From positions 4,712,001-4,776,000 of the forward strand of contig NZ_CP080998.1 of the NCBI RefSeq assembly GCF_019645835.1: a DNA stretch of 64,000 bases, in the 5' to 3' direction. Positions 1 to 64,000 of this stretch are shown here, piece after piece; the first letter of the stretch is position 1; the number at the start of each line of letters is the position of its first letter. A program made the position numbers and the translations under genes. The stretch comes from Mycolicibacterium holsaticum DSM 44478 = JCM 12374 (GTDB lineage: Bacteria > Actinomycetota > Actinomycetes > Mycobacteriales > Mycobacteriaceae). The notes under the pieces are model-generated. The model saw only the letters and a program-made list of their open reading frames with translations. It had not been told where the DNA came from and ran no database searches.

Positions 1-73
1 ACGCTGCCGCGGTGGCGGTTCCGACGAGGAACGTCCTGCGAGACAGGTGAGGGTGTGGAGCATCACCCGACAT
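1..73 (-). CDS. 5' end of a Tat-exported protein (runs off the window)
   Basis: Only the first 24 codons are inside the window, starting at the ATG at 73 and running off the left edge. The peptide carries the twin-arginine signature SRRTFLVG at residues 11-18 followed by an alanine/threonine-rich stretch, so the mature protein is probably exported folded through the Tat pathway. It lies 55 bases downstream of menG on the same strand and could be cotranscribed with it. The enzyme class cannot be told from this fragment; Tat substrates are often cofactor-containing oxidoreductases or hydrolases. Confidence 0.55.
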   Translation of the reverse strand, partial: MSGDAPHPHLSRRTFLVGTATAAA

Positions 74-128
74 GCCGCTAAGTTAATGCTGATTCTGCGT
101 GACGGGGTCGCGACACGCCGTGGCGCAG

Positions 129-815
129 CTAAGGCTTGGTCGCGGCGTGCAGTGCCACGATTCCGCCGGTGAGGTTGCGCCACCGCACCGACGACCACCC
201 GGCGTCGGCAATCTCGCGGGCCAGGGCGGGTTGGTCGGGCCATGCGCGGATCGACTCGGCGAGGTAGACGTAGGCTTCCGGGTTCGACGACACCGTGCGG
301 GCGATTCGCGGCAAAGCCTGCATGAGGTACTCCTTGTACGCCGTTGCGATCAGCCGGTTCGTCGGCGTCGAGAACTCACACACCACCAGCCGCCCGCCCG
401 GGCGGGTCACGCGCGCCATCTCGCGCAGCCCGGCGGTGTGGTTGACCACGTTGCGCAGCCCGAAACTGATCGTCACCGCGTCGAAAACGCCGTCGGCGAA
501 CGGCAACCGGGTGGCGTCGCCTGCCACCTTGGGCACGTCGCGCTGGCGGCCGGCGGCCAGCATGCCCACGCTGAAGTCCGCGGCCACACACCACGCGCCC
601 GAGGCCGCCAGCTCCACCGTCGACACCGCTGTGCCCGCCGCCAGGTCGAGAACCTTGTCGCCCGGCCCGATCCGCAGCGCCGCGCGCGTCGCACGCCGCC
701 AGAACCGGTCCTGACCCAGCGACAACACCGTGTTGGTGAGGTCGTAGCGGCGCGCGACCGCATCGAACATCGATGCGACCTCGTGCGGGTCTTTTTCCAG
801 CGTCGCGCGGCTCAC
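129..815 (-). CDS. menG: Demethylmenaquinone methyltransferase MenG/UbiE
   Basis: This enzyme makes the last step of menaquinone synthesis, transferring a methyl group from S-adenosylmethionine to demethylmenaquinone at the membrane. The 228-residue product has the UbiE/MenG N-terminal signature ([18 protein letters not shown], residues 24-41), the SAM-binding motif DLAAGT at 57-62, and FGLRNV near 118-123. The GTG at 815 is chosen because it gives the normal family length and begins SRATLEKDP just before the conserved FDAVARRYD; the open frame continues upstream without homology. It is divergent from an SDR gene with 69 bases between starts. The M. tuberculosis counterpart is Rv0558. Confidence 0.95.
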
Positions 816-884
816 GGCGACGACGCTACCTGTGAACCCGGCGAAGCCGGGAATGCGAAGCCACGTCGGGGGCATATTAAGGAC

Positions 885-1709
885 ATGAGCGAAAAGGTTT
901 GGTTCATCACCGGGACATCGCGCGGGTTCGGCCGCGAGTGGGCGACGGCGGCCCTGCAGCGTGGTGACAAGGTCGCCGCGACGGCGCGCAACCTCGCCAC
1001 CCTGGACGATCTTTCCCGGGAGTACGGCGCTGCGCTGCTGCCGCTGCAGCTGGATGTCACCGATCGCGAGGCGGACTTCGCCGCGGTCAAGCAGGCCCAC
1101 GACCACTTCGGGCGGCTCGACGTCGTGGTCAACAACGCCGGGTACGGCCACTTCGGTTTCGTCGAGGAGGTCAGCGAACGGGAAGCGCGCGATCAGATCG
1201 AGACCAACGTGTTCGGTGCGCTGTGGGTGACCCAGGCCGCGCTGCCGTACCTGCGGGCCCAGCGCAGCGGGCACATCATCCAGGTGTCGTCGATCGGCGG
1301 GGTGGCGGCGTTTCAGAACCTCGGGCTCTACCACGCCTCCAAGTGGGCGCTGGAGGGCTTCTCGCAGGCGCTGGCGCAGGAGGTGGCCCCGTTCGGCATC
1401 CACGTCACGTTGATCGAGCCGGCCGGCTTCTCCACCGACTGGAGCGGGGCATCGGCGCGGCGCTCGGATCCGCTGCCCGACTACAAAGAGGTGCACGAGG
1501 AGGCCGACCGGATCCGCAGCCAGCGCGTCGCCAAACCCGGTGACCCCAGGGCGACGGCCCGGGCGCTACTCAAGGTCATTGATGCCGAAAACCCGCCGCT
1601 GCGAGTGTTTTTCGGTGAGTACGGGCTGGAGATGATCAAGGCCGAGTACGAGAACCGGATCAAGACCTGGGAGCAGTGGCAGCCGGTCGCCATCGACGCG
1701 CAGGGCTGA
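885..1709 (+). CDS. Classical short-chain dehydrogenase/reductase
   Basis: A 274-residue NAD(P)-dependent oxidoreductase of the classical SDR family, substrate unknown. The nucleotide-binding glycine motif TGTSRGFG is at residues 9-16, NNAG at 83-86, the catalytic serine region VSS at 134-136, and the catalytic YxxxK pair at Y149/K153. The ATG at 885 is preceded by AAGGAC as a weak ribosome site; the much longer open frame upstream is the antisense shadow of menG. Its stop lies 3 bases before the convergent stop of the mannosyltransferase gene. It is unlikely to be a menaquinone enzyme. Confidence 0.9.
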
Positions 1710-1712
1710 GCA

Positions 1713-2840
1713 TCAGGCGGCTTCGCGGCGGCGGCGGCCGAGCACGTCGTCGTAGTGCTCGAGCAACTCGTCGCAGATGACGGGCCAGGTGCGGGTGAGC
1801 ACGCTGCGGCGAGCGGCGGCCGAGTAGCGTGCCCGCTCGGCGATCAGGTGATCGACGGCGGCGGGTAGCTTGGCCTCGAACTCGTCGACGGGGAGCAGCA
1901 GCCCGGTGCGGTAGGAAGCGACCAGGTCGCGCGGTCCGCCGGCGTTCGGGGCGACGACGGGCAGGCCAGAAGCCATCGCCTCCTGAACGGCCTGGCAGAA
2001 CGTTTCGTGCTCGCCGGGATGGACGAACACGTCCATCGACGCGTAGGCCGTCGCCAGTTGCGCACCGTACAGTGCGCCGGTGAAAATCGCTGAAGGCAAA
2101 GCGGTTTGGAGTTTGGCTCGGGCTATACCGTCACCGACGACGACGAGTTGCAGGTCGTCGCGGGCGTCCAGCACCGCCAACCGTTCGACGTGCTTTTCCG
2201 GCGCCAGGCGCCCGACGAAACCGACGATGGGTTTGCCGTGCGGTGACCAGCTGCGGCGCAGCGTGTCGTCGCGTCCCGACGGCGCGAACCCGGTGATGTC
2301 GACACCGCGCGCCCACTTGTGCACCCGGGGAACGCGGTGTGCGCTCAGGTCTTCCATTGCGGCGGTGGACGGCGCCAGGGTGCGGTCAGCGCGGCTGTGC
2401 AGGTGCCGGGTCCACGCCCACGCGGCCCGGGCGGTGAACCCGACACCGTAGCTTCGCGCGAAACCGGCGATGTCGGTTTGGAATACCGCGACGGCCGGCA
2501 CACCCAGGCGCCGGGCCGCGTGCAGCCCGCCGTAGCCGAGCAGCGCCGGGGACGCCAGATGCACGATGTCAGGGTCGAATCCGCGCAGCACGCCGAGCAT
2601 CCGGGGCCGCGGGACGCCGAGCGGTAGCGAGTTGACGGCGGGGAACATCCGCGAGGGCACCCGGTGCACCCGGATACCGTCGTGCACGCGATCGGCGGGA
2701 GGCTGACCGCGCGGGGTGTCGGGGGCGATGACGAGGGCCTCGTGTCCGGTGCGGCGAAGGTGCTCGAGCACCCGCAGCACCGAGTTCGTGACGCCGTTGA
2801 CGTTGGGGAGGAAGGACTCTGCGACGATGGCAACGCGCAC
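1713..2840 (-). CDS. mgtA: GDP-mannose-dependent GT4 mannosyltransferase (MgtA-like)
   Basis: A 375-residue GT-B glycosyltransferase of family 4. The N-terminus ([15 protein letters not shown]) is the acceptor-side Rossmann start typical of MgtA/PimB proteins, [13 protein letters not shown] begins the donor domain, and the C-terminal [11 protein letters not shown] carries the GT4 EX7E pair. M. tuberculosis Rv0557 (MgtA) mannosylates glucuronosyl diacylglycerol in a lipomannan-like pathway, and this gene has the same neighbour menG. The GTG at 2840 gives the family length; the extra upstream frame is antisense to the lipoprotein gene. It is divergent from that gene with 109 bases between the starts. 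Confidence 0.88.
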
Positions 2841-2949
2841 GCCGAAATGGTCGCAGCGGTGGTTGTCGGCGAGGTTGCGTCGCGGCGTACAGCGGGCGAA
2901 GACCTGGGGTGTTTTGTCAAGTAGGCTGCCCACTGGAAAGGCGGTTGAC

Positions 2950-3621
2950 ATGCGGGTATCCCGGATCCTGGCGCTGCTGGCGGTCGCGGTGATGCTCGTC
3001 GCGGCCGGGTGCACCAGACACGTCGCGGGCACCGCACAGCCCGATCCGCAGAAACCGCCGGTCGAGGTGAGCCAGGACGGCTTCGGCGTCGTCGCCGGAT
3101 TCGAGAACGCGCCCGCCCGTATCGAGATCTTCACCGAACCGCAGTGCCCGCACTGCGCGGATCTGCAGGCCGATTTCGGCGATCAGCTCGCCTACTACAT
3201 CGGCGTCGGACAGTTGAAGGTCACCTACCGTCCGCTGACGTTTCTGGACGACGAGACCGACGGACATTCCGCGCGGGTGAGCAACGCGCTGTTCCTGGCC
3301 GCGGACGCCGACGCGACCGGCGCGGAGTTCCAACGGTTCGTCGAGGAGCTGTGGGCACACCAGCAGCCCGGCGGCCAAGGCCCCAGCGACGATGAAATGG
3401 CCGAGATGGCAAGGGCTGCCCAGCTTCCCGAGAGCGCGGTCAAGCGCGTCGCTACCGGTGGCTCAGCGGTGAACATCGCCGACATGGAGGTGACCAATTT
3501 TCAGTACCTCTATCAGATCGATCCGTTGAGCACCGGTACACCAACGGTTTACGACCTGGTCCACGACGAGCGGATCGACATCTACGACGACGACTGGTTG
3601 GTGAACCTCGTCCAGTCCTGA
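2950..3621 (+). CDS. DsbA-like thioredoxin-fold lipoprotein
   Basis: A 223-residue exported lipoprotein. Residues 1-21 form a signal sequence with lipobox VAAGC (lipidated Cys21). After a proline-rich linker comes a thioredoxin fold with the redox pair CPHC at residues 66-69 and a likely cis-proline in GTPTVYDL near the C-terminus, as in DsbA/DSBA-like proteins. It probably makes or isomerises disulfides in exported proteins. The start ATG at 2950 gives a standard signal sequence. Its last 40 bases overlap the convergent DUF3592 gene, an unusually long tail-to-tail overlap in which both frames are coding. Confidence 0.85.
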
Positions 3622-4175
3622 GCACTCGCCGCGCCGGGATCGTCGGGCGCTTCCCCGCCCGGTTGTCCCTTCCGGCGCGTGAGGTGACGCTGGGCCAGGC
3701 TGGAGCCCGCCAGCGCCACGCCCGCGATCAGCCAGCACACCACCGCGATCGAACCGGCCGGGATGATCGCCAGCGACGCGTTACGGTCCTGCACCCGCAC
3801 CAGATCCGGGTTGTTCACGTCGTATTCGACATAGATGCGCATCCCCGTCTCCAACTCCGACGGGTACAGCACTCCCAACTCCGGTCGGTATGTCACGCGG
3901 TCGGGGGTGACGAACTCGATCGTCGACCGCCGCGGCCCCGCGCTGAGCACCTCGGCCTCCGCGACACCCATGTGCCGTTCGATCTGGCGGTCGTTGCGCC
4001 ACGCGCCCAACACCATCAGCACCGACTGCAGCGTCACCAGGCACGCCACGATCACGATCACGATGCGGATCCGCCGGAACACCCGCTGAGTGCGCGACCC
4101 ATTGGGATCAGCCGACAGGTTCGGAAACACGTTGTGCACCAACGTGATCGGGTGCCTGAGCTCGCTGAGGTTCAC
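3582..4175 (-). CDS. DUF3592-type membrane protein (Rv0556-like)
   Basis: A 197-residue membrane protein with two hydrophobic segments (about residues 36-58 and 135-160) enclosing a beta-rich extracytoplasmic domain containing [15 protein letters not shown] and [14 protein letters not shown], the arrangement seen in DUF3592 proteins. Function is unknown. Its ATG overlaps the menD stop by 4 bases, so it is translationally coupled as the third gene of bpoC-menD-DUF3592. The same order occurs in M. tuberculosis (Rv0554-Rv0556). The 3' end overlaps the convergent lipoprotein gene. Confidence 0.85.
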
Positions 4176-5827
4176 AGCGCCGCCTTGATCGACGCGTGCA
4201 ATGCCCGCAACGAGGACCGGTCAGCCTTCACCTCCAGCACCCGCATCCCCTCGAACGGCTCGGCGAAGGCATCGGCCAGGTCGTCGACCTCGAGCTGGCG
4301 GCTCTCCACGTGATACGCCCGGCACAACGCGCCCACGTCCACGTCGTGCGGGGTGCCGAAGATCCGTGACGACACGTCGGAGAACCGCGGATCGCCCTGC
4401 TCGAGCAGTTCGAAGATGCCGCCGCCGTTGTCGTTGGACACCACGATGGTCAGGTTGCGCGGCGTGGGCTCCGTCGGCCCGATCAACAGCCCCGAGCTGT
4501 CGTGCACGAAAGTCAGATCACCGATCAGCGCGATCGTGCGGCCGCTGCCGGCGGCGGTGGCCCGCTCATGTGCCAGCGCCGCCCCGATCGCCGTCGACAC
4601 CGTGCCGTCGATACCGGCCACGCCGCGGTTGGAGCGCACCTTGATGCCCTGGGTGGTCAACCCCACCAACGCCGCGTCGCGCACCGGGTTGGACGCGCCG
4701 AGCACCAGCTGGTCCCCGGGCCTCAGCGCGTCGGCGACCGCGGCGGCCACGTGCAGCCCGGTGGTCAGCGGATGCGCCTTGAGCTGGCCGCGGACCGCGT
4801 CGAACGCATGCCGATTGAATTCTGCGCAGCGCTTCAGCCAGCCCGGATGCGGTGCGCCCGAGGTGACGGCGCGGGTGCCGGTGGCCTGCGAATTCCCGGA
4901 GACATCGGGCCAGCGGGGGCCCGTCGTCAACGCGTACACCGGCACCGACGGATCGGCCAGCAGGGCCGACACCGGCCGGTGCAGGGTGGGGCGGCCCAGC
5001 ATGACGACCTGTTTGGGGTGGATCAGCGGCAACGCCAGCGGATGCAGCGGGTTGGCGGCAGCCGGCGCCGTCGGCTCGGCGACCGTGGGCAGCGCCGCCA
5101 GGTTGGGGTGCTCGCCCGCGCCGTGGCCCGCGATGACGACGGTGTCCGGCGTGAGGTCGATGTCCAGCGGCTGGTCGAAGGTGACCGGCGGGGTGTAGGT
5201 CCACGGCTTGCCGCCGGGCCTGCCGTCGAGCGCGTAGCCGCGGGTGTCGGGGCTCTCACTGGCGCCGGGCACCAGCGGCTCGCGCAGCGGAATGTCGAAC
5301 TGCACCGGGCCCGCGTTGGCCGACCGGGATCCCGTGGCCGCCACCAGGACTCGGCACGTCGCCGACCGCCACTGGGCGTTGAGCTCGGCCATCCGCTCGG
5401 TCGCCTCCTCAGCGAGGCCCAGGCTGATCGACGCGCGCACCTGGGTGCCGAAGTAGCCGAGCTGCTCGAAGGTCTGGTTGGCGCCGGTGCCCAGCAGCTC
5501 GTAGGGCCGGTTGGCGCTCAGCACGATCAGCGGCACCCGGGCGTAGTTGGCCTCCACCACCGCCGGGCCCAAATTGGCCACCGCGGTGCCCGACGTCATC
5601 GCCACGCACACCGGCGCCTGCTCGGCCACGGCCAACCCGATCGCCAGATACCCCGCCGTGCGCTCGTCGATGCGCACGTGCAGCCGCAGGCGGCCGGCCC
5701 GGTCGGCGTCGTGCAGAGCGAACGCCAACGGTGCGTTGCGCGACCCCGGGCACAGCACGACGTCTTGCACGCCGCCGCGAATGAGTTCGTCGACGACCAC
5801 GCGGGCCTGCGCGGTCGATGGGTTCAC
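4172..5827 (-). CDS. menD: SEPHCHC synthase MenD
   Basis: Thiamine-diphosphate enzyme that joins 2-oxoglutarate to isochorismate, the first committed step of menaquinone synthesis. The 551-residue protein begins [19 protein letters not shown], has the conserved LCPGSRN segment and the catalytic-glutamate region [15 protein letters not shown], and ends with the cofactor/metal-binding stretch [13 protein letters not shown] ... [10 protein letters not shown]. Length matches the family. It is embedded in a tightly overlapping operon: its start overlaps the bpoC stop by 4 bases and its stop overlaps the next ATG by 4 bases. Confidence 0.97.
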
Positions 5828-6612
5828 GACTCCAGACTATCGGCGAAGAACTTCAGCACCGCCTCGTTGACCATCTGCGGTTGTTCGATGAAGCCCAGGT
5901 GCCCGGCGTCGGGAATCTCCAGGAAGCGGCCGTTGGGCATGGCGTCGGCCACCTCGCGGCCCAGGTGCGGCGGCAGCACCACGTCGTCGGAGAACCCGAT
6001 GACCAGCGCGGGGTTCGTGATGACGCGGTACGCCAGTAACCGGTTGCCGTCGGGCCCGACGCCCAGCTGGGTCCGCAGCCCCGGCGTCGGCTTGGTCGGC
6101 CACATCATGAACATGTCGATCCAGTCGCGGACCTTGGCGTCGTCGTTGAGGGTCTTCGGCGAAAAGCTTTCCAGCAGCCGGACTTTGGCGTCATAGCTGG
6201 GCGGCAACCGGACACCGGACTCGGTCAGCTCCCACTCGGCGCTGCGGAAGAACTCGCGGGTGCGGTCGGTGCGGCCGCGGGTGGCCATCAGCACCGCGCG
6301 GTCGACGAGTTCGGGGCGCGACAGCATGAGTTCCTGGGCGATGAACGAGCCCATCGACACGCCGACGAGCCGTGCGGGCGCCGCGTCGAGCTTCTCGATC
6401 AGCGCCGCAGTGTCGCCCACCATCGTCTCGATGGTGAACCCGCTGGCCTGTTCGGTGGCGCCGACGCCACGGTTGTCGAAGGTGATGCAGCGATAGCCGG
6501 CCCGCTGGAACTCAGGGACCTGGTGCAGATGCCAGGTCCGGCCCGCACCGCCGCGACCGGCGATGAACACCACAGCGGGACCGCTACCGCGGTCGTCATA
6601 GGCCAAATTCAC
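5824..6612 (-). CDS. bpoC: Alpha/beta hydrolase BpoC (peroxidase-like)
   Basis: A 262-residue alpha/beta hydrolase homologous to M. tuberculosis Rv0554 (BpoC), annotated as a cofactor-free haloperoxidase. The oxyanion loop [13 protein letters not shown] is near residue 17, the nucleophile elbow GVSMGS places Ser86, and DAGHLGF near the C-terminus supplies the histidine. Its position in front of menD suggested a MenH role; as I recall, tests of the tuberculosis protein did not find MenH activity, so the role is open. The GTG at 6612 gives the exact family length; codons further upstream run through a palindromic repeat. Confidence 0.88.
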
Positions 6613-6632
6613 GCTGACGACGGTACTTGGTG

Positions 6633-6685
6633 GCGATTTCGGCGCGCTCACGGACGCTGGCGGGGCGTCAGCGCGCCGAAATCGC
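6633..6685. repeat. 53-base hairpin repeat, family A copy 1
   Basis: Perfect 16-base inverted repeat: arm GCGATTTCGGCGCGCT at 6633-6648, loop of 21 bases, and its exact complement at 6670-6685. Copy 2 (7572-7624) differs by a single loop base. This copy lies between the bpoC start and the DUF559 gene, so the two copies bracket that gene. The same element recurs at 32491 and 37186 with the same loop length. Confidence 0.9.
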
Positions 6686-6728
6686 ACGGGGATGGAACCG
6701 CCCGAGGTTGGTGTGCGTCCGAAGAGTC

Positions 6729-7610
6729 ATGATCGACGACTTCTTGCGCCGACATGACGGCGTGATCACGCTGGCCCAGGCCCGTCACGCCGGCCTGAGC
6801 CAGAAGGCCGTGCAGCGACGCGTGTCCTCCGGGCATTGGCGCCGTTGCACGCGCGGCGTGTATTTCGCAGCGGACCGACCGTTCACCGACGCAGCACGTA
6901 TCCGCGCGGCGGTATGGGGTTACGGCTCTCAGGCCGCGGCAAGCGGTCTCGCGGCCGCATGGTGGCACGGTCTGACCAGGTTTGCTCCCGACATCGTCGA
7001 GGTGACGGTCCCCCGCAACAGTCACGGACGCAGCCGTGCCGGATGCCGGGTGCGACGGCGCGACCTCGGGATATCCGATGTCGTCGAGCACAGCGGACTT
7101 CGGCTGACGGCGTTGGACCTGACCGTCGTGGAAGCTGCGGTGCAGCGCGGTGGCGGCGTCGGGTTGCTGGACTCTGCGCTGCAACGCCATGTCACCCTGC
7201 GCCAGTTGTGGCGTGCGCACCTGCGCAACAAGGGGCGATACGGCTCGCCTCGGGCACGCCGCCTGTTGTACGCGGCCTCCGATGGCGCCCGGTCGGAGGC
7301 GGAGCGGCTGCTACTCAAGCTGCTCCGCAGCGCAGGCGTCACCGGATGGCAGGCCAACCATCCGTGCGGCCCGTACACGATCGACGTCGCATTTCGCGAA
7401 CTCAAGATCGCGATCGAGGTCGACGGCTGGGCGTTCCACAGTGACCAGCAGGCGTTCCAGCACGACAGAAGACGCCAGAACTATCTGATCCTGCACGGCT
7501 GGCAGGTGCTGCGCTTTACCTGGCTAGACCTCGTCGAGTACCCCCAGCGGGTTCTCGCCGCCATCCGCTCGGCGATTTCGGCGCGCTCACGGACGCTGGC
7601 GGGGCGTTAG
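6729..7610 (+). CDS. AbiEi-type HTH / DUF559 (Vsr-like nuclease fold) protein
   Basis: A 293-residue protein. The N-terminal half (DDFLRRHDGVITLAQARHAGLS ... RRCTRGVY) resembles the winged-helix domain of AbiEi-family antitoxins; the C-terminal third has the DUF559 signature ending in DVAFRELKIAIEVDGWAFH, with acidic residues and a histidine as in Vsr-like endonucleases. No partner toxin gene is present. Start ATG 6729 is the first good methionine after the upstream hairpin. The last 13 codons (reading AISARSRTLAGR) and the stop come from a second hairpin copy. With hairpins at both ends and its position inside the usual menC-bpoC junction, it looks like a transferred cassette. Confidence 0.8.
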   Translation: MIDDFLRRHDGVITLAQARHAGLSQKAVQRRVSSGHWRRCTRGVYFAADRPFTDAARIRAAVWGYGSQAAASGLAAAWWHGLTRFAPDIVEVTVPRNSHGRSRAGCRVRRRDLGISDVVEHSGLRLTALDLTVVEAAVQRGGGVGLLDSALQRHVTLRQLWRAHLRNKGRYGSPRARRLLYAASDGARSEAERLLLKLLRSAGVTGWQANHPCGPYTIDVAFRELKIAIEVDGWAFHSDQQAFQHDRRRQNYLILHGWQVLRFTWLDLVEYPQRVLAAIRSAISARSRTLAGR

Positions 7611-7624
7611 CGCGCCGAAATCGC
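7572..7624. repeat. 53-base hairpin repeat, family A copy 2
   Basis: Perfect 16-base inverted repeat (7572-7587 and 7609-7624) with a 21-base loop, one base different from copy 1. The loop-arm junction TTAG (7607-7610) supplies a TAG stop to the plus-strand DUF559 gene and a TAA stop to the minus-strand DJ-1 gene. Both proteins therefore end in repeat-encoded residues containing ISAR. The position between convergent genes suggests a bidirectional terminator. Confidence 0.9.
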
Positions 7625-8317
7625 CCGTTTGAGCGCCGCGCTCCAGACCAGCTTCATCGACGGCGCCAACTGGTGCTGTTTGACCATGTCGCGGGTCAGC
7701 AGCGCCGACGCGGCCGCCTTGGTGGCCACCGACGCCTTGGAGGTGTGCCCGGAGTCGAACGGCGGCTGCGGGTCGTACTCGATCACCAGCTGCACCGCCT
7801 TGGCCTTGGCCTCCCCGCCGATCTGCCCGCACAGCCACATCGCCAGGTCGATGCCTGCCGACACCCCCGCCGCGGTGACGATCTTGCCCTCCCGCACGAT
7901 CCGCTGATCGCCGACCGGTTCGACGCCGAACGCCTTCAGCGTCGGCAGCGCCATCCAGTGCGAGGTGGCCCGCCGGCCCGCCAGCAGACCGGCCGCGGCC
8001 AGGATCACCGAGCCCGAGCACACCGACGTCGTCCAGGTGGACGTCTCATGAACGCGCCGGACCCAGTCGAGCACCTTCTCGTCGCGGGCGTGCTCGAACG
8101 TCGACCCGCCGCCGGGTACCAGGACCAGATCCGGAGACGGCGTCTCGTCGAACGAGTGCGTCGCGCCGATGAGCAGCACCCCTGAATCGGCGGCGACGGG
8201 ACCCGGTTCGTGCCAGACGAACCGCACCTCGGTGTCGGGCAGGTTGCGCAGCACCTCGTAGGGGCCGATGAAGTCCAGCGCGGTGTAGCCGGGGTACACC
8301 ATGATCGCGATCTGCAT
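7607..8317 (-). CDS. DJ-1/PfpI superfamily protein
   Basis: A 236-residue DJ-1/PfpI-like protein beginning QIAIMVYPGYTALDFIGPYEVL. The family's nucleophilic cysteine is seen in SVCSGS (Cys100), preceded by VPGGG and followed by TAAGVSAGIDLAMWL, the pattern of isonitrile hydratase and GlxA-type domains. Substrate unknown. The ATG at 8317 has an AAGGAG ribosome site 5 bases away. It lies 12 bases after the GlxA-type regulator gene on the same strand, so the regulator and this protein probably form a two-gene operon. The final ISAR residues and TAA stop are encoded by a hairpin repeat. Confidence 0.88.
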   Translation of the reverse strand: MQIAIMVYPGYTALDFIGPYEVLRNLPDTEVRFVWHEPGPVAADSGVLLIGATHSFDETPSPDLVLVPGGGSTFEHARDEKVLDWVRRVHETSTWTTSVCSGSVILAAAGLLAGRRATSHWMALPTLKAFGVEPVGDQRIVREGKIVTAAGVSAGIDLAMWLCGQIGGEAKAKAVQLVIEYDPQPPFDSGHTSKASVATKAAASALLTRDMVKQHQLAPSMKLVWSAALKRAISAR

Positions 8318-8329
8318 GTCATCTCCTTG

Positions 8330-9289
8330 TCAGGCGAACGTCTTGCGGTACTGGTCGGGGGATACGCCGAGCCGGCGAACGAAGTTGCGGCGCAACGTTT
8401 CCGCGGTGCCGAAACCGCAGCGCGCGGCGATCGCGGTGACGGTGTCGTCGGTCTCCTCGAGCTGACGGCGCGCGGCCTCGGTGCGGATCCGTTCGACGTA
8501 GGCCCCCGGCGCCTCCCCCACCTCCTCGGTGAACACCCTAGTGAAGTGGCGCGGGCTCATCGCGGCGCGGCGCGCCAGCTCCGGAACGCTGTGCAGCCCA
8601 CCGGGTTCGGATTCGATGGCTTCCTGCACCTGCCGGATCGGTGCGCGTTTGGCGCGCGGCATCCACACCGGCGCGGCGAACTGGGTCTGCCCGCCGGGCC
8701 TGCGCAGGTACATCACCAGCCAGCGCGCGACGGTCTGCGCGGCGTCGGTGCCGTGGTCGTCTTCGACCAGCGACAGCGCCAGGTCGATGCCGGCGCTGAC
8801 GCCCGCCGCGGTCCAGACCTGCGGGCTGCTGCGCACGAAGATCGGCTCGGGATCGACGGCCACCGAGGGGAACTCGCGGGCCAACCGGTCGGCGAACGCC
8901 CAGTGCGTGGTGGCCGGGCAGCCGTCGAGAAGACCGGCCTGCGCGGCCAGGAACGCGCCGGTGCAGACGCTGACGACGCGGCGCGCGTGCTGCGCGACGA
9001 CCTGAACCCAGGCGATGACGTCGGGGTTGGCGCGGGCCTCGTCCACGCCGTACCCGCCGGGCAGGATCACGGTGTCGACGGGTTCGCGCGGGTCGGGTAA
9101 CGGTTGGGCGACGAAGGCCAGACCGGTCCCGGTGGTCGCCGGTTCGCCGTCCGCGGTGGCGACGCGCACCTGGTAGCCGTCGCGGCCGTGGGCCTGCAGG
9201 TACATCGCGGCGCCGGTGAACACCTCGTGCGGGCCGACCAGGTCGAGGGCCTGGACGCCCGGGTAGCCGAGGATGAGTACCGATCGCAC
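8330..9289 (-). CDS. GlxA-family AraC-type transcriptional regulator
   Basis: A 319-residue regulator with an N-terminal DJ-1/PfpI-like sensor domain (RSVLILGYPGVQALDLVGPHEVF; VSVCTGAF with Cys109) and a C-terminal AraC DNA-binding domain with two helix-turn-helix units (HSVPELARRAAMSPRHFTRVF and TVTAIAARCGFGTAETLRRNF). The GTG at 9289 begins RSVLILGYPG, the normal family start; the longer open frame upstream is antisense to menC. It probably controls the adjacent DJ-1 gene. These two genes, with the DUF559 gene, separate menC from bpoC, which adjoin in M. tuberculosis. Confidence 0.9.
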   Translation of the reverse strand: MRSVLILGYPGVQALDLVGPHEVFTGAAMYLQAHGRDGYQVRVATADGEPATTGTGLAFVAQPLPDPREPVDTVILPGGYGVDEARANPDVIAWVQVVAQHARRVVSVCTGAFLAAQAGLLDGCPATTHWAFADRLAREFPSVAVDPEPIFVRSSPQVWTAAGVSAGIDLALSLVEDDHGTDAAQTVARWLVMYLRRPGGQTQFAAPVWMPRAKRAPIRQVQEAIESEPGGLHSVPELARRAAMSPRHFTRVFTEEVGEAPGAYVERIRTEAARRQLEETDDTVTAIAARCGFGTAETLRRNFVRRLGVSPDQYRKTFA

Positions 9290-9342
9290 GTGATCAGTGT
9301 TCTGCACCACCGACGTGGCGTCTATGCCACGTGCCCCACAAA

Positions 9343-10308
9343 TTAGGACACGACCGCGTGGCAGGCCCGGATCCGGTCGATCCACCACCGCCTGCGGTCG
9401 GGTGGGGCGGCCAGCGCCTCGAGCCGGGCCGGATCGGGGACGACGGGCCCGACCGGCAGCGTGCCGTCGACGGCCCGCGGCGGTTCGGCGACGTCCTCGA
9501 CGAACAACCCGCCGGTGCCCAGCCCGCACGCGTGGCGCAGTTCGGGCAGCGCCGCGGCGGCCAGCAACCCGCGTCCGATCCCCACGGCCGAGTCCAGCGC
9601 GGACGACACCACGATCGGGATGTCGATCTGCGCGGCGATGTCCAGCATCCGCGCGACGCCGCCCAGCGGTGCCACCTTGAGCACCGCGACGTCGGCGGCT
9701 CCGGCGCGCACCACGTGCAGTGGGTCGTCGGCCTTGCGGATGCTCTCGTCGGCGGCGATCGGCACGTCGACGCGGCGGCGCAACTCGGCCAACTCCGCGA
9801 CCGTCGCGCACGGCTGCTCTAGGTACTCCAGCGGGCCGTCGGCGGTCAACGCGGCGGCGGCGGTGAGCGCCTCGGCGACCGTCCAGCCGCCGTTGGCGTC
9901 GACGCGCACCGTGCGGATGTGCGCGCGCACCGCGTTGACGCGCGCGACGTCGTCGGCCAGCGTCTGCCCCGGTTCGGCGACCTTCACCTTCGCCGTTTTC
10001 GCCCCGGGAAACCGATCCAGCACCTCGGGGACGGCCGCGGCGGCGACGGCGGGCACGGTGGCGTTGATCGGGATGCGGTCGCGGTGCTTCGGCGGCGACG
10101 GCTGGTAGGCGGCCTCCACGGCCGAGGCCAGCCAGTGCGCGGCCTCAGGCGGCCGGTATTCGAGGAACGCGCCGAACTCGCCCCACCCGGCGGGCCCGTC
10201 GATCAGCGCGACCTCGCGAACAGTGATGCCGCGGAACCGAACTCGCATGGGCAGCGCGACGACATGCAGACGGTCGAGGATGTCGTCGAGGCCGGGCACG
10301 TCGTCCAT
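9343..10308 (-). CDS. menC: o-Succinylbenzoate synthase MenC
   Basis: Enolase-superfamily enzyme dehydrating SHCHC to o-succinylbenzoate in menaquinone synthesis. The 321-residue product has the KxK catalytic pair in AKVKVAEPG, metal ligands in RVDANGGW, YLEQP and AADESI, and the second catalytic lysine in AVLKVAPLGG. ATG 10308 (MDDVPGLDDILDRLHVV) gives the usual mycobacterial N-terminus. In M. tuberculosis menC is directly followed by bpoC and menD (Rv0553-Rv0555); here about 2.7 kb intervenes, so menC must be expressed apart from menD. Confidence 0.93.
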   Translation of the reverse strand: MDDVPGLDDILDRLHVVALPMRVRFRGITVREVALIDGPAGWGEFGAFLEYRPPEAAHWLASAVEAAYQPSPPKHRDRIPINATVPAVAAAAVPEVLDRFPGAKTAKVKVAEPGQTLADDVARVNAVRAHIRTVRVDANGGWTVAEALTAAAALTADGPLEYLEQPCATVAELAELRRRVDVPIAADESIRKADDPLHVVRAGAADVAVLKVAPLGGVARMLDIAAQIDIPIVVSSALDSAVGIGRGLLAAAALPELRHACGLGTGGLFVEDVAEPPRAVDGTLPVGPVVPDPARLEALAAPPDRRRWWIDRIRACHAVVS

Positions 10309-10385
10309 CCTGCCCCACGGCCGATGTTTAATTCTCGGCGCAACCGGCAAATTCTTGGACGAACACTTAGGCCCCGAGGAGAACT

Positions 10386-10421
10386 GTGCCGCCCACCACC
10401 GCGATGTTGAGCCGACGATGA
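10386..10421 (+). promoter_or_regulatory. Candidate 11-codon leader ORF coupled to the SOUL gene
   Basis: A GTG at 10386 stands 2 bases after a strong ribosome site (GAGGAGAA, 10376-10383) and opens a frame of 11 codons, product MPPTTAMLSRR. Its TGA (10419-10421) overlaps the ATGATG where the SOUL-domain gene starts. The downstream gene has no good ribosome site of its own, so translation could be coupled through this leader. It could also be chance; no homology can be judged at this size. Confidence 0.35.
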
Positions 10422-11038
10422 TGCGGCTGCTCGAGATTCCCCGTCAGGTCGGCGAATCGGTGTTGTCGATCGTGGGCATCCGGGTCGGCACCGAGGAGCC
10501 GCATTACGTGGCCACCAAGCTCACCGACAACGTGGAGATCCGCCGGTACGGTCCCCGGGTCGCGGCTGAGACCACCGTGACCGAGGACGAAGAACGCGCC
10601 AGGAACATCGGCTTCCGCCGACTCGCCGGCTACATCTTCGGCGGCAACCACCGCGACGAGACGATCGCGATGACCGCGCCGGTCAGCCAGCAGGCGCGCG
10701 AGAAGATCGCGATGACGGCGCCGGTGGCGCAGGCCCGCGACGGCAGGCAGTCGACGATCCGGTTCTACATGCCGGCGAAGTGGACGCTGGACACGCTGCC
10801 CGCCCCCGATGACGACAAGGTGCGGCTGGTGACGGTGCCCGGTGAGACGGTCGCGGTGTTGCGGTTCAGCGGTGACCGCAGTCCGCGCGCCGTCGCCGAT
10901 CGGACCGAGGACCTTTCGGAGACGCTGCGCGCCAACGGGATCGAGGCGGACGGACCGGCCCAGTCCTGGTTCTACGACCCGCCATGGACGGTACCGTTCC
11001 GCCGCCGCAACGAGATCGCGATCCCGGTGCGCCAGTAG
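10418..11038 (+). CDS. SOUL-family heme-binding protein
   Basis: A 206-residue SOUL/HEBP domain protein. Typical family features are EEPHYVATKLTDNVEIRRYGPRVAAET at the N-terminus, the repeated IAMTAPV segments (about residues 84-103), and the C-terminal SWFYDPPWTVPFRRRNEIAIPV. SOUL proteins bind heme or other tetrapyrroles in other organisms; the bacterial role is unproven. Start is one of two adjacent ATGs (10418 or 10421). It is divergent from menC and convergent with the following acyl-CoA synthetase gene, 7 bases apart. Confidence 0.9.
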   Translation: MMRLLEIPRQVGESVLSIVGIRVGTEEPHYVATKLTDNVEIRRYGPRVAAETTVTEDEERARNIGFRRLAGYIFGGNHRDETIAMTAPVSQQAREKIAMTAPVAQARDGRQSTIRFYMPAKWTLDTLPAPDDDKVRLVTVPGETVAVLRFSGDRSPRAVADRTEDLSETLRANGIEADGPAQSWFYDPPWTVPFRRRNEIAIPVRQ

Positions 11039-11045
11039 CGCAGCC

Positions 11046-12614
11046 CTACACCGTCGCCCGGTCGCGGCCCTCCCAGTACGGCTTGCGCAGTTCCTTCTTG
11101 AGGATCTTGCCGGTCGGGTTGCGCGGCAACTCGTCGGCGATGTCGACGCTCTTGGGGCACTTGTAGGCTGCCAGCCGTTCACGGCACCACGCGATCAGCT
11201 CCTCGGGCGTGGCCGAGCCCTCAAGAGAGACAACGGCTTTGACGACCTCACCCCACTTGTCGTCGGGGATGCCGATGATCGCGACGTCGGTGACCGCGGG
11301 ATGCTCGGCCATCACCCGCTCGACCTCGATGGAGTAGATGTTCTCACCGCCGGAGATGATCATGTCCTTGAGCCGGTCCTCGACGAAGATGTAGCCGCCG
11401 TCATCGACGCGGCCCACGTCACCGGTGCGGAACCAGCCGTCGGGGGTGATCGCCTCGGCCGTGGCCTCCGGCTTGTTGTGGTAGCCCTTCATCAACTGTG
11501 GTGAGCGGAACCACAATTCGCCCTGCTGGCCGGCCGGCACGTCTTCCAGTGTGTCCGGGTCGACGACGCGCACTTCGGCGTTGGGCACCAAGGTGCCCGC
11601 GCTGGACAGCCGTTCTTGGCGGCCGGGATCGCGGTGCACCTCGGGCAGCAGGTGGCTGATCACCCCGCACACCTCGGTGAGCCCGTACACCTGCATGAAC
11701 TCGGTGTCCGGCCACGCTTTCAATGCCTCCCGCAACAGCGGCAGTGGCATCGGCGACGCGCCGTAGGCGAACGTCTTGAGCGCGCCGAACAGTTTCACCG
11801 CGTCCTCGCCGGACTCCAGCACCTTGGCCAGCACCGCGGGTACCAGGAAGGTCCTGTTGGCGCCCTTGAGGATCGCGCCGGCCAGCGAGACGCCGTCGAC
11901 CTCGCGCGTCATCACGCTCGGCACCCCGTCGTGCAGGCCGAACTGCACGTAGGACGAACCGCCGACGTGGAACAGCGGCATCGACACCATGCTCTTGTCG
12001 CCGTCGTCGAAGTCGAAGCCCTCGTGCGCGTTGATGGTGTGCGCGATGATGTTGGCCTGTGTCAGCTCAACGCCTTTGGGGCGCCCGGTCGTGCCCGAGG
12101 AGTACATGATGATGGCCACGTCGTCGGGTGTCACGTCGGCGCCGCGGTTCACCGGCGTCGCCGAGGCCAGCATCGCCTCGTACTCGTCGCCGTCCCCGCC
12201 TTCGGGTGTCACCTCGATGACGTGTTCGATGTTGGTGAGTTTGTCGCGGATCTTGTCGATGCCCGGCTTGAGTTCGGATCCGACGATCAGCAGCTTGGCG
12301 TCGGAGTCGTTGAGCACGTAGTCGAGTTCGTCGGCGGCCAGCCGGAAGTTGATGATCGCGTTGGCCGCGCCCAACGACGCCGCGGCCAGCGTCAGCTCCA
12401 CGCAGGCGGGATGGTTCTTGTCCAGGAACGCCACCACGTCGCCGCGTTGGACGCCGCGCTCGGTCAGCGCGCCGGCGAGCCGACGCACCCGATCGTTCCA
12501 TTGCGCCCAGGTCCAGGTGCGGTCCAGGTACGTCATTGCCTCGGAACCGGGCTTGGTTTGAGCCCAGTGGGCGGTTCGTTCGTCGAGGAAACGCGGGTCA
12601 GCCAGGTCAGACAT
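11046..12614 (-). CDS. Fatty-acyl-CoA synthetase (FadD family)
   Basis: A 522-residue ANL-superfamily enzyme that activates a carboxylic acid to its acyl-AMP and CoA thioester. The phosphate-binding motif YSSGTTGRPKG is near residue 170, YGLTE in the middle, GWFRTGD and DRLKDMIISGGENIYSIEVE in the hinge region, and PTGKILKKELR carries the C-terminal catalytic lysine. ATG 12614 (SDLADPRFLDERTAHWAQ) is chosen because the frame beyond it is antisense or out of frame to the amidohydrolase gene. Only 2 bases separate it from the amidohydrolase stop, so the two are cotranscribed. The substrate is unknown. Confidence 0.9.
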   Translation of the reverse strand: MSDLADPRFLDERTAHWAQTKPGSEAMTYLDRTWTWAQWNDRVRRLAGALTERGVQRGDVVAFLDKNHPACVELTLAAASLGAANAIINFRLAADELDYVLNDSDAKLLIVGSELKPGIDKIRDKLTNIEHVIEVTPEGGDGDEYEAMLASATPVNRGADVTPDDVAIIMYSSGTTGRPKGVELTQANIIAHTINAHEGFDFDDGDKSMVSMPLFHVGGSSYVQFGLHDGVPSVMTREVDGVSLAGAILKGANRTFLVPAVLAKVLESGEDAVKLFGALKTFAYGASPMPLPLLREALKAWPDTEFMQVYGLTEVCGVISHLLPEVHRDPGRQERLSSAGTLVPNAEVRVVDPDTLEDVPAGQQGELWFRSPQLMKGYHNKPEATAEAITPDGWFRTGDVGRVDDGGYIFVEDRLKDMIISGGENIYSIEVERVMAEHPAVTDVAIIGIPDDKWGEVVKAVVSLEGSATPEELIAWCRERLAAYKCPKSVDIADELPRNPTGKILKKELRKPYWEGRDRATV

Positions 12615-12616
12615 GT

Positions 12617-14221
12617 TCAGAGCGTGCCATAAACCTGCGCGCCAGCCAGGAAAGTTGCGCGAACCTCCAGATCGGCGATCTGTTCGGGCGGCACCGCACG
12701 CGGGTCGGCCGACAGCACCACCATGTCGGCGTACTTGCCGACTTCCAGGGATCCGACGATGTCGTCGGCGAACAGTTGGTAGGCGGCGTCGATGGTCTGC
12801 GCGCAGATCGCCTGTTCGACGGTGAGCCGCTCCTCGGCGCCGAGCACCCGGCCGCTGGGCGCGGTGCGCGTGACGGCCACGCTGATGTTGCGCAGCGGCT
12901 CCTCGGGGGTGACCGGCGGATCGTTGTGCAGCGAGATGCGCATCCCGGTGGCGACCGCCGAACCGCAGGGCATCCACCGGTTTCCGTGTTCGGGGCCGAA
13001 CAGGCCGTCCACGATCACGTCGCCCCAGTAGTGGATCTGGTCGACGAAGATGCTGCACGTGACGCCGAGGTCGTGGGCGCGCTGCAGCTGCTCGGGGCGG
13101 ATGGCGCCGACGTGTTCGAGGCGCAGCCGGTGGTCGGTGCGCGGATGCCGGCGCAGCACGTCTTCGTACACATCGAGGATGGTGTCGACGCCGACGTCGC
13201 CGTGGACGTGGCAGGCCAGCTGCCAGCCGCGCGGGAAGTAGGCGCCGACGATCTCGGTCAGCTGCTCGGCGGTGTAGTTCGCGCAGCCGCACGATCCGGG
13301 TGTGACGCCGATGATGCGGGTGGCGTCGGTATCCAGGTACGGAAACGACAGGTCGATGTTGCCGACCCACGGCGAGCCGTCGACCCAGATCTTGATGCCG
13401 GGCTGCCGGAACAGGTCGTCGCCGTTGTCGGGGACCGCGTCGGTGGCCATCTGGGCGTTGGAGATCTCGTAGACCCGCAGCCGCACGGTGAGCTCCTCGC
13501 GCATCTGCGCCACGACGGGACGAAACGCGGGGTCGAACGCCATCTCCGAACACGTGGTCAGGCCGGCCCGGTTGAGCCGGCCCAGTTCGGCGTGCAGCAT
13601 CGCCGGATAGTCGTCGGGCTGGATCGCGCCTGTCAGCAGCGAGAACACCGCGCCTATCTCCTCGGCGGTGCCGTCGAGTTCACCGTCGGCGGCGCGGCCG
13701 TAGCTGGCGCCCTTGGGATCCGGGGTGTCGCGGGTCAGGCCCGCGCGGGCGGCGGCGGCGGTGTTGAAATACGCCTTGTGCCCGGAGTTGTGCACGATCA
13801 CCAGCGGCGAATCGGGCGCCATCGCGTTCAGCCACGCCAACGTCGGTTCCGGGAGCCCTTGCTGCAGAAGCGGATCCCAACCGTTGAGGTAGGCACCCTC
13901 GGCGCCGCGGGCGGTGACCTCGGCGCGGACCGCGGCGACGACGGCGTCCGCGTCGCGCAGCGTCACCGGCCGGATATCGGCCATGGCGTCCGAGAGCACC
14001 ATCGCCTCCATCAGCGGGTGCCCGTGTGCTTCAACGAATCCCGGCATCACGCAGCCCTCGACGTCGAGCTGTCGGGTTTCCGGGCCGACCCAGCTCTCGA
14101 CGTCGGCGCTGCTGCCGACGGCGACGATGCGGCCCTCGGACACCGCCAGCGCCTGCGCAGTGGGTCGGTTCTCGTCGACGGTGAGCACGGTGCCCCGTAG
14201 GACGAGGTCAGCGGTCGGCAT
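12617..14221 (-). CDS. Amidohydrolase family protein (Rv0552-like, DUF6282/YtcJ type)
   Basis: A 534-residue metal-dependent amidohydrolase of the YtcJ/Amidohydro_3 type. It starts TADLVLRGTVLTVDENRPTAQALAV, a typical first beta-sandwich strand, and has the metal-binding histidine pair in GFVEAHGHP, HVHGDVG further on, and a C-terminal GSLEVGKYADMVVLS. The ATG at 14221 matches the 534-residue length I recall for Rv0552. The natural substrate is unknown. It is the first gene of a pair with the acyl-CoA synthetase, an arrangement that differs from M. tuberculosis, where Rv0551c (fadD8) is divergent from Rv0552. Confidence 0.88.
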   Translation of the reverse strand: MPTADLVLRGTVLTVDENRPTAQALAVSEGRIVAVGSSADVESWVGPETRQLDVEGCVMPGFVEAHGHPLMEAMVLSDAMADIRPVTLRDADAVVAAVRAEVTARGAEGAYLNGWDPLLQQGLPEPTLAWLNAMAPDSPLVIVHNSGHKAYFNTAAAARAGLTRDTPDPKGASYGRAADGELDGTAEEIGAVFSLLTGAIQPDDYPAMLHAELGRLNRAGLTTCSEMAFDPAFRPVVAQMREELTVRLRVYEISNAQMATDAVPDNGDDLFRQPGIKIWVDGSPWVGNIDLSFPYLDTDATRIIGVTPGSCGCANYTAEQLTEIVGAYFPRGWQLACHVHGDVGVDTILDVYEDVLRRHPRTDHRLRLEHVGAIRPEQLQRAHDLGVTCSIFVDQIHYWGDVIVDGLFGPEHGNRWMPCGSAVATGMRISLHNDPPVTPEEPLRNISVAVTRTAPSGRVLGAEERLTVEQAICAQTIDAAYQLFADDIVGSLEVGKYADMVVLSADPRAVPPEQIADLEVRATFLAGAQVYGTL

Positions 14222-14320
14222 CCGGTCATCTTTGCAGGCCGTTGCGAACTGCGATGAGAAATCTCGCCGGGGCGAGTCGGTCTTTTTGTCAACACGTGCA
14301 CTACCCAAGGAGACACCCCA

Positions 14321-14782
14321 ATGGCGATCTACATGCTGATCATGCGGTCCACCGCGGAGGCCGAGGCCGCGATGGCGGAGGCCGACATCGACTTCGACCA
14401 GATCTTCGAGGAGATGGGCCGCTTCAACGAGCAGCTCATCACGGCCGGCGTCCTACGGGCCGGCGAGGGCCTGACAGGACCCGAGGAGGGCTTCGTCGTC
14501 GACTTCAACGCCGACCCGCCGACGGTCACCGACGGCCCGTACCCCGGCGCCGACGTGTTCAACGGGTTCTGGATCCTCGAGGTGTCGTCGAAGGACGAGG
14601 CCAAGCAGTGGGCGAGGAAGGTGCCGCTGGGCAAGGGCGTCAAGATCGAAGTGCGGCGCGTGGCGGAGACCTTCGAGTTTCCGCAGGACAATCCGTGGGT
14701 CCAAAAGGAGATCCGGTGGAAGGCCGAGCTGGCCGAGAAGATCGCCGCGCAAGCGCGAGCGGACGCGGACCGGCTGGGCTAG
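14321..14782 (+). CDS. YCII-related (DGPF) protein
   Basis: A 153-residue YCII-like protein beginning AIYMLIMRSTAEAEA. It contains the family signature TDGPYPGADVFNGFWILEV around residues 69-87 and ends in a charged helix. Such proteins have a ferredoxin-like fold and are often encoded beside ECF sigma factors, but no sigma gene is present here. A clear ribosome site AAGGAG (14307-14312) lies 8 bases before the ATG. It stands alone between an oppositely oriented amidohydrolase gene and a convergent gene for an exported protein. Confidence 0.85.
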   Translation: MAIYMLIMRSTAEAEAAMAEADIDFDQIFEEMGRFNEQLITAGVLRAGEGLTGPEEGFVVDFNADPPTVTDGPYPGADVFNGFWILEVSSKDEAKQWARKVPLGKGVKIEVRRVAETFEFPQDNPWVQKEIRWKAELAEKIAAQARADADRLG

Positions 14783-14796
14783 GCGCTGGTGCCGTT

Positions 14797-14861
14797 GCCG
14801 TGAAACTGCGTTTTGTCACCGAAAGTTCGACGGCACACCTGCCGGAATGCAGTTTGGCGGC
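14797..14861. repeat. Imperfect hairpin between convergent genes
   Basis: Arms GCCGTGAAACTGC (14797-14809) and GCAGTTTGGCGGC (14849-14861) pair with two mismatches around a 39-base loop. The element lies 15 bases past the YCII stop and 32 bases before the convergent stop of the next gene, so it could terminate both transcripts. There is no U-tract. Confidence 0.55.
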
Positions 14862-14892
14862 ACGCTGCTGATCTCCCCTCAGCGCACGGGGG

Positions 14893-15681
14893 CTATCGGC
14901 CGCCGAACTCGGGGCGCAGTATCGGTGCCAGCGCGGTGAGCGGGATGTGCGCCTGTACGGTGCCGCCGTCCATCGACCACTGCATGATGCCCGGGGTGAA
15001 GTCGATCGGCCGATCGTGGGCCACCGGATAGTCCGGCATGTAGATGACCAGCTCGTCGGGCGTCAGCGCCCACGCCTTGTATGCGCCGGAGTAGACCTTG
15101 TCGGGGCTCCAGCGGTCAATCGCGAACGGGTACGTGCCCGGCTGGTGCGGCGGCGGGGCGGCATCGAGTGCCTGCTCGACGAACGGTTGCGCCAGCGGCG
15201 CGATCGCGGTCAGCGGATCCAACCCGGGCTTGACCAGATCGGCCAACTGCAGCCGCCGGCCGTCGGCCATGTCGAAGGTGAACGTGCGGTACGCATTGTT
15301 GAAGTCCGGCCCGTCGGCGTGATAAGTCTCGCGGAACACGACGCTGAGAACGTCGCCGCGGCGGAAGATCTGGTAGTTACCCTCCCCGAAACTGTCCGCG
15401 ACCATCTTGGTGGCCGCGGTTTTCCAGTTGTTCATCAGCGTGCCGAGGTAATCCCGGATGACCGGACCCGTCACCGGATTGTCGACGAGATCGCCGGGGA
15501 TGGCGATCTTGATGTCGCGGACGGCCTTTCGTTCGGAGGGCACCGCCGTGCGGCAGTACTGGCCGTCCCACTGCCCGCCCAGCTCGTCACAGAACGAGGG
15601 CGCCGACGCCTCGGCGACAGGTGCGGCGACCACCATCGTGGCGACCGCGGCCACCGCCACTGCCCGACTCAGCAGGCTCAT
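14893..15681 (-). CDS. Exported RsiV/DUF3298-like protein with N-terminal Cys pair
   Basis: A 262-residue protein with a signal peptide (residues 1-26, ending AEASA) for general secretion. The mature N-terminus has a disulfide-candidate motif SFCDELGGQWDGQYC (Cys31, Cys43), similar to mycobacterial mannan-binding-like domains. The rest resembles DUF3298/RsiV proteins such as the MPT64 antigen: an acidic beta-rich core (SVVFRETYHADGPDFNNAYRTFTFDMADGR) and a late YMPDYPVAHD segment. It is 11 bases downstream of a Mce-associated-type membrane protein gene, probably in the same operon. Its role is unknown; secretion is the firm part of this call. Confidence 0.8.
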   Translation of the reverse strand: MSLLSRAVAVAAVATMVVAAPVAEASAPSFCDELGGQWDGQYCRTAVPSERKAVRDIKIAIPGDLVDNPVTGPVIRDYLGTLMNNWKTAATKMVADSFGEGNYQIFRRGDVLSVVFRETYHADGPDFNNAYRTFTFDMADGRRLQLADLVKPGLDPLTAIAPLAQPFVEQALDAAPPPHQPGTYPFAIDRWSPDKVYSGAYKAWALTPDELVIYMPDYPVAHDRPIDFTPGIMQWSMDGGTVQAHIPLTALAPILRPEFGGR

Positions 15682-15692
15682 CGCGTGTCTCC

Positions 15693-16292
15693 TCAGGGCA
15701 GCTCGACCTTGCTTGCGCGCCAACGACCGTCGACGTACTCCATCGTCATCTTGATGCGACTGCGATCGATGCGCGGGTCGGGCACGTTGGTGTTGGACAC
15801 CGACTGGTCGACGAACAGCAGCACGACCGCCTTGTCCTTGGTCGCCGACTGGACCGCGGATTCCAGCACGACCCCGTGCGCGGACGCCTTGTTGTCGATC
15901 AGCAACTGCCGCAGCTGCGAGCTCGACTGCGAGTACATGTCTTTGAACTCCCCGGTCGCGCCGTCGAGCACCGCGTCGAAGTTCTCGTCGACCTTCTCCG
16001 AATCGATGCTCGTCAAGACCTGTGCGTAGTCGGTCGCCGCCTGCCGGGCCTGCTCGCCGGCCTGCGTGATCTGCCGCTCCTGCCACAGTTGCCAACCCAG
16101 GAACCCGACCGCGGCGGCAAGCACCACGAACGCCGCCGCCACCGCTGCGCGCAGCGCGCGACGGCGCCAGTTCGGGGCGGCGGGCGCCGCGCCGCTGTCC
16201 TCGGTGGTGTCGGGAGCTTCGGCCTGCTTTGCAGCGTCGCCCTCGTCGGGTTCCTCGCCAGTCTCGCGGTCTTCGTCGGTGCTCACGGACAT
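15693..16292 (-). CDS. Mce-associated-type membrane protein
   Basis: A 199-residue single-pass membrane protein: an acidic cytoplasmic N-terminus (residues 1-40), one transmembrane helix (about 47-68), and an extracytoplasmic domain of the Mce-associated/Mas type (QARQAATDYAQVLTSIDSEKVDENFDAVLDGATG; VVLLFVDQSVSNTNVPDPRIDRSRIKMTMEYVDGRW). Such proteins stabilise or assist Mce lipid importers, but no mce genes lie nearby. Three ATGs occur in a row (16298, 16295, 16292); the third has the best distance to the GGAG ribosome site and is used here. Confidence 0.85.
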   Translation of the reverse strand: MSVSTDEDRETGEEPDEGDAAKQAEAPDTTEDSGAAPAAPNWRRRALRAAVAAAFVVLAAAVGFLGWQLWQERQITQAGEQARQAATDYAQVLTSIDSEKVDENFDAVLDGATGEFKDMYSQSSSQLRQLLIDNKASAHGVVLESAVQSATKDKAVVLLFVDQSVSNTNVPDPRIDRSRIKMTMEYVDGRWRASKVELP

Positions 16293-16585
16293 CATCATCT
16301 CCTAGCGCTCGGATCAGCGGGCCGGCTCGATGGGAAGGACCGCCCATGGCGTTGCACAATCGACGCTGACGCGGGTGCGCGACGCCCACACCTCGCCCGG
16401 GGCCGCGAGGGCATGCGGGCCGAAGCCGTTGCGCGCACTACCCTGGGCGGTGATGCCCGTCATCGCCAAGGACACCGCTCACCATCAGGTGCGTTCGCGC
16501 ACCCGACCCGGTCGGGCCTACCCCGAGCCCTGGGGTGCAGGGTCCAGTGCGCCACCGTTGGACAGGTACTTCGGAGAGCAACACC

Positions 16586-17503
16586 ATGGCATCGGTCAAC
16601 TCCCCCGCTGAACGGCACACCACGCTCGGACCGTCCTCGCTGCTGTGGCGGTGGGCCGGGGACATGCGCATCGCGTTCGAGGGCGGCACCGCGGGTCTGC
16701 TGCAAACCATGCACCCCGCCATCGGACAGGGCCTGATCGATCATTCCGACTTCTTCGACGACCCCGTCGACCGGGTATTCCGTTCGCTGCCCGGCATTCT
16801 GGGCACCGTGTACGACGGTCCCCAAGCCGAGGCGACGGGTCTGCGCGTGCGCGACTTCCACCACGACATCAAGGGCACCCTCGACGCGCGGATGGGCGGC
16901 GGCCGCTACCACGCCCTGAACCCCGAGACGTTCTGGTGGGCGCATGCGACCTTTCAGCGCATGGTCGACCGGATCGCGATGTACTGGGATCGGCACCGGC
17001 TCACCGCGCGCGAAAGCGAGCAGTTGTACGCCGAGGGCTGCGAGTGGTACCGCCGCTACGGCATGACGGGAAGTGTCGTGCCCGCGGACCGGGTCGCCTT
17101 CGAGCGCGAGGTCGACCGGTACTGCCGCGAGGTGCTGGCGCCCAACCCGGCGTCGGACTATCTGATCGAGTTCATCGGCCGGCCGGCGATCCCGGACATG
17201 AGCGCCTCACCCGACTATCCGACCCACCCGCGGCTTCGTCCGCTGGCCGATGCGTTGCTGCCCACCTTGCCGGTGCGCATGGCGCTGGCCCCGCCGATGC
17301 GGCTGGTCATCTTCGGCGGCCTGCCACCGCTGGTGCGCGAGCGCTTCGACATTCCGTGGAGCCGCGGCGACGAACGTCGCTACCGCGCCATCCGCGCCGC
17401 GATCCGGACGGGCTGGCCCGGCGTGCCCGCGTCGTTCAAGTGGTACCCGGCCGCGCGGAAGGGCTGGTTGCGCGAACGGGGCCGCGTCCCGGCCCGGTTC
17501 TGA
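16586..17503 (+). CDS. Oxygenase MpaB-family protein (DUF2236)
   Basis: A 305-residue protein of the DUF2236/MpaB family, related to the heme-containing rubber oxygenase Lcp and fungal MpaB. Conserved family segments are LLWRWAGDMRIAFEGGTAGLLQTMHPAIGQGL (residues 18-49), RVRDFHHDIKGTLDARMGGGRYHALNPETFWWAHATF with histidines that could ligate heme, and YAEGCEWYRRYGM. ATG 16586 matches the start of the paralogue at 63078-63935. The 293 bases before it hold no other supportable gene. Substrate unknown; lipid or terpenoid cleavage is only a family-based guess. Confidence 0.85.
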   Translation: MASVNSPAERHTTLGPSSLLWRWAGDMRIAFEGGTAGLLQTMHPAIGQGLIDHSDFFDDPVDRVFRSLPGILGTVYDGPQAEATGLRVRDFHHDIKGTLDARMGGGRYHALNPETFWWAHATFQRMVDRIAMYWDRHRLTARESEQLYAEGCEWYRRYGMTGSVVPADRVAFEREVDRYCREVLAPNPASDYLIEFIGRPAIPDMSASPDYPTHPRLRPLADALLPTLPVRMALAPPMRLVIFGGLPPLVRERFDIPWSRGDERRYRAIRAAIRTGWPGVPASFKWYPAARKGWLRERGRVPARF

Positions 17504-17553
17504 GGTCGTCGTACGCCGGATCCGGGCAGTTCCGGGGTACCGGGTAGGCATTC

Positions 17554-17567
17554 TGGAACACGTTCTA
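17554..17567 (+). promoter_or_regulatory. KstR-like operator in front of fadD8
   Basis: The 14-base palindrome TGGAACACGTTCTA fits the published KstR consensus TNNAACNNGTTNNA at every fixed position. It ends 5 bases before the ATG at 17573, so a bound TetR-type repressor would cover the start region. KstR controls cholesterol catabolism genes in mycobacteria and is relieved by a steroid-CoA ligand. No kstR gene is in this window. Confidence 0.7.
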
Positions 17568-17572
17568 GTGTG

Positions 17573-19213
17573 ATGGCCATGACCCAGGCTGTTGACTCCT
17601 CGCGCGAGCGCTCGTCGGTGGACCTCCTGCGCCACCCCATCCACTCCGGCCACCTCACCGTGGGAGCGTTGAAGCGGAACAAGGACAAACCGGTGTTGTT
17701 CCTCGGCGACACGACGCTGACCGGCGGCGAGTTGGCCGAACGCATCAGCCAGTACATTCAGGCGTTCGAGGCGCTGGGTGCGGGCAGCGGCGCGGCGGTC
17801 GGGCTGCTGTCGCTGAACCGCCCCGAGGTGTTGATGATCATCGGCGCCGGCCAGACCCAGGGCTACCGGCGCACGGCACTACATCCTCTCGGTTCCCTCG
17901 ACGACCATGCCTATGTGCTCGACGATGCCGGCGTCTCGGCGCTGATCATCGACCCGGTGCCGATGTTCGTCGAGCGCGCGCTGGGCCTGTTGGAGAAGGT
18001 GCCGTCGCTCAAGCAGATCCTCACGATCGGCCCGGTGCCCCAGGCGTTGACCGGCGTCGCAGTCGATCTCACCGCCGAGGCCGAGAAGTACGCGCCGCGT
18101 CCGCTGGTCGCGGCGGATCTGCCGCCCGACCACATCGGCGGGATGGCCTACACCGGCGGCACCACCGGCAAGCCCAAGGGCGTGATCGGCACGGTGCAGT
18201 CGATCACCACGATGACGACGATCCAGCTGGCCGAGTGGGAATGGCCCGAGCGCCCGAAATTCCTGATGTGCACGCCGCTTTCGCATGCCGGGGCGGCGTT
18301 TTTCGTGCCGACCATCGTCAAGGGCGGCGAGATGGTGGTGCTGTCCAAGTTCGACCCGGCCGAGGTGCTGCGGGTGATCGAGGAGCAGCGCATCACCGCC
18401 ACCATGCTGGTGCCGTCGATGATCTATGCGTTGATGGATCACCCGGATTCACACACCCGCGACCTGTCGTCGCTGGAGACGGTGTACTACGGGGCGTCGG
18501 CGATGAACCCGGTGCGGTTGGCCGAGGCGATCCGCCGCTTCGGGCCGATCTTCGCTCAGTACTACGGCCAGTCCGAAGCCCCGATGGTGATCACATATCT
18601 GGCCAAGGGCGATCACGACGAGAAGCGGTTGACGTCGTGCGGGCGCCCGACGCTGTTTTCGCGGGTGGCCCTGCTGGGCGAGGACGGCCAGCCGGTGCCC
18701 CAGGGCGAGGTCGGCGAGATCTGCGTGTCCGGCCCGCTGGTGTCCGGGGGCTACTGGAACCGTCCTGACGAGACGTCTAAGACCTTTCATGACGGCTGGA
18801 TGCACACCGGTGATCTGGCCCGCGAGGACTCCGACGGCTTCTACTACATCGTCGACCGCACCAAGGACATGATCGTCACCGGCGGCTTCAACGTGTTCCC
18901 GCGGGAAGTGGAAGACGTTGTGGCCGAACATCCCTCGGTTGCCCAGGTGTGCGTGATCGGCACCCCCGACGAGAAGTGGGGCGAAGCGGTGACCGCTGTG
19001 GTGGTGCTGCGCCCCGACGCCGACGGGTCCGAGGATGCGGTGGCCCGCATGACCGCGGAGATCCAGGCCGCGGTCAAGGAGCGCAAGGGTTCGGTGCAGT
19101 CGCCCAAGCAGGTGATCGTCGTCGACTCGGTGCCGGTGACGGCGCTGGGCAAGCCCGACAAGAAGGCGGTGCGCGCACAGTTCTGGGAGGGTTCTGAGCG
19201 CGCCGTCGGCTAA
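17573..19213 (+). CDS. fadD8: Acyl-CoA synthetase FadD8
   Basis: A 546-residue ANL-superfamily ligase closely resembling M. tuberculosis FadD8 (Rv0551c), including the signature stretch GALKRNKDKPVLFLGDTTLTGGELAERISQYIQAFE near the N-terminus. Motifs are YTGGTTGKPKG (phosphate loop), YYGQSEAP, GWMHTGD, DRTKDMIVTGGFNVFPREVED and the C-terminal GKPDKKAVRAQFWEG. Start choice: GTG 17570, ATG 17573 and ATG 17579 are all possible; ATG 17573 is used. A KstR-like operator lies directly upstream, which suggests a steroid or lipid intermediate as substrate and regulation with cholesterol use; the substrate itself is not shown. Confidence 0.92.
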   Translation: MAMTQAVDSSRERSSVDLLRHPIHSGHLTVGALKRNKDKPVLFLGDTTLTGGELAERISQYIQAFEALGAGSGAAVGLLSLNRPEVLMIIGAGQTQGYRRTALHPLGSLDDHAYVLDDAGVSALIIDPVPMFVERALGLLEKVPSLKQILTIGPVPQALTGVAVDLTAEAEKYAPRPLVAADLPPDHIGGMAYTGGTTGKPKGVIGTVQSITTMTTIQLAEWEWPERPKFLMCTPLSHAGAAFFVPTIVKGGEMVVLSKFDPAEVLRVIEEQRITATMLVPSMIYALMDHPDSHTRDLSSLETVYYGASAMNPVRLAEAIRRFGPIFAQYYGQSEAPMVITYLAKGDHDEKRLTSCGRPTLFSRVALLGEDGQPVPQGEVGEICVSGPLVSGGYWNRPDETSKTFHDGWMHTGDLAREDSDGFYYIVDRTKDMIVTGGFNVFPREVEDVVAEHPSVAQVCVIGTPDEKWGEAVTAVVVLRPDADGSEDAVARMTAEIQAAVKERKGSVQSPKQVIVVDSVPVTALGKPDKKAVRAQFWEGSERAVG

Positions 19214-19224
19214 TTCCCCTTGGG

Positions 19225-19286
19225 CGCGAGCGTGCGTGTCAGCGGCCGACACGCCGACAAAACACCCGAGTTTGCGCACGCTCGCG
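19225..19286. repeat. Hairpin repeat, family B copy 1
   Basis: Perfect 12-base inverted repeat CGCGAGCGTGCG (19225-19236) and CGCACGCTCGCG (19275-19286). The loop holds a second small stem (TGTC ... GACA). It fills the gap between fadD8 and the kinase-fold gene and ends 17 bases before the next ATG, so it could end fadD8 transcription. The same 12-base arms recur at 20579-20664. Confidence 0.75.
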
Positions 19287-19303
19287 GAAGAAGGTGACTA
19301 CCG

Positions 19304-20575
19304 ATGAGCGACGACGGCTGGGTGCGCGGCGACTCCCTCGGCCTTGACCTGCCCGCACACGTCGACGCGTTACGTGCCGGCGGGCCAGCGTTTCTCACCG
19401 AGGCGTTCCGCCGCTCCGGGGTGCTCGGCGCACACGCCGACGTCGCCGCCATCACCGACCTGCGGGAGTTCCGCGGCGGCAGCACCGGCCGCAAGGCACT
19501 GCTGTCGGTCGACTACTCCGCCGCGGCGGGGTTGCCGGACGAGCTGTTCGTCAAGTTCTCGCGCGACTTCGACGACGCGGCGCGCGACCGCGGACGCGCG
19601 CAGATGGAGTTCGAGGTCCGCTTCGCCCTGTTGTCGCGCACACCGGGCTTTCCGATCACGGTGCCGGGTTGCCTGTTCGCCGACTACCACGCAGCAACCG
19701 GGACCGGCATCCTGATCACCGAACGAATCGCCTACGGCGCCAACGGTATCGAGCCTCACTACGACAAGTGCTTGGACTACAGGATGCCCGACCCGCTCGG
19801 CCACTACGAGGCGATGCTGGGTGCGCTCGGCCGGCTCGCCGGCTCACACAAGGCCGGTCGGCTGCCAGCTGAGCTCGTCGAGCATTTCCCAGTCGACATG
19901 CAGCGGCTGTCGGTCGGCGAACGCGCCCCCTACACCGCCGAGCAACTGCAGCGCCGTGTCGACCGGCTCGCTGAATTCGCCGTCGCGCACCCGAACCTGC
20001 TGCCCGACGACATCCGCGACCCGAAATTCCTTGCCCGGCTGCGCGATCAGGTGATCCGGTTCCCGACGTCGGAGGCGGCCATCTGGCGGTACCTGGCCGA
20101 GGACCCCGACTACGTCGCGCTGTGCCACTGGAACGCCAACGTCGACAACGCGTGGTTCTGGCGTCACCCGGATGGCCGCCTCGACTGCGGGCTGCTGGAC
20201 TGGGGTTGTGTCGGCCAGATGAACCTCGCCATGGTGCTGTGGGGTGCGATGTGCAGCGCCGAGACCGACATGTGGAACCAGCACTTCGAGGCGCTGCTCG
20301 ACCATTTCCTCGCGGAGTTCCGCGCGGCGGGCGGGCCCTTATTGCAGGTGGCCACCGTCAAACGTCATCTGCTGCTCTACGTCGCGGTAATGGGCCTGGC
20401 GTGGCTGCTCGATGTGCCGGGGTACTTGTTGAAGCTTCTGCCGTCATCGGTACCCGACCGGTTCGACGCCCGGATCGCCGACAACGAGCAGGCCCGCAGC
20501 CGGCTGTTGATGATGACGAACTTCTTGAATTTGTGGTCTCGGAACGACGTGGTCGGGGTGCTGGACGGGATATGA
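19304..20575 (+). CDS. Phosphotransferase (APH/CHK kinase-fold) family protein
   Basis: A 423-residue protein kinase-like-fold enzyme of the aminoglycoside/ecdysteroid-kinase-like group common in mycobacteria. ATP-lysine region LPDELFVKFSRDF is near residue 82; the catalytic loop reads CHWNANVDNAWF, with asparagines and an aspartate in the Brenner-type positions; the metal site reads LDWGCVG in place of the usual DFE/DFD. The target of phosphorylation is unknown. GTG/ATG choice: ATG 19304 follows a GAAGAAGG stretch. It stands between two family B hairpins, so it may be its own transcription unit. Confidence 0.8.
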   Translation: MSDDGWVRGDSLGLDLPAHVDALRAGGPAFLTEAFRRSGVLGAHADVAAITDLREFRGGSTGRKALLSVDYSAAAGLPDELFVKFSRDFDDAARDRGRAQMEFEVRFALLSRTPGFPITVPGCLFADYHAATGTGILITERIAYGANGIEPHYDKCLDYRMPDPLGHYEAMLGALGRLAGSHKAGRLPAELVEHFPVDMQRLSVGERAPYTAEQLQRRVDRLAEFAVAHPNLLPDDIRDPKFLARLRDQVIRFPTSEAAIWRYLAEDPDYVALCHWNANVDNAWFWRHPDGRLDCGLLDWGCVGQMNLAMVLWGAMCSAETDMWNQHFEALLDHFLAEFRAAGGPLLQVATVKRHLLLYVAVMGLAWLLDVPGYLLKLLPSSVPDRFDARIADNEQARSRLLMMTNFLNLWSRNDVVGVLDGI

Positions 20576-20578
20576 CGC

Positions 20579-20664
20579 CGCGAGCGTGCGCGCAAACTGC
20601 GACATCTGACCGGCGTGTCGGGCGCTGGGCCCACCGCGCAGCGCGGGGAACACGCACGCTCGCG
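20579..20664. terminator. Family B hairpin between convergent genes
   Basis: The same perfect 12-base arms as copy 1, CGCGAGCGTGCG at 20579-20590 and CGCACGCTCGCG at 20653-20664, with a different, 62-base loop. It begins 3 bases after the plus-strand stop at 20575 and ends directly before the minus-strand stop at 20665, which fits a bidirectional terminator. Confidence 0.65.
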
Positions 20665-21270
20665 CTAGGAAGGGAGGGGCACGATCAGGTCGGCCTTGTG
20701 CCGACAGGCTTCGATCCGGTCGGCGTTGGGTTCGTCGACGTCGCGCACCCAGGCCTGCGCCTGCTGCGTTGTCTTGCCGAACTGTATGTGCCGCTTGACA
20801 AGTCGCTGCTGACGTTCGCTGCGCGCAACGTCGAGGAACCAAACCTCGTCGAGCAGGTCCCGAACGGCGGGCCACGGCGCGTCGTCGTCGAGCAGGTAGT
20901 TGCCTTCGGTGACGATCAGCCGCGTCTGGGGTGCGACGGGGATGCTGCCCGCGATCGGCTGTTCGAGGTCACGAGCGAACGCCGGCGCGTAAACGGTGTG
21001 TGAGGGCTGGGCCCGAATGCGTTGCAGCAGCGTCAGATAGCCGTAAGCGTCGAAGGTGTCGATGGCGCCCTTGCGGTCACGCCGGCCCAGCCGCGTCAAC
21101 TCCACGTCAGCCAGATGAAAGCCGTCGGCGGGCACGCACACGGCACCGTCGAACGCCGCGGCGACGGCCTCGGCGAACGTCGACTTTCCCGCGCCCGGCG
21201 CGCCGCAGATCCCGAGGACCACCCGGTGCTGCCGAGCCAACCGGGCGGCCACGCGCGCCAGCGGCTCCAT
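20665..21270 (-). CDS. P-loop nucleoside/nucleotide kinase family protein
   Basis: A 201-residue P-loop kinase like the uridine kinase/phosphoribulokinase superfamily (YfhC/FrcK type). Walker A is GAPGAGKST at residues 23-31, followed by PADGFHLADVEL, the substrate-binding aspartate region, RKGAIDTFDAYGYL, and EGNYLL. C-terminal HIQFGKTTQQAQAWVRDVDEPNADRI matches fructose/pantothenate-like kinases of this group. The exact substrate is unknown. Its ATG overlaps the stop of the 70-codon upstream gene by one base, so the two are translationally coupled. Confidence 0.85.
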   Translation of the reverse strand: MEPLARVAARLARQHRVVLGICGAPGAGKSTFAEAVAAAFDGAVCVPADGFHLADVELTRLGRRDRKGAIDTFDAYGYLTLLQRIRAQPSHTVYAPAFARDLEQPIAGSIPVAPQTRLIVTEGNYLLDDDAPWPAVRDLLDEVWFLDVARSERQQRLVKRHIQFGKTTQQAQAWVRDVDEPNADRIEACRHKADLIVPLPS

Positions 21271-21482
21271 CAGTCAAGCAGCGCGTCGATCTCCGCGGCC
21301 AACCGCGCGATGCGCTCTTCCTCGCTGGGGATGCCGCGGTTCTCCTCGGCGGCCCGCTGCCAGCCCAGCCGCCACATCCGCGCCACCGCGCGGTCGCCGA
21401 TGCCGGCATACGGGTTGACGAGCGTGTGCGGGAAGGCTTTGCGGCCCTCCCGGTAAGCGGTAACCAGACGATGCGCCATCAC
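21270..21482 (-). CDS. Small conserved-type hypothetical protein coupled to kinase
   Basis: A 70-residue protein, basic in the first half (AHRLVTAYREGRKAFPHTLVNPYAGIGDRAVARMWRLGWQRA) and acidic-helical at the end (SEEERIARLAAEIDALLD). It has no transmembrane segment. ATG 21482 or 21479 may start it. The TGATG overlap with the kinase gene supports it as a real coupled gene. I do not recognise a named family; the YAGIGDRAVARMWRLGW segment resembles the ribosome-modulation-factor-like Rmf/CrpP proteins in pattern, which is a weak guess. Confidence 0.65.
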   Translation of the reverse strand: MMAHRLVTAYREGRKAFPHTLVNPYAGIGDRAVARMWRLGWQRAAEENRGIPSEEERIARLAAEIDALLD

Positions 21483-21500
21483 CGATCACCTTCCCACCGT

Positions 21501-21556
21501 GAGCAGACGCAGAATCGTATGCGCACCGGCGTGTCGACACGATTCTGTGTCTGCTC
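21501..21556. repeat. Hairpin repeat, family C, between divergent genes
   Basis: An 18-base inverted repeat with one G-T wobble: GAGCAGACGCAGAATCGT (21501-21518) and ACGATTCTGTGTCTGCTC (21539-21556), loop 20 bases. It lies between divergent start codons at 21482 and 21641, so it is not a terminator for either adjacent gene. A variant with the same GCAGACG core is inside resB. Confidence 0.75.
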
Positions 21557-21640
21557 CCCGGAACTGGGGCGCGGTGCACGACCGCACGGTTCAGCGCCTG
21601 CCGGTGTCGGGCGCCGAGGCGGTCACGTAGCGTCGTGACC

Positions 21641-22093
21641 ATGTCCAACACTCCGTTGCCGTGGTGGCTGAAGTACGTCAACAAAGTGATGATCGGTCTG
21701 CAGAAACTCGGCGTCGGCTTCGGCGGCAAGGGCCCGGTGGTGCTGAGCGTGCCCGGCCGCAAGACCGGCAAGCCGCGTTCCACGCCGGTCACCCCGATGA
21801 CCGTGGACGGTAAGCGCTACATCGTCGGCGGGGTGCCGGGCGCCGACTGGGCCGCCAACGTCCGGGCCGCCGGTGAGGCGACGCTGCACCAGGGCCGCAC
21901 CAGCCAACGCGTCCGGGTGGTGGAGATGCCCGTCGAGCAGGCGCGCCCGTTGCTGCGGGAGTTCCCCGTCAAGGTGCCGACCGGCGTCGACTTCATGAAG
22001 ACCATCGGCCTGGTCACCGGGCCCAACCCCGACGAATTCGAAAACCTCGCGGGCCGCTGCCCCGTCTTTCTCCTGGAGCCGGTAAACGCATGA
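21641..22093 (+). CDS. Deazaflavin (F420)-dependent nitroreductase-family protein
   Basis: A 150-residue split-barrel protein of the Ddn/DUF385 family, which use coenzyme F420. Family marks are KGPVVLSVPGRKTGKPRSTPVTP near residues 30-52 and GGVPGADWAANVRAAGEATL near 65-84. Possible substrates include quinones or lipids; some Ddn proteins reduce menaquinone, which is notable because its stop overlaps the menB start by 4 bases, placing it in a menB operon. ATG 21641 is preferred to GTG 21635. Confidence 0.85.
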   Translation: MSNTPLPWWLKYVNKVMIGLQKLGVGFGGKGPVVLSVPGRKTGKPRSTPVTPMTVDGKRYIVGGVPGADWAANVRAAGEATLHQGRTSQRVRVVEMPVEQARPLLREFPVKVPTGVDFMKTIGLVTGPNPDEFENLAGRCPVFLLEPVNA

Positions 22094-23001
22094 GCGACAA
22101 CCCTTTTGACCCGTCACTCTGGCAGCCGGTCGCCGGCGTGGAGTTGACCGACATCACCTATCACCGGCACGTGCTCGACGGTCAACCGCAACCGACCGTG
22201 CGGGTGGCCTTCGACCGGCCCGACGTGCGCAACGCGTTTCGCCCGCACACCGTCGACGAGCTCTACCGGGTGCTCGACCACGCCCGGATGTCCTCGGATG
22301 TCGGGGTGGTGCTGCTGACCGGTAACGGCCCCTCGCCCAAGGACGGCGGCTGGGCGTTCTGCTCGGGCGGCGACCAGCGCATCCGGGGCCGCAGCGGCTA
22401 TCAGTACGCCTCGGGTGAGACCGCGGAGACGGTCGATCCGGCGCGAGCGGGCCGGCTGCACATCCTCGAGGTGCAGCGCCTGATCCGGTTCATGCCCAAG
22501 CCGGTGATCTGCCTGGTCAACGGCTGGGCGGCCGGCGGCGGGCACAGCCTGCACGCGGTGTGTGATCTGACGCTGGCCAGCCGCGAGCACGCGCGTTTCA
22601 AGCAGACCGACGCCGACGTGGGCAGCTTCGACGGCGGATACGGCAGCGCCTACCTGGCCAAACAGGTCGGCCAGAAGTTCGCCCGGGAGATCTTCTTTTT
22701 AGGCAAGCCCTACACCGCCGAGCAGATGCACGCGATGGGCGCGGTCAACGAGGTCGTCGACCACAAGGACCTGGAGAAGGTGGCCCTGGAGTGGGCCGCG
22801 CAGATCAACGGCAAGTCGCCGCAGGCCATCCGCATGCTCAAGTACGCGTTCAACCTCACCGACGACGGCCTGGTGGGCCAGCAGTTGTTCGCCGGGGAGG
22901 CCACCCGGCTGGCGTACATGACCGACGAGGCCGTCGAGGGCCGCGACGCGTTCCTGGAGAAGCGCGACCCGGACTGGAGCGCCTTCCCGCGCTACTTCTG
23001 A
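22090..23001 (+). CDS. menB: 1,4-Dihydroxy-2-naphthoyl-CoA synthase MenB
   Basis: Crotonase-fold enzyme closing the second ring of the naphthoquinone from o-succinylbenzoyl-CoA. The 303-residue product has FDRPDVRNAFRPHTVDELYRVLDHAR, the MenB-specific CSGGDQRIRGRSGYQY, the oxyanion loop GWAAGGGHSLH, DVGSFDGGYGSAYLA with the catalytic aspartate region, and the C-terminal KRDPDWSAFPRYF. Length is normal. It is coupled to the preceding Ddn-type gene by an ATGA overlap and is separated from menE by about 4.8 kb of other plus-strand genes. Confidence 0.97.
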   Translation: MSDNPFDPSLWQPVAGVELTDITYHRHVLDGQPQPTVRVAFDRPDVRNAFRPHTVDELYRVLDHARMSSDVGVVLLTGNGPSPKDGGWAFCSGGDQRIRGRSGYQYASGETAETVDPARAGRLHILEVQRLIRFMPKPVICLVNGWAAGGGHSLHAVCDLTLASREHARFKQTDADVGSFDGGYGSAYLAKQVGQKFAREIFFLGKPYTAEQMHAMGAVNEVVDHKDLEKVALEWAAQINGKSPQAIRMLKYAFNLTDDGLVGQQLFAGEATRLAYMTDEAVEGRDAFLEKRDPDWSAFPRYF

Positions 23002-23095
23002 CGGACCAGGCCGCCGAGTGTGGGCTCGTGTCACGGTTGAGCCGCGAATGGTGTGCGGGTAACCCACGTTCGCGGGCCTCGTAGACTGCGGACTC

Positions 23096-23974
23096 GTGAG
23101 TAAGAGCCCGCTGCGGCGGTTGCGCGAGCAGGTTGTCCTGACCACCATGCGGCCGCCGCTGGCGCCGCAGCTGGTGATGCTGCGCCCCGACCTTTCCGAC
23201 GTCGACCTCAGCGGTAAGCGCGTACTGCTGACCGGGGCGTCGTCGGGTATCGGCGAGGCGGCCGCGGAGAAGTTCGCCCGCCGGGGCGCGACGGTGGTGG
23301 TGGCCGCGCGTCGCCAGGAGCTGCTCGAGGCGGTCGTCGCACGGATCACCGGCGCGGGCGGCACGGCCACCGCGCACGCGTGTGACCTCGCGGACCTGGA
23401 CGAGGTCGACGCGCTGGTCGCCAAGGTCGACCGCGACCTGGGCGGCGTCGACATCCTGATCAACAACGCGGGCCGGTCGATCCGCCGCCCGCTGGCCGAA
23501 TCGCTGGACCGCTGGCACGACGTCGAGCGCACGATGACGCTGAACTACTACTCGCCGCTGCGCCTGATCCGCGGGTTGGCCCCCGGGATGCGCGAGCGCG
23601 GCGACGGCCACATCATCAACGTGTCGACGTGGGGTGTGCTCAGCGAAGCCTCCCCGCTGTTCGGGGTGTACAACGCGTCCAAGGCCGCGCTGTCGACGGT
23701 GAGCCGGGTCATCGAGACCGAGTGGTCCCACCACGGTGTGCACTCCACGACGCTGTACTACCCGCTGGTGTCCACCCCGATGATCGCGCCGACCAAAGCC
23801 TACGAGGGCCTGCCCGCGCTCACCGCGGCCGAGGCGGCCGACTGGATGATCCTGGCCGCGCGCAAACGGCCGGTGCGCATCGCGCCGCGGATCGCGATGA
23901 CCGCCAGGGCGTTGGACACCGTCGCCCCGAACTGGCTCAACGCGCTGATGAAGCGTCAGACCGTGCAGCCCTGA
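23096..23974 (+). CDS. SDR family oxidoreductase (Rv0547c-like)
   Basis: A 292-residue SDR with an N-terminal extension (KSPLRRLREQVVLTTMRPPLAPQ) that may contact the membrane. The nucleotide motif TGASSGIG starts near residue 46, NNAG near 124, the serine in INVSTWG, and YxxxK in YNASK. M. tuberculosis Rv0547c occupies the same place between menB and pitA. The GTG at 23096 is used. It is followed after 5 bases by a FadD gene, suggesting an acyl chain as a shared theme; substrate unknown. Confidence 0.88.
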   Translation: MSKSPLRRLREQVVLTTMRPPLAPQLVMLRPDLSDVDLSGKRVLLTGASSGIGEAAAEKFARRGATVVVAARRQELLEAVVARITGAGGTATAHACDLADLDEVDALVAKVDRDLGGVDILINNAGRSIRRPLAESLDRWHDVERTMTLNYYSPLRLIRGLAPGMRERGDGHIINVSTWGVLSEASPLFGVYNASKAALSTVSRVIETEWSHHGVHSTTLYYPLVSTPMIAPTKAYEGLPALTAAEAADWMILAARKRPVRIAPRIAMTARALDTVAPNWLNALMKRQTVQP

Positions 23975-23979
23975 CCTCG

Positions 23980-25521
23980 ATGCCCCAGATCGCCACGATC
24001 GCCGACGTCGTGCGCGCCCACGGCGCCGCGCGCCCGGAGGCCGTCGCGCTGATCTGCGGTGAGCGCACCATCACCTACGCCGAGCTCGACGCGCGCTCCA
24101 GCCGTGCCGCGCAGGCGATGCGCGCGGCCGGTGTCGGGTTCGGCGACCGGGTGGCGTTCGTCGAGAAGAACGGCGCCGAGTTCTTCGAAACGATGTGCGG
24201 CTTGGCCAAACTCGGCGCGGTCGGCGTCCCGGTCAACTGGCGACTGGCCGCCCCGGAGATGGCCCACGTCATCGCCGACGCCGGAGCCGGTGTGGTCGTG
24301 GTGGGCGACGAGTTCTTCGGGCACCTGGAAGCCGTCCTCGACGAGCTGCCCGACGTGCACACCGTGGTGGCGATCGGCGCGCACGATCGATGGCAGGCGT
24401 TCGACGACTGGCTGGCTTGCTATCCCGCCGAAGATCCCGGTGTCACAACGCATTCCGACGATGTCGCGGTCATGATGTACACCTCCGGGACGACCGGTGC
24501 ACCCAAGGGGGTGATGCTGAGCAACGCCAACTACCTGGCCAAGACGGTCGGGTGTGCCGGGCAGTGGCGGTTCACCGCCGACGCCGTGAGCATGGCCGTG
24601 ATGCCGTTGTTCCACATGGCCGGCTTCGGCTGGGCGCTGGTCGGCCTGTACGTCGGTTGCCCGACGGTCGTGCTGCGCGAGGTGGACCCGCACGCGATCC
24701 TGGCCGCGATCACCCGCCACCGCGTCACCAACATGCTGCTGGTGCCCGCGGTGATCCAGCGTCTGCTGGCCACCCCCGGAGTCGAGGCCGCGGACCTGTC
24801 GAGCCTGCGCGTCATCGTCTACGGTGCGTCACCGATCACCGACGACGTCCTGATCAAGGCCATCGAACGGTTCGACTGCCACCTGTGCCAGGTCTACGGC
24901 ATGACCGAAACCACCGGATCCATCACGCAATTGGACGACCATGACGCCGAGCTGCTGCGCTCCTGCGGTAAGGCATACCCGTGGGTGCAGGTCCGCATCG
25001 TCGACGCCGACGGCCGCGACGTGCCCACCGGCGCCGTCGGCGAGGTGTGGACCCGCTCGGCGCAGAACATGCTCGGGTACTGGAACAACCCGGAGGCCAC
25101 CGCGGCGACGATCACCGCCGACGGCTGGCTGAAGACCGGTGACGTCGGCTACCGCGACGACGCCGGCTACGTATACCTCTACGACCGGGTCAAGGACATG
25201 ATCGTCTCCGGAGGCGAGAACGTGTACCCGGTCGAGGTGGAGAACGTGCTGATGGCCCACCCCCAGGTCGCCGACGTCGCCGTCATCGGGGTCCCCGACG
25301 ACACCTGGGGCGAGGCGGTCAAAGCCGTCGTCGTGCCCGCGACCGAGGCCGCGCTGGACACCGCCGACCTGATCCGGTTCGCCCGCGACCGGTTGGCCGG
25401 CTTCAAGCTGCCCAAATCGGTCGACTTCGCCGCCGAACTGCCCCGCAATCCCAGCGGCAAACTGCTCAAACGACAGCTGCGGGAACCCTACTGGCGCGAC
25501 GTCGAGCGGCGAGTCCGGTGA
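23980..25521 (+). CDS. Acyl-CoA synthetase (FadD family)
   Basis: A 513-residue ANL-superfamily ligase. It starts PQIATIADVVRAHGAARPEAVALICGERTITYAELD, with phosphate loop YTSGTTGAPKG, YGMTETTGS, GWLKTGD, DRVKDMIVSGGENVYPVEVE and C-terminal NPSGKLLKRQLRE carrying the acylation lysine. ATG 23980 is 5 bases after the SDR stop, so it is probably cotranscribed with the SDR. It is one of three FadD-type genes in the window besides menE. The substrate is not predictable from motifs. Confidence 0.9.
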   Translation: MPQIATIADVVRAHGAARPEAVALICGERTITYAELDARSSRAAQAMRAAGVGFGDRVAFVEKNGAEFFETMCGLAKLGAVGVPVNWRLAAPEMAHVIADAGAGVVVVGDEFFGHLEAVLDELPDVHTVVAIGAHDRWQAFDDWLACYPAEDPGVTTHSDDVAVMMYTSGTTGAPKGVMLSNANYLAKTVGCAGQWRFTADAVSMAVMPLFHMAGFGWALVGLYVGCPTVVLREVDPHAILAAITRHRVTNMLLVPAVIQRLLATPGVEAADLSSLRVIVYGASPITDDVLIKAIERFDCHLCQVYGMTETTGSITQLDDHDAELLRSCGKAYPWVQVRIVDADGRDVPTGAVGEVWTRSAQNMLGYWNNPEATAATITADGWLKTGDVGYRDDAGYVYLYDRVKDMIVSGGENVYPVEVENVLMAHPQVADVAVIGVPDDTWGEAVKAVVVPATEAALDTADLIRFARDRLAGFKLPKSVDFAAELPRNPSGKLLKRQLREPYWRDVERRVR

Positions 25522-25573
25522 CGCGCCGGGTGTCGCGATTGGATCACGGCGCTGACGTGCTACACACATCTGT

Positions 25574-25945
25574 ATGGAGATCCTGGCCAGCCGGATGCTC
25601 ATCCGACCGGCCGATTACCAACGCTCGCTGCGCTTCTACCGCGACGAGCTGGGGCTGGCTATCGCCAGGGATTACGGCGCGGGTACCGTCTTCTACGCAG
25701 GTCAGTCGCTCATCGAGCTCGCCGACCACGGCACACCCAACGCCGGCGGCGCGATGTGGCTGCAGGTCCGCGACGTCTACGCGGCCGAGAACGAGCTGGC
25801 AGGCCGGGGTGTGCCGATCGCCAGGGAATCGCGCCAGGAACCATGGGGTTTACACGAGATGCATGTACACGATCCGGACGGCGTGCTTCTCATATTCGTG
25901 CAGGTTCCGGAGACCCATCCGCTGCGGCGCGACACCAGAGGATAG
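25574..25945 (+). CDS. VOC (glyoxalase/bleomycin resistance) fold protein
   Basis: A 123-residue protein of two beta-alpha-beta-beta-beta modules, starting EILASRMLIRPADYQRSLRFYRDELGL. It has potential metal ligands in LIELADHG and near the end in LHEMHVHDPDGVLLIFVQVPE. M. tuberculosis Rv0546c is the positional counterpart next to pitA. Function is unknown; the fold serves glyoxalases, dioxygenases and antibiotic-binding proteins. Confidence 0.85.
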   Translation: MEILASRMLIRPADYQRSLRFYRDELGLAIARDYGAGTVFYAGQSLIELADHGTPNAGGAMWLQVRDVYAAENELAGRGVPIARESRQEPWGLHEMHVHDPDGVLLIFVQVPETHPLRRDTRG

Positions 25946-25981
25946 CGAAATGCCCGTTATGCCACCCGGAGAATCCGCACT

Positions 25982-27196
25982 GTGAGCCTTGAGCTTTTTC
26001 TGCTGATCATCGTCGTGATCACGGCACTGGCTTTCGACTTCACCAACGGCTTTCATGACACCGGCAACGCCATGGCGACCTCGATCGCCAGCGGCGCGCT
26101 CAAGCCGAAGGTCGCCGTCGCCATGTCGGCGGTACTCAACCTGGTCGGGGCGTTTCTATCGACCGCGGTGGCCGCGGCGATCGCCAAGGGGCTCATCGAT
26201 CCGGGCCTGGTGAGCCTGGAGCTGGTGTTCGCCGGCCTGGTCGGCGGCATCGTGTGGAACCTGCTGACCTGGCTGTTCGGTCTGCCGTCGAGCTCCTCGC
26301 ACGCGCTGATCGGCGGCATGGTCGGCGCGATGCTGGCCGCGGTCGGCGGGCACGGCGTGATCTGGCAGGGCGTGGTGTCCAAGGTGCTGGTGCCCGCGGT
26401 GCTGGCCCCGGTGATCGCGACCGTCGTCGCCGGGGTGGGCACCTGGCTGGTGTACCGCATCGTGCGCGGCGTTCCGGAAAAGCGCACCGAACGCGGGTTC
26501 CGCTACGGGCAGGTCGGCTCCGCGGCGCTGGTGTCGCTGGCGCACGGCACCAACGACGCGCAGAAGACGATGGGCGTCATCTTCCTGGCGCTGATCGCCT
26601 ACGGCTCGGTGAACGAATCCGATCCGATGCCACCGTTCTGGGTAATCCTGTCGTGCGCGGTGGCGATCGCGCTGGGCACCTACCTGGGCGGCTGGCGCAT
26701 CATCCGCACGCTGGGCAAGGGCCTCGTCGAGATCAAGCCGCCGCAGGGTATGGCGGCCGAATCCTCTTCGGCGGCAATCATTCTGCTGTCCAGCCATTTC
26801 GGCTACTCGCTGTCGACCACACATGTGGCCACCGGGTCGATCCTCGGCAGCGGGGTGGGCAGGCGCGGCGCGGAGGTGCGCTGGGGGGTGGCAGGCCGGA
26901 TGGCCTCGGCGTGGTTGATCACGGTGCCCGCCGCCGGGTTCGTCGGGGCCGTCACGTACTGGCTGGTGGACGCCATCGGCGGCTACTTCGGCGCCGGGGT
27001 CGGGTTCGGAGTGCTGGTGGCGGTGGCCGTGGCGATCTGGCTGCAGTCGCGCAAGGCGCCGATCGACCACCAGAACGTCAACAACGACTGGGAAGGCACG
27101 CTGACCGCGGGTACGGCCGCCCAGACCGCGGTGCCGCCGGTCCCGCCCGTACCGGTTTTACCGCCGCAGCCGGTCAAGACACCCGAGCCCGTATGA
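25982..27196 (+). CDS. pitA: Low-affinity inorganic phosphate permease PitA
   Basis: A 404-residue PiT-family transporter. Two PiT signature repeats are visible: FDFTNGFHDTGNAMATSIASGAL near residues 19-41 and ALVSLAHGTNDAQKTMGVI near 180-198; GLPSSSSHALIGG and YSLSTTHVATGSILGSG are the matching half-repeats. Roughly ten membrane segments are predicted by hydrophobicity, and the tail is proline-rich. GTG 25982 has GGAGAA 10 bases upstream. Rv0545c is the counterpart. Two small genes downstream are likely in the same operon. Confidence 0.95.
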   Translation: MSLELFLLIIVVITALAFDFTNGFHDTGNAMATSIASGALKPKVAVAMSAVLNLVGAFLSTAVAAAIAKGLIDPGLVSLELVFAGLVGGIVWNLLTWLFGLPSSSSHALIGGMVGAMLAAVGGHGVIWQGVVSKVLVPAVLAPVIATVVAGVGTWLVYRIVRGVPEKRTERGFRYGQVGSAALVSLAHGTNDAQKTMGVIFLALIAYGSVNESDPMPPFWVILSCAVAIALGTYLGGWRIIRTLGKGLVEIKPPQGMAAESSSAAIILLSSHFGYSLSTTHVATGSILGSGVGRRGAEVRWGVAGRMASAWLITVPAAGFVGAVTYWLVDAIGGYFGAGVGFGVLVAVAVAIWLQSRKAPIDHQNVNNDWEGTLTAGTAAQTAVPPVPPVPVLPPQPVKTPEPV

Positions 27197-27218
27197 CATC
27201 GAGAACCGGAGACCGACC

Positions 27219-27503
27219 GTGACCGAGTGGTTCAACTACACCGCGGCGCTGAAGATCCTGGCCGTCGGTCTGGTGCTCGGGGCCGGGCTTCCCACGCTGT
27301 TCGCGATCGGGGTGCGGCTCAGCGCCGAGGGCGCAGGTGTCACCGAGCACAGTGCGGCGCAACGGCATCCGATGGTGGCGGCGTTGAGTTGGGTGATTTT
27401 CGCGCTGGTCGTGGTGGGGGTGCTGATCGGCGTGCTGTTCATCGCGCGGGACTTCATCGGCCACCAGACCGGGCTGTACCTGCTTGGCGCGCAACCCCGC
27501 TAG
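27219..27503 (+). CDS. Small membrane protein (Rv0544c-like)
   Basis: A 94-residue protein with two transmembrane helices (about residues 10-31 and 52-75) separated by a polar loop (SAEGAGVTEHSAAQRHP). GTG 27219 starts it 22 bases after pitA. The positional counterpart Rv0544c is also a small membrane protein beside pitA, so an accessory role to the phosphate transporter is possible but unproven. Confidence 0.85.
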   Translation: MTEWFNYTAALKILAVGLVLGAGLPTLFAIGVRLSAEGAGVTEHSAAQRHPMVAALSWVIFALVVVGVLIGVLFIARDFIGHQTGLYLLGAQPR

Positions 27504-27517
27504 CATCGTGAGCAACT

Positions 27518-27820
27518 GTGACGAAGTTTCTGGCCAAGATCGTGGCATGGATCACCGATGGCTATCCCGAGGGTGTGCCCGGCCCTGACCGGGTGCCGTT
27601 GTTGGCGCTGCTCAGGCGGCGGTTGACCGACGACGAGGTCAAGGCCGTCGCGCGGGAGTTGATGGCCCGCGGCGAGTTCGACCACGCCGACATCGGTGTG
27701 CTGATCACCCAGATCACCGACGGGTTGCCGTCGGTCGACGACGTCGAACGGGTGCGCAGCCGGTTGGCCGCCAAGGGGTGGCCGCTCGACGACCCCCGCG
27801 ACCCCGAGGAGACCGCATAG
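27518..27820 (+). CDS. DUF3349 protein (Rv0543c-like)
   Basis: A 100-residue helical protein starting TKFLAKIVAWITDGYPEGVPGPDRVPLLALLRRRLTDDEV, the typical DUF3349 sequence found only in actinobacteria. A structure of the M. tuberculosis homologue shows a small helical fold; function is unknown. It lies 14 bases after the membrane protein gene, and its end overlaps the proposed menE start by 43 bases, so menE is probably cotranscribed. Confidence 0.9.
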   Translation: MTKFLAKIVAWITDGYPEGVPGPDRVPLLALLRRRLTDDEVKAVARELMARGEFDHADIGVLITQITDGLPSVDDVERVRSRLAAKGWPLDDPRDPEETA

Positions 27821-28959
27821 CCGTCCTGCGCCCCGTGGCCGTCGCGTCCGGCGCGGCGGCGCTGTCGATGCTGCCCGTCGTGGCGGACGCACTCGCCGGG
27901 CGGGTGTCGGTGCTGCCGGTCCCTGCCGGCGATCCGCGCGCAACCTCAATGCTGACAACCTCATTGCGCGCCGACTCCGAGATCGACGACGACGTCGCCG
28001 TGGTGGTGTCCACATCGGGCACCACCGGTGTGCCCAAGGGCGCCATGCTGACAGCCGCCGCGTTGACGGCCAGCGCCGACGCCACGTACGCGAGGCTGGG
28101 CGGTGCCGGTCGGTGGCTGCTGGCGCTGCCCGCCCACCACGTCGCGGGACTGCAGGTGTTGGTGCGCAGCGTCGTCGCGGGCACGACGCCGGTGGCGATC
28201 GCGCCGGGATTCGAAGTGGCCGAACTGATTTCGGCGGTGGGGTCGCTGGGTTCGGGGCGGCGCTACGCCTCGCTGGTGGCGGCGCAACTCGACAAGGCGC
28301 TGCGCGATCCGGCGGCGACGTCCGCGTTGGCGTCGCTGGATGCCGTGCTGATCGGCGGCGGCCCGCTGCCTGCCGGGCTGGCGCAGCGCGCCGCCGACGC
28401 AGGTGTCGCGGTGGTGCGCACCTACGGGATGAGCGAAACCGCGGGCGGGTGCGTGTACGACGGCGTCGCGCTGGACGGGGTGCGGGTGCGCATCGAGAAC
28501 ACCAGGGTGGTGTTGGGCGGCGCGACGATCTCCAAGGGCTACCGCAACCCTGTGCATCCCGACCCGTTCGACGAGCCGGGCTGGTTTCGCACCGACGACC
28601 TTGGCGCGGTGGACGATTCGGGGCGATTGCGGATTCTCGGCCGGGTGGACGAGGCGATCAGCACCGGCGGGTTGACCGTGCTGCCGCAGCTGGTGGAGGC
28701 GGCGCTGGCGACGCATCCCGCCGTCGCCGACTGCGCCGTGTTCGGGGTGCCCGACGAACGGCTCGGCCAGCGGGTCGCGGCGGCCGTCGTCGTCGCAGCG
28801 GGTGCGGCCGCACCCACGGTGGCCGCGCTGCGCGAGCACGTCGCGCAGACTTTGGCCGTCACCGCCGCCCCACGGGAGGTGCACGCGGTGGCGTCGCTGC
28901 CGCGCCGCGGCATCGGCAAGCTGGACCGCCGCGCGCTGGTGGCCCGGTTCAGCGGCTGA
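27778..28959 (+). CDS. menE: o-Succinylbenzoate-CoA ligase MenE
   Basis: ANL-superfamily ligase that activates o-succinylbenzoate for MenB. The 393-residue product keeps the phosphate loop STSGTTGVPKG, YGMSETAGG, GWFRTDDLG, the hinge GRVDEAISTGGLTVLP and C-terminal RGIGKLDRRALVARF. Like other mycobacterial MenE proteins it lacks roughly 100 N-terminal residues of a full ANL enzyme. The start is uncertain: GTG 27778 has no ribosome site and overlaps DUF3349, while a strong GAGGAG at 27807-27812 precedes an ATA codon (27818) where homologues begin; GTG 27835 is another choice. Confidence 0.92.
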   Translation: MAARRPPRPRGDRIAVLRPVAVASGAAALSMLPVVADALAGRVSVLPVPAGDPRATSMLTTSLRADSEIDDDVAVVVSTSGTTGVPKGAMLTAAALTASADATYARLGGAGRWLLALPAHHVAGLQVLVRSVVAGTTPVAIAPGFEVAELISAVGSLGSGRRYASLVAAQLDKALRDPAATSALASLDAVLIGGGPLPAGLAQRAADAGVAVVRTYGMSETAGGCVYDGVALDGVRVRIENTRVVLGGATISKGYRNPVHPDPFDEPGWFRTDDLGAVDDSGRLRILGRVDEAISTGGLTVLPQLVEAALATHPAVADCAVFGVPDERLGQRVAAAVVVAAGAAAPTVAALREHVAQTLAVTAAPREVHAVASLPRRGIGKLDRRALVARFSG

Positions 28960-29009
28960 CGCCAGCTACCCGGGCGCGCAACACCGGTTAGGCCGGCGCG
29001 GGGCATGAT

Positions 29010-29630
29010 ATGACGATGCGTCGCGAAGTCGAGAACGTCGAGCAACTGCGGGCGATCGTCGGGGAGCCCGACCAGTACGTCGCCAACAAGGTCAAGGACC
29101 AGCTGTCGGCGGTGCAACGGCAATGGCTGGAGAACTCGCCGCTGTGCTTTCTGGCGACCACCGACGCGCAGGGCCGCGTCGACGTGTCCCCGAAGGGCGA
29201 CCCGGCCGGCTTCGTGCACATCATCGACGACACCACGATCGCGATTCCCGACCGGCGCGGTAACAAACGCGTCGACGGCTACCTCAACCTGCTGCAGAAC
29301 CCGCAGGTCGGCACGGTGTTCGTGATACCGGGGCGCGGCGACACGCTGCGCATCAACGGCACCGCCCGCATCCTCGCCGACGCCGACTACTTCGACGCGC
29401 TGGTCGTGGCGGGGGTACGCCCGACGCTGGCGCTGGAGATCGCCGTCGAAGAGGTGTTCTTCCACTGCGCCAGGGCTTTTCTGCGGGCCGATGTGTGGGA
29501 CCCGTCGACCTGGGCGCCCGATGCGCTGCCCAGCACCGCGCGGATCGCCAAGGCCATCCGGCACGACTGGAGCCAGGAACAACTCGACGAGTACTACAGC
29601 GAGGAGAACTTCCGGAAGGCGCTGTACTAG
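29010..29630 (+). CDS. PPOX-class (pyridoxamine phosphate oxidase-like) flavin-binding protein
   Basis: A 206-residue split-barrel protein of the PPOX/DR_2398-like group. The signature ENSPLCFLATTDAQGRVDVSPKGDPAGFVHIID near residues 40-72 and RRGNKRVDGYLNLLQNPQVGTVFVIPGRGDTLRINGTA are FMN/F420-binding regions. It likely performs a redox reaction; substrate unknown. ATG 29010 or 29016 may start it. It follows menE by 50 bases on the same strand and is the last gene before a 183-base gap. Confidence 0.87.
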   Translation: MTMRREVENVEQLRAIVGEPDQYVANKVKDQLSAVQRQWLENSPLCFLATTDAQGRVDVSPKGDPAGFVHIIDDTTIAIPDRRGNKRVDGYLNLLQNPQVGTVFVIPGRGDTLRINGTARILADADYFDALVVAGVRPTLALEIAVEEVFFHCARAFLRADVWDPSTWAPDALPSTARIAKAIRHDWSQEQLDEYYSEENFRKALY

Positions 29631-29813
29631 GCGCTTATTTGACCAGCACCGCGCGATCCGGATTCGGCGAAGCACGCAGCACCGCCGGCCACCGTGATGA
29701 CGGACGCGTCGACGCCGGTACGTTCGGCCAGCGCCGTCGCGGCGAACAGCGGCTGGTCGTGAGCACTCACGGAGGCGCATTCCAATTCGGCTCTGCTGAA
29801 TAGGGTGGGGCGC

Positions 29814-31166
29814 ATGTATGGGGTGCGCCGCGAAGTGGTGGCCGTCGCCGTCGGGGCGGTGCTGGTGGCGGCGGCGTTCGTGCTGCCGCGCCTGGACATC
29901 GGGGTCACACCGCTGATCAACGCCTCACCGGAGCGGTTCGAAGCGTTCGCGGGCGCGGCGCCGATCTTCGGGTGGTTCCAGGCCCACGTCGGCTGGGGCA
30001 CCATCCCCGCGATCGTGATCGGTGCCGCGGCGGTGCTGTGGGGGCAGCGGATCGCCGGCCGGTTACGGTGGCGGGCGCTGGTGTGGCTGACCTGGGCGAC
30101 GGCCTGCGCATGGGCGTTCTCGCTGGCGATGATCGACGGCTGGCAGCGCGGATTCGCAGGCCGGCTCACCGCCCGTCACGAGTACCTGCGTCAGGTGCCG
30201 ACCGTCACCGACATCCCTGAAGCGGTGCGCACCTTCTCCAGCAGGATCCTTGACTATCAACCGGATTCGTGGATCACCCACGTGTCGGGCCATCCGCCGG
30301 GGGCGCTGCTGACGTTCGTGTGGCTGGATCGTATCGGCCTTGGCGGCGGCGGGTGGGCGGCGCTGCTGTGCCTTCTGGTGGGTTCCAGCGCCGCGGCGGC
30401 GATCCTGGTTGCGGTGCGCGCGTTGGCCGACGAGAACACAGCGCGGTTGGCGGCACCGTTCGTCGCGGTGGCCCCGACCGCGATCTGGATCGCGGTGTCG
30501 GCCGACGGGTATTTCGCGGGCGTGGCGGCGTGGGGTATCGCGTTGTTGGCGTTGGCCGTTCGATCTGCGGTGCGCTGGCCGGCGTTGGCCGCAGCAGGGG
30601 CCGGGCTGCTGTTGGGCTGGGGCGTCTTCCTCAACTACGGCCTGGTGTTGATGGCGCTGCCCGCGGTGGCGGTGTTGGTGTGCGCGTCGTCGTGGCGGGC
30701 GGCGCTGCGGGCGGTGGTGCCTGCGGTTGTGGTCGCCTGCGCGGTGGCCGTGGTGTTTCTGGTCGCGGGGTTCTGGTGGTTCGACGGCTACCTTCTTGTG
30801 CAGGAACGCTATTGGCAGGGCATCGCGAACGACCGGCCGTTCGCGTACTGGGGGTGGGCGAACCTGGCGTCGGTGGTCTGCGCGATCGGGCTGGGCAGCG
30901 TCGCCGGTGCCGGACGGGTCTTCGACATCGGCGCGATCAAGCGGCGCTGCGGCCTGCACATGGTGGTGATCGGTGTCTTGCTGGCGATCGCGTTCGCCGA
31001 CCTGTCGATGTTGAGTAAGGCTGAGACGGAACGGATCTGGTTGCCGTTCACGGTGTGGCTGCCCGCGGCGGCGGCGCTCCTACCGCAGCGATCGCAGCGC
31101 TGGTGGCTGGCGCTCAACGTCGTCGGCGCGCTGGCGCTGAACCACCTCATCCTGACGAACTGGTGA
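29814..31166 (+). CDS. Integral membrane protein, possible GT-C glycosyltransferase (Rv0541c-like)
   Basis: A 450-residue protein with about ten to twelve membrane helices. The first large outer loop carries acidic/basic and aromatic residues (RHEYLRQVPTVTDIPEAVRTF ... YQPDSWITHVSGHPPG), and later SADGYFAGVA and LSKAETERIW, a pattern compatible with polyprenyl-phosphate-sugar-dependent GT-C enzymes. This is inference from topology and neighbours: a DPM-like GT2 and a CofC/DUF2064-like transferase gene lie convergent next door. ATG 29814 gives the family length; GTG 29805 is an alternative. The 183 bases before it hold no convincing gene. Confidence 0.78.
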   Translation: MYGVRREVVAVAVGAVLVAAAFVLPRLDIGVTPLINASPERFEAFAGAAPIFGWFQAHVGWGTIPAIVIGAAAVLWGQRIAGRLRWRALVWLTWATACAWAFSLAMIDGWQRGFAGRLTARHEYLRQVPTVTDIPEAVRTFSSRILDYQPDSWITHVSGHPPGALLTFVWLDRIGLGGGGWAALLCLLVGSSAAAAILVAVRALADENTARLAAPFVAVAPTAIWIAVSADGYFAGVAAWGIALLALAVRSAVRWPALAAAGAGLLLGWGVFLNYGLVLMALPAVAVLVCASSWRAALRAVVPAVVVACAVAVVFLVAGFWWFDGYLLVQERYWQGIANDRPFAYWGWANLASVVCAIGLGSVAGAGRVFDIGAIKRRCGLHMVVIGVLLAIAFADLSMLSKAETERIWLPFTVWLPAAAALLPQRSQRWWLALNVVGALALNHLILTNW

Positions 31167-31171
31167 TCAGC

Positions 31172-31858
31172 TCAGACCTGCACCGCCTGGATCGCCTGGA
31201 CGAACCGGCTGCGCGCGGGGCAGGCCCGGCCGACGGCGTCAAGGTCGTCGACGGTGTCGAAGTCGGCGAGTTCGGCCACCAGCTGAACGTCGATTCCCTT
31301 GGCGTACAACGCGGCCAACGTCAACGCGCCGGTGTCCGCTCGCGACATCGGCACCCCGCGCAGGCAGTCGGCCATCGCGGCGTCGGCCACGCCGAGGACC
31401 CACCACCCGCCGTCCTCGGCGACGCCGACGACGGCCTGGGCGCCGAGCAGTTCCTGCGCGCAATCGGTGAGCACCTCGTCGGACACCTGCGGGGTGTCCA
31501 TCCCGATCTGCAGCACCGTGCGGTGGCCTGCGGCGTCGGCGGCGTCCTGGTGCGCGTTGGCGAGCCGCTCGGCGAAGTCCGCGCCATGCTGGGGTACGAC
31601 GATGAATTCGCCGAGCCGGTCCCGGATTTCGTCGATGCGTAGGGCGTCGTCGAGGTTGCCCACCGTCGCCACCACCCGCTCCTGCAGGGGCGCGGCGATC
31701 ATCGCGTCGAGCGTGTCGAGAAGCGCGGCGGCGGCGATGTCGGCGGCGGCGCGCGCACCGATCGCGGCGGCCAGCCGGGTCTTGGCCAGCCCGGGCACCG
31801 GCGCCTTGGCGACCACCAACCCGACCACCGGTAGCACCGTCACGAGATCACCCGCCAA
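31172..31858 (-). CDS. DUF2064 / TIGR04282-type transferase (Rv0540-like)
   Basis: A 228-residue GT-A-like nucleotidyl/glycosyl transferase. It starts GLVVAKAPVPGLAKTRLAAAIG after a short leader, the TIGR04282 phosphate-loop signature, and has IGMDTPQVSDEVL and VGVAEDGGWWVLGV, conserved in this family. The reaction is unknown. Its first 19 bases overlap the end of the upstream GT2 gene, so the two are translationally coupled. Its stop is 5 bases past the convergent membrane protein stop. Rv0539-Rv0540 have the same arrangement. Confidence 0.85.
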   Translation of the reverse strand: MAGDLVTVLPVVGLVVAKAPVPGLAKTRLAAAIGARAAADIAAAALLDTLDAMIAAPLQERVVATVGNLDDALRIDEIRDRLGEFIVVPQHGADFAERLANAHQDAADAAGHRTVLQIGMDTPQVSDEVLTDCAQELLGAQAVVGVAEDGGWWVLGVADAAMADCLRGVPMSRADTGALTLAALYAKGIDVQLVAELADFDTVDDLDAVGRACPARSRFVQAIQAVQV

Positions 31859-32472
31859 AAGTCAAGGGCCGCCACCACACTGCCGCGCAGTGATCCGCTG
31901 ACCTTCGATTGTCCGCCGGTCCGTGGACCGTAGGCGACGTCGCGCTCCACCACATGCCAGCCCGCGGCGGCCGCCCGGACCAGCAGTTCAAGCGGGTACC
32001 CCGATCGGCGGTCCGTCACACCCAGGCCCAACAAGTCCTCGCGCCGGGCGACCCGCATCGGGGCGATGTCGTGCACGGGCAGGCCGTGGCGGCGGCGCAG
32101 TCGCCAGCACACCGCGGCGGTGCCCAGCCGGGCGTGCCACGGCCAGCGCAGCCCGGCCAGCGCGCGTCGTCGCCCGATCGCCATGTCGGCCCGGTCCAGG
32201 TCCTCGACGAGGGCCGGGAGATCGGCGGGATCCAGCGACCCGTCGCCGTCGAGCACCGCGACGATCGGCGTCCTCGCCGCCACCACCCCGGCGTGCACGG
32301 CCGCCCCGTAGCCCGGCCGGGCCTCCACGACCACGTCGGCGCCGTGTCGCCGCGCCACCTGCGCGGTGTCGTCGGTGCAGTTGTTGTCGACGACCAACGC
32401 CCGATAGCCGGCCGGTATCGCCGCCAGCACACCGGGCAGCGACTCCGCCTCGTTGAGACACGGCAGCACCAC
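31840..32472 (-). CDS. GT2 glycosyltransferase, dolichyl-phosphate-sugar synthase-like (Rv0539-like)
   Basis: A 210-residue family 2 glycosyltransferase. VVLPCLNEAESLPGVLAAIP begins the GT-A fold; DGDGSLDP is the metal-binding DxD region; RRSGYPLELLVRAAAAGW resembles polyprenyl-phosphate mannose/glucose synthases. It probably loads a sugar on decaprenyl phosphate for extracellular transferases. GTG 32472 matches the family length; an ATG at 32526 would add 18 residues encoded by a hairpin repeat and is less likely. No clear ribosome site is seen at either start. Confidence 0.85.
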   Translation of the reverse strand: MVLPCLNEAESLPGVLAAIPAGYRALVVDNNCTDDTAQVARRHGADVVVEARPGYGAAVHAGVVAARTPIVAVLDGDGSLDPADLPALVEDLDRADMAIGRRRALAGLRWPWHARLGTAAVCWRLRRRHGLPVHDIAPMRVARREDLLGLGVTDRRSGYPLELLVRAAAAGWHVVERDVAYGPRTGGQSKVSGSLRGSVVAALDFWRVIS

Positions 32473-32490
32473 GGTGACCGGCGACGCCGA

Positions 32491-32543
32491 GTGATTTCGG
32501 CGCGGTAACGGACGCTGAGCGGGCATGAGCGCGCCGAAATCGC
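32491..32543. repeat. 53-base hairpin repeat, family A copy 3
   Basis: Arms at 32491-32506 and 32528-32543 with a 21-base loop. Arm 1 has two departures from copy 1 (one giving a T-G wobble, one a mismatch), while the loop keeps ACGGACGCT. It lies between the nitronate monooxygenase stop (3 bases away) and the GT2 start, so it sits at the 3' end of the upstream gene. Confidence 0.85.
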
Positions 32544-32545
32544 AG

Positions 32546-33664
32546 TCAGTCGGGCAGCGAGTTGCTCAGCCGTTCGGTGGCCGACAGGTAGTCCTCGATG
32601 AACTCGCGCACCACCTCGCGGGCCGGCTTGACCTTGTTCATCAGGCCCACCCCCTGGCCGACGAAGTAGGTCGCCAACGCCTGCGCGCCCGGATGCCCCT
32701 GGGACGCCAACACGTCGACACGGCGGATCACCGGCTCGGCCACCATCGACTGCAGCGGAAGCGGCAGCGGCCGCTGCCCGCCGTCGTTGGGCAGCCAGGC
32801 CTGTGTCCAATCCGAAACTAGTTGCCGTGCCGGCTTTCCCGTGCGACCGGCCGACCGGATGGTGTCGCGCGACGACGCCTGCAGAAACTTCTGCACCGTG
32901 TAGGGCGGGGTCTCGGCTTCCTCGGTGGTCAGCCACACCGAGCCCGTCCATGCGCCGTCGGCGCCCATCGCGACGCAACCGGCCATCTGCCTGCCGGTGA
33001 CGATGCCGCCCGCGGCCAGCACCGGCACGGCGCCTTCGATCGCCTCGATCACTTCGGGCACCAGCACCAGCGTGGTCACCTCACCGCAGTGCCCGCCGGC
33101 CTCGGTGCCCTGCGCGACGATCAGGTCGACGCCGGCCTGCACCTGCTTGACGGCGTGCTCCTTGGCGCCGACCAGCGCCGCGACCGGGATGCCGTTCTCC
33201 TTGCCCGCCTCGATCATGTAGTCCGGCGGAACACCCAACGCGTTGGCGATCAGCTTGATCGGATGGCTCATCGCGACCTGCAGCAGATCCTGGCCGGTGT
33301 TGCCCGACAGCAGCGACGACCCGGTGCGCGGTGACTCGTCGGGTTCGATGCCGTGCTTGGCGAGTAACTCGTCGATGTAGTTGCGGTACTCAGACGGGAT
33401 CCGGCTGGCCAGCGCGCTGTCGGAGAGCTTCTCGCCCTTGCCTTCGAATTTGGCGGGCACGATGAGGTCCAGCCCGTAGGGTTTGCCGTGCACGTGCTCG
33501 TCGATCCACAACAGTTCCTGGTCCAGCATCTCGGGGGTGTAGGCGGTCGCGCCGAGCACACCGAAGCCTCCGGCGTTGGTCACGGCGGCCACGACGTCGC
33601 GGCAATGGCTGAAGGCGAACAGCGGGAAGTCGATACCGAACTGTTCGCAGATCGCGGGTTTCAC
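32546..33664 (-). CDS. Nitronate monooxygenase-type flavoprotein
   Basis: A 372-residue TIM-barrel FMN enzyme of the 2-nitropropane dioxygenase family. It starts KPAICEQFGIDFPLFAFSHCRDVVAAVTNAGGFGVLGA; the FMN-binding region includes LIVAQGTEAGGHCGE and PVLAAGGIVTGRQMAGCVAMGADGAWTGS. It may detoxify nitronates or act as an enoyl reductase-like oxidoreductase. It stands 13 bases downstream of the alpha/beta hydrolase start region on the same strand and is followed directly by a hairpin repeat that may end its transcript. Confidence 0.88.
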   Translation of the reverse strand: MKPAICEQFGIDFPLFAFSHCRDVVAAVTNAGGFGVLGATAYTPEMLDQELLWIDEHVHGKPYGLDLIVPAKFEGKGEKLSDSALASRIPSEYRNYIDELLAKHGIEPDESPRTGSSLLSGNTGQDLLQVAMSHPIKLIANALGVPPDYMIEAGKENGIPVAALVGAKEHAVKQVQAGVDLIVAQGTEAGGHCGEVTTLVLVPEVIEAIEGAVPVLAAGGIVTGRQMAGCVAMGADGAWTGSVWLTTEEAETPPYTVQKFLQASSRDTIRSAGRTGKPARQLVSDWTQAWLPNDGGQRPLPLPLQSMVAEPVIRRVDVLASQGHPGAQALATYFVGQGVGLMNKVKPAREVVREFIEDYLSATERLSNSLPD

Positions 33665-33677
33665 ACGGCCAGTATCG

Positions 33678-34490
33678 CTAAGTCACCCCCGTCGACGACA
33701 GGAACCCGCCGATCGCGTCGAGCATCACCGCGCCGTCGAGCATCACCTGGTCGTTGTGGCCTGCGCCAGACAGCAGGACGTAGCGCTTGGGTTCGTTAGC
33801 CGCCTCGTAGAGGCGCCGGCTCAGCTGCTCGGGCACGATGTCGTCGCGGTCGCCGGCGATCACCAGCAGCGGAGCCCGCACGGACGCGATCCGCTCGATC
33901 GACGGGAACCGGTCCAGCAGCAGCCGTCGCACCGGCAGCCACGGATAGTGCGTGGCGGCGACGTCGGCCAGCGAGGTGAACGGCGAACGCAGGATCAGCG
34001 CCGCGGGCGGCTGGTGCACCGCGAGCCCGACCGCCACTGCCGCACCCAGCGATTCCCCGAAGTACACCAGCTGCTCGACGCCGGGCTGCGCGGCCAGCCA
34101 CTGCTGCGCGGCGCGCGCGTCGGCGGCCAGCCCGTCCTCGGTCGGACGGCCCGGGTTGCCGCCGTAACCGCGGTAGTCGAACAGCAACACCGAAAGGCCC
34201 ATCCGGTTCAGCGCGGCCAGCGGCCAGCGGCCCGACCGGTCACCGCCGTTGCCGTTGCACACCAGCACCGCGGGTGCGTCTCCGGACACCGGGAAATACC
34301 ACGCGCCCAACGAGATTCCGTCGTCGGTCTCGATGACCACGTCGCGCCCGCTGGGTAACACCGTGGCCGCCGACGGCACCGGACCTGCCGACGGGAAGTA
34401 GACCAACCGTCGCTGCTGCGACCAGATCAACCCCAAAAGCCCCGTCGCCACAAGCGTGACGATAACGACAACGACCGTCGCGCGGCGCAT
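33678..34490 (-). CDS. Membrane-anchored alpha/beta hydrolase (Bem46/YfhR type)
   Basis: A 270-residue protein with an N-terminal signal anchor (residues 3-25) and an extracytoplasmic alpha/beta hydrolase domain. LVYFPSAGPVP is typical for Bem46-like proteins; the nucleophile elbow FGESLGA (serine about residue 147), the acid in IAGDRDDIVP, and GAGHND near the end complete a triad. The ATG at 34490 shares one base with the stop of the epimerase gene, so the phosphorylase, epimerase and hydrolase genes form a coupled operon. The substrate is unknown. Confidence 0.87.
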   Translation of the reverse strand: MRRATVVVVIVTLVATGLLGLIWSQQRRLVYFPSAGPVPSAATVLPSGRDVVIETDDGISLGAWYFPVSGDAPAVLVCNGNGGDRSGRWPLAALNRMGLSVLLFDYRGYGGNPGRPTEDGLAADARAAQQWLAAQPGVEQLVYFGESLGAAVAVGLAVHQPPAALILRSPFTSLADVAATHYPWLPVRRLLLDRFPSIERIASVRAPLLVIAGDRDDIVPEQLSRRLYEAANEPKRYVLLSGAGHNDQVMLDGAVMLDAIGGFLSSTGVT

Positions 34491-35521
34491 CAGGTCCGCA
34501 ACGGTGCGAACGCGAACTCACGCAGCCCGTCGCGCGGGTCCACCACGGCGCGAAAGCCGAGCAGCTCGGCGGCGCGGGCCGGGTCGGCGACGATGTGGCG
34601 GACGTCGCCGCTGCGGTACTGCCCGGTGACGACGGGCGCTGCGTCCCCGCGCGTCTCACACAGCTCGGTCGCCACCTGGGAAATCGAGATCGGCCGGCCC
34701 GAGCACACGTTGAACGCGGCGAACCCGCCGAGCCCGGCCGCCACCGCCGCCACGTTGGCCGCGGCGACGTCGTCGACGTGCACGAAATCGCGCATCTGCT
34801 GACCGTCCTCGAAAACCCTTGGCACGTCGCCGGATTCCAGCTGCGAGCGGAAGATGGCCGCCACCCCCGAGTACGGGGTGTCACGCGGCATGTACGGGCC
34901 GTACACGTTGTGGTAGCGCAGCGCGGTGACGACCCCGCCGGTCGCCTCCGACCAGGCCAGCGCGTAGTGCTCCTGGGCGGCCTTGCTGGCGGCGTACAGG
35001 CTGCGCGGCCGCAACGGCGCGTCCTCGCCCACCAGCCGCCACTGCACGAACGTCCCGCACACCGGGCAGCGATGGTCGAACACGCCCGCGTCGAGGTCCT
35101 CGCGCGTGCGCGGGTCCGGTTCGACCGGGCCGTGTTCGGGACAGTCGTAGCGGCCCTGCCCGTACACCACCATCGACGACGCCAGCACCAGCCGCTCACA
35201 TCCCGCCGCGAACATCTCGGCGAGCAGCACCGCGGTGCCGTAGTCGTTGTGGCTGCCGTAGGACGGTGCGTCGGCGGCGTTGACCCCCGCGCCGACCACC
35301 GCGGCCTGGTGACACACCACGTCGACGCCCTTCAGCAGCGGCGCCAGCGCCGGCCCGTCGCGGACATCGAGCACCCGGCAGCCGTCGGGCGCCTCGGCGC
35401 CGGGCCCGTGCGCGGCGGGCAGCATCGCGTCGACAGCGACGACATCGTGGCCGGCGTCGCGCAGCGCGGCGGCGATCCGGGCTCCGATGAAGCCCGCGGC
35501 GCCGGTCAGCAGAACTCTCAC
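34490..35521 (-). CDS. NAD-dependent sugar epimerase/dehydratase (GalE3-like)
   Basis: A 343-residue extended SDR, counterpart of Rv0536 (GalE3). It starts [16 protein letters not shown] with the NAD-binding TGxxGFxG motif; [12 protein letters not shown] carries the catalytic serine region; YAASK gives the YxxxK pair; [18 protein letters not shown] is a sugar-nucleotide segment. It includes a CPVCG pair in [12 protein letters not shown] within an inserted loop, possibly a partial metal site. GTG 35521 overlaps the phosphorylase stop by 4 bases. The sugar nucleotide acted on is not determined. Confidence 0.88.
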
Positions 35522-36312
35522 GGCAGCTCGAAGGGCAGCTGGACGCCGTCGTGGGCCAGGCAGTGCGTGCAGGTGCGTTCGTCGTCGAGGTTCTCGATGG
35601 CCTCGTGGACGAGTTTGCGGAACGGCACCAGGTTGCGCTGAAACTCCGCGAAGACGTCGACGGCGCGTACCGCGCTGTTCGCGTCGATGCCGGCGTCCAG
35701 GTCGGTCACCAATGCGATGGCCGCATAACACATTTCGAGCTCACGGGCCAGCACCGCCTCCGGGTAGCCGGTCATGTTGATCAGCGTGAAACCCTGGCTC
35801 GCGAACCATTGGCTCTCGGCGCGGGTGGAGAACCGCGGCCCCTGAATCACCACCATGGTGCCGCCGTCGACGACGCCGGGCAGCCCGCTGGCCGCGGCGC
35901 GCAACGACGGGCAGTACGGGTCGGCGAACCCGACGTGGATGCCGCCGGAGTCGAAATAGGTGTCGGGGCGCCCGGTGGTGCGGTCGACGAGCTGGTCGGG
36001 CACCACCGTGGCGCCCGGGCCGTACTGGGGGGTGAGGCTGCCGACCGCGCACGGCCCGAAGATCCGCCGCACTCCGAGCGCGCGCAGCGCCCACATGTTG
36101 GCCCGGTAGGGCACGCTGTGCGGGGAGAACTCGTGGTTGACGCCGTGGCGGGGCAGGAACGCGACCTCGTGTTCGCCGACGGTGCCCATGGTGATCGGTG
36201 CGCTCGGCGCGCCGTATGGGGTGTCCAGGCGCACGCTGCGCGCGTCGTCGCCGAAAAACGAGTAGAAGCCGCTGCCTCCGATGACTCCGAGCATTGGGTC
36301 ATTGTCCGTCAT
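35518..36312 (-). CDS. S-methyl-5'-thioadenosine phosphorylase (Rv0535-like)
   Basis: A 264-residue MTAP/PNP-family phosphorylase, cleaving methylthioadenosine to adenine and methylthioribose-1-phosphate in methionine and purine salvage. Signs are GVIGGSGFY, the phosphate-binding [54 protein letters not shown] and LVTDLDAG; the aspartate in TDLD favours 6-aminopurines. ATG 36312 gives the family length. Only 15 bases (or 6) separate it from the divergent menA start. It leads the coupled operon with the epimerase and hydrolase. Confidence 0.9.
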
Positions 36313-36327
36313 GCGACGATGACGCTC

Positions 36328-37203
36328 GTGGCCAGTTTCGCGCAATGGGTCGAGGGCGCTCGCCCCCGGACGTTGCCCAACGCGATCTCCCCCGTCATCG
36401 CCGGCACCGGGGCCGCAGCTTGGCTCGGTGCCGCCTGCTGGTGGAAGGCGTTGCTGGCGTTGCTTGTTGCGGTGGCGATGATCGTCGGAGTCAACTACGC
36501 CAACGACTACTCCGACGGCATCCGGGGCACCGACGACGTGCGGGCCGGGCCGCTGCGGCTGGTCGGGTCGCGGCTGGCCGCGCCGCGGGCGGTGCTGACC
36601 GCCGCGGTGGTGAGCCTGGCCGTCGCCGCGGTCGCCGGGGTGGTGCTGGCCTGGTTCAGCGCGCCGTGGCTGATCGCGGTCGGCGCGCTATGCCTTGCCG
36701 GGGCGTGGCTGTACACCGGCGGGTCGCGACCCTACGGATATTCCGGGCTGGGCGAGGTCGCGGTGTTCGTGTTCTTCGGCCTGATCGCGGTGCTCGGCAC
36801 GCAGTACACCCAGGCGCTGCGGATCGACTGGGTCGGGGTGGCGTGCGCGGTGGCGATGGGGTGTCTGTCGTCGGCGGTGCTGGTGGCCAACAACCTGCGC
36901 GACATCCCGACCGACAAACAGACGGGCAAGATCACGCTGGCCGTGCGCCTCGGTGAGGGCCGTACCCGGGTGCTGTACCAGGTACTGGTGGCGACGGCGT
37001 TCGTGGTGACGCTGGCGTTGATGCGTGCGACGCCGTGGGCCGCGGCCGGCCTGGCGGCGCTGCCGCTCGCCGTGCGCGCGGCACGTCCGGTGCGCCGGGG
37101 CCTCGGCGGTAAGGCGCTGATCCCGGTGCTGCGCGACACGGGGCTGACGATGCTGGTGTGGGCCGTCGCGACCGCCCTGACTTTGGTGATTTCGGCGCGC
37201 TGA
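36328..37203 (+). CDS. menA: 1,4-Dihydroxy-2-naphthoate polyprenyltransferase MenA
   Basis: A 291-residue UbiA-family membrane prenyltransferase attaching the polyprenyl chain to dihydroxynaphthoate. It starts [27 protein letters not shown]; the first aspartate-rich motif is [14 protein letters not shown] (about residues 54-67) and the second [22 protein letters not shown]. Eight to nine membrane helices are expected. GTG 36328 matches the M. tuberculosis Rv0534c start; ATG 36319 is possible. The last residues (VISAR) and the TGA stop are encoded by a family A hairpin, unlike the tuberculosis protein's end. Confidence 0.95.
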
Positions 37204-37238
37204 CGGACGCTCACGGGCGATAAGCGCGCCGAAATCAC
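37186..37238. terminator. 53-base hairpin repeat, family A copy 4
   Basis: Perfect 16-base arms GTGATTTCGGCGCGCT (37186-37201) and its complement (37223-37238), loop 21 bases. Compared with copies 1 and 2, the second base pair of the stem is T-A in place of C-G, a compensatory change that keeps pairing. It lies across the convergent ends of menA and the DUF1214 gene and provides the TGA stops of both, so a bidirectional terminator role is likely. Confidence 0.85.
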
Positions 37239-38338
37239 AAGTCGGCGACCTTGACCAGCTGCACCTGCGGGCGGGCCGGCACCTCGTCGGCGAGGAACCA
37301 GCGGAACGCCAGGTTGCCGCGTGGATAGTCCACCGTGGTGATCGCGTTCGGATGCTCGGTCATTGCCCGTGAGACGACGACGGTGACCGACCCGTCGGCG
37401 TTGGGCACGGCGGTGTGACCGTTGATCGAGCACCGGGCGTCATCGGCGCTGTGGGCGGCCATGAACTGGTTCCACACCACCAGGTTCCAGAACCGGCACG
37501 CCGGCGGGGTGTGCGTGACCACCAGCGCCTCGTCGTCCTCGAGCACGAAGCTGCCGTAGGAGTAGCAGGCGTCGCGCGCCGACCAGCCGAAGTTGGCGTC
37601 GGGCACCTGGTAGGGCTCGGCGAATTCGTTTGCCACCTGGGAGATCTCGTGGCCGAGCGTTTTGTCGTCGTTGGCGCGCACGCCGACGGCCAGCGGCACG
37701 ATCGCGAACATGGTGCGCAGCCACGCCGCGCTGGCCCGCAGTGCCGCAGCGGTTTCGGCGTCGCCGTGGCGGATGGGGTCGGGTTCGTCGAGCGCCTCGA
37801 TGCGCCAGGACACCGGGCGTCCGGTCGCCGGGTCGGCCTGGTAATCCCGGGTCATGAGCACGACGCCGTCTTCGGTCGGCCCCAGGTCGAAGGTGAAGTT
37901 GCCCTCGGCATCCATGGCGCCTGAGGAGTCCAGGTCGTCGTCGCGCACGATCGTCACGATGCGGTCCGACCACGCCCCGGGCGCGGGCTCGTTGTAGGCC
38001 GTCACCGAAAAGTACACGCTGTCACCGCGATTGCCGCTGATGCGGTAGCGCCGCTTCGGGTCGATCGGGCACATGTAGTAGTAGGCGTCGGTATTGTCGC
38101 CGCCCCAGCGGCGGTCGCGCCGATAGGGCGAGTTGACCTCGATCCACATCGGCCGGCTCGGCTCGGCGAACAGGTAGTTGTCCAGCGCGACGCCCAGCGT
38201 GGTCGCGAGCATGCGGTAGCCGTCGGCGACGTGGCGGTCGTCGGTGACGGCGCGCTCGCCCTCGAGGAAGGCGGCGTCGAGGCTGCCGAGCGTGTCGAGC
38301 AGTTCGTGCCACGCTCTCGTGGATTCGTGTTGCGTCAT
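37235..38338 (-). CDS. DUF1254/DUF1214-type protein
   Basis: A 367-residue protein of the DUF1214 group: RMLATTLGVALDNYLFAEPSRPMWIEVNSP, RRWGGDNTDAYYYMCPIDPKRRYRISGNRGDSVYFSVTAYN, and a C-terminal FWNLVVWNQFMAAHSADDARCSINGHTAVPNADGSVTVVVS domain typical for it. No catalytic residues are established. It has no signal peptide. Its ATG at 38338 overlaps the TetR stop by 4 bases, so it is cotranscribed with its probable regulator. The gene ends inside the family A hairpin. Confidence 0.85.
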   Translation of the reverse strand: MTQHESTRAWHELLDTLGSLDAAFLEGERAVTDDRHVADGYRMLATTLGVALDNYLFAEPSRPMWIEVNSPYRRDRRWGGDNTDAYYYMCPIDPKRRYRISGNRGDSVYFSVTAYNEPAPGAWSDRIVTIVRDDDLDSSGAMDAEGNFTFDLGPTEDGVVLMTRDYQADPATGRPVSWRIEALDEPDPIRHGDAETAAALRASAAWLRTMFAIVPLAVGVRANDDKTLGHEISQVANEFAEPYQVPDANFGWSARDACYSYGSFVLEDDEALVVTHTPPACRFWNLVVWNQFMAAHSADDARCSINGHTAVPNADGSVTVVVSRAMTEHPNAITTVDYPRGNLAFRWFLADEVPARPQVQLVKVADL

Positions 38339-38910
38339 GCACTGATCCCTTTCGTGATGAGTTCGGCGGTGCGGTTCATCCACGCGTCGTCGAGCGTGTC
38401 GGCGTGGGTGATCAGGGCCAAGAACGTGATGCCTGCGATCGCGTCGACGACGTCGGCCGCGCTCACCTCGGCACGGACCTCGCCGCGTGCGACGGCGACG
38501 TCGAGCCAGTCGGTCAGCCCGCGGCCCAGGATGTGGGCGAAGCGCTCGAGCAGCGCGGCGTGCAGGGTGGGATCGGCGGCCATCTCCCCGACCAGCCCGG
38601 GCAGCGCCGCACGCGCGGCCGGGGTGGTCAGCACGGCCACCGTCCGGCGCAGGATCTCGCGCACATCGCCGCCGACCGACCCGGTGTCGGGCAGCTCGGT
38701 GGCCGCCCCGATCGGGAAGACGGCTTCGTGTACGACGTGGGCCTTGCTGGGCCAGCGGCGGTAGATCGCCGGCTTGCTGGTGGCGGCCCGGCGGGCGATC
38801 GCATCGACGGAGAGCGCGGCGTATCCCGTCTGCCCGAGCAGCTCGACCGTCGCCTCGAGCACGGCACCGTCGATCCGCGGATCGCGGGGTCGCCCGATCT
38901 CCACCGTCAT
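38335..38910 (-). CDS. TetR-family transcriptional regulator
   Basis: A 191-residue TetR repressor. The DNA-binding domain is residues 1-55 (GRPRDPRIDGAVLEATVELLGQTGYAALSVDAIARRAATSKPAIYRRWPSK), and the C-terminal ligand domain is of the TetR_C type often seen with AcrR-like proteins. ATG 38910 faces a divergent sulfotransferase gene with 28 bases between starts that contain a candidate operator. It probably controls both itself with the DUF1214 gene and the sulfotransferase gene. The ligand is unknown. Confidence 0.9.
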   Translation of the reverse strand: MTVEIGRPRDPRIDGAVLEATVELLGQTGYAALSVDAIARRAATSKPAIYRRWPSKAHVVHEAVFPIGAATELPDTGSVGGDVREILRRTVAVLTTPAARAALPGLVGEMAADPTLHAALLERFAHILGRGLTDWLDVAVARGEVRAEVSAADVVDAIAGITFLALITHADTLDDAWMNRTAELITKGISA

Positions 38911-38927
38911 TACGAAACTGACAGTAA
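38910..38927. promoter_or_regulatory. Candidate TetR operator between divergent genes
   Basis: TTAC ... GTAA half-sites (38910-38913 and 38924-38927) with an inner palindrome ACTG-A-CAGT (38917-38925) occupy most of the 28 bases between the TetR and sulfotransferase starts. Position and symmetry fit an autoregulatory site. The two symmetry centres do not coincide, so the exact operator is uncertain. Confidence 0.45.
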
Positions 38928-38938
38928 CATAACCCGTC

Positions 38939-40174
38939 GTGACCGATCCCGTACAGCTGACCGACCTCGCCGAGCCCCGCTTCCCCGAGGCGGTCGAGCC
39001 GATCCGGCAGATGATGGCGGCGATGGCGCCCGAGTGCCCGCTCGACGCTGACGTGCTGCACGCCAAGGCCGCGGCCGAGACCGGCCTGCACGACTTCGGC
39101 GCCGACGACTACCGTGCGCGCTTGGACGTGTATCTGGCTGCGCTGCAGGAGATTCCCCACCTGCACGCGGCCGGTGTGGTGAACTTCCACGCGCAGCTGG
39201 TGCAATGGTTGAAGAACCGGCTGTTGTTGACCGACCTGTTGAACCGGCATCCGGAGATCCACGACATCGAGCTGGTGCCGCCGATCGTCATCGCCGGTCT
39301 GCCCCGCACCGGCACCACCCACCTGCACAACCTGCTGGCGGCGGGGCCGACGTTTCGCACGATCCCGTACTGGGAGAGCAACGAGCCGTTCCCGCTGCCG
39401 ACCGAGGTCGGTGTCGAACCGGATCCGCGCCGCCTGCGGATGGACGCCGCCGTCGAGTTCATGAACGCGGTGATGCCGCATTTCGCGTTGATGCACGAGA
39501 TGACGACCGATCATGTGCACGAGGAAATTCAGCTGCTGGCCAACGACTTCTCGTCGATGTTGTTCGAGACGCTCGCGCACGTGCCGCGCTGGCGCGACTA
39601 CTACCTGTCACACGATCAGACCCCGCACTACGAGCACCTGGTCACCCAGCTCAAGGCATTGCAGTTCCTGCGCGGCGGGCGGCGCTGGCTGCTCAAGTCA
39701 CCGCAGCATCTCGAGCAGCTGCCGGTGCTGAACCAGGTGTTCCCCGACGTCGTGGTGATCGTCACGCACCGCGACCCGGTGCCGGTCGTGCTGTCGATGC
39801 TGACGATGATCGCCTACTCGGCGCGGATGCACTGTTCGCCGGTGCCGGTGGACGAGATCGCGGCGTCATGGGTGCAGCGGCTCGAGCTCATGCTGGGCGC
39901 GCTCATCCGCGACCGCGACGTGCTGCCGCAGGATCGTTCGATCGACGTGCGCTTCGACGACTTCATGGCAGACGAAATGGGCGTCGCCGCAGCGATCTAC
40001 GAGCTTGCCGGGGAGACGATGAGCGCCGAGGAACGCGCCGCGATGCTCGGCTACCTCGAAGGTCATCAGCGCGGCAGGCTCGGCCGGGTGGCGACGTCGG
40101 CGCAGATGTTCGGTCTCGACGAGCACGACCTGCAGGCCCGGTTCACCCCCTACATCGAGCGGTTCCTCGGTTAG
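38939..40174 (+). CDS. Sulfotransferase-family protein
   Basis: A 411-residue protein of the Sulfotransfer_3 type abundant in mycobacteria. The PAPS 5'-phosphosulfate loop is GLPRTGTTHLHNLL (about residues 119-132), and the 3'-phosphate region is in VVIVTHRDPVPVVLSML, with KSPQHLEQLP before it. The acceptor is unknown; mycobacterial relatives act on sterols, glycolipids or menaquinone-like molecules. GTG 38939 begins it directly after the TetR operator region. A weak hairpin follows the stop. Confidence 0.87.
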   Translation: MTDPVQLTDLAEPRFPEAVEPIRQMMAAMAPECPLDADVLHAKAAAETGLHDFGADDYRARLDVYLAALQEIPHLHAAGVVNFHAQLVQWLKNRLLLTDLLNRHPEIHDIELVPPIVIAGLPRTGTTHLHNLLAAGPTFRTIPYWESNEPFPLPTEVGVEPDPRRLRMDAAVEFMNAVMPHFALMHEMTTDHVHEEIQLLANDFSSMLFETLAHVPRWRDYYLSHDQTPHYEHLVTQLKALQFLRGGRRWLLKSPQHLEQLPVLNQVFPDVVVIVTHRDPVPVVLSMLTMIAYSARMHCSPVPVDEIAASWVQRLELMLGALIRDRDVLPQDRSIDVRFDDFMADEMGVAAAIYELAGETMSAEERAAMLGYLEGHQRGRLGRVATSAQMFGLDEHDLQARFTPYIERFLG

Positions 40175-40185
40175 CACGACCCGTC

Positions 40186-40246
40186 GCGAGCAGACGTGAC
40201 ATCGCCCTGAAAACAGCGCAATGACGGGGTGCCGGCGGCTGCTCGC
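40186..40246. terminator. Weak hairpin between convergent genes
   Basis: Eight-base arms GCGAGCAG (40186-40193) and CTGCTCGC (40239-40246) around a 45-base loop, in the 90-base gap between the sulfotransferase stop (40174) and the convergent ClpC-N-domain gene stop (40265). The GAGCAGACG start resembles family C repeats. Termination is plausible but the stem is short. Confidence 0.4.
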
Positions 40247-40264
40247 CGGGAGAACGAGAAGGGG

Positions 40265-40831
40265 TCAGGCGGCCTGGTCGAGCAGGCCGGCGATCGCCGA
40301 ACGCAACTCATCCACGCCCACGTGCTCGGCGATCAGCCCGATGGTGAACTCGTCACCGCCGCGCAGGATGCCGAGCATGAGGTGCTCGCATCCGATCGTG
40401 CTGTCCTTGTGCGCCAGCGTTTCCCGCAGCGCGAGTTCGAGCACCTTCTTGGCGGGCTTGGTGAGCGGGACGTGGCCGAAACGACGGCTGCGCCGGCCGG
40501 ACTTGCCGAACGCGTTGTCCCAGGCATCCTTTCCGAACGCCCGATTCACCCGGTCACGGACGGCATTCAGGTCGATGCCGATCGACTTCAGCGCCTCGGC
40601 GTCGTCGTCGAACAGCGGATCACCCGATGGTGAATGTGCGTCCAGCCGTTCGCGGACCACCTGGGCGGTCAACCCGTAGCCGCTCAGCAGCCCGGCCAGG
40701 TCGCGCCCGGCACTCTGCAGGACGCCGACCAAGAGATGTTGGGGACCGATCGCTTCGGACTCCCGTTCGCGCGCCTCTTCCTGGGCAAGCGTCACCGAGA
40801 CGCGGGCGCTGCGGCTGAACCGCTCGAACAT
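40265..40831 (-). CDS. Stand-alone ClpC N-domain (Clp_N) protein
   Basis: A 188-residue protein with two Clp_N repeats and no ATPase domain. It starts MFERFSRSARVSVTLAQEEARERESEAIGPQHLLVGVL; the second repeat reads TKPAKKVLELALRETLAHKDSTIGCEHLMLGIL. In ClpC this domain binds substrates and adaptors, so this protein may bind ClpC substrates or regulate ClpC. A strong AGGAGG lies 7 bases before its ATG and inside the end of the HTH gene, with 1 base between stop and start. A similar ClpC-N/HTH pair occurs in other actinobacteria. Confidence 0.88.
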   Translation of the reverse strand: MFERFSRSARVSVTLAQEEARERESEAIGPQHLLVGVLQSAGRDLAGLLSGYGLTAQVVRERLDAHSPSGDPLFDDDAEALKSIGIDLNAVRDRVNRAFGKDAWDNAFGKSGRRSRRFGHVPLTKPAKKVLELALRETLAHKDSTIGCEHLMLGILRGGDEFTIGLIAEHVGVDELRSAIAGLLDQAA

Positions 40832-40832
40832 G

Positions 40833-41033
40833 TCATTTCCTCCTGTTGTGCTTCTGGTGTACGGCTTGTCGGCTGACCCCCAGCGCGCCGGCGATGGCCT
40901 GCCAGCTCCAGCCCTGTTCGCGCGCGTTCGCGACGTGGATCGCCTCCATCCGCTGCTGGAATCGCTGCAGCGCGTGCACGGCCTTCAGGCCGACCGCCGG
41001 GTCGGTGCTGGTCAGAGCGTCGATATCGATCAC
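40833..41033 (-). CDS. Small helix-turn-helix protein
   Basis: A 66-residue protein: an N-terminal helix region (DIDALTSTDPAVGLKAVHALQRFQQRMEAIHVANAREQG) and a C-terminal helix-turn-helix (WSWQAIAGALGVSRQAVHQKHNRRK). It is likely a dedicated repressor or activator of the Clp_N gene with which it is coupled. GTG 41033 is the start; the long open frame further upstream is antisense to moxR. An inverted-repeat cluster lies 4 bases upstream of the start. Confidence 0.82.
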   Translation of the reverse strand: MIDIDALTSTDPAVGLKAVHALQRFQQRMEAIHVANAREQGWSWQAIAGALGVSRQAVHQKHNRRK

Positions 41034-41036
41034 GCT

Positions 41037-41057
41037 GTCAACTTTACTTGACGTCAA
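41037..41057. promoter_or_regulatory. Candidate operator of the HTH/ClpN pair
   Basis: A perfect 10-base palindrome TTGACGTCAA (41048-41057) is followed toward the gene by a further half-site GTCAA (41037-41041) spaced 6 bases away, giving three GTCAA-type half-sites within 21 bases. It sits immediately upstream of the GTG at 41033 and about 70 bases before the divergent moxR start at 41130, so it could control both directions. Confidence 0.55.
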
Positions 41058-41129
41058 CGGTCGCGACAAGACGTGTGCGCCTACCCTCGCCGGGGTAACC
41101 AACGCTGTCCGCATCCCGAAAGGCCCTGA

Positions 41130-42131
41130 ATGACCGCAGCACGCACCGGACTCGACCGCCGCGATATCGCCGACGCGCACCGCATCGCCACCGCGGTCTC
41201 CGAGGCGTTCTCCGCCAAGGTCGTCGGGCAGGAGAACCTGCGCGAGTCGCTGCTCATCGGCCTGCTCACCGGCGGACACGTCCTCATCGAAAGCGTTCCG
41301 GGTCTGGCCAAGACGACGGCCGCGCGGGTGATCGCCGAATCCATCCACGGCGGGTTCCAGCGCATCCAGTGCACCCCGGACCTGTTGCCCAGCGACATCA
41401 TCGGCACCCAGGTGTACGAAGCCGCGACGAACTCGTTTGTCACCCAACTGGGCCCGGTGCACACCAACATCGTGTTGCTCGACGAGATCAACAGGTCCAG
41501 CGCCAAGACGCAGAGCGCGATGCTCGAGGCGATGGAGGAGCGCCAGACCACCATCGCGGGCACCGTCTACCCGATCCCGGAGCCGTTCCTGGTGATCGCC
41601 ACCCAGAACCCGGTGGACCAGGAAGGCACCTATCCGCTGTCCGAAGCGCAGACCGACCGGTTCATGATCAAGGAGATCCTCGGCTACCCCTCCGCCGAAC
41701 AAGAGGTCGAGGTCATGTTCCGGATGGACGCCGGGCTCTACGACCGCGAGCACCGCGCACGACCGGTCGTCACCCTCGACGATGTGCGGCGCGCGCAGCA
41801 CGTCGTGCGCAACGTGCACATGGACCAGGCGCTGATGCTTTACGCCGGCCGACTCGTCGGCGCCACCCGCAACCCCGAGCAGTTCCTGCCCGCCCAGCTG
41901 GCCCGGCTCGTCGAGTACGGCGCCAGCCCGCGCGCCACCATCGCGTTGTGCCAGACCGCGCGGGCCCTCGCGGTGCTGTCCGGCCGCGCCCACGTCGTTC
42001 CCGACGACATCGCCAAGCTCGCGCACCGGGTGCTGCGGCACCGGCTGATCCTGGGGTTCGAGGCGGCCAGCAAGGGCATCACGTCCGAGCGCATCATCGA
42101 GGCTGTCCTGCAGGCGATCCGGGTGCCCTAA
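41130..42131 (+). CDS. MoxR-family AAA+ ATPase
   Basis: A 333-residue MoxR ATPase. Walker A is SVPGLAKTT (residues 55-63), Walker B VLLDEINRSS (about 114-123), sensor 1 ATQNP, and MoxR-type EAMEERQTTIAGTVYPIPEPFLVIATQNPVDQEGTYPLSEAQ. MoxR proteins act with VWA-domain partners as chaperones that mature or load protein complexes. It is the first of six overlapping genes with DUF58 and VWA-like membrane proteins, the classic MoxR operon. It is divergent from the HTH/Clp_N pair. Confidence 0.92.
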   Translation: MTAARTGLDRRDIADAHRIATAVSEAFSAKVVGQENLRESLLIGLLTGGHVLIESVPGLAKTTAARVIAESIHGGFQRIQCTPDLLPSDIIGTQVYEAATNSFVTQLGPVHTNIVLLDEINRSSAKTQSAMLEAMEERQTTIAGTVYPIPEPFLVIATQNPVDQEGTYPLSEAQTDRFMIKEILGYPSAEQEVEVMFRMDAGLYDREHRARPVVTLDDVRRAQHVVRNVHMDQALMLYAGRLVGATRNPEQFLPAQLARLVEYGASPRATIALCQTARALAVLSGRAHVVPDDIAKLAHRVLRHRLILGFEAASKGITSERIIEAVLQAIRVP

Positions 42132-42133
42132 CG

Positions 42134-42997
42134 GTGGGCCAGCATCTCAACCGTGCCAAGGCGCATTTCGGCACCGATACCCGCGGAATGCTGGAGGGCG
42201 GACGCTACGCGCTGCTGCACACCCGCAGCCTGGAATTCGACGAGCTGCGCCCCTACGTGCCCGGAGACGACGTCCGCGACATCGACTGGAAGGCTTCCGC
42301 GCGCTCGGGGCAGGTGCTGATCAAACGGTTCGTCTCCGAGAAGCACCACAAGATCCTGCTGGTCGCCGACGCCGGCCGCAACATGTCGGCGCTGACCCCC
42401 AGCGGCGAGACGAAACGCGATGTGGCGGCGTACATCCTGGGCGCGTTCGGTCTGATCACCCTCGGCCGGGCCGACCAGATCGGCATGGTCTACGGCGACA
42501 CCCGCGGCTGTGTCAACATCCGGCAGCGACGCGGCGAAACCCACATCGAAAACATGCTGCACCGGTTCTACGCGCACACCCTCGCGCAGCCCGCCGTCAG
42601 CGACATCGTGTGCCAACTCGATTACGTCGCGACCCATTACCGCCATTCGATGTTGGTGATCGTGGTCTCCGACGAACCCGACGCCGACGGCCGCCTCGCC
42701 GACGCCGTCGACCGGTTGCGGGCCCGCCACAACGTGATGTGGGCGATGGTCTCCGACATGTCCGCGGTCGACGACGACCGCGGCGGCTACGACGTCGGCT
42801 CCGGCCGTTTCGTACTGAGCAGCGCCATGCTGGGGCCGCGGGTGCTGGCCGCCTACCGACGCGCCGAACAGGCCCGCGCACATCAACTCAACGAGTTTCT
42901 GACCTCCCGTGCGATCCCCTACGCCACCATCGGCGCCGGCAGTGAGATCCGGCCCCGGCTCGTCGAGTTGACCGAGGTGTTCGCCCGTGCCGGATGA
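42134..42997 (+). CDS. DUF58 protein of the MoxR operon
   Basis: A 287-residue DUF58 protein with the signature SLEFDELRPYVPGDDVRDIDWKASARSGQVLIKRF at residues 32-66, followed by a degenerate VWA-like fold (KILLVADAGRNMSAL; MLVIVVSDEPDADG). DUF58 proteins are standard MoxR partners; MIDAS-like DxSxS is only partly kept (DAGRNMS). GTG 42134 lies 2 bases after the moxR stop. The following gene starts inside its last 11 bases. Confidence 0.9.
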   Translation: MGQHLNRAKAHFGTDTRGMLEGGRYALLHTRSLEFDELRPYVPGDDVRDIDWKASARSGQVLIKRFVSEKHHKILLVADAGRNMSALTPSGETKRDVAAYILGAFGLITLGRADQIGMVYGDTRGCVNIRQRRGETHIENMLHRFYAHTLAQPAVSDIVCQLDYVATHYRHSMLVIVVSDEPDADGRLADAVDRLRARHNVMWAMVSDMSAVDDDRGGYDVGSGRFVLSSAMLGPRVLAAYRRAEQARAHQLNEFLTSRAIPYATIGAGSEIRPRLVELTEVFARAG

Positions 42998-43460
42998 CCT
43001 GCTGCGCTTCGTCATCGGCCCCACCCCGTACTCGGCGTGGTGGCTGTGGCTGGCGATCACGCTGATGTTGATCGTGATCGGCTGGTACACCGTGGTTTTC
43101 GTGTGGACACTGCCGTCATATCGGCTGCGCCGCCTGCCCGTCATCCGGTCGTGGCACGCCGCCCTGCTGCGGCGCCGGTTCGCGCGCACGATCAGCGCGG
43201 TCGCCGGTCAACACCGACGCGGTGAGCTGTCGGCACCGCAGGCGGCCGCCCGGATGAGCCACACGTTGCGCAGCTTTCTGCATCAGAGGACCGGCACCCC
43301 GGCGCAGTACATGCACGTCGAGACCATCGCCGCCAGCGACCTCGCGCCGGCTGCGCCGTTGTTCGAGGCGCTGGGCGACGCGCAGTTCAACGCCGCATCA
43401 CCGGTGGATATCGACCAGACCGGTTCGGCTGTCGAGGAATTGGTGCGCACGTGGCCCTGA
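42987..43460 (+). CDS. DUF4381-like membrane protein of the MoxR operon
   Basis: A 157-residue protein with one N-terminal membrane helix (about residues 18-42) and a cytoplasmic helical part (HAALLRRRFARTISAVAGQHRRGELSAPQAAARMSHTLRSFLHQRTG) that resembles the DUF4381 proteins usually placed between DUF58 and VWA genes. Function unknown; it probably bridges the ATPase to the membrane VWA proteins. GTG 42987 overlaps the DUF58 gene, and its own end overlaps the next gene by 10 bases. Confidence 0.82.
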   Translation: MPDDLLRFVIGPTPYSAWWLWLAITLMLIVIGWYTVVFVWTLPSYRLRRLPVIRSWHAALLRRRFARTISAVAGQHRRGELSAPQAAARMSHTLRSFLHQRTGTPAQYMHVETIAASDLAPAAPLFEALGDAQFNAASPVDIDQTGSAVEELVRTWP

Positions 43461-44467
43461 CTTGGTGGCCGGTGGCGGTGGTCGGCGTCATCTGCCTTGC
43501 CGCAGCCGTCGCGCTGGCGGTGCTGCCGCCGTTGGACCGCGAGACCCGCCAGTTGCGCCCGCTCGCGAACACGGCGCGGTTGACGCGTCTCCCCGAATAC
43601 GCCCGCGTCGCGCGGACCAGGCTGATGTCGACGATCGTGACGATCGTCTTACTGCTGATCCTGTTCGCCGCCGCGGTACTGGCCAGCGCCAGGCCCAGCG
43701 GATGGTGGTCGTCGTCGCGCGCCGAAGACGCCCCGCACGACATCATGCTCTGCGTCGGCCAACCCGTCACCGACCAGACCACCGCGGCGTTCCTGTCGCA
43801 CTTCGCCGCGCAGGCCAGAACCTACGGCACCCAGCGCATCGGGTTGACCTCACCGAACCGCAGGGTGATACCGCTCACCCGGGACTACGCCTACGCCGCC
43901 GAGACGCTCAGCGACATCGCCGAGGCCGGGCGCGCCCCCGCTGACCCAGAGGTGTCCCCCGCCCAGCGGGCCGCCAAACGCAGTGCCATCGCGTCGTTTT
44001 CGCCCGCGGTGTCCTACCTCGACTACGCGCCAAGCGTCGCCGACCTCCTGGCGTTGTGTATCACCGGACTTCCGCCGTTCGACGCACCGAGCACGCATCG
44101 GCGCTCGCTGATCTACCTGGGGCCCGGTGAGCTTCGCGCACCCGACGAACAACGGCCGTCGCTGCTGGACGCTCAGCAGGTGGCCGACATGGCCGAAAAG
44201 GCGGGTATCCAAGTCAACCTGCTCGCCACGTCACCGGGCGCTGTTCGCGACATCGCCGAATCGACGGGCGGTCAGGCTGTTTCGCTCGACACCGGCGACG
44301 CGGGCTTGACTCGGGCCCTCGACGGGATCGCGGCCAACCCGCCCGATTCCGCCGCAAAGGCGGACACCGTCACCGCGTGGTACGGGGACACGCCGAGCCT
44401 TCCGTTGACCGTCGCGGTGGTGGCGTCGGCGCTGCTGGCGTTGGTGTTGGTGGTGGTGCGGCGATGA
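43451..44467 (+). CDS. VWA-like membrane protein 1 (BatA-type) of the MoxR operon
   Basis: A 338-residue protein with membrane helices near residues 5-27 and 60-80 and a last helix at 317-336, the topology of BatA/BatB-like proteins. The middle (DIMLCVGQPVTDQTTAAFLSHFAAQARTYGTQRIGLTS ... GIQVNLLATSPGAVRDIAESTGGQAVSL) has a VWA-like pattern, but the MIDAS DxSxS reads CVGQPVT, so metal binding is probably lost. It overlaps the next gene by 4 bases. Confidence 0.83.
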   Translation: MALTWWPVAVVGVICLAAAVALAVLPPLDRETRQLRPLANTARLTRLPEYARVARTRLMSTIVTIVLLLILFAAAVLASARPSGWWSSSRAEDAPHDIMLCVGQPVTDQTTAAFLSHFAAQARTYGTQRIGLTSPNRRVIPLTRDYAYAAETLSDIAEAGRAPADPEVSPAQRAAKRSAIASFSPAVSYLDYAPSVADLLALCITGLPPFDAPSTHRRSLIYLGPGELRAPDEQRPSLLDAQQVADMAEKAGIQVNLLATSPGAVRDIAESTGGQAVSLDTGDAGLTRALDGIAANPPDSAAKADTVTAWYGDTPSLPLTVAVVASALLALVLVVVRR

Positions 44468-45354
44468 CGTTCATGCCGGTGGTTCCCGCGGTGATCCTGC
44501 TGGTGATCGCCGCGGCGGTCGTCGTCCTGCGACTGGTCACCATGCGGCAACTGGCGACCGGGCCACGCCAGCGCTGGGCCACGGTCTGGCGCTGGTCGGG
44601 GTTGACGCTCGCGCTGCTGCTGATGCTGATCGCGGCCGCCCGCCCCGGAATCGGGCACAGCGGGCCGCAACAGGCGACCACGGCGCGATCCGGTGACACC
44701 ACCAACGTCTTTTTTCTCGTCGACCGGTCCACCGATGCCCTCGACGCGGTCCGCGAGGACATCGCGGCCCTGATCGAGCAGCACCCGCAGGCGCGGTTCG
44801 CGGTGCTCGGCTTCGCTTCGCGGCCGTCGCTGGACTGGCCGCTGTCGCAGGACGCGTGGAGCCTGAAACCCGAAATCGCCGCGCTCACACCATCCGACGA
44901 GCCCGCCGATTTGGTGAACGCCGCCGCCGCGGCCAACGTGCTTCGCTACCAACTGATCCTGGCCGGCCAACAGTATCCCGGCTCGCAGAACCTGGTGTAC
45001 TACTTCGGCTCCGGCGCTCCCGGATCAAGCGCCCCGCAAAACGAATTCAACCCGGTCCCCGGATCGGTGGCCGGCGGAGCGGTGTTCGGCCGCGGCACCA
45101 CGCTGGACGAACCGGCGTTGCGCCGCATCGCCGAGGCGCTCGACGTGCCCTACCTCGGTCCCGACGACGACGTACCCGTCACCCGGGCCGCTCCGGGCGG
45201 CGCTGCGGCACAACCTGACCGGGTCGCCGACCAGAGAACCGAACTGTACTGGATGTTCACCATCGTCGCCGCGGTGCTGCTGCTCTTCGAAAGCTACCTG
45301 AGCATCCGCGAATTCCGCCGCACCCGAACGACGCGCCGGGAGGTGAGCTCATGA
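44464..45354 (+). CDS. VWA-like membrane protein 2 (BatB-type) of the MoxR operon
   Basis: A 296-residue protein with helices near residues 5-24 and 40-58 and a C-terminal one near 261-280. The VWA-like domain starts VFFLVDRSTDALDAVREDIAALIEQHPQARFAVLGFAS; the MIDAS motif reads DRSTD, close to DxSxS, so metal-dependent binding may persist here in contrast to the preceding protein. ATG 44464 overlaps the previous stop (ATGA). The frame upstream of it is a shadow of the previous gene. Confidence 0.85.
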   Translation: MTFMPVVPAVILLVIAAAVVVLRLVTMRQLATGPRQRWATVWRWSGLTLALLLMLIAAARPGIGHSGPQQATTARSGDTTNVFFLVDRSTDALDAVREDIAALIEQHPQARFAVLGFASRPSLDWPLSQDAWSLKPEIAALTPSDEPADLVNAAAAANVLRYQLILAGQQYPGSQNLVYYFGSGAPGSSAPQNEFNPVPGSVAGGAVFGRGTTLDEPALRRIAEALDVPYLGPDDDVPVTRAAPGGAAAQPDRVADQRTELYWMFTIVAAVLLLFESYLSIREFRRTRTTRREVSS

Positions 45355-46061
45355 CGCTGCCTTCGCGGATTCGGCTGCGGCGGCGGCTGCTGGTGTTCTC
45401 CGCGCCGGTGGTCGTCGTCGCGGTGCTCGCCGTCGTGAAGATGCTGTCGGTGGTGCTCGCAGGCAACGCCGCCGAATCCCACTTCGAGGAACGGAATCTG
45501 AGCGCGCTGCGCAACGACGTCTCCACGCTGAGCGTCCTCAACGTGATCGAACCGGCCAGGGCGCCGTTCGCGGCGGGCGCGTTGGCGGTGCTGGAGAACC
45601 GGCTCGAAGACGCCGACGCCCGGTTCTCCGAAGCGCTTTCGCGCACCGACGCCGCGGGGTCGTGCCCGGTGCGGGTCAACCTGGCGCTGGTCCGCGAACG
45701 CCAGGGCGACATCGAGGCGTGGGAGGGCCGATCGGATGCGGCGCGGGAACGCTACGGCAGCGCGTCGACGGTCGTCGCGCAGGCGCCTGACGGCTGTTTC
45801 GAGGGCAATTCCGATCCCGATCTCGAGCGGCGCGCCGTGCGCGCCGACACCGTATCCCGGCTGGCTGCCAAGGCGGCCGGGTTGACGGCACCACCGCCGC
45901 CGGCACCGCGGGCGTCCACGCCGCCGCCTCCGCCGCCCGCGCCCGTGGCGGTGCCCGGCGCACCGCAGACCGACGCCGATCGGCCACCGCTGCTGCTGCA
46001 TCCCGAGATGGGCGATCCCATCGACCGGTTACGCCAGGTGCTGCAGGATGCGGCCACGTGA
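45351..46061 (+). CDS. Membrane-anchored TPR-like protein of the MoxR operon
   Basis: A 236-residue protein with an N-terminal anchor helix (residues 13-35), a central helical region with TPR-like repetition (AAGALAVLENRLEDADARFSEALSRTD; VNLALVRERQGDIEAWEGRSDAARERYGSA), and a proline-rich tail (PPPPAPRASTPPPPPPAP). MoxR operons often end with TPR proteins such as BatC/BatE. It overlaps the preceding gene by 4 bases and ends the six-gene operon, its stop 3 bases before a convergent gene. Confidence 0.8.
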   Translation: MTLPSRIRLRRRLLVFSAPVVVVAVLAVVKMLSVVLAGNAAESHFEERNLSALRNDVSTLSVLNVIEPARAPFAAGALAVLENRLEDADARFSEALSRTDAAGSCPVRVNLALVRERQGDIEAWEGRSDAARERYGSASTVVAQAPDGCFEGNSDPDLERRAVRADTVSRLAAKAAGLTAPPPPAPRASTPPPPPPAPVAVPGAPQTDADRPPLLLHPEMGDPIDRLRQVLQDAAT

Positions 46062-46063
46062 CG

Positions 46064-46408
46064 TCAGGCCACCGACGTGCCGGTCCAGTATTCGGCGAAC
46101 CGGCCGTCGACCACCCGCAGAATGTCGTTTCCGGTGAACCGCTTCGGGCCGTCCTTGGCCGCGCCGGTGCCGATCCAGCGGGCGGCCAGCAGGTCACCCT
46201 CGAGGAACGGCTCGACCTCGATGACGAACTTGAGCTCGGCGAACATCTTGTGGGTCTCGTCGACCACGTCTTCGAGCCCCGCGGGTCCGCGCACGACGCG
46301 GTCCGGCCAGTGTCCGACGAAATCGTCGGTCACCACCTCGGCTGCGACGGGCTGACCAGCCCAGACCTCATATATCCATCGTTCGTATAAATCCTTGGCA
46401 GACCTCAT
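46064..46408 (-). CDS. SnoaL/NTF2-like protein
   Basis: A 114-residue small cone-fold protein of the SnoaL ester-cyclase/NTF2 superfamily. It reads RSAKDLYERWIYEVWAGQPVAAEVVTDDFVGHWPDRVVRGPAGLEDVVDETHKMFAELKFVIEVEPFLEGDLLAARWIGTGA, with conserved early VTDDFVGHWP and RW segments. The role is unknown: an isomerase, cyclase or carrier. ATG 46408 is preferred; the longer frame above it has no homology. Its 43-base gap to the DUF4229 gene shows no promoter I can support. Confidence 0.82.
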   Translation of the reverse strand: MRSAKDLYERWIYEVWAGQPVAAEVVTDDFVGHWPDRVVRGPAGLEDVVDETHKMFAELKFVIEVEPFLEGDLLAARWIGTGAAKDGPKRFTGNDILRVVDGRFAEYWTGTSVA

Positions 46409-46451
46409 GCATAGACGACTACCCGGACACCACGGCGAGTAACCGGGCCGG

Positions 46452-46760
46452 TCAGGAGGTCGGGGGGTCTTCGCCGCGCAGCCTGGCCTGCAGCTGTTCG
46501 CGGTCCTTGCGCCGGCGTTCGTCGAACACCGCGATGCTTGCGGTGGCGCGGCGCCGCAGCGGGGCGAACAGCCAGATGCCCAGCGGCAACGCGATGACGA
46601 CGGCGAACAACAGCGCGACCACAAGCGGAAATTCGTGCAGCCCGAGCAACTGGGCGGCGCCGAAGATCGCCGCGGTCACCGCCGCGACCAACAGCAGCCG
46701 CGCCCCGGCGTAGACCGCCACGTCGATTGCCAGCCGAGCTGCTGGACGTCCGTCAGACAC
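46452..46760 (-). CDS. DUF4229 membrane protein (Rv0531-like)
   Basis: A 102-residue protein with two membrane helices (about residues 14-39 and 43-66) followed by a basic, charged tail (FAPLRRRATASIAVFDERRRKDREQLQARLRGEDPP), matching DUF4229 proteins. Rv0531 is the counterpart. Function unknown. GTG 46760 is divergent from a 53-codon gene with 53 bases between starts. Confidence 0.85.
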   Translation of the reverse strand: MSDGRPAARLAIDVAVYAGARLLLVAAVTAAIFGAAQLLGLHEFPLVVALLFAVVIALPLGIWLFAPLRRRATASIAVFDERRRKDREQLQARLRGEDPPTS

Positions 46761-46813
46761 GGCCCGAGCCTACCGATGACGAGTATCATCGCTACAAGGA
46801 GGTTTTTTTCGCC

Positions 46814-46975
46814 GTGGCGTACTTGCTGTTGCTTTCCGTTTTGGCCGGGCTGACATACGTGGGCTGGCGGCTGACGCGGGTGTCCGCCGGTCGTCCGCGG
46901 ACCCGTGTGATCGGACCCGACGACGACCCCGACTTCCTGCGCCGTCTCGGCACCGAGGACAACCCCAGGCCCTGA
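46814..46975 (+). CDS. Small single-pass membrane protein
   Basis: A 53-residue protein: one membrane helix (residues 2-19) and a basic/acidic cytoplasmic tail (RLTRVSAGRPRTRVIGPDDDPDFLRRLGTEDNPRP). A clear AAGGAGG ribosome site at 46797-46803 lies 10 bases before GTG 46814, which decides the start over the longer frame from 46727. The tail has the look of a short conserved mycobacterial protein (Rv0530A is in this region). It is convergent with the MinD-like gene, 5 bases apart. Confidence 0.7.
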   Translation: MAYLLLLSVLAGLTYVGWRLTRVSAGRPRTRVIGPDDDPDFLRRLGTEDNPRP

Positions 46976-46980
46976 CCCCG

Positions 46981-48099
46981 CTATCCGGCGCTGCGTTTTG
47001 CGCCGGGAAACCCATCGGCGACCACGGCCGCCAGTTCGAGCAGCGCTTCGCGGGTTTGGGGCTTCAGCCGCTCCAGGCTGATCTCCGCCCCCTCCTCCAG
47101 ATGCGGATCGAACGGCACCTCGAGCACCGCGCGGCACCGCCGGTTGAAGTGGTCGACGACCTTGCGCATGTCGACCTTGCCCGATCGCGGCCGCACCGCG
47201 TTGATGACGGCGATCGAGTTGCGCACCATGTCCTGGTGGCCGTGCGCGTCCAGCCAGTCCAGCGTCGCCGATGCGCTGCGCGCGCCGTCCACCGAGCCCG
47301 AGCTGATCACCACCAACGCATCGGCCTTCGCCAGCACCGCGGCCATCGCCGAGTGCATCAAGCCGGTGCCGCAGTCGGTGAGCACCAGGCTGTAGAACCG
47401 CTCCAGCACATCCAGCGTGCGGGTGTAGTCGGCGGAGCTGAACGCCTCCGACACCGCCGGGTCGCTTTCGGAGGCCAGCACCTCCAGCCGGCTCGGGCCC
47501 TGTGAGGTGTAGGCGCGCACGTCGCTGTAGGCCACGATGCCCTCGGCGTCGCGCAGCAGATGGCGCACCGTGGCCGGGGTTTCCAGCGGCACCTTCTGGC
47601 TCAGCGTGCCGCGATCCGGGTTGGCGTCGACGGCGACGACGCGGTCACCGCGGATGGAGGCCAGCGTCGCACCCAGCGTCGCGGTGATCGTCGTCTTGCC
47701 GACCCCGCCCTTGAGCGACAGCACCGCGATCCGGTAGCAGCCCCGCAGCGGTCGTTGCACCTGCGCGACGAGCATCTGGCGGCGGGTGGCCTTGGCGCCT
47801 TCGCCCACGTTGATCAGCTTGAACGACGCCAGGTACAGCCACTTGCGCCAGCCTTCGGAGGGGGCGCGTTTACGCTGGCCCAGCAGCGCGACGGTGGACA
47901 GATCCAGATACGGCGGTGGGTCCTGGTGTTGTTGCTGCTCGGGTGGCGGGGCCGGTGGCAGCGGCAGCCCTTTGGGCGGCGTCGGGGCCGTCCACTCCGG
48001 CGGCGGCGCGGCGGCCGGATCGATGAACCGGTCCTGTGCACGGAATCCGGTTGGAACGAAGGTGCTTTCGGCCGCGCGGTGTGCCGGACGTTCGGACAC
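46981..48099 (-). CDS. MinD/ParA-like ATPase with proline-rich N-terminus (Rv0530-like)
   Basis: A 372-residue SIMIBI-class ATPase. The first 110 residues are disordered and proline/glutamine-rich (PPPEWTAPTPPKGLPLPPAPPPEQQQHQDPPP). The deviant Walker A is KGGVGKTT, preceded by RIAVLSL; the switch region reads VVAVDANPDRGTLS, and LTDCGTGLMHSAM follows. Such proteins resemble EspI/EccA-neighbour ATPases and CpsD. Role unknown, possibly in placing envelope machinery. GTG 48099 is 2 bases from the ccsA stop, so it is the last gene of the cytochrome c maturation operon. Confidence 0.87.
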   Translation of the reverse strand: MSERPAHRAAESTFVPTGFRAQDRFIDPAAAPPPEWTAPTPPKGLPLPPAPPPEQQQHQDPPPYLDLSTVALLGQRKRAPSEGWRKWLYLASFKLINVGEGAKATRRQMLVAQVQRPLRGCYRIAVLSLKGGVGKTTITATLGATLASIRGDRVVAVDANPDRGTLSQKVPLETPATVRHLLRDAEGIVAYSDVRAYTSQGPSRLEVLASESDPAVSEAFSSADYTRTLDVLERFYSLVLTDCGTGLMHSAMAAVLAKADALVVISSGSVDGARSASATLDWLDAHGHQDMVRNSIAVINAVRPRSGKVDMRKVVDHFNRRCRAVLEVPFDPHLEEGAEISLERLKPQTREALLELAAVVADGFPGAKRSAG

Positions 48100-48101
48100 G
48101 C

Positions 48102-49103
48102 CTAACCCACACCCGCGTACGAATGCAGTCCCACCGTCACGAGGTTGATGAAGAACAGGTTGAACACCATCGCGATGAAGCCGGCGACGTTGATCCACGC
48201 GGCCTTACGGTCCCGCCACCCCGCCGTCGAGCGGGCGTGCAGGTAGGCCGCGTAGATGACCCAGGCGATGAACGACACCGTCTCCTTGGGGTCCCAGCCC
48301 CAGTAGCGGCCCCACGCCTCCTCGGCCCAGATCGCCCCGAAGATCACCCCGAAGCCGAACACCGGGAACGCGAAGATCGTTGTGCGGTAAGCGATCCGGT
48401 CCAGGGTTTGGGCGTCGGGCAGGCGCGCCACGATGCGGGCCACCAGACCGTCGGCGGTGTCGTCCTGGGGAGCGCCGAAGCGCGACATCTTGACCAGGAA
48501 CAGGATGCTGGCCACGCCGGCGACCAGGAAAACCCCGGAGCCGAGGCTGACCACCGAGACGTGAATCGGCAGCCAGTACGACTGCAGCGCAGGCATGACC
48601 GGGGCGGCGTTGGTGTAGAGCCAGCGGCCCGACACCGTCAGCAGGATCAGCACCGGAACGAGCACGAACACCCACAGCGCGCGGTACTGCGGACGGCGCA
48701 GCACCACCGCGGCGGCGATCAGCCCGGACAGGCAGGTGAGGTTGATGAACTCGTACATGTTGCCCCACGGCACCCGCGAGGTGGCCAGGCCGCGCAGCAC
48801 GATGCAGCCCAGCAGCAGCCCGATGCCGAGGTAGGCCAGCGCCAGCCCGGCGCCGCCGATCCGTTCGTCGACCGAACGCTTGGGCCGGTCGACGACGACG
48901 CCGGGTGCGGCGCTGTCGCCGCCGACCGCGGCCGGCGGCGCCGAGGACGCCGCCGCGACGAGCTCACGGCTTTCCACCTTGCGGGTGCGGCTGTAGGCCA
49001 GCTCGACGGCCAGCAGCAGCAGCGCGCCCACCAACACCAGCACCGACGAGGTGAACGCCCAGTCCGAATAGCGGGCCAGGCCGATGTCGATATTGGTGTT
49101 CAT
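48102..49103 (-). CDS. ccsA: Cytochrome c biogenesis protein CcsA/CcsB (System II heme handler)
   Basis: A 333-residue membrane protein that delivers heme to apocytochrome c outside the cell together with ResB. The tryptophan-rich heme motif WGRYWGWDPKETVSFIAW is near residue 262-279, with eight likely helices and histidines in YWLPIHVSVVSLGSG and in AYLHARST. A disordered stretch (RELVAAASSAPPAAVGGDSAAPGVVVDRPKR) follows helix 1. ATG 49103 overlaps the resB stop by 4 bases. Rv0529 is the counterpart. Confidence 0.93.
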   Translation of the reverse strand: MNTNIDIGLARYSDWAFTSSVLVLVGALLLLAVELAYSRTRKVESRELVAAASSAPPAAVGGDSAAPGVVVDRPKRSVDERIGGAGLALAYLGIGLLLGCIVLRGLATSRVPWGNMYEFINLTCLSGLIAAAVVLRRPQYRALWVFVLVPVLILLTVSGRWLYTNAAPVMPALQSYWLPIHVSVVSLGSGVFLVAGVASILFLVKMSRFGAPQDDTADGLVARIVARLPDAQTLDRIAYRTTIFAFPVFGFGVIFGAIWAEEAWGRYWGWDPKETVSFIAWVIYAAYLHARSTAGWRDRKAAWINVAGFIAMVFNLFFINLVTVGLHSYAGVG

Positions 49104-50770
49104 GTGACCTCTTCTCGTGACCGCTGGACGGTGTCATCCGGCCCATCAAGCACGTCAGGCACCAGGCGTTTGGTCAACCGCTCGAACTCGTCGCCCCACC
49201 CCGAGTTGTCGGTACGGGCCAGCCCGCCCAGCTCGACGCTTACGGTACCCGGGCCCGCCGGGGTGATCCGCACCCAGATCCGTCGTCGCCGCACCACCAG
49301 CGACACCAGCAGCCCGGCCATCATCGTCATCGCGAACACCAGCACCCAGATCTGGGCCGGGTCGTGGGACACCTGCACGTTGATGAACGGCACCGCGCCG
49401 TCGAAGCGCACCACGGTGCCGTCGTCGAGCTGGGTGGACTCCCCTGCGCCGAGGTTGACGCGCGCCATCTTGGTCAGCCGGTCCTGTTCGATCAGCCGGG
49501 CGTCGAGGTTGAACAGTGACTGCGGGCGGCCGGTGTCCAGGCCGGTGTCGCCCTTGTAGATGTCGATGGCGACCGCGGGGTCGTTGAGCGCCGGGAAGCT
49601 CGACGACAGCAGGGTGCCGTGCAACGCTTCGGTGGGCGCGAACAGGCCCTGGATCGCGATCTGGTTCTCGCGGCGCTCGCCGGCGTCGGGGTAGGTGCCT
49701 GCGGGCGGGTCGAACCGCATCGCGCCCGACGACAGCAGGGTGATCGGGTCGTCGGGGCGGAACTGCAGCGTCTGCGTGCGGATCTGGCCGTCGGCGAAGA
49801 TCACGGTGAAGGTCGGTGCGTAGCCGTGGCCCTGCAGATAGATCCGGTCGCCGCCGACCCGCAGCGGCTCGTTGACCTTGAGCCGGTAGGGCCGCCAGGT
49901 GCCGGTGGTCAGGTCCTCGCCGGCTTGATACTCGATGTCGGAGGCGAACGAGGTGGCCTGGCCGGTCGGCAGATAGTCGGCGTCGAAGCTGTTGACCCGC
50001 AGGCAGATCGGATGCAGTGAGGTGCCGTCGACGGTGTTGCCCGCCCGGAACGAGTCGAACGCCGCCGGGGAGGCCGAGCAGAAGCCGGGGCCGCCGTCGG
50101 CGATGACGATGACGTTGCCCTCGTAGCCGAACATCTTGCCTGCGGCCACCGCGACGAGCAGGCCGAGCAGCGAGAAGTGGAACACGATGTTGCCGAACTC
50201 GCGCAGATAGCCTTTCTCGGCGGAGATCTCGGTGCTGGCGCCGTCGTGGCGGGTGGTCTTGCGCCAGCCGCGCAGCCGTTCGGTCATCGCCGCGGCCAGC
50301 ATCTGCGGTTCGGCGGCGACGGTGGCGCTGTGGTGCTTGGGGAGCCGGCTCAGGTTGCGTGGCGCGGCCACCGGGGTGGCGCGCATGCTGCGGAAGTGCT
50401 CGATCAGCCGCGGGGTCACACAGCCCACCAGCGAGATGAACAGCAGCACGTAGATCGAGGTGAACCAGAAGCTGGAGAACACGTCGAAGGCCTGCAGCCG
50501 GTCCAGCCACGGGCCTATCGTCGGATGCTCGGCGATGTACTGCTGCACCTTGGATTCGTTGAGGCTGCGTTGCGGCAGCAGCGCCCCGGGGATCGCGCCG
50601 AGCGCGAGCAGGAACAGCAGCACCAGCGCGGTGCCCATCGACGTCAGGGTGCGCCACGTGTTGCGGATCACCGCGAGCAGACGCGAAATCCCCCGATTTC
50701 CCCCACTTTTGGGGGATTTCACGTCTGTTCCCTGCTTGCGCGTGGGCCCACGCGCCTCGGTGGTGCTCAT
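49100..50770 (-). CDS. resB: Cytochrome c biogenesis protein ResB/Ccs1
   Basis: A 556-residue ResB-family membrane protein, the CcsA partner in System II. Helices lie near residues 42-63, 92-112, 193-213 and a last one near 470-490, framing a large extracytoplasmic domain (YEGNVIVIADGGPGFCSASPAAFDSF ...). ATG 50770 is supported by a 4-base overlap with the ccdA stop. The first 35 residues before helix 1 are longer than I recall in Rv0528 (529 residues), and this extra part is encoded by a 50-base palindrome (50678-50727). GTG 50671 would avoid it but loses coupling. Confidence 0.92.
   Translation of the reverse strand: MSTTEARGPTRKQGTDVKSPKSGGNRGISRLLAVIRNTWRTLTSMGTALVLLFLLALGAIPGALLPQRSLNESKVQQYIAEHPTIGPWLDRLQAFDVFSSFWFTSIYVLLFISLVGCVTPRLIEHFRSMRATPVAAPRNLSRLPKHHSATVAAEPQMLAAAMTERLRGWRKTTRHDGASTEISAEKGYLREFGNIVFHFSLLGLLVAVAAGKMFGYEGNVIVIADGGPGFCSASPAAFDSFRAGNTVDGTSLHPICLRVNSFDADYLPTGQATSFASDIEYQAGEDLTTGTWRPYRLKVNEPLRVGGDRIYLQGHGYAPTFTVIFADGQIRTQTLQFRPDDPITLLSSGAMRFDPPAGTYPDAGERRENQIAIQGLFAPTEALHGTLLSSSFPALNDPAVAIDIYKGDTGLDTGRPQSLFNLDARLIEQDRLTKMARVNLGAGESTQLDDGTVVRFDGAVPFINVQVSHDPAQIWVLVFAMTMMAGLLVSLVVRRRRIWVRITPAGPGTVSVELGGLARTDNSGWGDEFERLTKRLVPDVLDGPDDTVQRSREEVT
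50678..50727. repeat. Palindrome inside the resB N-terminal coding region
   Basis: Seventeen-base arms CAGACGCGAAATCCCCC (50678-50694) and GGGGGATTTCACGTCTG (50711-50727) pair with one wobble around a 16-base loop. The start resembles family C (21501-21556). It lies in frame between the resB ATG and the first helix and encodes roughly QTDVKSPKSGGNRGISR on the minus strand. Confidence 0.85.
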
Positions 50771-51627
50771 ATCGGCAGGGTGACGTCGGAGACGAAGGCG
50801 TCGCGCACCCAGGACACGAAGTCGTTCCACACCCCGGTCACCAGCGCCGTGCCGACGAGGATGAGCAGCAGACCGCCGACGATCTGGATGGTGCGGGTGT
50901 GGCGGCGCAGCCAGGCCAGGCCCTGTACGGCGCTCGCGGAGCCGAAGGCCAGCAGCACGAACGGGATTCCCAGCCCGAGGCAGTAGGCCAGCACCAGCGC
51001 CACGCCGCGCGCGACGTTGGCGCCGTCGGTCGCCGACGCCACGGTGATCACCCCGGTCAGGGTGGGGCCAAGGCACGGTGTCCAGCCCAGCGCGAAGATC
51101 GCGCCGAGCAGCGGTGCGCCTGCGACGGTCGACAGCTGGCGCGGGGTGAACCGTGCGTCGCGCTGCAGCGCGGGGATGAAGCCGACGAACACCAGCCCCA
51201 TCACGATCGTGACGACGCCGCCGATGCGTTGCAGCAGAAGCTGATTGGTGATCAACGTGGTCGTCATGCCGAGCACGGCAACGGTGCCCAGCACGAACAC
51301 CGCGGTGAACCCCGCGACGAACAGCCCGGCCGCACCGGCGACCCGCAACCGCACGGCGCGAACCGCGGCCCTGCCGGTCTCCGCGCTCGTCGAGATCGAC
51401 GCTCTGGCGGATTCCTCCCGCACTTCCGCGCCCGAAGGGACGTTACGGCGAGAAAGGTCGGGGGTGTCCTCGGGGGCGACGCCGACCACCGCCGCCAGAT
51501 ATGACAGGTACCCGGGTACCAGCGGCACCACACACGGCGAGGCGAACGACACCAGACCGGCCAGCACGCAGACCCCCAGGGCCAGCAGCACCGGTCCGGC
51601 AGCGGCGATCTCGGCGAACCCGGTCAC
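50767..51627 (-). CDS. ccdA: Thiol-disulfide transporter CcdA
   Basis: A 286-residue DsbD/CcdA-family membrane protein moving electrons from cytoplasmic thioredoxin to ResA. The two redox cysteines are in SFASPCVVPLVPGYLS (helix 1) and ALGWTPCLGPTLTG (helix 4). Between helices 1 and 2 is an added polar loop of about 45 residues (APEDTPDLSRRNVPSGAEVREESARASISTSAETGR). GTG 51627 overlaps the resA stop by 4 bases. Rv0527 is the counterpart. Confidence 0.94.
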   Translation of the reverse strand: MTGFAEIAAAGPVLLALGVCVLAGLVSFASPCVVPLVPGYLSYLAAVVGVAPEDTPDLSRRNVPSGAEVREESARASISTSAETGRAAVRAVRLRVAGAAGLFVAGFTAVFVLGTVAVLGMTTTLITNQLLLQRIGGVVTIVMGLVFVGFIPALQRDARFTPRQLSTVAGAPLLGAIFALGWTPCLGPTLTGVITVASATDGANVARGVALVLAYCLGLGIPFVLLAFGSASAVQGLAWLRRHTRTIQIVGGLLLILVGTALVTGVWNDFVSWVRDAFVSDVTLPI

Positions 51628-52220
51628 GTCGTGGGCTCCGGCTCAGCGGCCAACCGTTGCACCACCGGTTGCAGGTCCTCGGCGAGCAGTTCGCGCAGGA
51701 ACACCGCGGCCACCCGGTGCTGACGGTCCAGCACGACGGTGGACGGAATGACGGTGGTCGGGTACTTGCCGCCGAAGGCGATCATCGTGCGCATCGGCGG
51801 GTCGTAGATGGACGGAAACGTGATGTTGCGGTCGAGGATGAAATCCCTTGCGGCATCGCGGTTGTGGTCGCGCACGTCGATGCCGAGGAATTGGACGCCG
51901 AGGCCGCGGGTGTTGTCGTAAACCTGTTGCAACTGGCCGATCTCGGTGCGGCACGGCGCACACCACTGCCCCCACACGTTGACCACCACGACCTCGCCTG
52001 CGAAGTCGTCGAGCGAGATGGTCTTGGCCGGGTCCATCAGGTCGGGGCCGCTCAACGCGCCGGGGCGGCCGCGGTCCTCGGGCGGGTCGTAGAAGATGTC
52101 GGTCTGGCCGCCCGGCGCGACGAACTCGAAGGTGCCGCCCTGCGCGACGGCGTCGTCACCGGTGGAGCATCCGGTGAGCACGGCCACGGCCGCGCTCACG
52201 ATGACCACCCACCACTTCAC
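51624..52220 (-). CDS. resA: ResA/TlpA-like thioredoxin lipoprotein
   Basis: A 198-residue exported lipoprotein with lipobox LTGC (Cys18) and a thioredoxin domain with catalytic WCAPC (Cys87/Cys90), plus cis-proline region IPSTVVLD. It reduces apocytochrome c so that ResB/CcsA can attach heme. ATG 52220 overlaps the phosphatase stop by 4 bases. The whole run hemL-phosphatase-resA-ccdA-resB-ccsA-MinD is linked by overlaps, joining heme synthesis to heme attachment. Confidence 0.94.
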   Translation of the reverse strand: MKWWVVIVSAAVAVLTGCSTGDDAVAQGGTFEFVAPGGQTDIFYDPPEDRGRPGALSGPDLMDPAKTISLDDFAGEVVVVNVWGQWCAPCRTEIGQLQQVYDNTRGLGVQFLGIDVRDHNRDAARDFILDRNITFPSIYDPPMRTMIAFGGKYPTTVIPSTVVLDRQHRVAAVFLRELLAEDLQPVVQRLAAEPEPTT

Positions 52221-52825
52221 TGCTCAGCCGGCTCGCTGTAGTACCAGTCGACGAGCGTGTCCCCCTCGTAGACGAACGAGTTCAGCGACGCCAGCCCGCA
52301 CTGACGCTTGCGTGGATCGTGGGCGAACCGCTTGCCCGTCAACGACCGGCGCACGATCTCCACCGGCAGTTGGTGGCTCACGCACACCGCCTCACGGCCC
52401 TGCGCGCCGGCGCGGGCCTTGTCCACGGCGCGTCGCATCCGTTCGGCGATGTCGCGGTACGGCTCGCCCCACGACGGGCGCAGCGGATTCCACAGGTGCC
52501 GCCAGCTACGCGGATCGCGCAGCGCACCGTCACCGGGCGAGATGCGCTTGCCTTCAAAGATGTTCAGCGCCTCGATGAGGTCGTCGTCGGTTTCGATCGG
52601 CAGGTTCATCCGCTTGGCGATCGGGGTCGCGGTCTGCTGTGCACGCAGCAGCGGGGAAGCCATCACCAGCGCGATGTCGCGGTCGGCCAGGTACTCGGCC
52701 GCCTTCTCGGCCTGCGCGTAGCCGCACTCGGAGAGGTGGTAGCCCTCGAGGCGGCCGTACAGGATGCCCTCAGGGTTGTACACCTCGCCGTGCCGCATCA
52801 CGTGCACGGTGGTCCTGTCGCTCAT
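52217..52825 (-). CDS. Histidine phosphatase family protein (Rv0525-like)
   Basis: A 202-residue phosphoglycerate-mutase-like phosphatase. The catalytic RHG is at residues 11-13 ([12 protein letters not shown]), the second histidine in [11 protein letters not shown], with [16 protein letters not shown] and [15 protein letters not shown] between them. The substrate is unknown. Its start overlaps the hemL stop and its stop the resA start, each by 4 bases, so it is made with the heme and cytochrome enzymes. Confidence 0.92.
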
Positions 52826-54138
52826 TCGGGGCGGCTCGCTTCCGCTGCGGCCCGCGCGGCGCCGGGCAGGGCCGCCGCGATGCGTTCGAACGCCTCGTCG
52901 TCCAATACCGTTGAGACGAACCATGTCTCGAAGGCGCTGGGCGGTGGGTAGATGCCCGCGCCGAGCAGGCCGTGGAAGAACGCCGGGAAGCGCCAGGTCT
53001 CGGTGGCCCGCGCCGACGCGAAGTCGGTGACCGGCCGATCGGTGAAGAACACCGACAGCATGTTGCCGGCGCGCGCAACCTGATGTGCCACATTGGCTTC
53101 GGTGAACGCCTGCCCGAAAAGGCCGGCCAGCCGATCGGCGTTGGCGTCCAGCGCGGCGTACGCGGCGTCGTCGGCGGCGCGCAGCGTCGCCAGCCCGGCG
53201 GCCATCGCGACCGGATTGCCCGACAGAGTGCCCGCCTGATACACCGGACCCAGTGGGGCCAGCCGCTCCATCACCTCGGCGCGGCCGCCGAACGCCGCGG
53301 CGGGCAACCCGCCGCTCATCACCTTGCCGAACGTGAACAGGTCGGCGTCGACGGGATCGACGCCGTACCAACCGGATCGGCTCACCCGGAACCCCGTCAT
53401 CACCTCGTCGACGATCAGCAGCGCGCCGGCTTGGGCGGTGATACGGCGCAACGCGGCGTTGTACCCGGGCAGCGGCGCCACGGTCCCCATATTGCCGGGG
53501 CTGGCTTCGGTGATGACGCACGCGATGTCGTCGCCGAACCGGGCGAACGCGTCTTCGACCGCGGACACGTCGTTGTAGGGCAGCACGATCGTGTCGGCGG
53601 CCGCGGCGCCGGTCACCCCCGGTGAGGACGGCAGCCCCAGCGTCGCCACGCCGGAGCCGGCGTCGGCCAGCAGCGCGTCGCTGTGCCCGTGGTAGCAGCC
53701 GGCGAACTTGATGATCTTGGGCCTGCCGGTGTAACCGCGGGCCAGCCGGATCGCGCTCATGGTGGCCTCGGTGCCCGAGTTGACCATGCGCAGCCGTTCG
53801 ACGGGGGCGACGCGGGCCACGATCTCGGCGGCCAGTTCGGTCTCCGAGGGAGTCGGGGCGCCGAAGGACAGCCCGTCGGCCGCGACGCGCTGCACCGCCT
53901 CGACGACGGCGGGGTGGGCGTGACCGAGGATCATCGGGCCCCACGAGCAGACCAGGTCGACGTAGCGGTTGCCGTCGGCGTCGGTCAGCCAGTAGCCGTT
54001 GGCCGAGGTGATGAAGCGCGGGGTGCCGCCGACCGAGGCGAAGGCCCGCACCGGCGAGTTCACCCCGCCGGGGATGACCCCGGCGGCGTCGGCGAACAGC
54101 CGTGCCGAAACCTCGGTGGAGATCTGGTCAGCACGCAT
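52822..54138 (-). CDS. hemL: Glutamate-1-semialdehyde 2,1-aminomutase HemL
   Basis: PLP enzyme making 5-aminolevulinate from glutamate-1-semialdehyde in the C5 route to heme. The 438-residue protein has [25 protein letters not shown], the PLP-aspartate region [11 protein letters not shown] and the Schiff-base lysine in [10 protein letters not shown] (Lys272). ATG 54138 ([14 protein letters not shown]) is preferred over ATG 54165, which adds nine non-homologous residues. It is the first gene of a long overlapping run on the minus strand that ends with ccsA and the MinD-like gene. Confidence 0.96.
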
Positions 54139-54189
54139 GGCCACCAGTGTCCCAGCACCATGCAAACCGTCAACTACAGGGTGTAGTTC

Positions 54190-54570
54190 TCAGCCCTCCG
54201 GTGTCACCACGAACACCGGATGGTCGGCCTCGTGAGGCAGCTGCTCGAAATAGCCCTCGACCACCCGACCGGCCTTCTTGCGGTATGCGGTCAAGATCGG
54301 CGGGCGGTCCTGTTCGGGAATCTCACGCGCGACATAGTCCGTCGAGCCGATCTTCACGTTGGGATCGGCCCGCACGTTTTTCACCCACTCGGCTTCGCCG
54401 CGGGTGGAGACCAGGTACTTGGAGCCGTCGACGTCGACGGAGATGATCGGGATCCGCTGGGGCTTCTTGGTGCGCCGCGCGGTGACCGTCAGTGTCTCGC
54501 CCATCCCGGTGACTTTCGCGAGTGGGTTGAAGATCTTGGTGGTGAGCCAGCCAGGCTTGAGATATGCCAT
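54190..54570 (-). CDS. Ddn-type deazaflavin-dependent protein
   Basis: A 126-residue split-barrel protein of the F420-dependent nitroreductase family, with GMGETLTVTARRTKKPQRIPIISVDVDGSKYLVSTRGEAEWVKNVRADPNVKI covering the usual F420-binding region. It is short but complete. ATG 54570 is divergent from a second family member, with 14 bases between starts. The substrate is unknown. Confidence 0.87.
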   Translation of the reverse strand: MAYLKPGWLTTKIFNPLAKVTGMGETLTVTARRTKKPQRIPIISVDVDGSKYLVSTRGEAEWVKNVRADPNVKIGSTDYVAREIPEQDRPPILTAYRKKAGRVVEGYFEQLPHEADHPVFVVTPEG

Positions 54571-54584
54571 GTCTTCGGAGTGTG

Positions 54585-54974
54585 ATGGTTCACGTGCAGC
54601 TCCCGCAACGGCTGGCCCGGTTCAACCGGTACGTCACCAACCCGATCCAGAAGCTGTGGGCGGGCTGGGCGCCGACGTACGGCATCCTCGAGCACGTCGG
54701 GCGCCGGTCCGGCAGGCCCTATCGCACGCCGCTGACCGTGTTTCCCACCGGCGACGGGGTCGCGATCCTGCTCACCTACGGGCCGGACCGGGACTGGCTG
54801 AAGAACATCACCGTCGCGGGCCAAGCCCGGATGAAGCGGTACGGCAGGACGTTCGAGGTGCGCGATCCGCAGGTGCTGCCCAAGGCGCAGGCGGCCACAG
54901 CGGTCACGGGCCGGTGGCGGCCGATCTTCGCGCGGCTGCCGTTCGAGCAGGCGGTGCTGCTGCGCCGGGCCTGA
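54585..54974 (+). CDS. Ddn-type deazaflavin-dependent protein (paralogue)
   Basis: A 129-residue member of the same split-barrel family: NPIQKLWAGWAPTYGILEHVGRRSGRPYRTPLTVFPTGDGVAILLTYGPDRDWLKNITVAGQARMKRYGRTFEV. It shares the RxSGRPYRTPL and DWLKNI positions with the divergent gene but little else, so the pair is an old duplication. ATG 54585 is used; the longer frame from 54564 overlaps the neighbour's start. Its stop lies 18 bases before the first LuxR-region palindrome. Confidence 0.85.
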   Translation: MVHVQLPQRLARFNRYVTNPIQKLWAGWAPTYGILEHVGRRSGRPYRTPLTVFPTGDGVAILLTYGPDRDWLKNITVAGQARMKRYGRTFEVRDPQVLPKAQAATAVTGRWRPIFARLPFEQAVLLRRA

Positions 54975-54992
54975 CCGCCCGGGCCGTCGAAC

Positions 54993-55039
54993 TGGGGTAG
55001 GGCTTTACCCCAGCATCGCCTGGCCTGCGCGGTCAATCT
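54993..55039 (+). promoter_or_regulatory. Promoter 1 of the LuxR-region palindrome regulon
   Basis: Palindrome TGGGGTAG-GGCT-TTACCCCA (54993-55012), then 21 bases, then the -10-like hexamer CAATCT (55034-55039). The ATG at 55046 follows after 6 bases, so a transcript would be leaderless. The motif length and its distance to the hexamer are identical at the two other sites (59469-59515 and 60125-60171). Confidence 0.7.
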
Positions 55040-55045
55040 TGGTTC

Positions 55046-55243
55046 ATGTCGGCCGATCCGCGTCGGGCTGAGTCGCTGACGCAGCTGCCCCTGCCGTACG
55101 CGACCGCGCTGCGGTTGCGCGATGCCGGCGTCGACGATGAGGTGATCGCCGAGCGGGTGGGCGTGGAGGTCGATGCGCTACCGACGTTCATGCGGGTGGC
55201 CGAGGCAAAGCTCGCCGCCGTATCGAAGCAGACACCGCGCTAA
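55046..55243 (+). CDS. Small HTH-type protein upstream of the LuxR regulator
   Basis: A 65-residue protein. The middle part, YATALRLRDAGVDDEVIAERVGVEVDALPTFMRVAEAKLA, looks like a sigma-70 region 4-type helix-turn-helix, with little else present. It lies 28 bases before the LuxR-family regulator on the same strand and directly behind a palindromic promoter, so it is probably cotranscribed with the regulator and may assist or oppose it. The predicted transcript starts at its ATG. Confidence 0.7.
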   Translation: MSADPRRAESLTQLPLPYATALRLRDAGVDDEVIAERVGVEVDALPTFMRVAEAKLAAVSKQTPR

Positions 55244-55271
55244 ACGCGCCGGTAGCGGCTAAAATTTTCCG

Positions 55272-57875
55272 GTGATCCAGGGCTGGCCGCTGGTAGGGCG
55301 GTCAGAGGAACTGGCGGTTATCGCCGAGGCCGTGCGGGCAGCGAATCGCGCCCGCGGGATCGTGCTATCGGGCTCCCCCGGCGTCGGCAAGACGCGGCTG
55401 GCGCGGGAAGCCGTCGCAGAATGTGGGCCGCGCGGCGCCCGCCGGCACTGGATCGCAGGCACCGCGTCGTCGCGCAGTGTCCCGCTGGGTGCCTTCATCG
55501 ACATCGCCAGCGACTTCGGACCGGATCCGTTGCGGCGGGTCCGTGAAGTGATCGACGGGCTGATCGGTGGTGCGCGATACGGCGAAGTCGTCGTCGGTGT
55601 CGACGACGCACACCTGCTCGACGACCTGTCGGCGTTCACCGTGAACCAGCTCGTCACGCGACGACTGGCCACCGTCATCCTGACGATCCGCACGGGTGAG
55701 TCGCCGCCGGACGCGATCACCGCGATCTGGAAAGACCAGCATCTGGAACGCCTTGAACTGCAGCCGCTTTCGCAGCCGGAAATCGCTGACCTGGTGCAGC
55801 ACGTGCTGGCCGGGCCGGTGGACTCGTTCAGCGCACAGCGACTGTGGCAGTACACCCAGGGCAATGCGCTCTATCTGCGTCACCTACTGGACAACGAGGT
55901 GAACGCCGGCCGGATCTCACAGTGCTCCGGTGTGTGGCTGTGGGACGGCCACCCAAAGCTGTCGCCGACGCTGATCGAACTGATCGAGGCGCGGATGACG
56001 AAAGTCCCGGCCTCCGTTCACGTCGTTCTCGATGCGCTCGCGTTGGCAGAGCCACTGGAAACCGAGGTGTTGGAGGCGGTGGCCGATCCCGATGCCGTCG
56101 CGGAGGCCGAATCGCTCGGCCTGATCAGCGTCGACACCAGTGCTCGGCCGGCGTCGGTGCGGCTCGCGCATCCCCTGCTGGGCGAGGTCCGCCACACCGG
56201 CTCGCTACGGTTGCGCCGGCTGAGCGGGCGGATCGCCGCCGAGCTCGCCCGACGGGGCTCGTCAGACCCCCGCGACCTGATCCGGCGTGCGGTGCTGACC
56301 CTCGAATCCGATCTCACCCCGGACCCGGAACTGCTGTTGTCCGCCGCCGCGGCGGCGATGCAGTTGCTGGATCACCGGCTCGCGGAGACGCTCGCCGAGC
56401 GAGCGGTGGCCGTCGGCGGCGGCCCCTGGGCCAAGATCGCGCATGCGATGGCGATCACCTGGCAGGAGCGCGGCGTACGAGCCGAGGAGGTCCTGGCCGA
56501 GCAGGCCGAACAGGCGTCGGGCCTGGAACGGACCCAGATCGCGATCCTGCGCGCCATGAACTTCACGCTGATTCTCGGTGAGGTGACCCGCGCCGAACGC
56601 GAACTCGAGTTGCTGCCCGCCGATGATCGCTCCGCGCAGGCGGTCGCCACCGCACTGCGGGCGTTGATCCAGATGGTGCGCGGGCACTCCAGGACAGCGG
56701 TGGACATGGCGTTCGCCGCCGAGGCGAGCTCGTTGGACAACGACGTCGCGAAGATCTTTCTGGCCTGGGTGTTCGTCGCCGGCCTCGGCGATCTCGGGCG
56801 GATCGACGAGATCGAACCCGCGGCGAAGCGGGGCTATGCGATCGCCGACAAGTCGCCGGAGTCCGGGCACCTGCTGCGTCGGTTGGCACTTCAGGAGACG
56901 CACGGCTACCGGCTCGGCGGCATGCTGGAGCAATCGGACGAAGTCATCGCCCGGATCAGGCGCGACACGCTCGACGTCCCGTTCGAGGAATCGTGGCACC
57001 GCGTGATGGTCGGCCTGTCGGCGATGACCCGGGGTGCGCTGCAGGACGCGCGACGGTCGCTGCGGGACGCACTTGCCTATCTCGGCCCCGGCGATAGCGG
57101 ACGCATGGTGAAGACCTTCGGCCGGTTGTGGCTGACGACGGTGACCGCGATGGCCGGATCGGCAACCGAGGCACGTTGCGAGCTCGAAGCCATCGAGTGG
57201 TGGGCCCGTGACCCCGATGCCTGCATGTTCGACCCGTACCGGTCGCTGGCGCAGGCTTGGGTGTGCGCATCTGAAGGCGCTGTGTCGCAGTCGATTTCGA
57301 TCATGCGCGATGCCGCGCAGCGAGAACGCGCGCTCGACCGGCCGGCCTGGGAAGTGGTCCTGCTGCAGACGGCGACACAGTTCGGCGACCACACCACCGC
57401 TGCCAGGTCGGCCGAGCTGGCCGGTCAGGTGCAGGGGCCTCGGGCGCCCACCGCCGCGGCGCACGCCGCCGCGCTCGCCGCAGGCGACGGGGACGCACTG
57501 CTCGACGCGTCGCATCGCTACGAGACTTTCGGCGATCGGCTGGCCGCTGCTGACGCCGCCGCCCACGCCGTCGTCGCATATCAGCACGCCCGGTTGCGCG
57601 GAGCGGCACTGACCGCGTCTGCCATCGCCGGACGGCTCGCCGACGAATGCCAGGGGGCCCAGACCCCTGCGCTGCGCGCCCTGAGCATGCCGCAGCCGTT
57701 CACGACCCGTCAGCGTGAGATCATTTCGCTTGCTGCACAAGGTTTGTCGAACAAGGAGATCGCCGAACGACTGACCATGTCGATCCGTTCGATCGAGGGC
57801 CATCTGTTCCGCGCCTCGCAACGCGTCGGCGCCAACAGCCGCGATCAGCTCATCTCACTGCTGCACGGGTCGTGA
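55272..57875 (+). CDS. Large ATP-binding LuxR-family (LAL) regulator
   Basis: An 867-residue LAL regulator. The NTPase has Walker A GSPGVGKT (residues 34-41) and Walker B VVVGVDDAHLL (about 108-118); a long helical TPR-like middle follows; the C-terminal GerE/LuxR HTH reads FTTRQREIISLAAQGLSNKEIAERLTMSIRSIEGHLFRASQ (about 814-854). Such regulators (MalT-like) bind a signal and ATP, oligomerise, and activate promoters from inverted or repeated sites. GTG 55272 is the first codon of homology (IQGWPLVGRSEEL). The palindromes nearby are its probable targets. Confidence 0.9.
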   Translation: MIQGWPLVGRSEELAVIAEAVRAANRARGIVLSGSPGVGKTRLAREAVAECGPRGARRHWIAGTASSRSVPLGAFIDIASDFGPDPLRRVREVIDGLIGGARYGEVVVGVDDAHLLDDLSAFTVNQLVTRRLATVILTIRTGESPPDAITAIWKDQHLERLELQPLSQPEIADLVQHVLAGPVDSFSAQRLWQYTQGNALYLRHLLDNEVNAGRISQCSGVWLWDGHPKLSPTLIELIEARMTKVPASVHVVLDALALAEPLETEVLEAVADPDAVAEAESLGLISVDTSARPASVRLAHPLLGEVRHTGSLRLRRLSGRIAAELARRGSSDPRDLIRRAVLTLESDLTPDPELLLSAAAAAMQLLDHRLAETLAERAVAVGGGPWAKIAHAMAITWQERGVRAEEVLAEQAEQASGLERTQIAILRAMNFTLILGEVTRAERELELLPADDRSAQAVATALRALIQMVRGHSRTAVDMAFAAEASSLDNDVAKIFLAWVFVAGLGDLGRIDEIEPAAKRGYAIADKSPESGHLLRRLALQETHGYRLGGMLEQSDEVIARIRRDTLDVPFEESWHRVMVGLSAMTRGALQDARRSLRDALAYLGPGDSGRMVKTFGRLWLTTVTAMAGSATEARCELEAIEWWARDPDACMFDPYRSLAQAWVCASEGAVSQSISIMRDAAQRERALDRPAWEVVLLQTATQFGDHTTAARSAELAGQVQGPRAPTAAAHAAALAAGDGDALLDASHRYETFGDRLAAADAAAHAVVAYQHARLRGAALTASAIAGRLADECQGAQTPALRALSMPQPFTTRQREIISLAAQGLSNKEIAERLTMSIRSIEGHLFRASQRVGANSRDQLISLLHGS

Positions 57876-57892
57876 CGCGTAACCGATCGGCG

Positions 57893-59440
57893 TCAGCCGG
57901 GGTTGCCGGCGCTTCCGTTTGCCCCGTCGCTGCCGCCGGCGCCGGCACCGCCGTCAGCGCCGTCCGTGCCTGAGCCCTGACCACCGGCGCCTCCGGCGCC
58001 GCCCAGCCCACCGACACCTGGCGCACCCGCCGGACCGCCTGTACCGCCGGAACCTGGGGTCCCGCCACTTCCGAGAGTGACATCGGTGGTCGGGTCCGCG
58101 GGGAATATCACGCCGCCGCCGTGGCCGCCGTTCCCGCCGTTCCCACCGTCGCCGCCGTCGCCGCCGTCGCCGCCCGTACCGCCGTTACCGCCGGTGCCGC
58201 CGGTTCCGAAGAATCCGCCCTTGCCACCATTGCCGCCTGCGCCGCCGTTCTGACCGGCACCGCCGGGGGCACCGTCACCGCCGTCGCCGCCGTCACCGCC
58301 GCTGCCGGAGACCAGGGTCACGCCATTGCCCTGAGTGATCGCATAGCCGCCGTTTCCGCCGTCGCCACCGTCAGCACCCGTTCCGCCGTCACCGCCGTCG
58401 CCACCGTCGCCGCCGGTCGCGTCACTGCCCAGGCTGGTCGCATCACCGCCGGCACCGCCGTTTCCGCCCGGCGCACCGTAACCTCCGGCGCCGCCGTCGC
58501 CGCCGCCGGGCGCCACTGCGGGATCGGGAATCTCGACATCGTCCCCGCCGTTGCCGCCGTTCCCGCCGGCCACACCGGGGCCGCCGGCGCTGCCAGGACC
58601 TCCGGGTGAAGCGGTGCCGAACACGAAATCGTCATCGCCGTCCGCACCGTCGGGGGCGCGGCTGACCCCGTCCCACACGAGGTCACCGTCGAGCCCCGCC
58701 AGCCCGGCCCCGCCGTCGCCGCCTGCACCGCCGTTGCCGAACAGCAGCGCACCGTCGCCGCCGTCACCGCCGTTCCCGCCGGGTCCGCCGTCGCCTCCGG
58801 CGCCGCCGTTGCCGAAGAGCAACCCGGCGCGGCCACCGGGACCGCCCGCCTGGCCGATCAAGACGCCATCGCCGCCTTTTCCGCCGTTACCCCATAACAG
58901 GCCGCCGTCGCCGCCGGGACAACCGGCGCACGTGGCGTCGAGGCCGTTACCGATCAGCAGACCGCCCGGGCCGATCAGGTACACCGCGCCACCGAACGCT
59001 GTGGGAGGCAACGATTGGCTGTAGGGCACCGACAACGCCGACGGTCCGTTGTTGCCGCCTGAACCTCCCTGCGGTGTCACGAAAACCAGCGGTGCGTAGA
59101 AGCTGGGGCCTGTCGAGGTCGCCGAATGGGCGCTGGCCGCGAAGTGTTCGACAGCGGTGCTCAACGCAGCGGCGCTGCTTCCCGCGGCTTTGACCGTCGA
59201 GGTCTGGTCGGTGGACGGAAGAAATCCGGCCACCCCCAATGGATTCCCCGACTGCGACGACGTCAACGCCACCGGCGGGGGCCCCGAGGCGGGCGACGTG
59301 CCGGTGGACTCGGCGGGCGTCGACGACGAGAGTTCCTGGGCCGCAACGCTTATACCGCCCGCCACGAGCAGGCCCGCCGCCATACCGGCCGCGATCTTGG
59401 TGTTGATGTCAGCGGTCGACGTTGAATTGCGTTTCGACAT
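57893..59440 (-). CDS. Exported PGRS-like glycine-rich protein lacking a PE domain
   Basis: A 515-residue protein with a hydrophobic signal segment (residues 14-34, KIAAGMAAGLLVAGGISVAA) and no lipobox or PE domain. Residues 45-130 are low-complexity and Ser/Thr/Pro-rich; from about 155 to the end it is a run of GGxGG/GNGGxGG tripeptide-type repeats, as in mycobacterial PGRS domains. GGAGG 6 bases before ATG 59440 fixes the start. It has its own palindromic promoter, which suggests regulation by the LuxR-family protein. Its role is probably on the cell surface; no function is known. Confidence 0.85.
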   Translation of the reverse strand: MSKRNSTSTADINTKIAAGMAAGLLVAGGISVAAQELSSSTPAESTGTSPASGPPPVALTSSQSGNPLGVAGFLPSTDQTSTVKAAGSSAAALSTAVEHFAASAHSATSTGPSFYAPLVFVTPQGGSGGNNGPSALSVPYSQSLPPTAFGGAVYLIGPGGLLIGNGLDATCAGCPGGDGGLLWGNGGKGGDGVLIGQAGGPGGRAGLLFGNGGAGGDGGPGGNGGDGGDGALLFGNGGAGGDGGAGLAGLDGDLVWDGVSRAPDGADGDDDFVFGTASPGGPGSAGGPGVAGGNGGNGGDDVEIPDPAVAPGGGDGGAGGYGAPGGNGGAGGDATSLGSDATGGDGGDGGDGGTGADGGDGGNGGYAITQGNGVTLVSGSGGDGGDGGDGAPGGAGQNGGAGGNGGKGGFFGTGGTGGNGGTGGDGGDGGDGGNGGNGGHGGGVIFPADPTTDVTLGSGGTPGSGGTGGPAGAPGVGGLGGAGGAGGQGSGTDGADGGAGAGGSDGANGSAGNPG

Positions 59441-59468
59441 GTCGTCCTCCATCCGCGCCTGTATCGGT

Positions 59469-59515
59469 AACGTAAGGCCGGTGCAGCCCAGTCGATGGGG
59501 TAGTCCACTACCCCA
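59469..59515 (-). promoter_or_regulatory. Promoter 2 of the LuxR-region palindrome regulon (PGRS gene)
   Basis: Palindrome TGGGGTAG-TCCA-CTACCCCA read on the plus strand at 59496-59515, extending to 24 bases as an 11-2-11 inverted repeat (59494-59517). On the minus strand, 21 bases later, lies the -10-like TACGTT (59469-59474), followed by a short leader with a GGAGG ribosome site and the PGRS ATG at 59440. Confidence 0.75.
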
Positions 59516-59601
59516 TCTGGCTATATTCCTGGCGCACAACGGATATCGACAACCGGCGGCGCCCAGGATGGGACACCGCCGGTCGCGTTGAAGGTGTTTC
59601 G

Positions 59602-60087
59602 CTACGGGCAGGTCACCGAGATCTGGAAGGGTTTGTTGACGGGCTGCATGGGATTGGCCATGTCGACGCCTGTGGCGGTGCCGGAGATCCTATAGACGTC
59701 ACCGTCCTTTTCGACCTTCGCCTCACCCTGACCGGTGCCGCTCTGGAAGCCCAGCGTCACCCCGTTGACGTTGCCGAGACCCACCGACTGCACGGTCGAA
59801 CCGTCTTCGCTCAGCACGGCGCCGATGCCGGTCATCGCGTCACCGATGGCGATGTTCATGTTTCCGCCCATGGCGCTGCACACCACGGTGCCCTCGACGT
59901 TCTGATCCTGACCGTCGATCGAAACCTTGGTGGCAGCACCGCTGGATCCAGCCGGTGCGGCGCTGGCGGTGCCCGGGTCGGCGGCCGACGTGGCGGGATC
60001 CTCGGACCTGTCACCTGACGAGCAACCGGACAAACCAGCGATGACGACCGCGACGCCGCCCGCCGCGACCAGTAATCGACGCTTCAC
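59602..60087 (-). CDS. LpqH-family lipoprotein (19 kDa antigen type)
   Basis: A 161-residue lipoprotein of the LpqH/19 kDa family. The lipobox is LSGC (Cys22); a Ser/Ala/Pro-rich linker (residues 23-50) follows; the domain contains [31 protein letters not shown] and the last FQISVTCP, with two conserved cysteines that form the family disulfide. GTG 60087 has AAGGGAG 8 bases upstream; the frame above it is non-homologous. It is preceded by the third palindromic promoter. LpqH proteins are abundant surface lipoproteins of unclear function. Confidence 0.9.
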
Positions 60088-60124
60088 GACTGTGCTCCCT
60101 TCATTGGTCTGACGGTCAGGGGGC

Positions 60125-60171
60125 AACGTATTTCGCGGGGTGCCGAGCGGCTGGGGTAGTGAACTACCCCA
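60125..60171 (-). promoter_or_regulatory. Promoter 3 of the LuxR-region palindrome regulon (LpqH-like gene)
   Basis: Palindrome TGGGGTAG-TGAA-CTACCCCA at 60152-60171 (plus strand), then on the minus strand 21 bases and TACGTT (60125-60130), the same hexamer as at the PGRS promoter. The lipoprotein GTG at 60087 is 37 bases further. The site also lies 29 bases before the P450 stop at 60201 in the tail-to-head gap. Confidence 0.75.
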
Positions 60172-60200
60172 TTTTCACCGGACCGTCGCACTCGGTGCGG

Positions 60201-61568
60201 TCAAGCCCCTCGCTCACGGCGGCGCAGCCGGGCGCGGATCGGCCCCTTGGCCACCGTGGTGAACGGCACCTCGCAGTGAAACGCGTCGTCGGTCGAGCGG
60301 ATCTCGAGCGCCCGGACGATCGTGGCCAGCGCCAGCGTGGTCTCCAACCGCGCGAAGTGTTCGCCGATGCATGGCCGCCCGCCGCCGAGGAACGGCAGAA
60401 ACTGCCAGCGCGGGCGGGTCTTGACGTTCTGCGGGCTGAAGCGCTCGGGGTCGAACACCATCGGGTCGGGCCACAGCGTCGGGTCGTGGTGCAGCGCGTA
60501 CAGGCCCACGGCCAGCAGGCTGCCCTTCTGCACCCGGTAGCCGTCGACGGCGATCTCCCGCGTTGCCAGGCGGGCGACGCCCGCGGCGGGCGGGCACAGC
60601 CGCAACGACTCGTGCAGCACCTGCACGGTGTACTCCAGCCGGGGCACGTCCTGAGGGGTCAGCTCCCGGTCGCCGATCGCGGCGACCTCCTCGGCCACCC
60701 GGGCCTGCACGTCGAGGTGGTGACCCAGGATCCACAGCGAGTACGTGAGCGCGGTCGCGGTGGTGTCGTGCCCGGCGAGCATGAAGATCAGCAGGTCGTT
60801 GGAGATGTCCTGGTCGGACAGCGGCTTGCCGGTCTCGGGGTCGGTGGCCGCGATCAACGCCTGCACCAGCGGCGCATCGCGGTCGGGATCGGCGCGGCAC
60901 GCGTGCACCATGTCGTCGGTGATCTTGCGCATCTCGGCCACCGCGGCGCGGGCGCGTCGGCGTGCCGGTGTCGGCAGCCAGCGCGGCGCGCGTACCGGGC
61001 GCAACGCGCGGTCGGCGGTGTAGGACGACGCCACGTGCATGCACCGCGCGATGGTCTCGGCGCGTTCGTTGAGGTCGAGCCCGAGCACCGACCGGCCCAA
61101 CGACTGCATGGCGACCTTGCGGCATTCCAGGTCGAGGTCGACCTCGCCGCCGTCGGGCCAGCGGTCGACGAACTGCTGCGCCGCCCCCGACATGTGGCCG
61201 CCGAAGTTGCGGACATTGTGCTTGGTGAACACCGGTTGCAGCGCCCGCTTACGGGGCCGCCACTGCTCGTTGGGCAGCACGAACAGGCTGTCGCCCGCCA
61301 TGTTCTGCACTTCCTCGTGGATGATGCACCGATCCGACGAGGCGTCGCTGCGGCCCAGCACGTCGCGCATCGAGTCCGGCGACATCACCGCGACGATCGG
61401 CGGAAACAACCATCTCGGCCCGAACTGGATCCGGGTGATGCGCCCGCCGGCGTCGCGGATCGCTTCCTGGCCGGTGTCGAGCCTGCGCACCAACTTCACC
61501 AGCTGCCAGAACGGCAGGGGGTTCTTCGGAACCAGCGGCAGGCTGCTGACGTCGAGCGTCGTCGTCAT
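60201..61568 (-). CDS. Cytochrome P450
   Basis: A 455-residue heme monooxygenase. The I-helix oxygen-activating motif is AGHDTT (residues 265-270), the K-helix ESLR at 320-323, and the heme-thiolate loop FLGGGRPCIG with Cys400 as ligand. It resembles eukaryote-like fatty acid/terpenoid P450s (CYP110/CYP132/CYP137-like) of mycobacteria. The substrate is unknown. ATG 61568 follows an alternative ATG at 61580. It lies directly upstream of the LpqH promoter 3 but on the same strand, with a 113-base gap holding that promoter. Confidence 0.92.
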   Translation of the reverse strand: MTTTLDVSSLPLVPKNPLPFWQLVKLVRRLDTGQEAIRDAGGRITRIQFGPRWLFPPIVAVMSPDSMRDVLGRSDASSDRCIIHEEVQNMAGDSLFVLPNEQWRPRKRALQPVFTKHNVRNFGGHMSGAAQQFVDRWPDGGEVDLDLECRKVAMQSLGRSVLGLDLNERAETIARCMHVASSYTADRALRPVRAPRWLPTPARRRARAAVAEMRKITDDMVHACRADPDRDAPLVQALIAATDPETGKPLSDQDISNDLLIFMLAGHDTTATALTYSLWILGHHLDVQARVAEEVAAIGDRELTPQDVPRLEYTVQVLHESLRLCPPAAGVARLATREIAVDGYRVQKGSLLAVGLYALHHDPTLWPDPMVFDPERFSPQNVKTRPRWQFLPFLGGGRPCIGEHFARLETTLALATIVRALEIRSTDDAFHCEVPFTTVAKGPIRARLRRRERGA

Positions 61569-61626
61569 GGCAACGATCATCGCCCAGCGTCGGCGCGCGC
61601 GGCCACCGGGTGCGCGCTTTGCCGGC

Positions 61627-62109
61627 TCAGGCCGCCCAGATCAGCGGGGCGCCCTGGCCTGTTGTCATCACGGTGCCGGCCATCACCCGGATCCGGTAGG
61701 GGCTCAGCCGCAGCGCGGCGAACTGTTCGGAGCCCGGCCCCTCGCTCCACATCGGGATGATGCGCGGGTCGTAGCCGACGGGCGCGGGGCCGGTGGCGAA
61801 CTTGTCCCACACCGCGGCGCGGGTCTCGTCGTCCAGATACCACTCGACGAGGCATTCGGCGCTACACGTGTCGTGGCTGGGCGACCAGTAGCTCACCGAG
61901 ACCTCGGGATGGGCGGCCAGGTGCGCCCTCTTCACCGGGCTGGGCACGGTCGCGATCCAGCCGAACAGGTCGGTGCCGTCCCACTCCCAAATCGGATGCA
62001 GGATGCGGGTGCGCGGACGGCCGTTGGCGTCGACGGTGGCCACCGACGCCCACACGATGGAGTGCGCCATCTCGACGAAGGCAGGCGCGATCTGCTCAAG
62101 GGATGTCAC
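61627..62109 (-). CDS. PPOX-class flavin-dependent protein
   Basis: A 160-residue split-barrel protein like pyridoxamine phosphate oxidases: VWASVATVDANGRPRTRILHPIWEWDGTDLFGWIAT near residues 19-54, ending AALRLSPYRIRVMAGTVMTTG. It probably binds FMN or F420; the substrate is unknown. GTG 62109 is the start. It lies 58 bases upstream of the P450 gene, so the two might share a transcript, and 10 bases downstream of a small hydrophilic gene's stop. Confidence 0.85.
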   Translation of the reverse strand: MTSLEQIAPAFVEMAHSIVWASVATVDANGRPRTRILHPIWEWDGTDLFGWIATVPSPVKRAHLAAHPEVSVSYWSPSHDTCSAECLVEWYLDDETRAAVWDKFATGPAPVGYDPRIIPMWSEGPGSEQFAALRLSPYRIRVMAGTVMTTGQGAPLIWAA

Positions 62110-62119
62110 GCCCGGCACT

Positions 62120-62398
62120 CTACGTGGAGGGTGAGTCGTCCTTGCTGTCGCTGAACTTCGGGTTGCCCTCGTCGTCGAGCCAGTCGTTGACGGCGGTGCC
62201 CGCGACCGCCCCACCGGTTCCGGGCATCGTGACGGTCGGGCGCTCCTCCTTGTAGTCCTTCGCCATTTCCCTGGCCTTCTCCCGGTGTTCCTCTGTCACC
62301 TCGGGTTTGTCGGTGGGTGGCCGCTCTTCGGGTTTGTCGATGACCTGATGCTGATCATCCGTGCGGGGTTCGGCGCTCTGCCGTTCTTCGTTGGTCAT
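62120..62398 (-). CDS. Small highly charged, disordered protein
   Basis: A 92-residue protein rich in Glu, Asp, Lys and Arg: TNEERQSAEPRTDDQHQVIDKPEERPPTDKPEVTEEHREKAREMAKDYKEERPT, then a short uncharged PGTGGAVAGTAVNDWLDDEG segment. It looks like a hydrophilin or stress-type protein. ATG 62398 is the only start. The upstream 99 bases include a GGTTTT ... GGGGCA pair spaced about 15 bases that vaguely resembles a SigF promoter, and a palindrome CCCCAACGGGG; neither is certain. Confidence 0.7.
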   Translation of the reverse strand: MTNEERQSAEPRTDDQHQVIDKPEERPPTDKPEVTEEHREKAREMAKDYKEERPTVTMPGTGGAVAGTAVNDWLDDEGNPKFSDSKDDSPST

Positions 62399-62497
62399 GG
62401 CCTAACGACTGCCCCAACGGGGTGAATACAAAACCGGTGAGCCCCGGCCGGGACGCCCACCGGTCGCATATCGCGATGTGGCCCACGCCAACTGGAG

Positions 62498-63091
62498 TTA
62501 GGCCGGCACCGTGCGTAGCGCCGCGGGCAGGCTGGGCAAAAAGTGGCGGGTGGCGAAGGCCCGGATGTCCTCGGCGGTGTCCAGCGGTGCGACGCTGGGC
62601 AGCAGCAGCACCATCGCGGCGTAGCGCAGGATGGTGTCGGCCAGCTCCGTGACGGCGTCCTCTCCGATCCGCTCGGCGAACCCCGGCGGAAAGATGATCC
62701 GCAGCGCTTCGGCCATCCGGTCGATCGCCGCCGCCCAGTGCTGGGTGGCCAGCTGCAGCACCAGCGCCGGCTCGTCGGTGACCATCCGGTGCAGCACCCG
62801 GTGGCTGCGGAACTTCACGATCGAGAGGGTGAATGCCTCGACATAGTAGTTCGACTGCGGCCCAGCCTGTTTGAGTTCGTGCGCGATGTCGGCGAACAAC
62901 GTCACGTTGCCGTGTTCGATGACGGCGGCGATCAGCTCGTCCTTGTTGGCGAAGCGCCGGTAGATCGTCGTGCGGCTGACGCGGGCGCGGCGCGCGACGT
63001 CCTCGAGCGCGACCCGCCGGAAGCCGTGCTGCTCGAACTCGACGACCGCGGCGTCGAGTATCGCCAGGGTGGTGGCGTCAGCCTCTGGCAT
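62498..63091 (-). CDS. TetR-family regulator (downstream of MpaB-type gene)
   Basis: A 197-residue TetR repressor: [53 protein letters not shown] is the DNA-binding domain, and the rest a long ligand domain ([29 protein letters not shown]). ATG 63091 lies inside the end of the oxygenase gene (14-base overlap), so it is expressed with it; ATG 63106 is an alternative. A palindrome upstream of the oxygenase gene is its likely operator. Confidence 0.9.
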
Positions 63092-63935
63092 AGCCCTTGC
63101 ACGCATATCCGTTGTAGCGCAAGGTCATCGGCAGTCGGTCCCACAGCCAGTTCACCGGACGCGAACGCCAGAACGCGGCGAAGCGCTGGTATCTGCGCTC
63201 CTGGCGTTCGGTCCATGGCAGGCCGAGCATGCCGCGGGTGCGCGGCGGCATGCCGCCGGTGGTGAGGAAGGCCGCCAACGGGTTGAAGATCGGGGCGATC
63301 AGCCGCCACGCCAGTGGATGGACACCCTTGGGGCGCGGAAAGCCCTTGGTCACATAGCCGACGCCGTATTTCGCGGTGGGGTGCGCGACGACGATCTCGT
63401 CGATCATCCGGTCCCAGTAGCGTTCGAACTCGTCGTAGGTGGCCGGCATCGGCCGGTCGCTGACACCGTAGCGGCGGTACCACGTCTTGGACTCGAGGTA
63501 GATCTGTTCCTTCTCCTGGCGGCTGAGCCGCTTGACGAAAGTGTCGGCGAAGTACAGCACCTGTTCGACGAACGTCGCATGCGCCCAGAAGTAGGTGTCG
63601 GGATCCAGCGCGTGGTAGCGCGCGCCGTCAGGCATCTCGCCCTTGATGTCGGTGTGGAAGTCGCGGACCTGGGTGCCGGGGTGGTCGTCGTCGGAGCCGT
63701 ACACGGTGTTGAAGATCGGCGGCAGCGAGCGCTTGACCCTGGCGGCGGTGTCGTCGAAGAACACCGAGTGGTCGAGCACGCCCTGGCCGAGTTCAGCGAG
63801 CATGTTCTGCAGCACCGCGGGCCGCGGTCCGATGAGGAACATCCGGTTGTCGCCGAAATAGCGCCAGACCAGCGACTGCGGGCCCAGCGGCAGCGCATCG
63901 TCGAGGTGCTCGGACTTCTCCACCAACTCGGTCAT
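63078..63935 (-). CDS. Oxygenase MpaB-family protein (DUF2236), paralogue 2
   Basis: A 285-residue DUF2236/MpaB protein, aligned with 16586-17503: [87 protein letters not shown], and [13 protein letters not shown]. The histidines in HTDIKG and YHAL ... WAHATF are common to both and could bind heme. ATG 63935 is the start. It forms a pair with the overlapping TetR gene. Substrate unknown. Confidence 0.87.
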
Positions 63936-63947
63936 GGGGAACAGTGT

Positions 63948-63967
63948 TACAAATTGTGCACTTTGTA
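63948..63967. promoter_or_regulatory. Candidate TetR operator upstream of the MpaB/TetR pair
   Basis: Inverted repeat TACAAA (63948-63953) and TTTGTA (63962-63967) with an 8-base spacer containing most of GTGCAC. It lies 12 bases upstream of the oxygenase ATG at 63935, a position where a repressor would block transcription. It is AT-rich against the surrounding sequence. Confidence 0.55.
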
Positions 63968-64000
63968 CCAAGCGGTTGTGAGCGGCCTCACGGTCCCGGC

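Follow-up and report, generated by a model that had tools for sequence, protein, structure and literature searches.

The window analysed here, 64,000 nucleotides of the genome of Mycolicibacterium holsaticum DSM 44478, contains a repeated 20-bp dyad upstream of several genes for probable surface proteins. The large regulator encoded next to these genes probably binds the dyad, and the system appears to be one version of a widespread, unnamed module of a regulator and a tiny partner. From sequence comparison, we consider it likely that the LAL-type regulator encoded at 55272 reads and activates the dyad promoters, its own included, that the module represents one clade of LAL-SMALL pairs, and that SMALL, the product of the gene preceding the LAL, is a modulator. 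The features are listed in Table 1.

Table 1. Positions of the dyads, hexamers and genes in the window
Feature	Position	Strand	Remarks
Dyad 1 (TGGGGTAGGGCTTTACCCCA)	54993..55012	.	SMALL-LAL operon promoter; ends 33 bases before ATG 55046
CAATCT, -10-like hexamer 21 bases after dyad 1	55034..55039	+	-10 position kept in 54 unique SMALL spacers
SMALL, 65-aa acidic protein	55046..55243	+	Modelled sigma-region-4-like fold; predicted leaderless; conserved in many species
LAL regulator, 867 aa	55272..57875	+	N-terminal AAA_16 ATPase, C-terminal GerE/LuxR HTH (Pfam)
GerE HTH of the LAL (residues 809-863)	57696..57860	+	Recognition helix SIRSIEGHLFRASQRVG
PGRS-like Gly-rich protein, 519 aa from ATG 59452	57893..59452	-	Hydrophobic N-terminal stretch; Pfam PGRS 40.4 bits
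TACGTT, -10-like hexamer 21 bases after dyad 2	59469..59474	-	
Dyad 2 (TGGGGTAGTCCACTACCCCA on +)	59496..59515	.	Promoter of PGRS-like gene
LpqH-like (19 kDa antigen family) lipoprotein, 161 aa	59602..60087	-	Pfam Myco_19_kDa
TACGTT, -10-like hexamer 21 bases after dyad 3	60125..60130	-	
Dyad 3 (TGGGGTAGTGAACTACCCCA on +)	60152..60171	.	Promoter of lipoprotein gene; TTTT follows on the other strand

When the window was searched for TGGGGTA-N6-TACCCCA with up to three mismatches, matches were found at three places only, each on both strands; compared with these six matches, 100 shuffles gave 0.33 on average and never more than 4. The sequence-only reading of the window had reported these three places and a gap of exactly 21 bases from each dyad to a hexamer, and both observations were borne out, the gap also at a fourth site outside the window. 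This fourth exact dyad (G000:C1:2459908) lies 2.3 Mb away and precedes the gene for a DUF6603 protein; AATACT stands 21 bases after it, followed by a 160-aa ORF and then a 1660-aa ORF. With at least four exact dyads in the genome, the regulon is, contrary to the earlier claim, neither confined to three promoters nor self-contained.

The spacing was further analysed in 60 unique TGRGGTA-N6-TACCYCA sites, taken from stretches of this and related genomes and many of them related by descent. TANNNT was present at offset 21 in 28 cases in 120 directions, compared with 0.19 on average at offsets outside 20-22, and this excess shows that the spacing of dyad and hexamer is not due to chance. The looser [CT]ANNN[TC] was present at offset 21 in 41 of the 60 sites and in 1-16 at the other 44 offsets. 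The dyads themselves could be chance occurrences or a repeat element spread by copying, given that the sites are few and that the reversed control also matches once in 14 of 396 genomes, but this explanation is refuted by the counts of sites and controls: four exact matches against none for the reversed control in the 5.62-Mb genome, and 63 TGRGGTA-N6-TACCYCA sites against 1 in 25 chosen genomes. Moreover, motif-bearing genomes contain 1-7 sites, which vary in their inner six bases and differ in their flanks, and we give this explanation next to no weight. It is also very improbable that the palindromes are terminator or attenuator hairpins at gene ends. A gene does end (54974) 18 bases before dyad 1, and the end of a P450 gene is 29 bases away from dyad 3; however, the dyads are at fixed distances from -10-like hexamers (21 bases) and from SMALL starts (32-34 bases), no T run follows the window dyads in the direction of the preceding gene, and some dyads are located between divergent genes.

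LAL regulators are large proteins of about 850-1000 aa, and the window protein fits the class in its ATPase domain (PF13191 AAA_16, 36.8 bits, cut-off 32.6), its GerE/LuxR HTH (PF00196, residues 809-863, 42.2 bits, cut-off 23.5) and its size. Its AAA_16 N end and GerE HTH C end resemble those of actinobacterial LALs (AbsR2, of MalT-like build). Regulators of this type are common in mycobacteria, with a match at E 1e-20 in 129 of 148 genomes. The identities IniR (NF038181, 28.7 bits against a cut-off of 750, best stretch in the HTH) and AbsR2 (NF050132, the best NCBIfam match, 230.5 bits against a cut-off of 850) were both rejected.

Among the 396 genomes of the genus, the exact motif is present in 19 and a close relative of the LAL (≥54% identity) in 20, and 15 genomes contain both (Fisher 1e-19, ancestry ignored). 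The dyads are placed at the LAL or SMALL promoter across genomes. Motif and regulator thus occur together in these 15 genomes, but G141, G208 and G277 have exact dyads without an intact LAL of the window clade; in G208, this LAL is reduced to a remnant comprising residues 1-272. Retention of the motif in genomes lacking the regulator, which the sequence-only reading had named as evidence against itself, was therefore found in part. No TGRGGTA-N6-TACCYCA site was found in G332 (62% LAL relative) or G123 (54%), and the LAL of G231 is split into two pieces in different frames. G114, which is without a close LAL, has a dyad located 33 bases ahead of its SMALL gene, next to a LAL of 41-42% identity.

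In G206 and G223, dyads persist with the LAL and without a SMALL match, as do weaker dyads with the LAL in G146, and all three fall outside the 85 genomes in which SMALL was matched; SMALL is thus not needed to keep the dyad. Together with the co-occurrence and the sites at LAL/SMALL promoters, G206 and G223 point to the LAL as the likely reader, in keeping with the earlier proposal that it acts on the dyad promoters, its own included. A different assignment, in which SMALL reads the dyad and the LAL is a mere neighbour or signal input, would account for the fixed place of the dyad before SMALL in 55 of 60 cases, for the HTH fold of the SMALL model and for G208, where SMALL and dyads are retained and the LAL is broken. 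We consider it unlikely, since exact dyads are present in G223 and G277 and a one-letter variant in G206, all three outside the 85 SMALL genomes, while SMALL is acidic and its low-scoring subfamily is mostly dyad-free.

SMALL, which the sequence-only reading had recorded as a small HTH gene, missing its status as a widespread LAL partner family, is present in 85 of the 396 genomes, mostly beside a LAL, and its family includes 2243 database proteins at E 1e-3 among 8000 scored candidates. The GTA-N6-TAC core is common to all three window sites and 55 of 60 SMALL promoters, where the dyad ends 32-34 bases before the SMALL start; a dyad at such a distance was found for 3 of 3728 control ORFs. The kept distance backs the earlier prediction of a leaderless start at ATG 55046. 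The AlphaFold model of SMALL (pLDDT 86) aligned with region 4 domains in fold comparison. In contrast to the region 4 domains of sigma factors, the protein is acidic (mean charge -3.1; core about -2.5, versus +2.8 for the LAL HTH), and with only 65 aa, aligned with region 4, it is without region 2. In profile searches, 14 of 15 members did not reach the sigma region 4 Pfam family at E 0.5, the window SMALL matched no NCBIfam family at E 0.1, and profile-profile comparison gave a weak match (14% probability) between SMALL and the LAL HTH.

The generality of the arrangement was assessed with predictions fixed before 40 further SMALL loci were fetched, and these were only partly right. A same-strand LAL was present within 1 kb in 29 of the 40, and a dyad at 32-34 bases in 14. 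When the loci were split post hoc by SMALL score, the dyad was present in 10 of 11 at ≥77 bits and in 4 of 29 below; the distance rule fails in this distant, low-scoring subfamily. A filter for extra dyad targets, applied to 80 loci around other SMALL genes, returned six candidates, few of them convincing.

Variation in the half-sites partly follows the LAL recognition helix. In SMALL-linked modules, QR-type LAL helices go with G at position 4 (23 of 24 halves) and the other helices with A (50 of 60), although this link is largely due to a single split of the tree (the merged QR label changes three times, and L098 is on a long branch). Position 3 appears to follow the helix only partly; a simple letter code was rejected, as Gly pairs with G in 69 of 70 halves but Ala gave 3 A and 3 G, and the only new Ala case failed. 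QR-type helices are found in G114, G141 and G277, and G208 also has such a LAL (SVRTVEGHLFRACQR). These observations bear on whether some other protein reads the dyad, for example the common RACQR-helix LAL, of 38-40% identity to the window LAL, which is present in this genome (L235, a second LAL) and in G141, G277 and G208, the latter three keeping dyads without an intact close LAL. Of 18 LALs selected in genomes that lack the exact motif, however, 15 also carry this type of helix, which is present in G087 and G109 too, and no GTA-N6-TAC dyad was found in short stretches around the copies in G141, G277, G087 and G109; we regard such a reader as improbable. Helix type was rejected as a predictor of the motif, being non-discriminating because the common LAL clade shares the helix in motif-free genomes.

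For the window system, we infer binding and activation by the LAL, and a role for SMALL, along the following lines. Two copies of the LuxR-type HTH would read TGGGGTA...TACCCCA, the putative operator, as a lux-box-like dyad with a GTA-N6-TAC core. Provided that transcription begins at the start codon, the dyad is centred at about -43.5 and would overlap the -35 region, from where the LAL would most likely work as a class II activator. It would control its own leaderless operon, SMALL and then LAL, as well as the PGRS-like protein, the LpqH-like lipoprotein (PF05481 Myco_19_kDa, 117.4 bits against a cut-off of 23) and the distant operon with the DUF6603 protein. SMALL is free-standing and acidic, and its promoter is the best conserved among the LAL-SMALL modules; it probably acts by feedback to modulate either the LAL or the contact between the LAL and RNA polymerase. 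The module would be one clade of genus-wide LAL-SMALL pairs, with a common dyad core and differing flanks. As judged by eye from N termini and from some Pfam matches, the dyad targets look mostly exported, in line with the envelope part of the earlier proposal.

The lux box of Vibrio fischeri LuxR-type activators is likewise a 20-bp dyad with a GTA-N6-TAC core; the lux box is positioned around -42/-43. The flanks differ (TGGG/CCCA or TCGA/TCGC here, ACCT/AGGT in the lux box), and the presumed reader here is a multidomain ATPase rather than an AHL sensor, coupled to a sigma-4-like small protein. A LAL bound at the dyad might instead repress, or alternate between the two modes depending on ATP or a ligand: overlap with the -35 region is a repressor position too, and the sign cannot be read from sequence. 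However, LuxR-type activators classically occupy a single site at a constant distance upstream of the -10. In addition, IniR, a similarly built mycobacterial regulator, activates iniBAC in response to envelope stress and trehalose (PMC5760070). We consider repression an unlikely mode of action.

Activation by the window LAL would have a parallel in IniR (Rv0339c / MMAR_0612), which also combines a large ATPase with a LuxR-like HTH and governs very few envelope-related genes (PMC5760070). The window LAL differs from IniR in having a small partner, in probably acting on its own promoter, and in its PGRS and LpqH-like targets. The latter resemble LpqH and PE_PGRS-type proteins by Pfam (Myco_19_kDa, PGRS), but a hydrophobic N-terminal stretch sets the PGRS-like protein apart, and Pfam reported PGRS only and no PE domain. 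No description of an operator for any mycobacterial LAL-type regulator was found in open-access text: the main text of PMC5760070 contains no 'palindrom', 'inverted repeat' or 'binding site', the actinobacterial LuxR survey PMC3466318 no 'lux box', 'binding site' or 'palindrom', and a query with the motif letters gave no mycobacterial title among the matches listed.

The analysis brings to light an unannotated 65-aa partner family. It also connects a regulator clade that had been an orphan with surface lipoproteins, PGRS-like proteins and a cutinase. The dyad and its fixed promoter distance provide a sequence rule for predicting targets, and one core with clade-specific flanks offers a natural series on DNA choice by LuxR-type regulators. 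More tentatively, and with less than even confidence, we suggest that mycobacteria may possess a large, undescribed family of parallel modules, each with a LAL activator, a leaderless sigma-4-like SMALL and a dyad whose flanks vary with the LAL, in which SMALL would act as a sigma-4 mimic, aiding or stopping the contact of the LAL with RNA polymerase. If true, these modules would be self-limited switches for surface proteins.

In the window, TGGGGTAG-N4-YTACCCCA, scanned with up to three mismatches allowed, matched only at 54993, 59496 and 60152, which bears out the sequence-only reading that the motif is confined to these three positions; the hexamers that it placed 21 bases from the dyads (CAATCT, TACGTT and TACGTT) were likewise confirmed. 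Its description as a three-promoter system is too narrow, as the exact dyad, TGGGGTA-N6-TACCCCA, occurs four times in the whole genome (reversed control, none). The fourth copy is followed after 21 bases by AATACT, then by a 160-aa ORF and a 1660-aa ORF containing DUF6603, and an equivalent ORF pair with a dyad is present in another genome (G068, locus L110). Upstream of the first window dyad lie two divergent genes with overlapping first start codons; the true start of the plus-strand gene may be further downstream.

Features of the window and the additional dyad of the same genome (G000)
Feature	Location	Strand	Remark
F420H2-dependent quinone reductase-like gene	window 54190-54570	-	
F420H2-dependent quinone reductase-like gene	window 54564-54974	+	
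SMALL, 65-aa acidic protein gene	window 55046-55243	+	predicted leaderless
LAL, 867-aa LuxR-type regulator gene	window 55272-57875	+	
Fourth dyad copy	G000:C1:2459908-2459927		exact form, genome scan

Among 396 genomes of the genus, the exact dyad was found in 19 (46 sites in total), and the reversed control gave 14 matches, one each in 14 other genomes. An LAL at least 54% identical to that of the window is present in 20 of the 396; a tally of 27 includes seven genomes with a best match of 43–47%, which were left out. The two occur together in 15 genomes (Fisher 1e-19, uncorrected for ancestry), in one of which, G231, the LAL is split into two pieces in different frames. Apart from these 15, four genomes have the exact motif but no such LAL (G114, G141, G208 and G277), and five have the LAL but not the exact motif (G146, G332, G206, G204 and G123). 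In G114 the dyad lies 33 bases before a SMALL gene and adjoins an LAL of 41–42% identity. TGAGGTA...TACCCCA is present in G206 and G204, and a two-mismatch site adjoins the LAL of G146. No site of the TGRGGTA-N6-TACCYCA type was found in G332 or G123, and within 600 bases upstream of the G332 LAL the closest site was still five mismatches off. This relaxed form gave 63 sites, versus 1 for the control, in 25 chosen genomes, 4 of which had none. Named genomes among those that a protein search (7 loci) recovered are Mycolicibacterium elephantis (92%), M. setense (83%), M. houstonense (81%) and Mycobacterium hubeiense (78%). The literature searched, including PMC5760070, PMC3466318 and PMC4452763, with most subscription journals outside its scope, yielded no description of the dyad, its LAL clade or SMALL.

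SMALL, whose stop codon lies 28 bases upstream of the LAL start, is conserved in sequence, and its family was found in 85 of the 396 genomes (E 1e-4). In the first loci examined, 51 of 60 SMALL genes lie within 1 kb of an LAL on the same strand, either upstream or downstream of it, counting one in G208 whose LAL is a remnant. A GTA-N6-TAC dyad ends 32–34 bases before an in-frame start codon in 55 of these 60 genes. Control ORFs of the same loci (at least 120 codons, first ATG or GTG) follow this rule in 2 of 3526 cases, or in 3 of 3728 if, as for SMALL, any in-frame start close to the first one counts; two of those three are TGRGGTA/TGGGGTA sites themselves. Unique SMALL spacers have A or T at -11 (53/54) and T at -7 (36/54) relative to the start codon, as should be the case for a predicted leaderless -10 element.

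A second set of 40 SMALL loci, fetched after the predictions had been written down, followed the dyad rule in 14 cases. Divided at a SMALL score of 77 bits, a split chosen post hoc with the data already seen, the rule was followed by 10 of 11 genes at or above it versus 4 of 29 below it, and is thus a property of the nearer SMALL subfamily. The distant subfamily (below 77 bits; loci L195, L197, L198, L207, L208 and similar) is mostly without a dyad and lies upstream of LALs with the helix RA[ST]VKAG. SMALL relatives also occur beyond the genus, in other families of the order (L230 in G522, L233 in G399); both are preceded by GTA-N6-TAC dyads, and only the one in G399 shows the usual distance (34 bases).

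LAL is the likely reader of the dyad, since its gene accompanies the motif across the genus, the sites lie at the promoter of LAL or SMALL, and the dyad persists without SMALL: G206, G223 and G277 keep dyads, yet are outside the 85 genomes with a SMALL match. G146, also without a SMALL match, keeps a weaker form of the dyad. In 42 distinct SMALL-linked modules, those without a readable neighbouring helix being left out, the dyad flanks vary with the recognition helix of the LAL. With helices ending RA[SC]QR, half-site position 4 is G 23 and A 1 (24 halves) and position 2 is G 22 and C 2; with other helices, mostly RAMxK, position 4 is A 50, G 8 and C 2 (60 halves) and position 2 is C 37, T 17, A 3 and G 3. 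As independent evidence the link carries little weight, because the merged QR label takes three changes, near the minimum possible, on a 64-LAL tree (RASQ alone, five), and L098 sits on a long branch.

Helix type was rejected as a predictor of the motif: the RACQR type is shared by 15 of the 18 LALs chosen from genomes that lack the exact motif, and also occurs in G087 and G109 and in a second LAL of the same genome as the window (L235). It is found in most genomes looked at for a common LAL clade 37–40% identical to the window LAL (L235, L237-L240, L242-L247 and L249-L253). By the filter used, QR-type LAL copies in L081 (8900), L092 and L148 had no dyad within 1.5 kb. G141, G277 and G208 have RACQR-type LALs, and because that helix does not predict the motif, their dyads either are vestigial or have another reader. 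The window-type LAL of G208 is a remnant of residues 1-272 only, beside which two intact dyads and SMALL are kept (L099, 8169-10349).

In M. houstonense (G231; L089, 6157-9952), a tandem duplication comprises the dyad pair, SMALL and the first third of LAL; the dyads are identical in both copies, and the longer LAL copy is the one in two pieces. Dyad-adjoining fragments in G013 (L083, 10827-11163) and G187 (L096, 4352-4568) encode only the C-terminal HTH of LAL, as if promoter and HTH were left over from LAL copies. Another conserved dyad, GTCGTTA-N7-TAACGAC, lies ~60 bases upstream of LAL in L114, L131, L137, L138 and L139, among the matches listed, where LAL precedes SMALL; these LALs may thus answer to a second regulator.

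In related genomes the genes downstream of the window-type dyads encode LpqH-like lipoproteins and PGRS-like proteins, along with a DUF3060 protein, a beta-propeller protein, a cutinase and small proteins whose N termini are signal-like; the DUF6603 operon is also among the targets. Of ten targets searched against Pfam, three had no match at E 0.01 and two had matches only below the curated cut-off. Most dyad targets look exported when their N termini are inspected by eye rather than with a trained predictor; possible exceptions are a P450 encoded divergently from the G114 site, a CxxC-pair protein (G277 and G366) and a 169-aa protein with no assigned family.
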